From the NCBI GenBank assembly GCA_011524975.1, contig WTJD01000184.1:7844-49230 (forward strand): DNA of 41,387 bases, in the 5' to 3' direction. The translations under genes and the position numbers were made by a program. How positions within the stretch are numbered: position 1 is the first letter of the stretch; every line of letters begins with the position of its first letter. This DNA comes from Lysobacterales bacterium (lineage in GTDB: Bacteria; Pseudomonadota; Gammaproteobacteria; Xanthomonadales; SZUA-36). This document shows, in pieces, positions 1 through 41,387 of this stretch. The notes under the pieces were generated by a model. That model ran no database searches and was not told the DNA's origin. It saw nothing but the letters and a program-made list of their open reading frames with translations.

Positions 1-23
1 AACATGAATGAGGGTAGTGGCGT

Positions 24-482
24 TCATCTGTCTTGACCGTAAATGAGTTTGAAATATTCCGCTGTGACCGGCATGTCGTCGCTCACAGAGCGCCCCAGGG
101 GCGCCAGCTTTTCGTTCCAGACCGTGGTGTGCAAGGGGCGCCAGGCCTTGATGTCGCGCATGGGGATGCCTTCCTCGGCGATATCGGCCTCGGTCACCTC
201 GCCGAAACTCAGATGCTTGATCCGCGTTAGTTCGAGCAAAAGCGCGGGTGCGCCCGCGGCGTCGAGCGCTACCACCAAAAGCCCGGGCGCAGGGTCGGGT
301 TGTCCGGTGTGTTCCCGCAGCCAGGGCAGGGAGTAGGTCATCGTCTTCTCGCCTGTGGCGATCCGCTCAATGATCAGTCGCACCATGTTGGCGTCCGTGC
401 CAATGCGACGTACATCGCACGAGGCGTCCGGACGCCCGCCCGCGCGCAGGAATTCTGCGACGGTTACCGGGTCAACTGTCAT
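24..482 (-). CDS. ASCH-domain protein (hypothetical)
   Basis: The protein is 152 residues. The ATG at 482 is preceded by a strong ribosome site (AAGGAGG) in the right place, so the longer upstream frame to 590 is not used. The segment around GEKTMTYSL resembles the GxKxxT/E motif of the ASCH fold, a PUA-like beta-barrel, and is followed by a hydrophobic strand (LLVVALDAAG) and a TRIKHLSFGEVTEADIAEEG-like stretch typical of the family. ASCH proteins are thought to bind RNA or modified nucleosides, and some hydrolyse acetylated cytidine; the substrate here is unknown. No signal peptide or membrane segment is visible. It is divergent from glnK, and its upstream region contains the NtrC-like site that serves glnK, so nitrogen-linked expression is possible but unproven. 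The family call rests on motif recognition only. Confidence 0.75.
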   Translation of the reverse strand: MTVDPVTVAEFLRAGGRPDASCDVRRIGTDANMVRLIIERIATGEKTMTYSLPWLREHTGQPDPAPGLLVVALDAAGAPALLLELTRIKHLSFGEVTEADIAEEGIPMRDIKAWRPLHTTVWNEKLAPLGRSVSDDMPVTAEYFKLIYGQDR

Positions 483-522
483 CACTTTCCTCCTTTTCGG
501 GCCGCATTTTTTAATCACACAG

Positions 523-539
523 CGCACAAAAATGGTGCA
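523..539. promoter_or_regulatory. NtrC-type upstream activator site for glnK-amtB
   Basis: The 17-base dyad CGCACAAAAATGGTGCA matches the enterobacterial NtrC site TGCACCAACATGGTGCA at 14 of 17 positions. Its centre lies about 138 bases upstream of the predicted sigma-54 transcription start, a usual enhancer distance. It also lies just upstream of the divergent ASCH gene. I saw no convincing second site here. Confidence 0.65.
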
Positions 540-642
540 TCTGCCCCAAGACGGGTCAAATCCCCGTCGTTTTTGCTGGCTGACAAGCACCGCTTGCGCC
601 GTCTCATCCCGCTACACGGGCATTTTGACACGCTCGAGGCGT

Positions 643-659
643 TGGCATGAAACCTGCAA
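643..659 (+). promoter_or_regulatory. sigma-54 promoter of glnK-amtB
   Basis: TGGCATGAAACCTGCAA fits the -24/-12 consensus: GG at 644-645, ten bases, then GC at 656-657. The start of transcription should be near 669, giving a leader of about 36 bases before glnK. The element is almost identical to the one before glnA at 19161. Confidence 0.8.
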
Positions 660-686
660 ACACCATTATCGATGTTTTAACCCTGA

Positions 687-1043
<357 letters not shown>

Positions 1044-1055
1044 GGAGTCAGCGCC

Positions 1056-2312
1056 ATGGAAAACACAACTTTTGAACTTGCTTACGCGCTGGACACCTTC
1101 TATTTCCTGGTGTGCGGCGCTTTGGTGATGTGGATGGCGGCCGGTTTCGCCATGCTTGAAGCGGGCCTGGTCCGCTCCAAGAACACCACCGAGATTCTGA
1201 CCAAGAACGTGGCCTTGTTTGCCATTTCATGCACCATGTACATGGTGGTTGGTTACATGATCATGTATCCGGAGCTGGGCGCCTGGTTCCTCAGTGGCAT
1301 CACCGGGGATGGCGTGGCCGGAGTGGATGAACCCGCCACCTACGCCCCGTCTGCGGACTTCTACTTCCAGGTGGTATTCGTGGCCACCGCCATGTCCATC
1401 GTGTCTGGCGCGGTGGCCGAGCGAATGAAGCTGTGGGCATTTCTGGCTTTTGCCGTGGTCATGACGGGCTTTATCTACCCCATGGAGGGCCGTTGGACCT
1501 GGGGCGGGGAAGCCGTTTTTGGCCTGTATACCCTGGGTGATCTGGGTTTCTCTGACTTTGCCGGCTCCGGTATCGTGCACATGGCCGGCGCTGCCGCCGC
1601 GCTGGCGGGCGTGCTGCTGCTCGGCCCGCGTAAAGGCAAGTACGGCCCCAACGGGGAAGTGCTGGCCATTCCGGGCGCTAACCTTCCGCTGGCCACGCTG
1701 GGCACCTTCATCTTGTGGATGGGGTGGTTTGGCTTTAATGGCGGGTCCGTGCTGGCAACCGCCAGTGTCGAAAACGCGAACGCCGTGGCGGTGGTGTTTA
1801 TGAACACCAATGCGGCGGCCGCGGGCGGGCTCATCGCGGCGTTGATCACGGCGCAGTTGATGTTCGGCAAGGCTGATCTCACCATGGCCTTGAACGGTGC
1901 GCTGGCGGGCCTGGTGGCCATTACCGCAGAGCCGTCCACGCCAACGGTCTTGCAGGCAACGTTGTTCGGCGCGGCCGGCGGGGTGCTGGTTGTGTTTTCT
2001 ATCGTTACCCTCGACAAGCTGAAAATCGACGACCCTGTCGGCGCTATTTCGGTCCATGGCGTGGTGGGTTTGCTGGGCCTGTTGCTGGTGCCGGTGACCA
2101 ATCCGCTGACCGAGGACGGGGGTGCGTCCTTCAGCGGCCAGCTCATCGGCGCGGCAACCATTTTCGGATGGGTTTTCGCGGCCTCTCTGGTGACCTGGGG
2201 CGTCTTAAAAACCGTTATCGGTATTCGTGTTGGCGAGGAAGAAGAGTACGAAGGCGTCGATATCGGCGAATGCGGACTGGAGGCCTACCCCGAGTTTACG
2301 CAGGCGCGGTAA
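1056..2312 (+). CDS. amtB: ammonium transporter AmtB
   Basis: The 418-residue inner-membrane channel carries ammonium/ammonia inward and is the partner of GlnK. Eleven hydrophobic segments run through the chain. The twin pore histidines are visible at His175 (SGIVHMAGAAAALAG) and His334 (DDPVGAISVHGVVGLLG). The conserved MLEAGLVRSKN block is near residue 33 and the WFGFNGGS block near 224. The cytoplasmic tail (GEEEEYEGVDIGECGLEAYPE) is the normal Amt ending. Unlike E. coli AmtB there is no obvious cleavable signal peptide: the protein starts almost directly in the first transmembrane helix. It is co-transcribed with glnK and is predicted to be under NtrC and sigma-54. Confidence 0.97.
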   Translation: MENTTFELAYALDTFYFLVCGALVMWMAAGFAMLEAGLVRSKNTTEILTKNVALFAISCTMYMVVGYMIMYPELGAWFLSGITGDGVAGVDEPATYAPSADFYFQVVFVATAMSIVSGAVAERMKLWAFLAFAVVMTGFIYPMEGRWTWGGEAVFGLYTLGDLGFSDFAGSGIVHMAGAAAALAGVLLLGPRKGKYGPNGEVLAIPGANLPLATLGTFILWMGWFGFNGGSVLATASVENANAVAVVFMNTNAAAAGGLIAALITAQLMFGKADLTMALNGALAGLVAITAEPSTPTVLQATLFGAAGGVLVVFSIVTLDKLKIDDPVGAISVHGVVGLLGLLLVPVTNPLTEDGGASFSGQLIGAATIFGWVFAASLVTWGVLKTVIGIRVGEEEEYEGVDIGECGLEAYPEFTQAR

Positions 2313-2345
2313 TCACGAATATTGGAGTGGGGATTCGACCCGATG

Positions 2346-2362
2346 GCGCCCCGGGCGGGCGC
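2346..2362. terminator. possible hairpin between convergent amtB and LysR genes
   Basis: GCGCCC and GGGCGC form a perfect six-base stem around a five-base loop at the convergent gene ends. No U-run follows on either strand, so it is only a weak terminator candidate. Confidence 0.25.
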
Positions 2363-3312
2363 TAACGGGTCGAATGCGCCGGCTGGGATTGGGACCGCGA
2401 TATGGGCGTGTCCCCCATCTCCTCCAGAAATGCCCGGGCGGGGGGCGGCAGATGCCGCCCCTTTCTTGTGACGACGCCATAGCTGCGTTTCGGAAAGTAT
2501 TGACCCATGTTGCGCGCAATCAGCCTGTCGCCTTCGCGCAAGCAGATACTGGTAACAATGGAGATGCCGAAGCCTGATTCGACGTATCGCTTGATCACCT
2601 CCCAGCCGCCCACTTCCAGCACCACCTCATAGGGCACCCTGGCCTGCTGAAACACCCGGTCCACCATGCGCCAGGTGGTCAATCGCCGCGGCGGAAGGAT
2701 CAGGCCATACGGCGAGATGTCTGCCAGCGAGATGTCGCTTTTTTCCGCCAGCGGATGTCCCAGGGGCAGGATCAGGGCAGGGTCAAAGGAATACAGCGGC
2801 GTGTAGCTGATGTCCACCGGGATATCCAGCATCGAGCCGATGGCGAAGTCGACCTGGTCTTCCCGTATTTGCGCCAGGCCGTCTCTTCCGGTTACGTTTT
2901 GCAGCCGGACATGAATGTTGGGATAGCGCTCGCGAAAACGGGCCACCAATTCCGGCAGGATATAAATGATGGTCGACTCGCCGGCGGCCACAACCACTTC
3001 TCCCGTGTCCAGGCTGCCCCGCACTTCTTTTTTGAACCGATCATTGATGGAGTCGATTCCCTCGACCAGTGGCTGAGCCATGTCAAGAAACTTCGCGCCC
3101 TGCGGCGTAAGCTGAATATTCGGGCCGCGCCGTTCGAACAGCACCGTTTGCAGTTCTTCTTCGAGGGCCTTGATCTGGAGACTGATGGCTGATTGACTGA
3201 GGAACAGTTCGTCAGCGGCAGCGACCATTTTGCCGTTTCGCGCCACAGCGCAAAAAGCCCTCAGTTGCTTGAGCGGGTTGCCTTTGTAATAGCTTCTTAC
3301 GGTTTTGCCCAT
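2362..3312 (-). CDS. LysR-type transcriptional regulator, divergent from aceA
   Basis: The protein is 316 residues from ATG 3312; a TTG three codons upstream is an alternative and neither has a strong ribosome site. Residues about 13-72 form the LysR winged helix-turn-helix (PLKQLRAFCAVARNGKMVAA, then LSQSAISLQIKALEEELQ). The rest is a periplasmic-binding-protein-like effector domain (GEVVVAAGESTIIYILPELVARF; VESGFGISIVTSICL). It is divergent from aceA over a 144-base AT-rich region that holds inverted repeats, so it most likely controls isocitrate lyase and itself. The effector is not known; glyoxylate-cycle or C2/acetate metabolites are a reasonable guess. The C-terminal end (GRHLPPPARAFLEEM) is normal for the family. 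Confidence 0.93.
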   Translation of the reverse strand: MGKTVRSYYKGNPLKQLRAFCAVARNGKMVAAADELFLSQSAISLQIKALEEELQTVLFERRGPNIQLTPQGAKFLDMAQPLVEGIDSINDRFKKEVRGSLDTGEVVVAAGESTIIYILPELVARFRERYPNIHVRLQNVTGRDGLAQIREDQVDFAIGSMLDIPVDISYTPLYSFDPALILPLGHPLAEKSDISLADISPYGLILPPRRLTTWRMVDRVFQQARVPYEVVLEVGGWEVIKRYVESGFGISIVTSICLREGDRLIARNMGQYFPKRSYGVVTRKGRHLPPPARAFLEEMGDTPISRSQSQPAHSTR

Positions 3313-3324
3313 GTTTATCAACAG

Positions 3325-3383
3325 CTTAAATATTTCAAAATGTTAATCAAAGATATTTAAATTTATCAATTGTAAATATTACA
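3325..3383. promoter_or_regulatory. AT-rich operator region between LysR gene and aceA
   Basis: Three related AT-rich elements, TTAAATATTTC, GATATTTAAATT and TGTAAATATTAC, are spread over about 60 bases in an otherwise GC-rich sequence, and several T-N11-A patterns occur within them. The position between a LysR gene and its divergent neighbour is where such regulators bind. The element overlaps the aceA -35 box, so repression or activation is possible. Confidence 0.55.
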
Positions 3384-3399
3384 CCTGCGAATCTATAGT
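3370..3399 (+). promoter_or_regulatory. candidate sigma-70 promoter of aceA
   Basis: TTGTAA at 3370-3375 and TATAGT at 3394-3399 are separated by 18 bases, matching the consensus at 4 and 5 of 6 positions. Transcription would start near 3406, giving a leader of about 50 bases. Confidence 0.5.
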
Positions 3400-3456
3400 G
3401 GCTACCTGATCAGGGGTCGCGGGTCAGGAGCCACAGACAGGTCGAGGAGCCATCCA

Positions 3457-4743
<1,287 letters not shown>

Positions 4744-4759
4744 TGCCTGCGGCTTTATC

Positions 4760-4789
4760 AAAAAGGCCGGCGTGAGCCGGCCTTTTTTG
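4760..4789 (+). terminator. intrinsic terminator of aceA (probably bidirectional)
   Basis: AAGGCCGGC and GCCGGCCTT form a stem around a GTGA loop, with an A-run before and a T-run after it. It can therefore stop aceA from the left and the TPR operon, which ends at 4819, from the right. Confidence 0.9.
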
Positions 4790-4818
4790 TGCCTGCGAAT
4801 GCCAGCACCGCGGGTCGT

Positions 4819-6609
4819 TTATGGCAGCAGATTCATTTCCTCGAGCATGTGCCGGAAACGAGGATCATCTCGAATGGGATCGAAGATTTTCATGCGGTTG
4901 ACATGAACGGCGTAGGCCCCATTTTGCGCTTGATGCTTAACCAGCGTCTCCAGCGCAAGTTCATGGCGTCCCAGCAGCATCAGCAAAAAGGGCGCGTTAA
5001 AGGGGTCGGTGGGGAAATCCACCTCTGGCATCAGGCTGACCACCTGCTCGGTCAGTGACGGGTCCTCCATGGCATCGATCGCGGTGAGAATGAATTCCAG
5101 CCCCGGCGTGTCCTGCAGTTCGTGGAACTCGGTCCAGCGCGCGCGTGCCATATCCAACGCGCCGGTGCGCATGTAGACCTGGGCCAGGTTCGAAATCGCG
5201 TAGGGAAAACCGGGGTCCAGCGACAACGCGGCAAGGTAAGCCTCCTCAGCCGGCTCTAATTGATCATCCCAATTGAAAATCCAGCCGCGAATGTGTGGAA
5301 TGATGGGCGCCAGCGGATCGATTTTTTCAGCGAGAGCAAGCTGCTCCAGCGCTTCCGGCAGACGCCCCTGCACGCTCAGCATTTCGGCGTACCACTGGTG
5401 CGCGGTGACGTCATTGGGCTCAAGCTCGATGGCCCGCAAAAACCCGGCCTCGGCCTCTTGCCATTGATATTGGTACATCGCCTTGATGTAGGCTGAGGTC
5501 GTCAGCGCATGGGCGGATTCCGGGTTGATCTCCAGCGCGCGAGCGGTGGCGGCCAGGGCGCGGGGAATATGTTCATCGGGCGTGCCTTCACTGTATTCGG
5601 GCAGCAGCAGGTAGACATCGGCCAGGGCCGCCCACGCCTCGTCAAATTCAGGGTCGAGCGAGGTGGCTTTCTCCAGGGGTTCGATGGCCTCCGACATGCG
5701 CCCCGGTATCCGCAGGTTCCAATGATGCCGGCCTTTCAGATACAGGTTGTAGGCCTCGATGTTATCCGTGGGCCGCTGCTCGAGGATCTGCTCGTCTTTA
5801 CCGGACAGCGTCACCTTCAGCGCGCCGACAATGGCGTGGGCAATCTCGTCCTGTACGGCAAAAATATCATCGAGTTCGCGGGTGTAGGTCTCCGACCAGA
5901 GGTGCGTGTCCGTGCCCACGTCAATCAGTTGAGCCGTCACGCGAATCCGGTTGCCGTCTTTTCGGACCGAGCCTTCGAGCACGTGATCGACATCCAGTTC
6001 GCGGCCGATCTCACTGACTTTCAGCCTGCTGTCTCTGAAACTGAAGGAGGACGTGCGGGAGGGAACGCGCAACCCCTCAATGCGAACCAGCACATTCAGC
6101 AACTCTTCCGAGATACCATCGGAAAAATACGCGTTTTGCTGGTCCTCGCTCATGTTGAGAAAGGGCAACACCGCGATCGATGGTTCATTGTTCACCGCGC
6201 CGTCGTAAGGTTCCTCGGTGATGGCGCTGGAGGCCGGGCCAGGCGTGTTGGCGCTTTCCGTGTCCGTAAAGGTGAAACGGTCCGCCAGCAGAAACACCAC
6301 TGCAACCGCCAGGAAAACGATCACCATGCGGTCCAGTTTCCGGCCCGTCTCACGGGTGATGGATCGGCTGCGCTCCACCTCCCGCTCCAGTTTCAGGCCC
6401 TCCGGCGTGACTTCGAAAAGCCATGCGCCGATCAGTACCGCGGGAAAGCCCGCGGCCAGCAGCATCATGGTGAGGTGCATGATCCACACGGGTGCGGTGA
6501 TGTATTCCATCACGAGGTCGAGCACCTGCAAAAACACCCAGACGGCGACGGCATAGGCCACGCCCACGCGGAACACGTTGCGGCGCTGGAGTTCCGCGAA
6601 AAAGCTCAT
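4819..6609 (-). CDS. membrane-anchored TolB-like/TPR protein, paralogue 1
   Basis: The 596-residue protein is the last of three tandem paralogues. Hydrophobic segments at about residues 14-34, 43-65 and 94-110 form a membrane N-terminus beginning MSFFAELQRRNVFRVG. Residues about 143-268 form a TolB-N-terminal/FlgO-like domain (SIAVLPFLNMSEDQQNAYFS; HVLEGSVRKDGNRIRVTAQL). The rest, about 283-560, consists of TPR helices (AYNLYLKGRHHW; ATARALEINPESAHAL). Relatives are often found in gammaproteobacteria and are sometimes fused to adenylate cyclase or winged-helix domains, but no catalytic domain is visible here. A scaffolding or envelope-sensing role is only a guess. It starts 64 bases after the stop of paralogue 2 and has no strong ribosome site. 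Confidence 0.85.
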   Translation of the reverse strand: MSFFAELQRRNVFRVGVAYAVAVWVFLQVLDLVMEYITAPVWIMHLTMMLLAAGFPAVLIGAWLFEVTPEGLKLEREVERSRSITRETGRKLDRMVIVFLAVAVVFLLADRFTFTDTESANTPGPASSAITEEPYDGAVNNEPSIAVLPFLNMSEDQQNAYFSDGISEELLNVLVRIEGLRVPSRTSSFSFRDSRLKVSEIGRELDVDHVLEGSVRKDGNRIRVTAQLIDVGTDTHLWSETYTRELDDIFAVQDEIAHAIVGALKVTLSGKDEQILEQRPTDNIEAYNLYLKGRHHWNLRIPGRMSEAIEPLEKATSLDPEFDEAWAALADVYLLLPEYSEGTPDEHIPRALAATARALEINPESAHALTTSAYIKAMYQYQWQEAEAGFLRAIELEPNDVTAHQWYAEMLSVQGRLPEALEQLALAEKIDPLAPIIPHIRGWIFNWDDQLEPAEEAYLAALSLDPGFPYAISNLAQVYMRTGALDMARARWTEFHELQDTPGLEFILTAIDAMEDPSLTEQVVSLMPEVDFPTDPFNAPFLLMLLGRHELALETLVKHQAQNGAYAVHVNRMKIFDPIRDDPRFRHMLEEMNLLP

Positions 6610-6673
6610 CGGCCCGGGCCGGGTAAATACCAGGCGGCGCCGCGCGGCACGCGCAAGGCGACGGGATTATTCA

Positions 6674-8905
6674 TCATGGATTCCATTCCGGTTCCAGCAG
6701 CATTTGCCGGATGTCTGCACGCGCGAGTTGATATTCCGCTTCCCGGTCGGTGATCAGGGCCGCCATTTCCGGAACGGCGGCCACCTCCCGCCACATGGGT
6801 TCTTGCAACGACTGGTGTAGGTCGGGCACCACGGCCAGGGGTCTGTTGAAATCTTCATCAATGAGAATTCGCGCAGCTTCCTCAGTCTCCCCTCTGAGCA
6901 CCAGGTCCCAGGCCCGATTGCTGGCTTCATCCTTCCAGGGCAGGCCCGTGCCATCCATTTTCACCGTAAACATCTCCCAGTTCTGCAGCACTTCCTCTGC
7001 GGGCAGATAATCTTTCATGAGGCCGATTGTTCGCCACTGCATCATGATCGGAAGAAAGCTCTGAAAGGTCTGGTCGAACGCCAGCAGGTTCGGCTCGCGG
7101 GAGACCAGGTATTCGACGGCCTCCTCCGAGCGACCCGCTTCGGCCATCAGTGTGGTGTACCGATAAATTGCGGAGCCGATGGCGCCGCGGCGGTCGCCCA
7201 CCTCGTCCTCGATCATTTGCCGGGCAAGGTTGAGCGATTGCTCGTCGTTGCCCATGGCATCTGAACGCGCCAACTCGACTTTGCGCGCGACATCCGACCC
7301 AGGGGCCAGTATCGCCACCTTCTGAGCCCAGCGGTCCCCTTCCTCGGCCAGCCCCAGGGCGTAGAGCTGCTCCGCCAGGAATGCCGCCAGTTCATGGTCT
7401 TCCGGGTCTGTTTCGGCCGCTTTCCGATACCAGTTCAGCTTTCCGCGCAAATCACCCATGCGGGCTGATATGGAGGCGAGGTTGGAATAGTGATTGGGGT
7501 TGCGTGGGTCGAGCTCATTGGCCTTGGTAAAAGCCGCCAGGGCATCTTCGAGCCGATCCATTTTCATGTAGACCGCGCCGCAAGAGGCGTGAAGGTTGGG
7601 CTCCAGGGGGTCAATCAACAAACCTGCCTCGATCACGGCCAGCGCGTCTTCGGGCCGGTTCATGTACCCGGCCAATCCGTTGACCAGCAACTGCCGCAAG
7701 TAGCTCTCAGTGGGTATTAACGGCATCAGGCTTCGCAGGCGACTGATGCGCTCATCGCGCTGTACCGGATCCATGAGCACTGACTGCTGGCGCAGCTCGA
7801 CGGCCAACTCCAGCGCTTCGGCCAGGCGGTTGTCCGGCTGCCTGGACCGAACCTCAGCGATCAGCGGTTCGGACTGGCGCTGAAGGTCTTCATCATCAAT
7901 CAAACCCGTGTCATTCATCTTGACCAGGTTGCGAACCAGGCCCAGCTTGGCATCAATGAATGCGGGGTCTTCTGCCAATGCCTGCTTGAACAGGTCCTCT
8001 GCCTCGGCCAGGCTCCCATAGGAAAATACGGCCTGTTGTTCGATGGCTTTAAGGTAGAGCTCATAAGCCCCCAGGCTGGTCGTCTCGACACGGTGCATGT
8101 GGTCGTTGGCGCTCAACAGGGACGTGTCCAGCGCGCTGGCGACATCGGTGGCGATCTCGTCCTGTATGGCGAAGATGTCTTCCAGGGGACGGGTATAGTT
8201 TTGCGACCAGATGTGAAAACCGTCCTGGGCCCGAATGAGCTGAGCGGTCACGCGCACACGGTCGCCGGACTTCTGCACGCTGCCCTCCAGGATATGCTCA
8301 ACCCCCAGCGTTGCAGCGATATCCGCCACGCTTGTGTTCTCGCCCTTGAAGGCGAATGAGGATGTGCGCGCGGCCACGCGAAGATCGGGCAGCTGTGCCA
8401 GCATGTGCAGGAGGGTTTCGGTCAGGCCATCAGAAAAATACTCGTTTTCCCTGTCGTTGCTCATGTTGACGAACGGTAAAACGGCCACCGAGGCGGGGCT
8501 GTCCGGCGCTGCGTCCTGTGCCACTTCGGTGGCGGATTGTGCGACAGGGTCTACGGAATGCCGCAGCACCAGCTTGTCGACCAGCAGGTATGCCACCGCT
8601 ACGGCCAGTACGCCGATGATGGTTCGGTCCAGTTTTCGCCCGGTTTGCCGGGTAATGGACTGCGAGCGGTCCACGTCTTTCTCGCGCATGATGCCTTGCG
8701 GTGTCATCTCGTATAACCAGGCCAGGATCAGAGTGATCGGTAAGCCGATCACCACCAGCGCCACGACGATCGGCCCGACTTTTTCGGGCAGGGTGAGGAG
8801 CTCCGACAGGACTTCGGTGAGCTGCAGAAGCAGCCATGCGCCGACGGCGTAGGCCACCCCTACCCGGAATACATTTCGGCGCCTCAACTCGGCGAAAATA
8901 CTCAT
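6674..8905 (-). CDS. membrane-anchored TolB-like/TPR protein, paralogue 2
   Basis: The 743-residue protein has the same plan as its neighbours. The N-terminus is MSIFAELRRRNVFRVG with hydrophobic segments near 14-33, 44-65 and 94-110. The conserved juxtamembrane stretch (EMTPQGIMREKDVDRSQSI) leads to the third segment. The TolB/FlgO-like domain is at about 138-264 (VAVLPFVNMSNDRENEYFS; HILEGSVQKSGDRVRVTAQL), followed by TPR-like helices (LIDPLEPNLHASCGAVYMKM; ANELDPRNPNHYSNLASISA). Its ATG overlaps the stop of paralogue 3 as ATGA, so the two are translationally coupled. No enzyme motif is seen. The longer C-terminus compared with paralogue 1 suggests a different partner. Confidence 0.85.
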   Translation of the reverse strand: MSIFAELRRRNVFRVGVAYAVGAWLLLQLTEVLSELLTLPEKVGPIVVALVVIGLPITLILAWLYEMTPQGIMREKDVDRSQSITRQTGRKLDRTIIGVLAVAVAYLLVDKLVLRHSVDPVAQSATEVAQDAAPDSPASVAVLPFVNMSNDRENEYFSDGLTETLLHMLAQLPDLRVAARTSSFAFKGENTSVADIAATLGVEHILEGSVQKSGDRVRVTAQLIRAQDGFHIWSQNYTRPLEDIFAIQDEIATDVASALDTSLLSANDHMHRVETTSLGAYELYLKAIEQQAVFSYGSLAEAEDLFKQALAEDPAFIDAKLGLVRNLVKMNDTGLIDDEDLQRQSEPLIAEVRSRQPDNRLAEALELAVELRQQSVLMDPVQRDERISRLRSLMPLIPTESYLRQLLVNGLAGYMNRPEDALAVIEAGLLIDPLEPNLHASCGAVYMKMDRLEDALAAFTKANELDPRNPNHYSNLASISARMGDLRGKLNWYRKAAETDPEDHELAAFLAEQLYALGLAEEGDRWAQKVAILAPGSDVARKVELARSDAMGNDEQSLNLARQMIEDEVGDRRGAIGSAIYRYTTLMAEAGRSEEAVEYLVSREPNLLAFDQTFQSFLPIMMQWRTIGLMKDYLPAEEVLQNWEMFTVKMDGTGLPWKDEASNRAWDLVLRGETEEAARILIDEDFNRPLAVVPDLHQSLQEPMWREVAAVPEMAALITDREAEYQLARADIRQMLLEPEWNP

Positions 8906-11166
8906 TCTCTACTCTTCTCTCGCGTCAATCCGATAAATTCGTCTCTTTGCGCAGTGATATCCCTGTCAATGCGCTGTTTGATGTCCAGGAACCGAGGCTC
9001 CATCCGGAGGATATCAAACATGGGGTGGCTGATCGGCAGCCACCATGAACCCAGTTGGCCGTCCTCTATGGCCTGCTCCATTCGTGACAGGGCGCCGTCA
9101 ATATCGCCCAGGACCATGTGGCATTGAATCAGATCCATGCCTCTTCGGCGCTGCTCATGGGGCCGACGTGTCAGGGTATGCCCAATGGCCTCCCGGCTGA
9201 TGTCCTCAGCCAGTGAGGTGTCCAGCTCTGAATGAATCACCCATGCAAAGGTACAGGCTCTGCCGGGCACGTCCCTGGCCATGCCCAGCAGCGACTCCGG
9301 GCTTGCCGCGCTGAACCCGGCCTCGGAAAGCAAAGCCATCGCATCGGCGTATTCTCCGCGGTAGCTGTGCACGGTCGATTGCCAGCCCAGCGCTGAAGCG
9401 CGAGTTCTGCCATGGCCCTCGCCAGTCCTTTCAACCCAGGCTTTCGCCGCCGCCAGCGCTGCTTCCAGCTTGCCCTGGCTCAGGTACAGGACGCTCTCTA
9501 CCATGGCCAGTGTGGTGCTGGCCGGGTCCAGGCGTTCCACCCGCGCAATCAGGTCCTCGTATTCGTCTTCCAGCCGCAGGGATGTCAGCGTCCAGACTTC
9601 AGCCAGCTGAAAGACGATATTGCCGGGGTCCCGTTTCTGCGCCTCCCTCAGCCAGTACAGCGAATCGGCGAGCTGGCCCTGGGCAAACTTCATCTGCGAC
9701 AGGGTCGAGTAATTCAGCGCAAAGCGCTCATTCATCTGGATCAGTTGTTGCAACCGGGCCTCGGCTTCCTCGAAACGCCCCAATCTGCCCAATATCCAGA
9801 CCATCTGCGTTTGCACGCTATTGGACAGCGGATCCAGCTCAGAAGCCCTTTCCGCGGCAAAAAGCGCCTCGTCCGCGCGGTCCGGGTGCGGTGCCAGGTG
9901 CGCGGCATAGCGTATCCAGGCATCGGCCAGCCCCGGGCTTAGCTCGATGGCCCGGGTCAGGGCCTGTTCATACTCGGGCATCCATGACCCCTGTTCGCGG
10001 CGGATTAAATCGGCGTGCGCCAAGTGGGCCTCGCCCAGCTGATCGTCCAGTTCGAGCGCGCGATTGACCCCCTCGCGGGTGATTTGCAGGGTCTCTTCCA
10101 TGTCCATGTCGCTGAAACTGAAGCCCTGCCCGGCGCTGAACGCCAGACCGACCCAGGCGAGGGCGAATTCCGGATCCAGTTCAGTGGCCCGTCTGAATTC
10201 CACCAGTGCGCGATCAGCGCCTTCTGAGCTGTTCAGGCTTAAAGCCTGCCTTCCTCGAAGGTAGGCATTGTAGGCGGCGAGATTGTCGGTCGGCCGTTCA
10301 TCAATGCGCTGTCGCTCCTCGGCGGACAGTGTTGACTCGAGCGTCTCAGCGATATGCTCGGAGATTTCTGTTTGGATCCGAAACAGATTTTCAGCGGTCA
10401 ACTGACGATCAAACGCCTGGGCCCAAACGTGATCATCAGCGTCGGCCCGGATCAATTGCACATTGATGCGGACGGTGTCTCCCGCTCGCTGCACTGACCC
10501 CTCCATGACGTGTGCCACGTTCAATTCACGGGCGATTTGGGGAAGGGTCTTTTCGGTGTCGGCGAACTGGCTGACCGTGGTGCGAGATATGACTTTGATG
10601 CCGCCGATGCGGGCCAGGTTGGTGAGCAAGTCGTCGTGAATGCCCTGGACGAAGAAGACGTCTTCCGCCAGCATGCTGCGGTTTTCAAAGGGCAGCACTG
10701 CAATGGACTGGCGGGAGATGAGTTCATCGGAATCGGACGCGGGCGCTGCAGCCTGCTGAGCCCCGTCACCCGCCATCACCGGCTCAGGGTCGTGGGAAGA
10801 TGCCCCGGGGTTCTGCCAGGGGCTCTCCCAGAATTTGTCAAACAACAGGTAAGCCACGGCCAGCGCCAGGAGGATAAGGATGGCGCGGTTCAGCCGCTTT
10901 CCCGTTTCCCGGGAAACGGACTGGGTGCGATCGATTTCACTTTCTCTCTGGATACCCTCTGGGGTCAGCTCAAAAGCCCAGGCAAAAACCAGGGCGGGCA
11001 GGAAGCCGATGAGCAATATCAGCAGAACGAGCTTGGGGGCCCACTCCGGCAGGCCGAGCATGGAATTGAGCGTGTCCGCCACCTGGATGATGATCCAGCT
11101 GGTCACCACATAGGCAATCCCGACGCGGAATACGTTCCTGCGTTTTAACTCTCCAAAGAGTGACAA
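8902..11166 (-). CDS. membrane-anchored TolB-like/TPR protein, paralogue 3
   Basis: This 754-residue protein is the first gene of the triplet. The start codon is TTG at 11166, supported by alignment of its N-terminus (MSLFGELKRRNVFRVG) with both paralogues and by GGGGA ten bases upstream. Hydrophobic segments are near 14-31, 45-66 and 94-109. The TolB/FlgO-like domain covers about 153-283 (SIAVLPFENRSMLAEDVFFV; HVMEGSVQRAGDTVRINVQL). TPR helices follow (AAYNAYLRGRQAL; RRATELDPEFALAWVGLAFS). The 202 bases upstream, to the M14 peptidase gene, hold no promoter I can support. The TTG start may keep expression of the operon low. The function is unknown. Confidence 0.85.
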   Translation of the reverse strand: MSLFGELKRRNVFRVGIAYVVTSWIIIQVADTLNSMLGLPEWAPKLVLLILLIGFLPALVFAWAFELTPEGIQRESEIDRTQSVSRETGKRLNRAILILLALAVAYLLFDKFWESPWQNPGASSHDPEPVMAGDGAQQAAAPASDSDELISRQSIAVLPFENRSMLAEDVFFVQGIHDDLLTNLARIGGIKVISRTTVSQFADTEKTLPQIARELNVAHVMEGSVQRAGDTVRINVQLIRADADDHVWAQAFDRQLTAENLFRIQTEISEHIAETLESTLSAEERQRIDERPTDNLAAYNAYLRGRQALSLNSSEGADRALVEFRRATELDPEFALAWVGLAFSAGQGFSFSDMDMEETLQITREGVNRALELDDQLGEAHLAHADLIRREQGSWMPEYEQALTRAIELSPGLADAWIRYAAHLAPHPDRADEALFAAERASELDPLSNSVQTQMVWILGRLGRFEEAEARLQQLIQMNERFALNYSTLSQMKFAQGQLADSLYWLREAQKRDPGNIVFQLAEVWTLTSLRLEDEYEDLIARVERLDPASTTLAMVESVLYLSQGKLEAALAAAKAWVERTGEGHGRTRASALGWQSTVHSYRGEYADAMALLSEAGFSAASPESLLGMARDVPGRACTFAWVIHSELDTSLAEDISREAIGHTLTRRPHEQRRRGMDLIQCHMVLGDIDGALSRMEQAIEDGQLGSWWLPISHPMFDILRMEPRFLDIKQRIDRDITAQRDEFIGLTREKSRE

Positions 11167-11368
11167 GCCGTTTTTATCCCCGCGGTCAACGACAGGCCCG
11201 ATTCACTCCCCTCAGCGATCTGGCTGCTATCAGTAACAAAACCGTTCGCGCGCATTACAGCGCCCGATGGTGCTCTCACCCCTGATTAAGTCGCCAATAT
11301 ATCGTCTTTCGTCGTCCATGCCATGGGTCATTGGTCTTGCCCAGTCCCCCTCCCGATCGGCGCGATCA

Positions 11369-13966
11369 TCACCTGGGCAGGCGCGTGGTTCGGACGGTCT
11401 GGCCAAAGTACAGGCTGTTTTCGAACAGGCGTTCTGTGCCTCTCCAGAAGCCGCGGAAGAGTGGGTTATCGGAAAACCGGATGACCAGACCGCGACCCTG
11501 CCGCTCGGCGATCACGGCTGCCTGGCCCTGGATGTCCTCCAGGCGGTCCGGGCCCATGAACCCGCTGAGCAAAGGCTGGTCGGTGAATCGCAATGGCGTC
11601 GAGTAAGCATTATCGCTGGGCTTGAGTACAACGGTGCCCCGGCGAAACATCGCCAGATCATCGCGCCGGTAGCCAAAGCCCAGGGGGTGGGTTCGGTCCA
11701 GGGTGGCGGCCACAACGGCGCCGCCGACAATCTGCTGGACAAAGTCTTTGTCAAAATCCGCGTAGTTGCGGCGCGCCGCCTCATCCTCGGCTTTCTCTTC
11801 ACCCGTGTCTGTGGCCGTGTCTTTGCCCTTGTCTTTGCCCGTGTCTGTGGCCGGGTCCTGGCATGAGTCAGGGTCCGTTTTGAAGCAGATCGACTCGATC
11901 CGTGTCGCCGCTTTGCCCATGGCAATCAGGATGCCGCCTTCTTTGACCCATGCAGCCACTTTTTTCATCGGGGCCTTGCCCAGACGCTCATAGGACGCGC
12001 TGGTCATGACCAGGTGGGTGTATTCCGATAAGCGGATTCCGCCCAACTGCCGGATGTTGACCATCACCGGCGCGAAGCCGAGGCGCGTATCGAGGTGATG
12101 CCAGACTTCGCCGACATCGTAGGCCGAGGTGCCAGGCCCGGACAGCAATAATGGCTTGACCGGCTCGAGGAAGGCAAAATCACGGTTACCCAGATCCTGC
12201 CCGTCGGGTGTCAGGCTGCTGGTGGCGGAGTGGACGTCCAGACCGCTTTGCGCCGCCCGGGTCAGGATCTCCTCGATGGCCTCAAGCGCTGCAGGCTTTT
12301 GGGTGGCGACATGCAATTGCAGAGTGCCTTCCAGGAAAGAGCGCTCGCCTGCGGTGGTCCTGGCGATGAACGGCGTGGTGGCGGCCTGGACCCGCGCGCC
12401 AGCCTCCAGCAATGCCTGCAACAGGGCGGGCGCTCGCAGCTGACCCCATGGGATCAGCCAGGCCACCGACGGCTTGGGCAGGGACCCTGCCTCTGTTGAC
12501 AGCGATGCCGCGCGGGTATCCGGCATGCGTTTGGCCCGGGCATAGGGCAGGTTGTAAGCCAGCGGGTGCGTCCAGGCCGAGACGTCGTAAAAGGTCTCGT
12601 CCTTGAACTGGGTGCGGCGTTCCATCATGCCCTGCAGCAGAGCAAACTGGCGCTGGCGAGTCGGCAGCACAAAGGCATGGCCTGGCTCGAAGCGCTGCCC
12701 GTCAATGTTCAACGCTTCATCGAGCAGGTTGAATTCAATCTGGTGCTGTCTGAACACGTCCATCAGCACCCGGGCCCGCTCCGGGTCTCCGTCATCGCCG
12801 ATGACCCAGGCGTCGAAGCCGGCCTCGCGGGCGCGCTCGGCCATGATGTCAAAATAGTTTTTCTGATACTCGATCAGATCATCGCGCAGCGCATGGGCGC
12901 CACGCAGTGTGGACAGCGTTGTACGCAGCTGATTGCTGATGCCGCGTTTGAAGGTCATGGGCCCGATCGGGCTCTCCACTTCGGGGCCGTTGATCCGGGG
13001 CTGCTCAAACAGGATGCCGATGACGCCGTTGATGTCCGTGTACGTCGATCCTTTGCCAATATAGAAATCATCGAAGCTGTCCTCGGTGTAGATCGGCTCA
13101 CCCGCCTCGTCCATGGCTTCGGCATGGTAAGCCCCGAGCTTGCGGTGCATCTCCAGCGTTTCAGCGGGCAGCAAGGGGTTTTGTCGCTCCGGCACGCCGG
13201 GCTGGAAAAAGTATCCGGTGGCGCTTCCCGCCTCATGCTGATCCGTCAGCACGTGGGGCAGCCACCGGTGCAGTTCTGCCACCCTGGCCCTGGATTCGGG
13301 ATGAACCAGGGGCAGCCAGTCGCGGTTGAGATCAAACAGGTAATGGTTGGTGCGGTTCTGGGGCCAGTCTTCGTTGTGGATACGGTGGTTGCGGTCGGCC
13401 ACCGGGTGCTTGCTGCGATTGGCGTTTGACCAGGTGGAGAATCGCTGCATGCCGTCCGGGTTGAAGCTGGGATCGAGCAGGACCACGGACTGTTTGAGCA
13501 AATTCACGACGAAGTCGGACCCGGAGGCGGCCAGGTAGTACGCGATCAGCGGGGCGGCGTTGCTGCCGCTGGCCTCGTTGCCGTGAATGCTCTGGCCCAG
13601 CCAGACCACCAGTGGCGTGCTGTCATCGCGCTCGCCCCGCGCAACCGCCAGGTGTGATTGCCGCATCTGCTCGAGCCCGTCCCTGTTCTCAGGCGCGGTG
13701 AAAATCAGCTGCAGCATGGGCCTCTGCTCATGTGTTCGGCCTATGACCTTGATGCTGACGCGGTCCGACGCGTTCGCTACCGCGTACATGTAAGTGACCA
13801 GTTGATCGTGGGTGATCCGCCAATCCCCGACTTCCCAACCCAAAATCTCCTCCGGGGCCGGAACGGCCGGATCGAGGTTGGCGTCAGCGGGCAAATAGTC
13901 TGCAGCGGGTTTGGCCCATGCGCACAGGCAGGTCGCGAGGCCCAAAATCAAAATGACGCGTTGCAT
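11369..13966 (-). CDS. secreted M14-family zinc carboxypeptidase
   Basis: The protein is 865 residues from ATG 13966, which has GGAG seven bases upstream; the frame opens six codons earlier without such a site. A signal peptide (MQRVILILGLATCLCAWA) directs export. The M14 domain shows the zinc motif HGNE (His128, Glu131), DLNRDW at 212-217 with the substrate-binding Asn-Arg, a likely third ligand His244 (TDQHEAG) and a probable catalytic Glu321 (ILFEQP). The large C-terminal half, with a Rossmann-like glutamine-amidotransferase appearance (GGIRLSEYTHLVMTSASYER), is usual in this peptidase subgroup. It probably trims peptides in the periplasm or outside the cell. A charged repeat (DTGKDKGKDTATDTG) interrupts the C-terminal region. 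Confidence 0.92.
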   Translation of the reverse strand: MQRVILILGLATCLCAWAKPAADYLPADANLDPAVPAPEEILGWEVGDWRITHDQLVTYMYAVANASDRVSIKVIGRTHEQRPMLQLIFTAPENRDGLEQMRQSHLAVARGERDDSTPLVVWLGQSIHGNEASGSNAAPLIAYYLAASGSDFVVNLLKQSVVLLDPSFNPDGMQRFSTWSNANRSKHPVADRNHRIHNEDWPQNRTNHYLFDLNRDWLPLVHPESRARVAELHRWLPHVLTDQHEAGSATGYFFQPGVPERQNPLLPAETLEMHRKLGAYHAEAMDEAGEPIYTEDSFDDFYIGKGSTYTDINGVIGILFEQPRINGPEVESPIGPMTFKRGISNQLRTTLSTLRGAHALRDDLIEYQKNYFDIMAERAREAGFDAWVIGDDGDPERARVLMDVFRQHQIEFNLLDEALNIDGQRFEPGHAFVLPTRQRQFALLQGMMERRTQFKDETFYDVSAWTHPLAYNLPYARAKRMPDTRAASLSTEAGSLPKPSVAWLIPWGQLRAPALLQALLEAGARVQAATTPFIARTTAGERSFLEGTLQLHVATQKPAALEAIEEILTRAAQSGLDVHSATSSLTPDGQDLGNRDFAFLEPVKPLLLSGPGTSAYDVGEVWHHLDTRLGFAPVMVNIRQLGGIRLSEYTHLVMTSASYERLGKAPMKKVAAWVKEGGILIAMGKAATRIESICFKTDPDSCQDPATDTGKDKGKDTATDTGEEKAEDEAARRNYADFDKDFVQQIVGGAVVAATLDRTHPLGFGYRRDDLAMFRRGTVVLKPSDNAYSTPLRFTDQPLLSGFMGPDRLEDIQGQAAVIAERQGRGLVIRFSDNPLFRGFWRGTERLFENSLYFGQTVRTTRLPR
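11802..11852. repeat. short in-frame direct repeat inside the M14 peptidase gene
   Basis: The 15-mer CCCGTGTCTGTGGCC occurs at 11802-11816 and again at 11838-11852, exactly 36 bases (12 codons) apart, with TTTGCCC repeats between. It encodes the charged stretch ATDTGKDKGKDTATDTG of the peptidase. It is most likely a slippage-prone linker. Confidence 0.8.
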
Positions 13967-14012
13967 CGATATCTCCACGAACACAAGACAGTCGTCAATT
14001 CTAGGCCAAAGG

Positions 14013-14038
14013 GCCTGGCGTTTTATACTGTCAGGCCT
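14013..14038 (+). promoter_or_regulatory. possible promoter with flanking inverted repeat before the dehydrogenase gene
   Basis: A -10-like TATACT (14025-14030) sits between GGCCTG and its complement CAGGCC. No good -35 box is visible, so the inverted repeat may be an activator or operator site. Transcription would begin near 14037, leaving a very short leader. Confidence 0.25.
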
Positions 14039-14047
14039 GCTGTTACC

Positions 14048-15154
14048 ATGGGCTGCATGAAAAAGTCGTGCCTCATCGCCCTGGTCTTTACGCTTCCTCT
14101 TTCCCAGGCGGGGTGCACGGATCCGTCACTGGATCAGATCGAGTTACCGGAAGGGTTTGCGATCTCGGTCTATGCCGAGGGTGTGGACAACGCGCGCCAG
14201 ATGGCCCTGGGTGACCAGGGAACGCTCTTCGTGGGCAGTCGAAGAAAAGGCAACGTCTACGCCGTGACCGACAGCGACGGAGACCAGGTAGCTGACCGGG
14301 TCCGGGTGATTGACAGCGGATTGCAGATGCCGTCGGGGCTGGAGTTTCGCGACGGCGCCCTGTACGTGGCCGCCATCGACCGGATTCTCCGCTATGACGG
14401 AATAGAAGCCGCCCTGGACGATCCGCCGGATCCCGTGGTGGTTCGCGGCGATTTGCCTGACAAGCAGCATCACGGCTGGAAATACTTGAGATTCGGGCCA
14501 GACGACAGGTTGTATGTGCCGGTCGGCGCGCCCTGCAACGTTTGCGATGAAGCGGGTTTTGCCGAGATCAGGCGCATGCATCCGGATGGCTCCGGAGTGG
14601 AAACCTACGCCAGGGGCGTGCGCAACAGCGTTGGCCTGGCCTTTCACCCGGATACCGGCGAACTGTGGTTTACGGACAACGGCCGGGACATGATGGGCGA
14701 CGATATTCCCGATTGCGAACTGAACCATGCGCCGGAACCGGGGATGCACTTCGGTTTTCCCTATTGCCATCAGGGCGATGTGCCCGATCCTGAATTTGGC
14801 GCCGGCAAGGCCTGTGGCGACTACGTGGCCCCGGCGCTGAACCTGGGCCCCCATGTCGCCCCCCTGGGGTTGGCTTTTTACACGGGCGACATGTTCCCGG
14901 ATGAATACAAAGGGCAGTTATTCGTCACCGAGCATGGCTCCTGGAACCGAAGCCAGAAGATCGGATACCGGGTCAAGCTGGTTCGATTCGAAGCCGATGG
15001 CGCCGTCTCCGGCCAGGAAGTGTTCGCCAGCGGCTGGCTGCAGGGTGAGGAAAACTGGGGCCGTCCGAATGACGTGCTGGTCATGCCCGACGGCGCGCTG
15101 CTCGTGTCGGATGACCAGGCCGGGGTGATCTATCGGGTCAGTTATCAGCCCTGA
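14048..15154 (+). CDS. PQQ-type sugar (sorbosone) dehydrogenase-like lipoprotein
   Basis: The protein is 368 residues from ATG 14048; ATG 14057 (MKKSCLIALV) is an equally good start and gives a cleaner signal peptide. The leader ends in LSQAGC, a slightly atypical lipobox, so it is probably an exported lipoprotein. The body is a six-bladed beta-propeller of the glucose/sorbosone dehydrogenase family: ELPEGFAISVYAEGVDNARQ, ARGVRNSVGLAFHPDTGELW, FTDNGRDMMGDDIP and a C-terminal GRPNDVLVMPDGALLVSDD block. Family members oxidise aldoses with PQQ, but many have no proven substrate. Cysteines in CNVCDE, DCELN, YCHQG and ACGDY may form disulphides in the periplasm. It is divergent from the M14 peptidase gene and 12 bases before the glycosyltransferase. 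Confidence 0.88.
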   Translation: MGCMKKSCLIALVFTLPLSQAGCTDPSLDQIELPEGFAISVYAEGVDNARQMALGDQGTLFVGSRRKGNVYAVTDSDGDQVADRVRVIDSGLQMPSGLEFRDGALYVAAIDRILRYDGIEAALDDPPDPVVVRGDLPDKQHHGWKYLRFGPDDRLYVPVGAPCNVCDEAGFAEIRRMHPDGSGVETYARGVRNSVGLAFHPDTGELWFTDNGRDMMGDDIPDCELNHAPEPGMHFGFPYCHQGDVPDPEFGAGKACGDYVAPALNLGPHVAPLGLAFYTGDMFPDEYKGQLFVTEHGSWNRSQKIGYRVKLVRFEADGAVSGQEVFASGWLQGEENWGRPNDVLVMPDGALLVSDDQAGVIYRVSYQP

Positions 15155-15166
15155 TCATTTGCACGC

Positions 15167-15946
15167 ATGAATAAGCTGCCGCTATCGAACAAGCTGCCGC
15201 TCTCGGGCGTGGTCATTACGCTGAACGAGGCCAGGAACATCGAGCGCTGCCTCGCCAGCCTGTCGATGTGTGATGAGCTCCTGGTGGTGGATTCCGGCAG
15301 TACGGACGGGACGGTCGAACTGGCCAGGTCCCATGGTGCGCGGGTGGTGCATCACGACTGGCCGGGTTTTGGCAAGCAAAAGCAATTTGCCGTGCAGGAG
15401 GCCACGCATGACTGGGTGCTTTGCCTGGACGCGGACGAGTGGCTCAGCGACGGCCTTCAGGGCGCGATCATGGAACGGTTTACACCATCGCCCCGGTCGG
15501 GTGCTTACCGCTGCGCGCGCCGCAACCTGTTCCTGGGCCGGCCGCTGAGTTTTGGCGGCGGCTACCCCGATGCAAAAGTCAGGTTGTTTGACCGCAGGCA
15601 GGCCCGCTGGAGTGATGACCATGTGCACGAAAAAGTGATCGCGGATTGCGCGGTGGATGAACTGCCGGGTGACCTGATGCATGACACGGCGCCAAGCCTC
15701 GATGAGGCGGTCGCGAAGTGGGCTTCTTATGCTTCCATGCAGGCGCAGGCGATGCATGACAGGGGTCAGCGGGCCAGCCCGGGCAAAATGCTGCTCAGCC
15801 CGGTTTCCCGATTCATCAAGCAGTGGATCTTCCAGCAGGGTTTCAGGGATGGCGTGGCGGGGCTCGCCCTGGCGGGTTTTTCCAGTTTCTTTTGTTTCTA
15901 TAAATACCTGGCGCTTTGGCGCTTGAGTGCCGAAGGTTCGGACTGA
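15167..15946 (+). CDS. family 2 glycosyltransferase, WaaE/KdtX-like
   Basis: The 259-residue GT-A enzyme has the nucleotide-sugar site GVVITLNEARNIERCLASL from about residue 14, VVDSGSTDGT and the metal-binding LDADEWL. These and the FLGRPLSFGGGYPDAKVRLF and VHEKV blocks are typical of the LPS-core beta-glucosyltransferases related to WaaE. A C-terminal amphipathic or membrane-associated region (FRDGVAGLALAGFSSFFCFY) is also normal. It probably adds a hexose to the inner LPS core or a related glycan at the cytoplasmic membrane face. The first 13 residues contain an exact repeat, NKLPLS-NKLPLS, that has no role in the fold. It ends four bases before the next gene. Confidence 0.9.
   Translation: MNKLPLSNKLPLSGVVITLNEARNIERCLASLSMCDELLVVDSGSTDGTVELARSHGARVVHHDWPGFGKQKQFAVQEATHDWVLCLDADEWLSDGLQGAIMERFTPSPRSGAYRCARRNLFLGRPLSFGGGYPDAKVRLFDRRQARWSDDHVHEKVIADCAVDELPGDLMHDTAPSLDEAVAKWASYASMQAQAMHDRGQRASPGKMLLSPVSRFIKQWIFQQGFRDGVAGLALAGFSSFFCFYKYLALWRLSAEGSD
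15170..15205. repeat. tandem 18-base duplication at the start of the glycosyltransferase gene
   Basis: Two adjacent 18-base units (15170-15187 and 15188-15205), differing at two positions, both encode NKLPLS. Both differences are third-position silent changes. This looks like a small recent duplication. Confidence 0.85.
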
Positions 15947-15950
15947 CAAC

Positions 15951-17036
15951 ATGCGCGTTCTGTACATCACCAAGAACAGTGACCGGCCCGAATCCGCGAC
16001 CATCATCGGCATGCGGCGGCGCGGCGTCCAGGTCTTTGTGATGGCCGATACCCGTTCGCCGCACGTCCAGAAAATGCAGGCCGCCGGGATCGAGGTGATG
16101 GACCTTCCGCTGGACAGCAAGCTCGACCGCGACGCGCTGCGCCTGATTCGCCAGACCGTAATTCGTGAAGGCATCGGTATTGTCCATGCATTCACCAACC
16201 GAACCGTACTGCACATGGTGCTGGCCACCCGCGGCTTGCCGGTCAAGCTGATCGCGTATCGGGGCGTGATCGGCAACGTCAGCTGGTGGTCTCCGCTGTC
16301 CTGGTATCGATTCCTGAACCCCCGGATCAGCCGGATCATTTGTGTCGCGGAGGAGATTCGACGCTATTTGCTGGGCTTGCAGCTGTTTGGGCTCAGGTTG
16401 AACCCGAACAAGGTGGTCACCATCAACAAGGGACATCAGCTCGACTGGTATCAGGACAAGCCGGCTGACCTCGGCCAGTTCGGCATACCCGCGGGCGCCA
16501 TGGTGGTGACCTGTTCTTCGCGGCTCCGACCGCGCAAAGGTCTGTGGGAACTGGTGCGGGCGCTGGGGCGAACCGATCCCGCTCACGTCATCCATATCCT
16601 GTTCCTGGGCCATGAGGGCAATGACGCTCTGCGCGAGGAGATCGCCGCCATTCATCATCCGGAGCGGGTTCACTTTGCGGGTTTCCGGCAGGACGCGCCT
16701 GCCATCATGGCCGCATCCGATGTCTGCGCGTTACCGGTGCTGGACGGGGAGGGCCTCTCCCGTGCCGTTATCGAGGCCATGGCCTATGGTGTGCCCGCTA
16801 TCGTTACCCCGGTGGGTGGCAATACCGACTTGATCGTGGACGGCGAATGCGGCCTGGTGGTGCCGGTGGGTGATGTCGATGCCCTGGCGGCCGCCATGGA
16901 GCGCATGTACGCCGATCAGAGCATGCGGAAACAGATGGGGCAGGCGGCCCGGGAAAGGATCGGAACCCGCTTCCGGAATGAAGATACGGTGGAAGAGACC
17001 CTCGCGCTGTATGAGGAGGTGCTGGCGGAAATATGA
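15951..17036 (+). CDS. family 4 (GT-B) glycosyltransferase
   Basis: The 361-residue protein starts at ATG 15951 (MRVLYITKNSDRPESATIIG), four bases after the previous stop; an upstream in-frame start would overlap the previous gene. The C-terminal domain has CSSRLRPRKGLWELVRAL, the DVCALPVLDGEGLSRAVIEAM block with the E-x7-E pair Glu267/Glu275, and TPVGGNTDLIVDGECGLVVP. These are hallmarks of retaining GT4 enzymes. The N-terminal domain is divergent, so the donor and acceptor cannot be named. It probably builds the LPS core or a surface glycan with its neighbours. Its end overlaps the next gene by four bases (ATGA), indicating coupled translation. Confidence 0.9.
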   Translation: MRVLYITKNSDRPESATIIGMRRRGVQVFVMADTRSPHVQKMQAAGIEVMDLPLDSKLDRDALRLIRQTVIREGIGIVHAFTNRTVLHMVLATRGLPVKLIAYRGVIGNVSWWSPLSWYRFLNPRISRIICVAEEIRRYLLGLQLFGLRLNPNKVVTINKGHQLDWYQDKPADLGQFGIPAGAMVVTCSSRLRPRKGLWELVRALGRTDPAHVIHILFLGHEGNDALREEIAAIHHPERVHFAGFRQDAPAIMAASDVCALPVLDGEGLSRAVIEAMAYGVPAIVTPVGGNTDLIVDGECGLVVPVGDVDALAAAMERMYADQSMRKQMGQAARERIGTRFRNEDTVEETLALYEEVLAEI

Positions 17037-18082
17037 CGGTGGCCAGGCGGTATCTTTTTTACATCGAATACGACTATTGCTTTGCCGTGTTGCGGCCGAT
17101 CCAGCGGGCCATCAGGGAGCGCGGTGGTGAAACGGCCTGGCTGCCTGTAGGAGGAGAGGTCAACCGGCATTACCTGCGATCCGACGAGCGCGTGTTCGAG
17201 CATGTCAGCGAAGCCATTGAATGGAACCCGTACGCGGTCCTGGTGCCCGGTAACGAGGTGCCCGGGTTCTTGCCCGGTCTCAAGATCGAAGTGTTTCACG
17301 GGCTGAACTCCGGCAAGCGCCGCCGGCGCGATGGCGTGCAGTATCACTTTATCGTGCGGGGCTTGTTCGATTTGTACTGCACGCACGGCCCTAACACGAC
17401 GGCTCCTTTCGAAGCCCTGGCGAAAAAACACGGGCACTTTCTCGCTGCCGAGACAGGATGGTCCAAACTGGATCCGCTGTTCGATGGTTCGCTGACACTT
17501 CCTGAGTCAGACCGGCCGCTGGCGTTGTTCGCATCCACGCACACACCGCGCCTGTCCGCCGCGCCGCATGTGCTGGATACACTCCTGGCGCTGTCGGAAA
17601 CCGGCCCGTGGAAGTGGGTGGTCAATATGCACCCGAAGATGCCGAGGGAGATCGTCGATACTTATCGCGCCGCGCAGACCGATGGTCTCGAGTTTGTGGA
17701 AACAGACAATTTGTTGCCCTGGCTGGCGGCGGCGGAAGTAATGCTGTGTGACACCTCTTCGATTATTTCCGAGTTCCTGGTGCAGTTGAAGCCTGTGGTC
17801 ACCTTCCGGTCGGCAAAGTCGGCGGATTACCTGGTGGATGTGCAACAGACGCAGGACATCGGCCCGGCGCTCGAGCACGCTGCATCAAGACCCCACGAAC
17901 TGATGAAGAGCATTCGGCGCTACGCGGACCAGACACATCCCTACCGTGACGGCCGCTCCAGCCAGCGAACGCTGGACGCCATCGATGCGCTCGCGCAAGA
18001 GCGGGTGGCCGGCCTCAAGAAAAAGCCGCGAAATTTTCATCGCCACTGGAAAATGCGACGCTTGCTCGATCACTGGTCCTAG
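17033..18082 (+). CDS. CDP-glycerol glycerophosphotransferase-like protein
   Basis: This 349-residue protein belongs to the TagB/TagF-like glycerophosphotransferase superfamily. Visible motifs are FHGLNSGKRRR with His89, STHTPRLSA, NMHPKMP with His200, and CDTSSIISEFL with Asp240, the usual nucleotide-binding D-x-SS-x-x-x-E block. In Gram-positives such enzymes polymerise teichoic acid; in gammaproteobacteria they are found with LPS-core glycosyltransferases. A likely role is to place glycerol phosphate, or a related unit, on the LPS core or capsule anchor. It is shorter than TagF and lacks its membrane-binding N-terminal part. Translation is coupled to the preceding GT4 gene. No CDP-glycerol synthesis gene is in the window. 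Confidence 0.82.
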   Translation: MTVARRYLFYIEYDYCFAVLRPIQRAIRERGGETAWLPVGGEVNRHYLRSDERVFEHVSEAIEWNPYAVLVPGNEVPGFLPGLKIEVFHGLNSGKRRRRDGVQYHFIVRGLFDLYCTHGPNTTAPFEALAKKHGHFLAAETGWSKLDPLFDGSLTLPESDRPLALFASTHTPRLSAAPHVLDTLLALSETGPWKWVVNMHPKMPREIVDTYRAAQTDGLEFVETDNLLPWLAAAEVMLCDTSSIISEFLVQLKPVVTFRSAKSADYLVDVQQTQDIGPALEHAASRPHELMKSIRRYADQTHPYRDGRSSQRTLDAIDALAQERVAGLKKKPRNFHRHWKMRRLLDHWS

Positions 18083-18179
18083 TGTTGCCGGCGGCGCCCG
18101 ATGGGCGGGCAGCCCGGGTCGTGATGGGGTAAAGTCCCAGTTCCGAAATCCGTCGGGTTGATAGTGACAGGCCCTGATC

Positions 18180-18977
18180 ATGACCCTGCTGCAACTGATT
18201 GTGCTGGCCCTGATACAGGGCCTGACCGAGTTCCTGCCGATTTCCAGTTCCGCGCACCTTATTCTCGGCAGCAAGCTGTTCCAGTGGCCGGACCAGGGGC
18301 TGGTGTTCGACGTGGCCACGCACGTGGGCACGCTGTTGGCGGTGCTGTTCTATTTTCGACATATGATCTGGCAGATGGTCAGTGCGTGGCTGTCACCGGC
18401 CATCCAGCCGGAGCAGGCAAGATACCGCGCGTTGGGAAAGTACCTGGTCCTCGCGAGCATTCCGGTTATCGCTGTGGGCGGGCTGGCCGGAGGCTGGGTT
18501 GAGACCCACCTCCGTGATGTGAAGATCATTGCCATGTCCACCCTCGTGTTCGGTGTGCTGCTGTGGGTGGCGGATGCTTTTTCTGGCAGCGGTAAAAAGC
18601 TGGAGCACATGACGCTGCGTCCGGCGCTTTGGATTGGCATCGCCCAGGCCTTCGCGCTGATCCCGGGCGCGTCGCGTTCGGGGGTCACCATCACCATGGG
18701 GCGCATGCTCGGTTTTGGTGCGGAAGATGCGGCAAAGTTTTCTTTTCTGCTGGCCATCCCTGTGATCTCGGCGGCGGGTGTCTATGGTTTGCTGCGTATG
18801 CTCCAGGGTTCCGGCGGCATCGATTGGACGCTGTTTGGGCTGGCGATTGGCGCATCAGCGCTGGCCGGATGGGTGTGTATCGCGGTGTTCCTCGCTTTGC
18901 TCAGGCGCGTGGGGCTGCTGCCGTTCATCATCTACCGGCTGCTGCTGGGCGCCTTGTTGGTGTGGTTGGCCTGGTAA
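18180..18977 (+). CDS. uppP: undecaprenyl-diphosphate phosphatase
   Basis: The 265-residue inner-membrane enzyme removes a phosphate from undecaprenyl diphosphate, recycling the lipid carrier for peptidoglycan and O-antigen building. The conserved GLTEFLPISSSAHL motif at 14-27 contains the essential glutamate, and PGASRSGVT at 162-170 the essential arginine. About eight membrane segments are visible. The length fits UppP/BacA (E. coli 273). The ATG at 18180 is preceded by only a weak ribosome site. It lies 97 bases after the envelope glycosyltransferase cluster. The stop codon TAA is directly followed by the first NtrC site of glnA, so no space remains for a terminator before the regulatory region. 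Confidence 0.96.
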   Translation: MTLLQLIVLALIQGLTEFLPISSSAHLILGSKLFQWPDQGLVFDVATHVGTLLAVLFYFRHMIWQMVSAWLSPAIQPEQARYRALGKYLVLASIPVIAVGGLAGGWVETHLRDVKIIAMSTLVFGVLLWVADAFSGSGKKLEHMTLRPALWIGIAQAFALIPGASRSGVTITMGRMLGFGAEDAAKFSFLLAIPVISAAGVYGLLRMLQGSGGIDWTLFGLAIGASALAGWVCIAVFLALLRRVGLLPFIIYRLLLGALLVWLAW

Positions 18978-18994
18978 TGCACAATAATAGTGCA
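18978..18994. promoter_or_regulatory. NtrC-type enhancer site 1 of glnA
   Basis: The 17-base dyad TGCACAATAATAGTGCA begins at the base after the uppP stop codon and has the conserved half-sites of NtrC enhancers. Its centre is about 201 bases upstream of the predicted sigma-54 start. Confidence 0.75.
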
Positions 18995-19008
18995 TTAAGT
19001 TTCCTTAG

Positions 19009-19025
19009 TGTTCTATAATGGTGCA
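19009..19025. promoter_or_regulatory. NtrC-type enhancer site 2 of glnA
   Basis: TGTTCTATAATGGTGCA has one perfect half-site (TGGTGCA) and one degenerate half. Its centre is exactly 31 bases, about three helical turns, from site 1, close to the 32-base spacing of the E. coli glnA enhancer pair. Confidence 0.65.
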
Positions 19026-19089
19026 TAAGTGGTGATCTGCTGGCAGGCAGTGTCTCAAGCCGATCTGAGAAGGTCGTTAAAATCCGTAA

Positions 19090-19102
19090 TCATGAGTTGA
19101 TT
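19090..19102 (-). promoter_or_regulatory. possible IHF site between glnA enhancer and promoter
   Basis: On the minus strand AATCAACTCATGA matches the IHF consensus WATCAR-N4-TTR at 8 of 9 defined positions. The location between the NtrC sites and the -24 box is where a DNA bend would help looping. The match is short, so it may be chance. Confidence 0.3.
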
Positions 19103-19160
19103 GTGGTGCTATCTTCTTCCAAATAGTTGTCAACTTCTGATAAGGCTGTTTCACTGATTT

Positions 19161-19177
19161 TGGCATGACTTCTGCAT
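19161..19177 (+). promoter_or_regulatory. sigma-54 promoter of glnA
   Basis: TGGCATGACTTCTGCAT has GG at 19162-19163 and GC at 19174-19175, ten bases apart, and closely resembles the glnK promoter. Transcription should start near 19187, about 46 bases before the glnA ATG. Confidence 0.85.
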
Positions 19178-19232
19178 GTATATCTTGAACCATTTCAGGT
19201 CATGACCTGCCATCCACAGAGGACAAGCCAAC

Positions 19233-20642
19233 ATGAGTGCAGCTGACATTCTCAAAAAAATCAGTGACGAGGGCATTGCCTACGTCGATCTCCGATTCTG
19301 CGACACCCGCGGTAAAGAACAACACGTCACCCTTCCGGCCGGCGCGGTCGATGATGAGTTTTTCGAAGAAGGAAAGATGTTCGACGGTTCTTCGATTGCG
19401 GGATGGAAGGGCATCAATGAATCGGACATGGTGCTGATGCCTGATCCGGACGCGGTTTTCGTCGATCCGTTCACCGAGCAGAGCACGCTTGTGCTCAGGT
19501 GTGATGTGCTCGAGCCGGACACGCTTGAAGGGTACAGCCGCTGCCCTCGCTCGCTGTCGAAGCGTGCGGAAGCTTTTCTGAAGTCGAGCGGAATTGCCGA
19601 CACGGCTTATTTTGGTCCCGAGCCGGAATTTTTCGTATTCGATGATGTTCGTTTTGGCAATGACGTGTCGGGTTCCTACTACCACATTGATTCCGAGGAG
19701 GCGGCCTGGAACACCGGCACCGAATTCGAGGGCGGAAACCTCGGGCACCGCACCCGGGTCAAGGGCGGTTATTTTCCGGTACCGCCGGTGGACTCGCTGC
19801 ACGACCTGCGCGCAGACATCTGCGACATCCTGATGGGCATGGGTATGGGCGTTGAGGTCCATCACCACGAGGTGGGAACAGCCGGTCAGTGCGAGATTGG
19901 CACCCGGTTTGACACGCTGACGGCCAAGGCAGACCAGCTGCTGATGATGAAATACGCGGTGCTGAACGTCGCCCACCGCCAGGGTCGGACGGCAACGTTC
20001 ATGCCGAAACCGCTGGTGGGTGACAACGGGTCGGGCATGCACGTACACCAGTCCCTGGTCAAAGACGGACAGAATCTTTTCTCCGGCGATGAGTACGGTG
20101 GCCTGTCACCCATGGCGCTGCATTACATCGGCGGCATCTTCAAGCACGCACGGGCCATCAACGCGTTCGCCAATGCCACCACCAACAGCTACAAGCGACT
20201 GGTTCCGGGTTTCGAGGCCCCGGTCATGCTGGCTTATTCTGCCCGCAACCGGTCTGCCTCCTGCCGCATCCCCCATGTGGCCAACCCCAAAGCACGCCGA
20301 ATTGAGATCCGCTTTGGCGACCCGGCCGGCAACGGTTACCTGACGTTTGCCGCCATGATGATGGCGGGCATCGATGGCATCATCAACAAGATCAGCCCGG
20401 GAGCACCGCTGGACAAGGATCTGTACGACCTGCCGCCAGAGGAAGAGGCTTCGATCCCGACCGTCTGCCACAGCCTGGACCAGGCGCTGGAGGCCCTGGA
20501 TGGAGACCGCGACTTCCTCAAGGCGGGCGGCGTGTTCAGCGATGACCTGATCGATGGATACATCGCGTTGAAGATGGACGAGGTCACGCGCTTCCGCATG
20601 TCGACCCATCCGGTCGAATTCGACATGTACTATTCTGTCTAA
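19233..20642 (+). CDS. glnA: glutamine synthetase type I
   Basis: The 469-residue dodecameric enzyme makes glutamine from glutamate, ammonium and ATP, the entry point of ammonium assimilation. The length equals that of the E. coli enzyme. DGSSIAGW at 51-58, the EPEFFVFD block, the [13 protein letters not shown] metal/ATP region, the [18 protein letters not shown] block and NRSASCRIP are all intact. The adenylylation target Tyr398 in LYDLPPEE is kept, so activity is probably controlled by GlnE as well as by transcription. It is preceded by a sigma-54 promoter and two NtrC sites and followed by a DUF4124 gene and ntrBC. Confidence 0.98.
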
Positions 20643-20682
20643 GGGTACTGCCGGCTTTGGATTTGCGGCAGTTCCGGGCAAA

Positions 20683-20706
20683 CCGGCCGGGGTCTTTCCC
20701 GGCCGG
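20683..20706 (+). terminator. hairpin between glnA and the DUF4124-ntrBC genes
   Basis: CCGGCCGGG and CCCGGCCGG form a nine-base GC-only stem with loop GTCTTT. It is not followed by a T-run, so it may lower read-through or stabilise the glnA message, rather than stop transcription fully. In E. coli a terminator occupies the same place between glnA and ntrB. Confidence 0.5.
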
Positions 20707-20726
20707 GTAAACAAGGAGTATTGCCA

Positions 20727-21323
20727 ATGAACAGTTCTACAGCCGGATTGCTATCGAAAGTACTGATGGCCGCGTGTCTGGTGGCTTTTACCGCTACCGC
20801 CGCGGCGCAGGTTTACAAAACCGTAGATGAGAACGGCAACGTGATTTACACAGACCAGCCGCCCGACCCGGACGCGAAGCCGGTGGAGTTGCCGGGTCTC
20901 AGCGTGATCGAGTCCGTCAAGGCGCCTGAGCCGGTCGAGTCTGAGGCCGCGGAGCCAGGAGAAGAGGCGGTGACCGATATCCGGGAACTGCGTCGGGGCT
21001 ACCGCGACTTCCAGATCACCAAGCCGGCCCAGGACGAATATGTGGAGGGCACCGGCAATGTGGTGACCATCGCCTGGGATACGCGTTATGCGCTACAGCC
21101 GGGCATGGCGGTCATCATCAGCCTGGATGGCACCCAGTTGGAGCCCACCGTGTCTTCGGCCATCACGGTTCAGCAAGTCGACCGGGGTGAACACACCATA
21201 TCGGCAAGGCTGGTGGATTCGCAGCTGCGGGTTATTGCCGACGCTGCGCCGGTGACTTTCTACGTTCGACAGTTCTCCCAGAACTTTGGCGGCCCCGCCA
21301 GACCGGCACCTGCGAGGCGATGA
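20727..21323 (+). CDS. exported DUF4124-domain protein
   Basis: The 198-residue protein starts at ATG 20727 with AAGGAG eight bases upstream; the TTG two codons earlier is rejected. A signal peptide of about 25 residues ends in ATAAAQ. The DUF4124 motif VYKTVDENGNVIYTDQPP follows immediately. After an acidic linker (EPVESEAAEPGEEAV) the second half (LRRGYRDFQITKPAQDEY; GNVVTIAWDTRYALQPG) looks like an immunoglobulin-like beta domain. The function of DUF4124 proteins is unknown; they are periplasmic or outer-membrane associated. Its position between glnA and ntrB recurs in some gammaproteobacteria and may only reflect co-expression, though it could couple envelope state to nitrogen control. 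Confidence 0.88.
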   Translation: MNSSTAGLLSKVLMAACLVAFTATAAAQVYKTVDENGNVIYTDQPPDPDAKPVELPGLSVIESVKAPEPVESEAAEPGEEAVTDIRELRRGYRDFQITKPAQDEYVEGTGNVVTIAWDTRYALQPGMAVIISLDGTQLEPTVSSAITVQQVDRGEHTISARLVDSQLRVIADAAPVTFYVRQFSQNFGGPARPAPARR

Positions 21324-21335
21324 CCGCGCGGCCGC

Positions 21336-22355
21336 ATGTTGGATCAATTGCAAACAGCCGTCGTGGAATTGGATGCGCTCAACCGTATTCAGCAGATGAA
21401 CCTGGCGGCAGAGCAATGCCTGGATGGCGGCAGGGACCGGCTGGCCGGGCAGTCATTCGACGACCGGGTGGACATGCCTGAGGCGTTGCTCGACGCAGCC
21501 GCCGCTACCCGCGAAGACGGCAACCAGCGTCACTTGCGAGAGTGCTCGATGCCGGGCGGGCTTTACGATTGCGTCACCCAGGCATTGCCCGACGGGCACC
21601 TTCTGCTCGAGTTTCACGATATGCGACATGATCGCAACTGGTGGCAGCTGCAGCAGCGTGAGGTGCAAACCGGAATGCTGAATCTGCTCAGGCGAAACCT
21701 GGGCCACGAACTGCGCAATCCCATGGGCGGGATTCGTGGCGCCGCGCAAATGCTGGCGGGTGAGCTCAAAGACGAGGAGCTGGGCACGCTGGCCAGGCTG
21801 ATCATGCGTGAAGTCGACCGGGTGGAGGAACTGATCAAACGCTTTGGTCAGCCAAGGCTGAGTCACAGCAGAGCGGACATTTATAAAGTCATCGATGAAG
21901 CCCTGGATCTGCTGCGGGCAGAATCAGCCGGCCGGGTCGTTTTCGAGCGTGACTATGACCCCAGCATACCCCTGCTGCCGGGAGACGCTTCGGCGCTGCG
22001 CCAGGTGATGCTCAATCTGATCCGTAACGCCGGCCAGGCGGGCGCCCGGAATATTCTCCTCAAAACACGAATCGAGCATGAGGCGTCGTTTTTGCCGACC
22101 GGGTGCGGGATGTTGGCGCGAATTGACGTTGAGGATGACGGCGATGGTGTGCCGGAGGACATCCGGGCTTTGCTCTTTCTCCCCCTGGTGACGGGACGGC
22201 GTGATGGCACCGGGTTGGGTCTGGCGCTGGCACAGCAGATTGCCGCGGCACACGGTGGGCTTCTTTCCTACGAGGCCCTGGCCGAGGGAAGCCGTTTCAG
22301 CCTGCGCTTGCCGCTGACCCAGCAGACCGTGATGGAGGAGGCCGTCAATGGCTGA
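21336..22355 (+). CDS. ntrB: nitrogen sensor histidine kinase/phosphatase NtrB
   Basis: The 339-residue cytoplasmic kinase phosphorylates NtrC when nitrogen is low and dephosphorylates it when PII binds. A divergent PAS-like domain fills about residues 1-95. The H-box NLGHELRNPMGGIRGAAQML contains the phosphorylated His124. The ATPase motifs are NLIRNAGQAG (N-box, about 227-236), DDGDGVP (267-273) and GTGLGLAL (291-298). There are no transmembrane segments, as expected for NtrB and unlike NtrY. The length is close to E. coli GlnL (349). It overlaps ntrC by eight bases, so their levels are coupled. It lies 12 bases after the DUF4124 gene. Confidence 0.95.
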   Translation: MLDQLQTAVVELDALNRIQQMNLAAEQCLDGGRDRLAGQSFDDRVDMPEALLDAAAATREDGNQRHLRECSMPGGLYDCVTQALPDGHLLLEFHDMRHDRNWWQLQQREVQTGMLNLLRRNLGHELRNPMGGIRGAAQMLAGELKDEELGTLARLIMREVDRVEELIKRFGQPRLSHSRADIYKVIDEALDLLRAESAGRVVFERDYDPSIPLLPGDASALRQVMLNLIRNAGQAGARNILLKTRIEHEASFLPTGCGMLARIDVEDDGDGVPEDIRALLFLPLVTGRRDGTGLGLALAQQIAAAHGGLLSYEALAEGSRFSLRLPLTQQTVMEEAVNG

Positions 22356-23751
22356 ACATACCCGCGTCTGGATCGTTGATGATGATGAAGCGATTCGCTT
22401 CGTGCTGCAGCGAGCGCTGCAAAAAGACGGCTACTCCGTGCAGGCGTTTTCGAAGGTTGGCGACATCGCCGGTGCGCTGCAGAGTGACTCGCCCGATGTG
22501 ATCGTGACGGACATCCGCCTGCCGGACGCGGATGGACTCAGCGTGCTGGAGACGCTGGATCAAATGGGCAAGGAAATACCGGTGATCGCCATCACCGGCT
22601 TCTCGGACCTGGATCAGGCCGTCTCCGCATTCAAGCAGGGCGTGTTCGACTACATCGCCAAGCCCTTTGACCTCGAGCAGGTGCTGTCCGTTGTGGCCAG
22701 GGCCTGCGCGGGCAACAAAGCCGCCCACCGGGGCGATGCCGCCGGTGGGAGCGGCCGCCTGATTGGCGAATCAGCGGCCATGCAGGATGTTTTTCGCACC
22801 ATAGGACGCCTGTCGCGAACCGCGATCAGCGTGCTCATTACGGGTGAGACAGGCTCTGGAAAGGAGGTGGTGGCCAGGGCGCTGCATGAACACAGCCCGC
22901 GTGCTTCCGGCCCGTTTGTCGCCATCAACACCGCGGCGATTCCCTCTGACCTGCTGGAGTCCGAGCTGTTTGGTCATGAGCGGGGGGCGTTTACCGGTGC
23001 TCACGCGCGCAGAGCCGGGCGTTTCGAGGAAGCCTCAGGCGGGACCCTGTTCCTGGATGAAATTGGAGACATGCCATTGCCCCTTCAGACCCGCTTGTTA
23101 CGGGTGCTGGCAGAGGGGGATTACTACCGGGTAGGTGGAAGAGACCTGCTCAGCGCCAACGTGCGCGTTATTGCCGCGACGCATCAGGATCTCGAGGCGA
23201 AAATTGCCGCAGGTTCTTTCCGGGAAGACCTGTATCACCGACTCAACGTGATCAATATTGCCCTGCCCCCTTTGCGTGAGCGCCAGGAGGACATACCGGC
23301 GCTGGCCAGCCATTTTCTGCAGGCGGCGGCCCTGGAAATGGGGCTGGAGGTCAAGCGCTTCCGCCCGGAAACAATAGACCGCTTGCAGCAGATGAGCTGG
23401 CCCGGGAATATTCGACAGTTGCAGAACCTTTGTCAGCAGCTGTGTGTCATGGCCCCCGGCGAGCAGATTTTTATCGAGGATTTGCCCCCAGACACCGTCT
23501 CACAGGCGGGCTCGGAGAGCGTGGATGGCTGGCCTGAGCACTTGCGGCACTGGATGCGGCAATCGCTGCGTTCCGGGCGCCCAGACCTGATGGCCGCGGC
23601 ACGGGAGCAACTCGAACGGGTTGCGCTCAATTGCGCGCTCGAATACACCAACGGCAAGCGTATTGAGGCTGCCCGTCTGTTGGGGCTGGGTCGCAATACG
23701 CTGACCCGAAAGCTGAAAGAACTGGAGGGTGTCGAAGCGGATGGGGTGTGA
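22348..23751 (+). CDS. ntrC: nitrogen response regulator NtrC, sigma-54 activator
   Basis: The 467-residue protein has a receiver domain with Asp11/Asp12, phosphoacceptor Asp55 (VTDIRLPD) and Lys105. The AAA+ domain has Walker A GETGSGKE (166-173), the sigma-54 contact loop GAFTGA (213-218) and Walker B TLFLDEIG (233-240), all intact. The C-terminal Fis-like helix-turn-helix is NGKRIEAARLLGLGRNTLTRKLKEL. Phosphorylated NtrC oligomerises at enhancer sites and opens sigma-54 promoters. Likely targets in this window are glnA and glnK-amtB, which have matching sites. It is the last gene of the glnA cluster and converges with dtd across 15 bases without a visible terminator. Confidence 0.98.
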   Translation: MAEHTRVWIVDDDEAIRFVLQRALQKDGYSVQAFSKVGDIAGALQSDSPDVIVTDIRLPDADGLSVLETLDQMGKEIPVIAITGFSDLDQAVSAFKQGVFDYIAKPFDLEQVLSVVARACAGNKAAHRGDAAGGSGRLIGESAAMQDVFRTIGRLSRTAISVLITGETGSGKEVVARALHEHSPRASGPFVAINTAAIPSDLLESELFGHERGAFTGAHARRAGRFEEASGGTLFLDEIGDMPLPLQTRLLRVLAEGDYYRVGGRDLLSANVRVIAATHQDLEAKIAAGSFREDLYHRLNVINIALPPLRERQEDIPALASHFLQAAALEMGLEVKRFRPETIDRLQQMSWPGNIRQLQNLCQQLCVMAPGEQIFIEDLPPDTVSQAGSESVDGWPEHLRHWMRQSLRSGRPDLMAAAREQLERVALNCALEYTNGKRIEAARLLGLGRNTLTRKLKELEGVEADGV

Positions 23752-23766
23752 GGCGGGGTTCGGAAA

Positions 23767-24228
23767 TTATGAGGCCTTCACCTGCAACCAGAACGTCACC
23801 GGCCCGTCGTTGACCAGTTCCACCTGCATATGCGCGCCAAACTCACCTGAAGGGCAGGTGCCCAGTCGTGCGCGGGCCTGGCTCAGCAGGTAGTCATACA
23901 ACCGACGTCCATCCTGAGGTTCTGCGGCGCTGGTGAAGCTCGCGCGATTGCCCTTGTTGGTATTCGCGGCCAGCGTAAATTGGGAAACCAGCAGCAGTTC
24001 GCCACCGACCTGCTCCAGGTTGAGGTTCATCTTTCCATCGTCATCGTCAAACATGCGATAAGCGAGCACGCGCTGCAGCAATCGGTTCGCCTGTGCTTCC
24101 GTGTCACCCCGTTCAACCCCAATCAATGCCAGTATCCCGCGGCCGATGCTGCCGGTTACGCGGTGCTCCTGCCCCGGGCCATTAACAAGCACCCTGGCTT
24201 CAGATACTCTTTGCAGCAATGCAATCAT
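23767..24228 (-). CDS. dtd: D-aminoacyl-tRNA deacylase
   Basis: The 153-residue cytoplasmic enzyme removes D-amino acids, and also glycine mischarged on tRNA-Ala, from tRNA. Both catalytic motifs are present: SQFTLAA at 82-88 and the cross-subunit Gly-cisPro motif NDGPVT at 140-145. The start [13 protein letters not shown] is the classic DTD N-terminus, and the length is that of the family (about 145). It converges with ntrC and is divergent from the acyltransferase gene across 79 bases. It appears to be a single-gene unit. Confidence 0.97.
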
Positions 24229-24307
24229 TGATATCAGCTCCGAAGACGTCTTTTCCGGCCCATGTTAGCAGGCTGGGATCCGCGGCTTTCAAGGAGGCCA
24301 TCTCGAC

Positions 24308-25183
24308 GTGAGGGTATGGCTGCTCAGGACCATGGTGTTTCTGCTGGCATTGATTCCCGCGCGCGCGCTGGCCTGGATGAGCTACCCCTTGGGCAGGCTG
24401 GCCTGGAGGTTCGCCAAGACCCGCAGGCAGACGACACTGCAGAATTTGTCAGCCTGTTTTCCGGACCTCGACAGCGAGCAACGCGAGCGCCTGGGCCGCG
24501 AAAGCATGCGCCATTTTGTGCTGACCGGGCTGGAGGCGGGAATGGGCTGGGCGTGGTCTGAAAGACGGCTCAGGAAGCTGTTTGTGCCGGCGCATGATGA
24601 GGAACTGGCCACCCGGGCGCTGGCCGCGGAGCGCGGCGTGCTTTGCCTGGTGCCGCATTTCGGCAACTGGGAGCTGATGAGCCACTGGGCCCAGTTTCGC
24701 GTGCCCTTGCTGGCCCTGTTCAAACCCGGCGGCGGAGACGCGATCCAGGAGGTGGTGATCAGGAACCGAACCCGATTTGGCGCCATCATGGCGCCGACCA
24801 CTTCATCCGGGCTGAAACAGCTTTATCGGCATGCGCGCGAAGGTAACCTGGTGGCTGTGCTGCCCGATCAGGACCCGGGAAGGGGCAAAGGGGAGTTTGC
24901 CCCGTTCTTCGGGGTTCCCGCCTTGACCGGCGCTCTGAGTGTTCGCCTGATTCAGAAAACAGGCTGCACGGTGCTTTTCGCGGCCTGCCGACGGGTTGGC
25001 CCGGCCCGGTACCAGGCCTGTTTTGTCGCGGCGGATGATGAGATCTACGATCCGGACACCCGAGTTGCGCTCGCGGCGCTCAACCGCGGTGTCGAGCGGG
25101 TCGTTGAGTTGGAACCGGCCCAATACCTGTGGGCGTACAAGCGGTTCAAGACCCGGCCGGCGGGCGAGCCGTCTTTCTACTGA
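24308..25183 (+). CDS. LpxL/HtrB-like lysophospholipid (lipid A) acyltransferase
   Basis: The 291-residue protein starts at GTG 24308 with AAGGAGG ten bases upstream. An N-terminal membrane segment (LLRTMVFLLALIPARALAW) anchors it to the inner membrane. The acyltransferase catalytic motif HFGNWE gives His117 and Glu122, and a PDQDPGRGKGEFAPFFGVPA block follows, as in lipid A late acyltransferases. It probably transfers an acyl chain from acyl-ACP to the lipid A precursor or a related lipid. It is slightly shorter than E. coli LpxL (306). Whether it acts as LpxL, LpxM or on an ornithine-type lipid cannot be told from the sequence. Confidence 0.9.
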   Translation: MRVWLLRTMVFLLALIPARALAWMSYPLGRLAWRFAKTRRQTTLQNLSACFPDLDSEQRERLGRESMRHFVLTGLEAGMGWAWSERRLRKLFVPAHDEELATRALAAERGVLCLVPHFGNWELMSHWAQFRVPLLALFKPGGGDAIQEVVIRNRTRFGAIMAPTTSSGLKQLYRHAREGNLVAVLPDQDPGRGKGEFAPFFGVPALTGALSVRLIQKTGCTVLFAACRRVGPARYQACFVAADDEIYDPDTRVALAALNRGVERVVELEPAQYLWAYKRFKTRPAGEPSFY

Positions 25184-25231
25184 CCGGCACGGGTCGAGGA
25201 CGTGATTCCAGGATGCGCGGGAGCGGATGGT

Positions 25232-26683
25232 TCAATCACGCCAGAAAGCCGGTGTCAGCAGCACCAGCAAGGTGTAGATCTCCAGCCGTCCGGCGAGCAT
25301 GGCGAAGCTGAGCACGAGCTTGGCGGCTCCGTTGAGCTCGGAGTAGTTGGCGCCCACCTGTGAAAGGCCCGGACCCAGGTTCGTGATGCTGGCTGCCGCG
25401 GCCGAGAAGGCACTGACCGAGTCGATGCCGGTGGCGTTCAACAGCACGGTCACCAGCGTGAACGTGGCGATGTAGAGAAAGAAAAACCCCCACACGGCGT
25501 TCATGACCGAACTGGAAGCCTGCTGGTCTCCCACACGTATCTGGATCACCGCGTGCGGATGAATCAGACGCCTGATTTCCCGGGCAGACTGGCGGTACAG
25601 CAAAATGACGCGGATGACTTTCATGCCGCCGGCGGTGCTGCCTGCGCAGCCGCCAATGAAGGCCACGGTCATCATCAGGATAGGCACGAATCCACCCCAC
25701 AGGTAAAACTCTGTGGAGGTGAAGCCGGTGGTCGTCATGGCGGATATCATCTGGAAGGCGCCATAACGCAGCGCTTCAGCGAATGAACCATAGGTGCCCT
25801 TGAGAAAGAGCGCGATGCTCGCCAGCAGCGCAAGAGCCACCAGCAGCCCCGCGTAGACCCTCAGCTCCGGATCCGCAAAGTAAGCCTGCATGCTGGCTCG
25901 TCGCCAGGCGGTAAAGTGCAGCGCGAAGTTCACCCCCGAGATGAACATGAAAATGATGGCCACCAGCTCGATCGTTGAATTGTCGAAATAGGCGATGCTC
26001 GCGTCATGCGTTGAAAATCCGCCGATGGCCACGGTGCTGAAGGCGTGGCCAATGGCGTCGAACAGGCTCATGCCGGCAAGCCAGTAGGCGGCCGCGCAAA
26101 AGACCGTGATGCCGAGATAAATGAGCCACAGGGCCTTGGCGGTCTCAGTGATCCGAGGGGTGAGCTTGGCGTCCTTAATGGGGCCGGGCGTTTCGGCCCG
26201 GTACAGCTGCATGCCGCCAATCCGCAGCATAGGCAGGATCGCGACCGCCAGCACGATGATTCCCATGCCGCCCAGCCACTGTAGCTGCTGGCGGTAATAG
26301 AGAACGCCCTTCGGCAGTTCCTCGATATGGGTGATGATGGTGGCCCCGGTCGTGGTCAGCCCCGACATGGATTCGAACAGTGCCTCGATATAGGTCAGCG
26401 ATGGCGATTGAAGCAGAACGAAAGGCAAAGCGCCGACCAGCGCAAGTGCGACCCAGCACCCCACCACGACGAGAAACCCATCGTGCAGACGCAACTCTCG
26501 CTTGTGATGGCGCACGGGCAGAAAGATCAGCAACCCCAGGAGGGCGAGAATGCCGGCACTGCTGAGAAACATCATCATGGTGCCGTCGCCATACCAGAGG
26601 GAGACGGCGGCCGGCGGCAGCATCATCAGGCTGGACAGCGCGATCAGGAACCCAAGAATTCGCTGGACGGAGGCGAGGCGCAT
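25232..26683 (-). CDS. trkH: potassium uptake protein TrkH
   Basis: The protein is 483 residues from ATG 26683; an adjacent ATG at 26686 is also possible. It is the ion-conducting subunit of the Trk system in the inner membrane, with about ten helices in four pore repeats. Filter-like segments are SMSGLTTTGATI, STVAIGGFSTHD, SAMTTTGFTST and ASITNLGPGLSQ, each with the conserved glycine. It is 18 bases after the trkA stop in the same direction, so the two form an operon. TrkA supplies the nucleotide-sensing ring that gates it. It converges with the acyltransferase gene with no clear terminator. Confidence 0.96.
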   Translation of the reverse strand: MRLASVQRILGFLIALSSLMMLPPAAVSLWYGDGTMMMFLSSAGILALLGLLIFLPVRHHKRELRLHDGFLVVVGCWVALALVGALPFVLLQSPSLTYIEALFESMSGLTTTGATIITHIEELPKGVLYYRQQLQWLGGMGIIVLAVAILPMLRIGGMQLYRAETPGPIKDAKLTPRITETAKALWLIYLGITVFCAAAYWLAGMSLFDAIGHAFSTVAIGGFSTHDASIAYFDNSTIELVAIIFMFISGVNFALHFTAWRRASMQAYFADPELRVYAGLLVALALLASIALFLKGTYGSFAEALRYGAFQMISAMTTTGFTSTEFYLWGGFVPILMMTVAFIGGCAGSTAGGMKVIRVILLYRQSAREIRRLIHPHAVIQIRVGDQQASSSVMNAVWGFFFLYIATFTLVTVLLNATGIDSVSAFSAAAASITNLGPGLSQVGANYSELNGAAKLVLSFAMLAGRLEIYTLLVLLTPAFWRD

Positions 26684-26701
26684 CATTTCGGTTCAGCCTG
26701 C

Positions 26702-28078
26702 TTAGATGAAGGTGGCGCTGACCTGGAAAAGGCGCTCCACGGCCGGAATCTGCGCTTTGTCCGGTACGAACAGCAGGACATGGTCATGCTCCCTAATCAC
26801 GGTATTGTGATGAGCAATGACAACGTCATCGTCCTGGACGATGGCGCCGATCGTGGTGCCGGGGGGCAGATCGATTTCCTCGATCCTGCGGCCCACAACC
26901 TTCGAGCTGTGTTTGTCACCCAGGGCCACGGCCTCGATGGCTTCGGCGGATCCGCGTCTCAGGGAGTGAACCCTGGCCATGGAACCGCGCCGGATATGGG
27001 TCAGCAGGGCGCCGATGGTGATCTGCTCGGGTGAAACCGCGATATCGATGGATCCTGCCTCCACCAGGTCCACGTAAGAGGGGCGATTGACGATTGAAAT
27101 GATTCGCTTGGCGCCCAGGCGCTTGGCCAGCAAGGCGGAAAGAATGTTCGCCTGGTCGTCGTCGGTGAGCATGCAATACACATCAGAAGCGTCGACGGCC
27201 TCCTCGCGCAACAGCTGCTCGTCCATGCAGTCACCCACCAGGACGATAGCCCGCTCGAGCTCCCCGGCAATCATCTCCGCCCGCTCGGGGTCGCGTTCTA
27301 TGACCTTGACGTGATGATCTCGCTCCAGGAGCTTGGCCAGGTTGCTGCCGATGTGCCCTCCACCGGCCAGGATGATGCGGCGGATCGGGTTTTCCAGCGG
27401 CCGCATTTCTTTCATCATCGTCTGTATGTGGCGGGTCGCGGCCAGGAAGAACACGGTGTCGTTTTCTTCCACCGTCGTATCCCCGTCGGGAATGACCAGC
27501 TCACCCGAGCGATAGATGGCTGCGACCCGGGCATCGCTGCCCGAGGGCATGTGTTGACTCAGTATGGAGAGCTGCTGGCCCACCAGGCGCCCGCCCTCGT
27601 CCGCGCGCGCGGCCACGAGTTGGGCTCTTCCGTCGGCAAAATCAAAAACCTGCAGCGCGCTCGGATACTCGATGAGGCGGGCAATATGCTGTGTGATCAG
27701 CTGTTCGGGGCTGATCAGCACGTCGATCGGCGAGTGTTCACGGGAGAACAGAATCTGGTGGTCGGTGTATTCCGAAGACCGCACCCGGGCGATGCGGGTG
27801 GGCGTGTTGTAGATGGTGTACGCAACCTGGCATGCGACCATGTTCACTTCATCGCTGTTGGTCACGGCAACGAACAGTTCCGCCTCCTCAATGCCGGCTC
27901 GTTGCAGCACTTTCGGATGTGAACCGAAACCCTGAACGGTTCTCAGGTCAAGATGATTTGCCAGGTCCCGCAGCCGGTCGGCGTCGGTGTCGACGATCGT
28001 GATGTCGTTGTCCTCGTGGGACAGGCTGCGGGCCACGGTGGTGCCTACCTGGCCGGCGCCAAGGATGACGATTTTCAT
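26702..28078 (-). CDS. trkA: Trk potassium transport regulator TrkA
   Basis: The 458-residue cytoplasmic protein has two RCK domains. The first has the NAD-binding GAGQVG at 7-12 with Asp30 (VDTDADR), and the second GGGHIG at 239-244 with VIERDPERAE. Each is followed by an RCK-C domain, as in the standard double TrkA. It binds NAD(H) and probably ATP and controls TrkH. Its ATG overlaps the stop of ntrX (ATGA), so the potassium genes are coupled to the regulator genes. The ntrYX-trkAH order is shared by many proteobacteria. Confidence 0.97.
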   Translation of the reverse strand: MKIVILGAGQVGTTVARSLSHEDNDITIVDTDADRLRDLANHLDLRTVQGFGSHPKVLQRAGIEEAELFVAVTNSDEVNMVACQVAYTIYNTPTRIARVRSSEYTDHQILFSREHSPIDVLISPEQLITQHIARLIEYPSALQVFDFADGRAQLVAARADEGGRLVGQQLSILSQHMPSGSDARVAAIYRSGELVIPDGDTTVEENDTVFFLAATRHIQTMMKEMRPLENPIRRIILAGGGHIGSNLAKLLERDHHVKVIERDPERAEMIAGELERAIVLVGDCMDEQLLREEAVDASDVYCMLTDDDQANILSALLAKRLGAKRIISIVNRPSYVDLVEAGSIDIAVSPEQITIGALLTHIRRGSMARVHSLRRGSAEAIEAVALGDKHSSKVVGRRIEEIDLPPGTTIGAIVQDDDVVIAHHNTVIREHDHVLLFVPDKAQIPAVERLFQVSATFI

Positions 28079-29457
28079 GTTGCCTTACCTGCTTTACCCA
28101 CCGTTTTGGGGTCGATGCCCAGGGCGCGAAGCTTGCGGTAGAGATGGGTCCGTTCCATGCCAACCGCCTCTGACAGCTTGCCCACGCTGCCACCGGCTTT
28201 CTTCAACTGATACTCGAGATATTCGCGCTCGAACTGTTCACGGGCCTCCCGCAAGGGAAGGTCGAAAGAACCCGGTCGGGCGGGGCTGACCTCCGAAGGA
28301 TGCAGGGCGTGCTGCTGCAGGGCGATCTCGATTTCCTGCGGCGTGACCTCTCCTTCGCCGCCCAGGATCAGCAGCCGCTGAACCATATTACGCAACTCCC
28401 GCACGTTGCCTGGCCAGTCGTGATTGCGCAGCCGGTTGAGGGCGGCCACGGAAAAAGACCGGTAGGGCAGGTTTTCGTGATTGGGAAACCACTCGGCATA
28501 AAATCGAACGAGCTCGGGCACATCCTCTGGTCTTGAGCGCAAAGAGGGCACGTTCAGGGGCAGAACATTCACCAGGAAGAACAGCGCTTTGGACAGGTGG
28601 CCGCTTTCAACAGTGGATTCGGGATGGCTGTTCACGCTGGAAACGAGGCGGAAGTCCGCCGACCGATTCTCGCTGTCGCCCTCTGCCACCCAGCTTCCCG
28701 CTTCCAGCACCTGCAGCAGCAATTGCTGGATCGACGCGTCCAGTGTATGGATATCCGGAATGAACAAGGTTCCGCTGCCCGCCCGGTCCAGTAATCCGGC
28801 TACGTGACCCTCGGCCGTCTTCTCGCCAAGAAGATAGGCGCGCGCCCTTGCCCCGTTGGCCTGGCAATGGTCCAGGGTCTGCATCTCGCCGGGACGACCG
28901 CTGAGATGATGGATGTGGTCGGCCAGCAGCTCCCGCCCGCTGCCGGGCTCACCGCTGATGAGTACCGGAGAGGCATGCCGCGCAGACTGCTCGGCACGCT
29001 GTCTCAGCAATTGGAGTTCGGGGCTGCTGCCCAGGGGTTCGGTGTGCGGCCGCGCGGCGGTTTGCGGGGCGAAGCTCGAAGCCTGTCCCTGCGCGTCCAT
29101 CGCCTGGCGCACGGTGGCCAGCAGCTTGGCCAGGGAAAGTGGCTTCTGCACGAAGTCCCTGGCCCCGAGGCGCGTGGCCTCCACGGCGGTCTCAAGGGTT
29201 CCGTGGCCCGACATCATCACGACCGGGCATGCGGGCTGACCGCCGGCGGACCACTCGCGCAGCAAGCTGATGCCATCGACATCCGGCATCCAGATGTCCA
29301 GCAGCACCAGGTCAGGGTGAACATTGGCGTAAACCGAGCGAGCAGCCTCGCCATTTTCCGCGGTAGATACTTTGTAGCCCTCGTCTTCGAGAATCTCGCT
29401 GACGAGAAAGCGGATGTCGGGCTCGTCATCGACAACCAGAATGTGGGCTTGCGACAT
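28075..29457 (-). CDS. ntrX: NtrX-type response regulator with degenerate AAA+ domain
   Basis: The 460-residue protein has a normal receiver (Asp10/Asp11, phosphoacceptor Asp54 in LLDIWMPD, Lys105) and a Fis-like helix-turn-helix near the C-terminus (SVGKLSEAVGMERTHLYRKL). The central AAA+ domain is altered. Walker A reads GEPGSGRE (169-176), with arginine in place of the lysine. The GAFTGA loop is missing: the alignment goes from YLLGEKTAEGHV straight to AGLLDRAGSG. Walker B is LFIPDI rather than LFLDEI. It therefore should not activate sigma-54 RNA polymerase and may act as a simple DNA-binding regulator. It is encoded after ntrY with a 122-base gap and overlaps trkA. Confidence 0.93.
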   Translation of the reverse strand: MSQAHILVVDDEPDIRFLVSEILEDEGYKVSTAENGEAARSVYANVHPDLVLLDIWMPDVDGISLLREWSAGGQPACPVVMMSGHGTLETAVEATRLGARDFVQKPLSLAKLLATVRQAMDAQGQASSFAPQTAARPHTEPLGSSPELQLLRQRAEQSARHASPVLISGEPGSGRELLADHIHHLSGRPGEMQTLDHCQANGARARAYLLGEKTAEGHVAGLLDRAGSGTLFIPDIHTLDASIQQLLLQVLEAGSWVAEGDSENRSADFRLVSSVNSHPESTVESGHLSKALFFLVNVLPLNVPSLRSRPEDVPELVRFYAEWFPNHENLPYRSFSVAALNRLRNHDWPGNVRELRNMVQRLLILGGEGEVTPQEIEIALQQHALHPSEVSPARPGSFDLPLREAREQFEREYLEYQLKKAGGSVGKLSEAVGMERTHLYRKLRALGIDPKTVGKAGKAT

Positions 29458-29579
29458 GGGTGATCCAGAGCCGGGCGGCTACGCGCGCGACGATCCTCAA
29501 GGGTGTTGTAATTACGCAACAGAATACCGGAAATACCGCGGTCTGCATAGCATTTCAAGCCACCAGGCAACGCCGCTCT

Positions 29580-31808
29580 TCAGGCGCTTCGCGGCGATCT
29601 CCGGCCACGTTCAGCGGCGCCCGTGTCCGCGGCCAGCGGCAGCGTGATCAGTGCCACAGCACCGCCATCGGGATGGTTGGAGATGGATATGCTGCCGTCA
29701 TGTTCCTCGACGATCTTGCGGCAAATGGCCAGGCCCAGCCCGCTCCCTCCGGGCTTATGGGTGACATAGGGCTCGAAGGGCTTTTCCAGCACCGCGTCCG
29801 GATAGCCGGGGCCGCGATCTGTGAGGCTCAGTTCCACCGAACCGCTGCCGTCTGTCGCCATCACTCGGGTTGAAATGCCGATAAAGACATCGTCTCCGGG
29901 GCTGCCGGCCTCGCTGGCATTGCGGATCAGGTTGTGCAGCAGTTGGCGTATGCGCCCGGCGTCCGCCCACAGGCCCTCCGGTCCGGCGCACAGATCCAGC
30001 TCGAAGCGCATGGCTGGGTTGCCCTGTTGGTAGAGCGTGATCACGTTCTTGATGAGATCGTCCAGTCTCAGGTGCTCCAAATCCAGGTCCGGCTCCCGGG
30101 CGTATTCGCCGAACGCGTCAACCAGTGTTCGCAGGGCTTCTACCTGGGAAACAATGGTTCGGGTGGACTTGTCGACCATGCTCCTGTCCTGGGCCCCCAG
30201 CCGGTCACCCAGCTTCATGCGCAGCCTCTCGGCGGCCAGGCGGATGGGTGTGAGCGGGTTTTTCACCTCGTGGGCCAGCCGTCGGGCGACCTCGGCCCAG
30301 GCGGCGTCGCGCTGCGCCTGGTTGAGGACGGTGACATCATCGAAAACCACGACCATGCCTGGCCGGGCACCCTCGCCGGCGGGCAGGGCCGAGCCTCTCA
30401 GCAGCAGCACCAGGGGTGCCCCTGCACGGTGCAATCGGATTTCCCTCTGCCATCCCGACCGGCCACGGCCATGCTGCCGGGTGACCTGGCTGACGAAAGG
30501 CTCCAGGTGCGGCGCGATGTCTGCAAGGTCGGCCAGCTGGCGATCATTGGCATAACCGCCGGGCAGCCCCAGGATTTGCTCAGCGGCGCGATTGACGCGA
30601 ACCATGGCGCCCGATTCGCTCAATGTGATCACGCCGGCGGAAAGCGATCCCAGGACGGTTTCCAGGTATTCGCCCTGCGCCTGGAGCCGGGCCCGCCCCG
30701 ATTCAGCTTCTTCACTGGCCTTCAGCAGGGCGGCGGTCATGTCGTTGAACGATTCCGACAGAAAGCCGAGCTCATCCCGATGCTCGATCTCCACCGCCTG
30801 GCGCAAGTCACCCGCGGCGACCTCCCGCGTGGCCTTTCCGAGCCGGGAGATGGGCGCGACCATTCGTCGAGCAGACTGAAGCGCGGCCAGGATGGCCAGG
30901 AAGATGGTCAGCAGCATCACCAGCGACAGGATGAGCAGGAAGCTCTGCTTGAGTGAGTTTCTGAGATAGGCCACATTTTGATAGCGGTAGTATTCCTGTT
31001 CGATCGTGGTGGTCAGTGCCGTGATGTCCCGGGGCAATGGGTAAATGGCCTGCAGCAGCAAGTCTGGGTTTGCCGGCAGGCTGGAGGCCATCCGCTGAAT
31101 GACTCGGATGTTCAGCCCCCCGCCCGGCGCGGGCTCCGCCGCCGCGTATTCCCCCGCCTGCCAGGCCTGCAGCAGGGCGTAATCCCCGGGCCGATCCGGT
31201 AGGTCCGCCAGTGGATTGAAATTGGCGGTTGCTATCACCCTGCCGTTCTGACCCATTACGGACATCTCCACCGGGCCGGACGCGCTGATGCGCTCAAGCA
31301 ACTCTCGGCGCAGGAAATCCACGTCATCGTCCAGTCCCTCGACTTCGGCGCTGATACGCTGAAGCTGGTTGCGAACCTCCAGCGATCGGATATCGAGAAA
31401 CTGGCGGCCGAGTTCGAGTGAATCTGCCAGGGCCGCCTCTACCTGTACGTCGAACCAGCTATCGACGGTGCGCGTGAGGAAGTAGGCGGAAAATCCGTAG
31501 ACCACCAGCACCGGAGGAATGGACAACGCCAGGAAATTGCGTACCCAGCGCGCCGCCAGGCGAGCGCCAGGCTCCTCGCGGCGTACCTTGCCCACCAGGC
31601 CGAAAATGCGATGTCCAATCGTCATGGCCAGGATCAGCAGAGCCAGCCCCGTCGCCACGATGACCCACATGTACTGCCAGCCGAACGCATCGGTGTCCTG
31701 ATTGAGGTCGCTGACCAGCAGCAAGGCCAAAAAGAAGGCGCTGATCGTCGCGACGATCGGCAAAATTCGGAATGCGAACTTCTTCAGACGCCGATGTCGA
31801 ACGGCCAT
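29580..31808 (-). CDS. ntrY: NtrY-type membrane sensor histidine kinase
   Basis: The protein is 742 residues from ATG 31808, which has GGAG eight bases upstream; a GTG three codons earlier is less likely. Hydrophobic segments lie near residues 14-35, 45-65, 88-112 and 285-308, with an extracytoplasmic sensor region between the last two. A HAMP domain (VAPISRLGKATREVAAGDL), a PAS domain (YLETVLGSLSAGVITLSESG) and the kinase core follow. The phosphorylated histidine is His513 in RLAHEVKNPLTPI, and NLIRNASEAG, DRGPGYP and GGSGLGLAI form the ATP site. It phosphorylates NtrX. It overlaps the DUF4390 gene by 25 bases. The signal sensed is unknown; nitrogen oxides and redox state have been reported for relatives. 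Confidence 0.95.
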   Translation of the reverse strand: MAVRHRRLKKFAFRILPIVATISAFFLALLLVSDLNQDTDAFGWQYMWVIVATGLALLILAMTIGHRIFGLVGKVRREEPGARLAARWVRNFLALSIPPVLVVYGFSAYFLTRTVDSWFDVQVEAALADSLELGRQFLDIRSLEVRNQLQRISAEVEGLDDDVDFLRRELLERISASGPVEMSVMGQNGRVIATANFNPLADLPDRPGDYALLQAWQAGEYAAAEPAPGGGLNIRVIQRMASSLPANPDLLLQAIYPLPRDITALTTTIEQEYYRYQNVAYLRNSLKQSFLLILSLVMLLTIFLAILAALQSARRMVAPISRLGKATREVAAGDLRQAVEIEHRDELGFLSESFNDMTAALLKASEEAESGRARLQAQGEYLETVLGSLSAGVITLSESGAMVRVNRAAEQILGLPGGYANDRQLADLADIAPHLEPFVSQVTRQHGRGRSGWQREIRLHRAGAPLVLLLRGSALPAGEGARPGMVVVFDDVTVLNQAQRDAAWAEVARRLAHEVKNPLTPIRLAAERLRMKLGDRLGAQDRSMVDKSTRTIVSQVEALRTLVDAFGEYAREPDLDLEHLRLDDLIKNVITLYQQGNPAMRFELDLCAGPEGLWADAGRIRQLLHNLIRNASEAGSPGDDVFIGISTRVMATDGSGSVELSLTDRGPGYPDAVLEKPFEPYVTHKPGGSGLGLAICRKIVEEHDGSISISNHPDGGAVALITLPLAADTGAAERGRRSPRSA

Positions 31809-32329
31809 GTCGTCCACTCCGACCGGTGGCGCCAGCCCTCAGACAACAGGGCCGGCAGGCGCATGGGTGCCGGTAGATACCGGTTGTCCAGCGTGATGCG
31901 CGCGCGCAATTCGTAAGGTCCGGGCGCCAATGGCCCGGTGGAAAACTCCAGGTCGAGCCCGGACAGCGCGGCCAGGGCATGACGAAGGCGCGGGTAGTTC
32001 TCCGTTTCATCCCCGAGGCGCCCGCTGAGCTGGAAATGCTCGCTCAAGGGCAGGTACCGGATCACGTAATGTCGTTGATCGTCTGCCAGCAGGGTCAGGT
32101 CCCGCGCATCTCTTAATTCGAGCTCGACCGTGAGCGTGACGGGCACGCCATGCTCGATGGCCTCCGTGGCCTCTCGGCTGAGCTTCAGATCCTGTTGCAG
32201 GCGCGCTCGAACGAGCTGGTAGCCCGGGCGAACGTCTACTGAGCGCAGGTAGAACCCATGCTCTCCGGATGGCTGCCCGCAGCCGGACAGCAGCGCGCAA
32301 AGGCTAAGCAGACTTAACCAGGCGCGCAT
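31784..32329 (-). CDS. DUF4390 lipoprotein
   Basis: The protein is 181 residues. The ATG at 32329 begins a lipoprotein signal (MRAWLSLLSLCALLSGCGQ) with lipobox LSGC, so the longer upstream frame is not used. The rest resembles DUF4390: YLRSVDVRPGYQLVRARLQ, VTLTVELELRDARDL, DDQRHYVIRYLPLSEHFQL and ELRARITLDNRYLPAPMRLP. The function is unknown, but it is constantly found before ntrY in this gene order. It overlaps the rsmB end by 26 bases and the ntrY start by 25, so all three are co-translated. It may be a periplasmic partner of the NtrY sensor region. Confidence 0.87.
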   Translation of the reverse strand: MRAWLSLLSLCALLSGCGQPSGEHGFYLRSVDVRPGYQLVRARLQQDLKLSREATEAIEHGVPVTLTVELELRDARDLTLLADDQRHYVIRYLPLSEHFQLSGRLGDETENYPRLRHALAALSGLDLEFSTGPLAPGPYELRARITLDNRYLPAPMRLPALLSEGWRHRSEWTTWPFDIGV

Positions 32330-33611
32330 AGTAGAAGCCGTCCATATTCCTCTCTCCCGGCAAAATCTGCCGGCCCGGTTCACCGTCCGCGATGTCGAAG
32401 CCATCCATGGGCGCCGCTGCGGAATCGGCGTGTCGATCGAGGAATTGGCCAATTTGCAGGCTGTTTTCACATTTCAGCACCGAGCATGTTGCGTAAACAA
32501 GCATACCGCCCGGCTTCAGCAGGGGCCAGAGCGCGTCGAGCAGCCGCGCTTGTTCGCTCACCGCCGATTCAACCTGCGCAGGACTCCGGAGCCACTTGAT
32601 CTCGGGGTGCCGCCTGATGACGCCGGTCGCGCTGCATGGGGCGTCAAGCAGAACGCGATCGAAAGCGGTCCCGTCCCACCAGTCCGAGGGCGCTCCGGCA
32701 TCGGCGTTCAAGGTGTGTGCCTCGAGGCCCAGGCGGCCGAGATTTTCTTCAATCAGCGCGACCCTTGGCGGCTCACGGTCCAGTGCCAGCAACTCGATGC
32801 CGGGCGTGCGCTCGAGCAGATGGCAGGTTTTCCCGCCCGGCGCCGCGCACGCGTCGAGAACGCGCTGGCCCGGCCTGGCGTCGATCAGCGCCGCGGCCCA
32901 CTGCGCGGCCGCGTCCTGGACCGAAACGAGACCGTCGCTGAAGCCCGGAAGTTTCTCCACCGGCACGGGTGGCTCGCAAAGAAGCGCCTCAGCCAGGTCC
33001 TGTGCCGGCTGACCCGCCAGCCCGGCCTTGCTGAGCCGGTCGAGGTACTGCGTTCGCGTGCAACGCCGGGCATTGACCCTCAGCCACATGGGTGGCTGTT
33101 TGTTGTTTTCAGCGACGATGGATTCCCAGGCGTCAGGCCAGTCCGCCTGCAGCGCGCCGAGCAGCCACTCCGGGTGCGCGTGCCGTTCGGGTTGTTCTGC
33201 CAGGGTATCCAGCAGCGCATCGCCGCTGCGCTGAAAATTCCTCAGCACCGCGTTGATGACCCCGGCGGCCCATGCCTTTCTCAATTGCCGGGCCGCTCCG
33301 GCAGTTTCATGAATGGCCGCATGGGGCGGGGTGCCGCCCTTCCACAGCTGGAACAAACCAAGCAGGACGAGATACTCCACATCCTTGTCCCTGGCCTTGA
33401 GCGGACGGTGCAGCAACTGGCCGCTCAGCCAGCGAAGCGCGCCCAGCCAGCGCAGAACCCCGAAAACGAGGTGCCGCGAAAAAGCGCGATCACGATCCTT
33501 CAGCCTTTCGAGGTGACGAAGACCCTGACTTTCGCTGCCCTTTCTTTCCAGGATTTCCACCAGCGCCAGCGCCGCTGATCCACGGGCATCGAGATGGCGT
33601 CCCGCGTTCAT
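32304..33611 (-). CDS. rsmB: 16S rRNA (cytosine-967-C5)-methyltransferase RsmB
   Basis: The 435-residue enzyme methylates C967 of 16S rRNA using S-adenosylmethionine. An N-terminal NusB-like helical domain (about 10-140) is followed by the methyltransferase fold with DACAAPGGKT at 253-262. The two conserved cysteines are Cys326 (DAPCSATG) and the nucleophile Cys376 (YATCSVLKCE). The length is close to E. coli RsmB (429). Its ATG overlaps the stop of fmt (ATGA), so it is coupled to fmt, and its end overlaps the DUF4390 gene. Confidence 0.97.
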   Translation of the reverse strand: MNAGRHLDARGSAALALVEILERKGSESQGLRHLERLKDRDRAFSRHLVFGVLRWLGALRWLSGQLLHRPLKARDKDVEYLVLLGLFQLWKGGTPPHAAIHETAGAARQLRKAWAAGVINAVLRNFQRSGDALLDTLAEQPERHAHPEWLLGALQADWPDAWESIVAENNKQPPMWLRVNARRCTRTQYLDRLSKAGLAGQPAQDLAEALLCEPPVPVEKLPGFSDGLVSVQDAAAQWAAALIDARPGQRVLDACAAPGGKTCHLLERTPGIELLALDREPPRVALIEENLGRLGLEAHTLNADAGAPSDWWDGTAFDRVLLDAPCSATGVIRRHPEIKWLRSPAQVESAVSEQARLLDALWPLLKPGGMLVYATCSVLKCENSLQIGQFLDRHADSAAAPMDGFDIADGEPGRQILPGERNMDGFYYARLVKSA

Positions 33612-34555
33612 GCCCTGACCTGGATGCTGTGTGCCCGCAGATAGTCTGCAACCGGCATGCGCCGCCCGCCTGGCCTTTGCACCTCGAGCAAGCGCAGTCC
33701 GCCGGAGCCGGCGCAGATATCTATGCCGGTCTCATCGGCAGCCACGACCTGGCCGGGTGGGCCGAGTTGCCGACCGTCACCGATCGGCTCGGCGGACCAG
33801 ACCCGCAAACGCTCCCCCTCGAGTTCGCACCAGGCAACCGGCCACGGATTGAAAGCCCGAACCTGCCTTGCGAGATCCATGGCGGGTAACGACCAGTCGA
33901 TGCGCGCCTCTGATTTTTCCAGCTTGCCGGCGTAGGTAGCGAGTCGTTCGTCCTGTGGTTCCGGCTCCGGCAAAGTGCCGTCCAAAAGTGCTTCGATGCT
34001 CGTCATCAGCAGGCTCGCGCCAAGTGGCGCGAGCCGGTCATGCAGCGAGCCGCCCGTTTCTTCCTTTTTCAGCGCTATCGCCTCTCGAAAATAGACGGGT
34101 CCCGTGTCGAGACCCGCCTCCATGCGCATGATGCAAATGCCCGTTTGGCGGTCTCCTGCCTGAATGCAGCGCTGAATCGGCGCCGCCCCTCGCCAGCGGG
34201 GCAGCAGCGAGGCGTGAATGTTCCAGCAGCCGTGACGAGGCAGGTCGAGCACCGCTTGCGGGAGTATGAGTCCATAGGCCGCGACAATCATGAGGTCTGG
34301 ACGGAACGCGTCCAGGCGCTGCAGGATCTCGGGTTCGCGCAGCGATCGGGGCTGCAGCACGGGTAGATCATGCTCCAGCGCGCATTGCTTGACCGGGCTG
34401 GCCTGGAGCTTTCGTCCCCGACCGGCGCGCCGGTCGGGTTGTGTCAGGACAGCAGTGGGTGGATGTCCTGCGTCAATCAGCGCCTGTAGCGCGGGAACCG
34501 CAAACTCGGGGGTTCCGGCGAAGACGATTCGCAGCGGCAATGCGACGGTTGGCAT
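33608..34555 (-). CDS. fmt: methionyl-tRNA formyltransferase
   Basis: The 315-residue enzyme formylates initiator Met-tRNA from 10-formyl-THF. The N-terminal Rossmann domain begins RIVFAGTPEFAVPALQAL. The catalytic centre has Asn112 and His114 in WNIHASLLPRWRGAAPIQRC and Asp150 in GLDTGPV. The C-terminal OB-like domain (RAFNPWPVAWCELEGERLRV) binds tRNA. The length equals E. coli Fmt. It starts 13 bases after the def stop and is followed by an overlapping rsmB. Confidence 0.98.
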   Translation of the reverse strand: MPTVALPLRIVFAGTPEFAVPALQALIDAGHPPTAVLTQPDRRAGRGRKLQASPVKQCALEHDLPVLQPRSLREPEILQRLDAFRPDLMIVAAYGLILPQAVLDLPRHGCWNIHASLLPRWRGAAPIQRCIQAGDRQTGICIMRMEAGLDTGPVYFREAIALKKEETGGSLHDRLAPLGASLLMTSIEALLDGTLPEPEPQDERLATYAGKLEKSEARIDWSLPAMDLARQVRAFNPWPVAWCELEGERLRVWSAEPIGDGRQLGPPGQVVAADETGIDICAGSGGLRLLEVQRPGGRRMPVADYLRAHSIQVRA

Positions 34556-34568
34556 GGAAAGTCGACGC

Positions 34569-35108
34569 TCAGGGTGCGGGCCGCGCGGGCGATTTCTGTT
34601 GGTCAGCCAGCTTTTGTCGCCGCTGCTTATCCAGCTTCTTTCTGACCATCTGGCGTTTCAGCGGCGAAAGGTAGTCAACGAACAGCTTGCCCTCAAGATG
34701 GTCCATTTCATGCTGCAGGCAGACCGAGTGAATGCCGGTCACCTCCTCCTGGAACGTGACCCCGTTGCGGTCCTGGGCCTCCACCCGGACGGTTTCCGCG
34801 CGTTGAACATTGGCGTAGATGCCCGGGACGGACAGGCAGCCTTCCTCGCAAACCCGCGAGCCTTCCTCGTCGACAATACGGGGGTTGATATAAACCCGCG
34901 GGTCGGTCTGATCATCGGAAACGTCCAGTACCAGCACCCGAATATGTCGATTGACCTGCGTGGCGGCCAGCCCGATGCCATGGGCTGCCAGCATGGTCTC
35001 GAGCATGTTATCCACCAGCGCGCGCAGGTCGTCGTCGAAGGTTTCCACGGGCTTGGCCCGCGTTCTGAGACGTGGATCGGGAAATTCCAGAATTTCTAAC
35101 CTGGCCAT
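34569..35108 (-). CDS. def: peptide deformylase
   Basis: The 179-residue metalloenzyme removes the formyl group from nascent proteins. All three motifs are present: GIGLAATQ (44-51), EGCLSVPG with metal ligand Cys91, and QHEMDHLEG with His133, Glu134 and His137. It is about ten residues longer than E. coli Def because of a basic C-terminal tail ([20 protein letters not shown]). It is the first gene of the long minus-strand series that runs through fmt, rsmB and ntrYX to trkH. It is divergent from the LysM gene. Confidence 0.98.
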
Positions 35109-35124
35109 CTAATTGCAAGTCCGT

Positions 35125-35166
35125 CCAATAAATTAGGTGAAGTTTTTCACGACTTTAATTATGATA
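35125..35166 (+). promoter_or_regulatory. weak candidate promoter for the LysM-protein gene
   Basis: The 144 bases between def and the LysM gene are AT-rich. TATGAT near 35160 is a good -10 match on the plus strand, and GTGAAG 17 bases upstream is a poor -35. A -10-like CATAAT on the minus strand overlaps it and could serve def. No -35 is convincing. Confidence 0.3.
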
Positions 35167-35252
35167 TCGAATGACGAACTTGGTTCGCCACCACATTAAT
35201 AATGGCCGCATCGGTCACAACGGCTGGAAGCCAGTTGTATTGGGGACGGAGT

Positions 35253-36428
35253 ATGATCAGGAAAGTCATCTACCTCATTTTAGCGACGATGTTGGTTGGA
35301 GCGGTCGCGGCACAGGACGTGTCCCTCCGAGCCGATCATCCGGAAGAGTACGTTGTCGTCAAGGGCGACACCCTTTGGGACATATCCGCTCGCTTTCTCG
35401 ATAAACCCTGGCAGTGGCCAGCCATCTGGCACGTCAATCCTCAGGTGGAGAACCCCCACCTGATCTATCCTGGCGATCGTCTCAAGCTGGTCTACCAGGA
35501 TGGGCAGCCGCGCCTGATGGTGGATCGGGACAAGCCGGTCAAGCGCTTGTCGCCGCAGACCTACGTGACTCAGCGCAGCGCGATCAGCGCGATCCCCCTG
35601 GACGTGCTCAAGCCTTTCATCAAGGACGCCAGGGTGATTTCCCCCAGCGAATTCGAGGGGCTGCCCTACGTGGTGGCCAATTATGAAAATCGCATCAACG
35701 CGCTCGAGACCGACCGCACCTATGTCCGCGGGCTCAGCGGAAACGTTGGGGATGAGTACTCGATTGTGAGGCTGGGCAACATCTATTACCGCCTGGGTGA
35801 TGAGATGCGCCGCGGCCGGCAATCCAAAACCCATTGGGCAAAAATGCCTGACGACCTGACCGTGCCCAGCGGGTTCTGGCGCCCCGTGAACACCTGGGGC
35901 AAGAAGGTCGACATCATCGGCTATGAATTGTACGAGGTGGCACGGGTGACGCTGGCCAAGAACGGCGACCCGGCGATCCTGGAGGTTATGAGCAGCCAGC
36001 GCGAGATCCAGGAGGGTGATTTAGTCCTGCCCGTTGATGATTACCAATGGGATGCGCAGTTCATGCCGCACCCCATGGAGCCGATGCCCGAGGACATGCG
36101 CGTGATGGCGGTTGAGGGCGGCAACTACGGCGTGGGTCAGCTGCAGATGGTGTCAATATCCGGCGGCGCCAATCAGGGTCTCGAGGCCGGTCACGTGTTT
36201 TCCGCTTTTACCCCGGGTGAGCGGATTCGAGATGATGTCAAATATCCTCAGGGCACCATGGCCGACATGATGACATGGGATGGGGACAAAGTGACCTTGC
36301 CGGATGAATACAATGCACACATCATGGTCATCAGGGTTTTCGACGAGGTGAGCTACGCGATGGTGATGAACGGTGCACGCGTCGTGCATGAGTTCGATAC
36401 CTTGCGACACCCGGACGAGACGCTCTGA
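35253..36428 (+). CDS. exported LysM-domain peptidoglycan-binding protein
   Basis: The protein is 391 residues from ATG 35253; an upstream in-frame ATG at 35202 has no leader logic. The signal peptide is MIRKVIYLILATMLVGAVAA. A LysM domain at about 30-80 (EEYVVVKGDTLWDISARFL; NPHLIYPGDRLKL) binds glycan. The long remainder (HWAKMPDDLTVPSGFWRPV; GVGQLQMVSISGGANQGLEA) has no enzyme motif that I recognise. Such proteins are regularly found before dprA in gammaproteobacteria. It probably sits on the cell wall and may help envelope maintenance. A strong terminator follows. Confidence 0.92.
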   Translation: MIRKVIYLILATMLVGAVAAQDVSLRADHPEEYVVVKGDTLWDISARFLDKPWQWPAIWHVNPQVENPHLIYPGDRLKLVYQDGQPRLMVDRDKPVKRLSPQTYVTQRSAISAIPLDVLKPFIKDARVISPSEFEGLPYVVANYENRINALETDRTYVRGLSGNVGDEYSIVRLGNIYYRLGDEMRRGRQSKTHWAKMPDDLTVPSGFWRPVNTWGKKVDIIGYELYEVARVTLAKNGDPAILEVMSSQREIQEGDLVLPVDDYQWDAQFMPHPMEPMPEDMRVMAVEGGNYGVGQLQMVSISGGANQGLEAGHVFSAFTPGERIRDDVKYPQGTMADMMTWDGDKVTLPDEYNAHIMVIRVFDEVSYAMVMNGARVVHEFDTLRHPDETL

Positions 36429-36456
36429 ACCGGCAAACTTAAAGCGTTTATATTTG

Positions 36457-36482
36457 AGGGGTGCGGTTTCGCACCCCTTTTT
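36457..36482 (+). terminator. intrinsic terminator of the LysM-protein gene
   Basis: AGGGGTGCG pairs with CGCACCCCT around loop GTTT and is followed by a T-run. It ends nine bases before the dprA ATG, so dprA needs its own promoter or read-through. Confidence 0.9.
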
Positions 36483-36490
36483 CGTTCATC

Positions 36491-37624
36491 ATGGAAATTT
36501 CGGATCGCCTGTCAGACTGGCTGACACTTATTCATGCCCCCGGACTCGGTGGCGCCCGGCTCGTCCGCCTGATCGAGGAATGCGGAGGCCCGCGCGGGGT
36601 GCTCGAGGCGGCGTCGGGGCAGGCGGCGCGCCTGGGTCTGGAGCCGGCTACCCTGAAGGCGCTGCTGACGCCGGATGTGCAAAGGCTGGAGGCTGACCTA
36701 GCATGGCTGGAGCTTCCCTCCAGGGCCCTGGTCACCTGGGAAGACGCGCTTTACCCGGGGCTTCTGCGAAGAATCGCCTCGCCGCCTGCCGCGGTGTTCG
36801 TTGAAGGCAACATCGATGCTCTGTGGCGCCCGCAGCTGGCCATCATCGGCAGCCGCAATCCGACCGCCGGAGGGCTGGAACATGCCCGCTCCTTCAGCGC
36901 GGAGATCTGTCGCTGCGGCCTGGCGGTGGTCAGCGGGCTGGCCAGCGGCATCGACGCGGCCGCGCACCAGGCGGCTGTTGATGTGGGTGGCACGACGGTG
37001 GCGGTTACCGGTACGGGGTTGGACCAGGTTTATCCTGCCAGCAGCGCGCCGATCGCCGAGCGCATCGCCCTGGAAGGGGCGCTGGTCAGCGAGTTTCCAC
37101 CGGGCACGACCGCGCGCAGGTCACATTTTCCGGCGCGTAACCGGATCATCGCCGGCTTGAGCCTGGGCGTTCTGGTGGTCGAGGCGGGCCTGAACAGCGG
37201 CTCGCTGATCACCGCGCGCCTGGCCGCCGAGCAGGGAAAAGAGGTCTTTGCGCTACCGGGTTCCCTGCACAACCCGATGGCCAAGGGCTGCCACCGATTG
37301 ATCAAGCAAGGCGCCCGGCTCACCGAGAACACGCGTGAAATCCTGGAGGCCCTCACACCACTGGCCGGAGAACTGGCAGGCGAACTGCAAAAGGCACTGG
37401 ATGCGCCCGAAGCGCCGCCGCCGCTTGACGCGGCCCCCGCCGTGCCGGATGACCCGGACTATCAGAGGCTGTGGGGCTTGCTGTCTTTTGATCCAACACC
37501 CATCGACCAGTTAATCCTGCACAGCGGGCTTGGTCCACGAGAAGTCTCCTCCATGCTGCTGATGCTGGAGTTGCAGGGCCTGGTGCAGAGCGATGGCGGT
37601 TCATCGTTTTCCAGAAGGCCTTAA
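36491..37624 (+). CDS. dprA: DNA processing protein DprA
   Basis: The 377-residue cytoplasmic protein loads RecA onto incoming single-stranded DNA during transformation. ATG 36491 is chosen because the earlier start at 36461 lies inside the terminator hairpin. An N-terminal SAM/HhH-like region (LTLIHAPGLGGARLVRLIEE) is followed by the Rossmann core with SRNPT (121-125), SGLASGID (148-155), NSGSLITARLAAEQGKEVFA and LPGSLHNPMAKGCHRLIKQG. A C-terminal winged-helix domain (PTPIDQLILHSGLGPREVSS) is kept. DprA alone does not prove natural competence. It precedes smg and topA, as in many gammaproteobacteria. Confidence 0.97.
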   Translation: MEISDRLSDWLTLIHAPGLGGARLVRLIEECGGPRGVLEAASGQAARLGLEPATLKALLTPDVQRLEADLAWLELPSRALVTWEDALYPGLLRRIASPPAAVFVEGNIDALWRPQLAIIGSRNPTAGGLEHARSFSAEICRCGLAVVSGLASGIDAAAHQAAVDVGGTTVAVTGTGLDQVYPASSAPIAERIALEGALVSEFPPGTTARRSHFPARNRIIAGLSLGVLVVEAGLNSGSLITARLAAEQGKEVFALPGSLHNPMAKGCHRLIKQGARLTENTREILEALTPLAGELAGELQKALDAPEAPPPLDAAPAVPDDPDYQRLWGLLSFDPTPIDQLILHSGLGPREVSSMLLMLELQGLVQSDGGSSFSRRP

Positions 37625-37803
37625 CGGCATGTGCGGTTTGAAACCGGGCGCGCAGGCCCCATAACTGATCGCCCAGGCAGAAGTTCAATCAGAGCGCCGG
37701 GGCTGTTGACCCAGCGATTTGACGCGCGGTCTGAGTTGTTTCATGCTGAGGCCTCCGGAAGGAGAGGAATCGTCGGCCGCTTCGGATGTGAGGGACCGAC
37801 ACC

Positions 37804-37824
37804 ATGAATAAAGAGAGCCAGTAA
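37804..37824 (+). other. possible six-codon leader ORF before smg
   Basis: ATG 37804 opens MNKESQ and stops at TAA 37822-37824, whose last base is the first of the smg ATG (TAATG). GAGGGA lies about nine bases before the leader ATG. This would couple smg translation to the mini-ORF. The frame is too short to rule out chance. Confidence 0.3.
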
Positions 37825-38300
37825 TGAAGGAAAACGTACTCGACGTTTTGATGTTTCTGTTCGAGAACTACTTCTACGACGAGCCCGAAGAGGAACCCAA
37901 TCGCGCCGACATGGAAGAAAACCTGCACCAGGCGGGGTTCACCAATATCGAGATCGAAAAGGCGTTTGCGTGGCTGGATGGGCTCGCTGACCACCACCTG
38001 CAACCTGAGTTGCCCCTGCAGGCGGATCATCCGATTCGGATTTACGTCGCAAAAGAGCTCGAGCGGCTTGAAACAGATTGCCGGGATTTTTTACTCTACC
38101 TTGAGAATGTGGGCATTCTCGACGCGCAGCGAAGGGAGGTGGTCCTGGACCGCCTGATGGCGCTGGAGGCGGAGGAGATCAGCCTGGATGACGTCAAGTG
38201 GGTGGTGCTGATGGTGCTGTTCAGCCAGCCCGGCCAGGAGGCCAATTACGCGTGGATGGAAGACCTGATGTTTGACAGCGAACAGGAATATCGGCACTAA
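37824..38300 (+). CDS. smg: Smg family protein (DUF494)
   Basis: The 158-residue acidic cytoplasmic protein begins MKENVLDVLMFLFENYF and holds the family blocks YDEPEEEPNRADMEENLHQA, AGFTNIEIEKAFAWLDGL and DDVKWVVLMVLFSQPGQE. It is almost exactly the length of E. coli Smg (157). The biochemical role is unknown; the gene constantly lies between dprA and topA. The 199 bases upstream hold no gene, only the short leader frame noted and a weak TTGACC -35 candidate near 37706. A terminator-like hairpin follows. Confidence 0.95.
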   Translation: MKENVLDVLMFLFENYFYDEPEEEPNRADMEENLHQAGFTNIEIEKAFAWLDGLADHHLQPELPLQADHPIRIYVAKELERLETDCRDFLLYLENVGILDAQRREVVLDRLMALEAEEISLDDVKWVVLMVLFSQPGQEANYAWMEDLMFDSEQEYRH

Positions 38301-38363
38301 TAATATGCAGTGAACGCAACGTCCGGTCTGTAACAGGCCGATTCATCCGAAAATGTGTTAACG

Positions 38364-38401
38364 AGACCTGCGAGGTCGATTGCACCCGCAGGTCTTCTTT
38401 G
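38364..38401 (+). terminator. terminator-like hairpin between smg and topA
   Basis: AGACCTGCG (38364-38372) pairs with CGCAGGTCT (38387-38395) over a 14-base loop, followed by TCTTTG. It may end smg or act as an attenuator 24 bases before topA. Confidence 0.6.
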
Positions 38402-38424
38402 TAAAGAGAGTTTTATTCAGGGAT

Positions 38425-40830
38425 ATGCCGAGTAATCTGCTCATCGTGGAGTCGCCCGCCAAGGCCAAGACCATCAACCGCTACCTGGGAGATGAGTTCG
38501 AGGTGCTGGCTTCTTACGGGCACGTTCGCGACCTGCCGTCAAAGGACGGTGCGGTCGATACCAAAAGCGATTTCCACATGGAGTATGAGCTCAGTGAGGG
38601 CAGCCGCAAGCACGTTGATCAGATTGTAAAGGCCGCGAAAAAGGCCAGCGCGGTTTACCTGGCGACGGACCTTGACCGCGAAGGGGAAGCGATCTCCTGG
38701 CATATCCATGAAATTCTGCGTGAAAAGGGTCTGGCGGAGGACAAGCCTTTTTACCGGGTTGAGTTCTCGGAGATCACGCCGCGCGCCATTCAGGAGGCAG
38801 TGGACAGCCCGCGGGAACTGTCCATGGACCTCGTCAACGCACAGCAGGCCAGGCGGGCCCTGGATCACCTGGTCGGCTTTAATCTCTCCCCGCTGCTCTG
38901 GAAAAAGATCAAGACCGGGCTATCGGCAGGCCGGGTACAGAGCCCCGCGCTGCGCATGATCGTTGAGCGGGAGCGGGAAATCGAGGCGTTCAACGCGAGA
39001 GAGTACTGGTCGGTTGAAGCCGACTTGCAAAAAGGTGACAGCCCGTTCACTGCGGCGCTGGTCCGGCTTGATGGAGAGAAGTTCAAGCAGTTCGATATTG
39101 AAAACGAGGCGCGCGCCAAGGCGGTCCAGCAAGCATTGCTGGCGGCCGCGAACGGAAAACTCACCGCGGGCGAGGTCAAACGCAAAGAGCGCAAGCGTCG
39201 CCCAGCCCCTCCGTTCATCACCTCTACCCTGCAGCAGGACGCGGCCAGAAAATTACGCTTTACCGCGCAAAACACCATGCGCGTGGCGCAGCAGCTTTAT
39301 GAGGGCGTGCCGATCGACGGTGTCAGCCAGGGCCTGATCACCTACATGCGTACGGACTCGGTGGCGCTGTCCAACGATGCTCTGGCCAACATTCGTGCTC
39401 AGATTGGCGAGCAATTCGGCCCGGATTATCTGCCTGAGAAGCCGAATTTCTATAAGACCAAGTCCAAGAACGCCCAGGAGGCGCACGAGGCGATCAGGCC
39501 AACCAGCGCCAGCCTGACGCCGGATCAGGCTAAAGCGTACCTGACCGAGGATCAGGCCAGGTTGTATGAGCTGATCTGGAAGCGAAGCATCGCCTGCCAA
39601 ATGGCGCCCGCCCGTCTGGATACGGTTGCCGTTGAGTTCGACTGCGGCCCGGGGGCCGCTTTTCGGGCCAATGGCTCGGTGGTGACTTTCCCCGGGTTCC
39701 TGGCGGTGTACGAGGTCAGCGTGCCCGCGGGTAAGGAGGAGAAGGAAAGCCGGTTGCCCGATATTCAGCAGGGTGATGTGGTGGCTGTCAGGGATATCCG
39801 GGCTGAGCAACATTTCACCGTGCCGCCGCCACGCTACTCGGAAGCCAGCCTGGTCAAAGCGCTGGAGGAATACGGCATCGGCCGTCCCTCCACCTATGCC
39901 AGCATCATCTCCACGCTGCGACGGCGAGAGTACGTGATACTGGAGCAGCGTCGGTTCTATCCGACCGCGCTGGGCCGGGTGGTCGAACGTTTCCTGGAGC
40001 AGCACTTCGATCACTACGTCGACTATGAATTCACGGCTCGCCTGGAAGATTCTCTCGATGAGATCTCCCGGGGCGAGCGCGAATGGATCCCTTTGCTGCA
40101 CGATTTCTGGACTCCGTTCATTGAGCGCGTCCGTGAAAAGGAAGAGTCCGTGAGTCGCCAGGAGGCCCAGGGAACCCGGCTGCTTGGAACCGACCCCAAA
40201 AGCAGCGAGCCGGTCTATGTGCGGTTTGGCCGCTATGGCGCCTATGTCCAGATCGGCGCCCTGGATGCCGAGGAAAAGCCGAAGTACGCCAGCCTGCGGC
40301 CCGGCCAGAACATGGAGACCATCGAACTGGACGAAGCCCTGGAGCTGTTCAAGCTGCCGCGTGACCTTGGGTTTACCCCTGAGGGAGAAGAGGTGGCGGC
40401 CAGCATCGGGCGATATGGACCCTATATTCGCTACGGCAGCAAGTTCGTGTCGCTCAAAGAGGACGACCCGCACACGGTGACCTTGTCGCGGGCGCTGGAA
40501 CTGATCGCGGAGAAAAAGGAGTTCGATGCCAACCGCATCATCCTCCAGTTCGATGGCAGCGACATACAGGTGTTACGGGGGCGATATGGGCCCTACATTA
40601 CCAACGGATCGAAGAACGCCCGGATTCCAAAGGAACGTGAACCGGACACGCTCACGCTGGCCGAATGCGAAGAGCTAATCGCGGCTGCTCCGGAGCGGCG
40701 GCGTGGCCGCAAGAAAGCGGCGGCGAAGAAGACCTCCAAGAAGGCGGCGGCCGGCAAGACCACTGCCAGGAAAAAAACCGGTAAGAAGAAGGCCAGAAAA
40801 AAGACCGGTAAAAAGACCGTCGCCTCCTGA
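38425..40830 (+). CDS. topA: DNA topoisomerase I without zinc ribbons
   Basis: The protein is 801 residues from ATG 38425; an upstream TTG start falls inside the hairpin. It relaxes negative supercoils by cutting one strand. The Toprim domain has VESPAKAKTI with Glu9 and TDLDREGE with Asp82/Asp84/Glu86. The active-site tyrosine is Tyr307 in YMRTDSV. The C-terminal part holds three Topo-C repeats (FGRYGAYVQIG, IGRYGPYIRYG, RGRYGPYITNG) and ends in a lysine/alanine-rich tail (KKAAAKKTSKKAAAGKT) of about 50 residues. The cysteine-rich zinc ribbons of E. coli TopA are absent; the repeats and basic tail probably replace them in DNA binding. This form is known from other bacteria. Confidence 0.96.
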   Translation: MPSNLLIVESPAKAKTINRYLGDEFEVLASYGHVRDLPSKDGAVDTKSDFHMEYELSEGSRKHVDQIVKAAKKASAVYLATDLDREGEAISWHIHEILREKGLAEDKPFYRVEFSEITPRAIQEAVDSPRELSMDLVNAQQARRALDHLVGFNLSPLLWKKIKTGLSAGRVQSPALRMIVEREREIEAFNAREYWSVEADLQKGDSPFTAALVRLDGEKFKQFDIENEARAKAVQQALLAAANGKLTAGEVKRKERKRRPAPPFITSTLQQDAARKLRFTAQNTMRVAQQLYEGVPIDGVSQGLITYMRTDSVALSNDALANIRAQIGEQFGPDYLPEKPNFYKTKSKNAQEAHEAIRPTSASLTPDQAKAYLTEDQARLYELIWKRSIACQMAPARLDTVAVEFDCGPGAAFRANGSVVTFPGFLAVYEVSVPAGKEEKESRLPDIQQGDVVAVRDIRAEQHFTVPPPRYSEASLVKALEEYGIGRPSTYASIISTLRRREYVILEQRRFYPTALGRVVERFLEQHFDHYVDYEFTARLEDSLDEISRGEREWIPLLHDFWTPFIERVREKEESVSRQEAQGTRLLGTDPKSSEPVYVRFGRYGAYVQIGALDAEEKPKYASLRPGQNMETIELDEALELFKLPRDLGFTPEGEEVAASIGRYGPYIRYGSKFVSLKEDDPHTVTLSRALELIAEKKEFDANRIILQFDGSDIQVLRGRYGPYITNGSKNARIPKEREPDTLTLAECEELIAAAPERRRGRKKAAAKKTSKKAAAGKTTARKKTGKKKARKKTGKKTVAS

Positions 40831-40847
40831 CAGGAGACGGAACCAAC

Positions 40848-41387
40848 GTGGGGTACAGTCAGTTGAAACCCGCTGAGGCGGCTGAGCTGATTCGGAAGGG
40901 ATCCGTCGTCGCCTATCCCACCGAGGCTGTCTATGGTTTGGGTTGCGATCCATCGAACGAGGCGGCCGTGCACAAAATTCTGTCCCTCAAGAGCCGGCCC
41001 GAGTCGGCCGGGCTCATTCTCATCGGGGCTTCTTTTGATCAGTTCGAAGGCTGGGTGAGCCGGGTGCCGGCGGCCAATTTACAAGCCGCCCTGGACAGCT
41101 GGCCCGGCCCAAATACCTGGTTGTTTCCACCGGGACCAAACGTCGCGCGCTGGATTACCGGGGCGCATTCCTCGGTGGCCATTCGCGTTACTGCCCATGA
41201 GACCTGCGTGGCCCTGTGCGAGGCATTCGGGGGACCACTCGTGTCGACCAGCGCCAATCCAAGATCGCAGGAGCCCGCGCGCTCTGCGGATGAAGTCACC
41301 GAATATTTCGGTCAGACGATTGCCGGAATTGTTGAGGGAGCGCTGGGTGGTCGGGATCAGTGCAGCAGCATCCGCGACGCATTGACC
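40848..41387 (+). CDS. tsaC: threonylcarbamoyl-AMP synthase TsaC (partial, runs off the end)
   Basis: An open frame from GTG 40848 to the last base gives 180 residues with no stop. The TsaC/Sua5/YrdC domain is clear: VVAYPTEAVYGLGCDP, the SRPESAGLILIG substrate block, SVAIRVTAHE and PLVSTSANP. The enzyme makes threonylcarbamoyl-AMP from threonine, bicarbonate and ATP for the t6A37 base of tRNA. Short TsaC proteins are about 190 residues, so only a few are missing. AGGAG lies about eleven bases upstream, partly pairing with the end of topA. There is no ATG near, so the GTG is preferred. Confidence 0.94.
   Translation, partial: MGYSQLKPAEAAELIRKGSVVAYPTEAVYGLGCDPSNEAAVHKILSLKSRPESAGLILIGASFDQFEGWVSRVPAANLQAALDSWPGPNTWLFPPGPNVARWITGAHSSVAIRVTAHETCVALCEAFGGPLVSTSANPRSQEPARSADEVTEYFGQTIAGIVEGALGGRDQCSSIRDALT

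Follow-up and report, generated by a model that had tools for sequence, protein, structure and literature searches.

The window analysed here, a stretch of 41,387 nucleotides from a Lysobacterales genome, contains three long tandem genes, named C, B and A from first to third (table 1). The coordinates and the ATGA overlap given by the first-pass annotation are exact; all three genes lie on the minus strand, the overlap joins C and B, and genes B and A are spaced by 64 nt. The TTG start of gene C is supported as well, since MSLFGELKRRNVFRVG aligns end to end with proteins A and B.

Table 1. Location of the three genes and of their domains in the window.
Feature	Position	Strand	Description	Basis
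Gene C	8902..11166	-	754 aa, TTG start, first of triplet	ORF list
Gene C membrane module	10828..11166	-	residues 1-113: cytosolic N-tail, TM1, TM2, cytosolic loop, TM3	
Gene C TolB/CadC-like alpha-beta domain	10339..10710	-	about residues 153-276	
Gene C TPR tail	8905..10323	-	residues 282-754, long class	
ATGA stop/start overlap, genes C and B	8902..8905	-		
Gene B	6674..8905	-	743 aa, ATG start, second of triplet	ORF list
Gene B membrane module	8564..8905	-	residues 1-114	
Gene B TolB/CadC-like domain	8126..8491	-	about residues 139-260	
Gene B TPR tail	6677..8113	-	about residues 265-743, long class	
Gene A	4819..6609	-	596 aa, ATG start, third of triplet	ORF list
Gene A membrane module	6268..6609	-	residues 1-114	model helices and hydropathy
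Gene A TolB/CadC-like alpha-beta domain	5815..6183	-	residues 143-265	
Gene A TPR tail	4822..5760	-	residues 284-596, short class	

The RRNVFRVG motif is found in all three proteins, and identity to A over residues 1-265 reaches 51% for B and 41% for C, versus only 36% and 35%, respectively, over the whole proteins. Each protein displays one set of three hydrophobic peaks (15-33, 46-64 and 96-114 in A, with equivalents in B and C), and the AF2 model of A has helices at 12-37, 42-67 and 85-114. The juxtamembrane block, first described with a TPEG motif, is common to A, B and C, the motif being more exactly TP(E/Q)G, since B reads TPQG; it lies in a cytosolic loop after TM2 with the conserved pattern TP-E/Q-G...DRS-S-T..TG.KL.R. 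The N-in topology of the module is fixed by the domains that it carries elsewhere, namely a winged helix, an HTH-STAND NTPase, an FHA or a CHASE: a wHTH is fused ahead of it in three other loci (L057, L148 and L150), an FHA is placed after TM2 in two (L147 and L149) and a CHASE after TM3 in the source genome itself. The basic character of both the N-tail and the TM2-TM3 loop indicates the same orientation, and the ectodomains of A, B and C very probably lie in the periplasm. The fusions with these four types of domain also suggest that the module has a common role in signalling or assembly. The initial description is borne out on two counts: the N-terminus is anchored in the membrane, and one membrane module is combined with TPR tails that diverge.

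Beyond the three helices, the predicted structures resemble the sensor of CadC, a ToxR-like one-component regulator (PMC9214523; ectodomain, PDB 3ly7). The AF2 models of A and C (pLDDT 87.9 and 89.0, respectively) both place a CadC-type alpha/beta domain before TPR helices, and most of their matches to PDB folds are confined to residues 144-584 in A and 154-716 in C, beyond the module. The whole CadC ectodomain is the best match of the A model (VIA Z 21.8 to 3ly9, rmsd 4.3, 305 aligned residues); the C model matches CadC with Z 17.8 over about 300 residues, ranking under generic TPR matches. Indeed, the TPR superhelices fit many unrelated TPR proteins almost as closely or more closely (for APC/C, Z is 20.9 with A and 23.2 with C), so that what sets the match to CadC apart is chiefly the alpha/beta domain and the fact that it precedes the helices. 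The ectodomain, as modelled, has the architecture of the CadC sensor, and its TolB domain has homologues in wHTH-TolB-TPR regulators from the same bacterial family (E down to 6.7e-52). The likeness to CadC extends to the membrane anchor, the cytosolic N-terminus and the periplasmic succession of a TolB-like alpha/beta subdomain and TPR helices, whereas the proteins described here have no winged helix, possess three hydrophobic helices instead of the single transmembrane helix of CadC/ToxR-like one-component regulators, carry a longer TPR tail and occur as tandem arrays of many paralogues.

The designation of the domain as TolB/FlgO-like stands by fold comparison, the stronger evidence, and falls by profile searches, as scores stay under the curated cut-offs: FlgO (PF17680) reaches 17.4, 22.2 and 14.6 bits versus a gathering cut-off of 22.6, TolB_N (PF04052) 14.8 versus 22.4 in A, and TIGR02800 (TolB) 18.7 versus 343 in C. 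Membership of the FlgO or TolB family was ruled out on these scores, and no beta-propeller of TolB is present in the AF2 models of A and C. The role in envelope stress or motility once suggested for the triplet is left without specific support, the fold indicating CadC-type sensing and the FlgO score being below its cut-off. Several TPR models (e.g. TPR_19, TPR_11 and TPR_14) do exceed their cut-offs in A, B and C. Proteins that join a TolB/FlgO-like domain and TPRs to a class III cyclase or another output (e.g. NCBIfam TIGR04510) share these two elements and give weak matches (38 and 54 bits versus a cut-off of 400, hence far under it), but A, B and C differ from them in their membrane module, and the Pfam scan detected no cyclase catalytic domain in the three. 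The same scan found no PF00486 winged-helix domain, only residues 1-14 preceding TM1; DNA-binding or enzymatic output domains are absent from all three proteins.

Searched with a profile built from A, B and C, further members of the family reach E-values of 1e-92 to 1e-120, which excludes chance resemblance. When N-terminal modules were compared with TPR tails by phylogeny, as the first-pass annotation had proposed, A, B and C formed three separate orthologue groups in both the N+TolB tree and the tail tree, each represented in several other genera: A has orthologues in five genomes (G024, G002, G001, G012 and G020), B in several genera, and C is orthologous to the gene that opens the G012 and G020 arrays. 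The order C..B..A is kept inside 9-10-gene arrays of relatives, at the same syntenic position, and near-complete relatives contain between 2 and 42 copies per genome. By their canonical module, TolB domain, TPRs, orthologue groups and syntenic position, A, B and C belong to the 3TM-TolB-TPR array group of the family, and the triplet is a reduced remnant of a larger array, three genes being left in the source genome. The local duplication followed by tail divergence put forward earlier does not survive these results: the tandem layout and the common N-terminus would suit a recent, lineage-local triplication, but the cross-genus groups found in both trees and the gene order conserved in longer syntenic arrays contradict it, making it highly improbable. 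The duplication behind A, B and C is, on these comparisons, ancient rather than lineage-local.

A different history emerges for the module. Identities within and between orthologue groups are close in the N-tail (79 and 79%), TM1 (53 and 50%), TM2 (48 and 47%) and the loop (67 and 60%), TM3 retaining more orthologue signal (52 versus 37%); the corresponding values are 78 and 49% for the TolB domain and 45 and 23% for the TPR tails, the latter as expected from the divergent tails and different binding partners envisaged at first. Module identity does not follow tail identity (Spearman -0.005, versus 0.31 for TolB against tail). Strong common constraint combined with saturation could produce such equal similarity without any recombination, the cytosolic segments being strongly conserved and hydrophobic helices saturating quickly; saturation of hydrophobic residues could indeed partly account for the missing orthologue signal in TM1-TM2. 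But TM3, just as hydrophobic, keeps more of its signal, and in several neighbour pairs DNA identity changes abruptly between 80-100% and 35-60% at a sharp breakpoint, so that constraint by itself seems a decidedly improbable explanation. Among array neighbours in relatives, DNA identity reaches 100% over TM2-TM3 and then drops to approximately 50%; two adjoining genes of L034 are 92.8% identical in nucleotides over the module versus 52.8% over TolB, and graded, older mosaics exist besides this pair. Mosaics are also enriched in adjacent genes (8 of 73 adjacent versus 14 of 703 non-adjacent same-genome pairs). The module is thereby swapped by recombination among neighbours in related arrays while the sensor stays, and because of this exchange N-terminal similarity is not a clean record of descent. 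No recent exchange is visible among A, B and C themselves; at most, a hint of it comes from B, whose TM1-TM2 segment alone resembles group C (49%) more than the group to which B belongs (39%).

We consider it somewhat probable that A, B and C are CadC-type periplasmic receptors devoid of their own output, which act through a common partner and evolve in arrays with module exchange. These inner-membrane proteins would have a cytosolic N-terminus, a hairpin of TM1 and TM2 and the conserved cytosolic loop, TM3 then leading to the CadC-like ectodomain, with its TolB-like alpha/beta domain and TPR superhelix. Each ectodomain would bind its own periplasmic ligand or protein, and the signal would pass through the three-helix module to one partner common to all array members, possibly another module-bearing protein or one from the cytosol that docks on the N-tail and loop, both conserved. 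Sensors would be passed down as stable orthologue groups while arrays gain and lose copies, and the swapping of the membrane module among neighbours by recombination would keep any sensor compatible with the common partner.

The three proteins might instead be periplasmic scaffolds or adaptors that, from an inner-membrane anchor, use the TPR superhelix to tether or deliver envelope proteins, as LbcA/PA4667 and PilW do, with no transmembrane signal. TPRs are generic protein-binding scaffolds, the matches include PilW (Z 17.5) and LbcA/PA4667 (phmmer E 5e-5), which likewise place a TPR superhelix in the envelope, and no output domain accompanies A, B or C. But a mere tether would need neither a cytosolic N-tail 79% identical among paralogues nor a loop 60% identical, and the module is also fused to wHTH, HTH-STAND, FHA and CHASE signalling domains. 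The scaffold reading consequently appears rather unlikely. LbcA/PA4667 and PilW differ from A, B and C in being lipoproteins, which are not known to carry the three-helix module or a TolB-like domain. A split one-component system, in which sensors use the three-helix module to hetero-assemble with a second protein that bears the DNA-binding output on the same module, would find complementary architectures in the 3TM-TolB-TPR proteins without output and in a wHTH-STAND-3TM protein with nothing past TM3, an output-only counterpart from another family (L191:3461-5317). Both types, sensor-type array protein and wHTH-STAND-3TM protein, occur in the G479 genome, and L057 holds a one-piece wHTH-3TM-TolB-TPR version. 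But no wHTH, FHA or STAND protein bearing the module was found in the source genome, whose ten wHTH proteins (226-282 aa) are all without it, and a split CadC whose wHTH partner is encoded by this genome was rejected for this reason. In the same bacterial family, a search with the HTH-STAND protein matched the wHTH part only; a split system is thus not the general mechanism there, and we judge it improbable for the triplet. The ToxR/ToxS and VtrA/VtrC co-component systems (PMC9214523), in which membrane sensing needs a second, separately encoded protein, offer an analogy only: they associate a DNA-binding chain with a periplasmic partner, whereas the triplet has no known output chain and its receptors lie in arrays. 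Two other candidates were set aside, RcbAB (PMC12282931), an unrelated cytoplasmic TPR pair, and a candidate HTH insertion within the loop between TM2 and TM3 of L064:7618-10023, likely by eye and unconfirmed by Pfam.

More tentatively, and with doubts on our part, arrays of approximately 10 genes, amounting to dozens of copies per genome, could combine a module made interchangeable by neighbour recombination with distinct inherited periplasmic sensors, many sensors thereby feeding one output. No description of such arrays was found in the literature on TolB/TPR/FlgO/cyclase combinations, COG5616, tandem-array gene conversion or gene-family expansion. If receptors with a common partner are indeed involved, CadC-type sensing would have been uncoupled from the DNA-binding domain, then multiplied and shuffled, and a large unstudied repertoire of bacterial receptors, in a gammaproteobacterial family known here from metagenome assemblies alone, would rely on a three-helix module not named before to plug many sensors into one output. 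What this shared membrane module talks to is a testable question. Counting the source genome, the module is present in 5 of the 299 sampled genomes of the phylum and in 6 of 370 of the class.

Three open reading frames lie on the minus strand exactly where the first-pass annotation had placed them, with the TTG start and the ATGA overlap that it had described (see table); they are transcribed in the order C-B-A. Each encodes a module of three membrane helices (TM1 to TM3), a TolB-like alpha/beta domain and a TPR tail. Hydrophobic peaks occur alike in the three proteins (approx. residues 12-33, 46-64 and 95-114); TM1 is preceded by a basic segment, TM2 is followed by a TP(E/Q)G block (Q in B), and the TM2-TM3 loop is charged and slightly basic. 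Over residues 1-265, identity to A is 51% for B and 41% for C (36% and 35% over the whole length). TPRs exceed the Pfam cut-off in all three, Pfam FlgO and TolB_N matches remain under theirs, and NCBIfam yields sub-threshold matches to CadC and HilA for the TolB-TPR part.

Genes of the triplet and other features mentioned in the text (L numbers, loci carrying family or module matches)
Feature	Position or locus	Strand	Remarks
Gene C	8902-11166	minus	754 aa, TTG start
Gene B	6674-8905	minus	743 aa, ATG start, ATGA overlap with C
Gene A	4819-6609	minus	596 aa, ATG start, 64 nt after B
Isocitrate lyase	3457-4818		directly adjoins gene A
Winged helix, CadC-like, before module	L057, L148, L150		TolB-TPR after module
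FHA after TM2	L147:1468-2166, L149:1471-2154		two-helix module, then cytosolic FHA (E 4e-20, 2e-18)
CHASE after TM3	L007/L128 (L128:6065-7468)		own genome, contig C238; PF03924, E 2.4e-36; no recognisable output domain
HTH-STAND NTPase before module	L191:3461-5317		winged helix, STAND-like NTPase, complete three-helix module at end, nothing past TM3; output-only protein
ORFs with two TolB domains	L115:11064-14447, L116:14091-17399, L124:2732-6031		array ORFs, approx. 1100 aa

Local duplication followed by tail divergence, as initially proposed for the triplet, gives way to another history: an ancient array with conserved orthologue groups, reduced here, and module exchange between neighbours. 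Indeed, trees of 193 proteins place A, B and C in three distinct groups, each spanning several genera, and this split is recovered from both the N+TolB part and the tail. Compared with the ten-gene array of a related genome (G012), C, B and A correspond to genes 1, 6 and 8, in conserved order. Moreover, the arrays of G012 and four other relatives (G020, G024, G009 and G022) occupy the corresponding place, flanked by amtB/glnK, lysR and glyoxylate-cycle genes at one end, by M14 peptidase and sorbosone-dehydrogenase-like genes at the opposite end, or by both sets; in the window, P-II, AmtB, LysR and isocitrate lyase precede A, and M14 peptidase and GSDH follow C (flanking genes were identified by eye for most in relatives, and by Pfam for six in the window and four in relatives). 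Matching gene order and flanks therefore indicate that the triplet is an old array in short form, for which loss of the genes in between is the simplest account; alternatively, part of the size difference would reflect gene gain in the other arrays rather than loss here. Malate synthase and an ORF of approximately 133 aa also adjoin the array in G024, G012 and G020, and both are missing from the window.

Identities within versus between orthologue groups A, B and C were 79/79% for the N-tail, 53/50% for TM1, 48/47% for TM2, 67/60% for the TM2-TM3 loop, 52/37% for TM3, 78/49% for TolB, 45/23% for TPR and 38/18% for the protein end. Among the 193 proteins, pairwise module and tail identities are uncorrelated (Spearman -0.005), TolB identity does track tail identity (Spearman 0.31), and the two module halves agree (0.41). 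Likewise, the nearest cross-genome tail orthologue ranked in the top three by TolB for 138 of 170 genes, versus 67 by module. Among pairs with tail identity below 28%, mosaics made up 8 of 73 adjacent pairs, versus 14 of 703 same-genome pairs that are not adjacent and 91 of 16712 cross-genome pairs (Fisher values for enrichment in adjacent pairs of 4.6e-4 and 1e-8, indicative only because pairs are not independent), and the reverse pattern was found in none of these 73. In one direct mosaic between array neighbours, L034:5557 matches L034:7803 at 100% identity over approximately codons 41-105, then falls to 37-60%; as it comes from a short-read MAG, this perfect tract could reflect misassembly. 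Graded tracts in four further neighbour pairs (approx. 78-100%, dropping to lower levels) cannot easily be put down to such an error.

AlphaFold2 models of A (85-sequence alignment of A and relatives taken from the loci) and C (60 sequences) reached mean pLDDT values of 87.9 and 89.0. The modelled module comprises helices 12-37, 42-67 and 85-114, followed by a disordered linker, the alpha/beta domain and the TPR helices. The top VIA-align match of A (model 136-463) is the CadC periplasmic domain (3ly9; Z 21.8, rmsd 4.3, 305 aligned), which is also within the best ten by Foldseek; for C (Z 17.8, approx. 300 residues, 151-477), CadC ranks under larger TPR proteins because the C tail is longer. 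As general TPR scaffolds score nearly as high, what is specific in this match is the alpha/beta domain before the helices. Regulators of wHTH type from the same bacterial family, devoid of the module, carry a homologue of the array TolB domain (E down to 6.7e-52). The CadC likeness of the ectodomain holds as a predicted fold. However, the three proteins have no winged helix, and not the single membrane helix of the CadC family, and are therefore not assigned to it.

Elsewhere, the module carries other domains, and from these fusions the N-tail and TM2-TM3 loop most likely lie in the cytosol, and the TolB-TPR part in the periplasm. Some proteins pair the module with a sensor but no output, others with an output but no sensor, which suggests that the module itself links the two. 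The most likely reading, of modest probability, is that the three proteins are output-less receptors of CadC type; its main rival is a role as envelope scaffold. An output protein with the module was looked for in the own genome and not found, and inspection by eye showed no obvious kinase directly around either FHA gene.

The own genome (3.24 Mb, 293 contigs, 96% complete) holds seven family matches at E<=1e-20, and matches at this threshold occur in 24 of 24 same-family genomes of at least 90% completeness (2 to 42 per genome). A congeneric genome of lower completeness and 6% contamination (G001) yields 65 matches at E<=1e-5. All 75 loci found on GTDB contigs are MAG records. The module taken by itself occurs in 5 of 299 genomes sampled across the phylum and in 6 of 370 from the class; each count includes the own genome. 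Arrays of approximately ten genes hold many copies head to tail, frequently with ATGA overlaps. Array protein lengths are bimodal (approx. 595-645 and 683-760 aa, the gap 645-683 being empty in the set), and the ORFs with two TolB domains are apparently in-frame fusions of two adjoining array genes.
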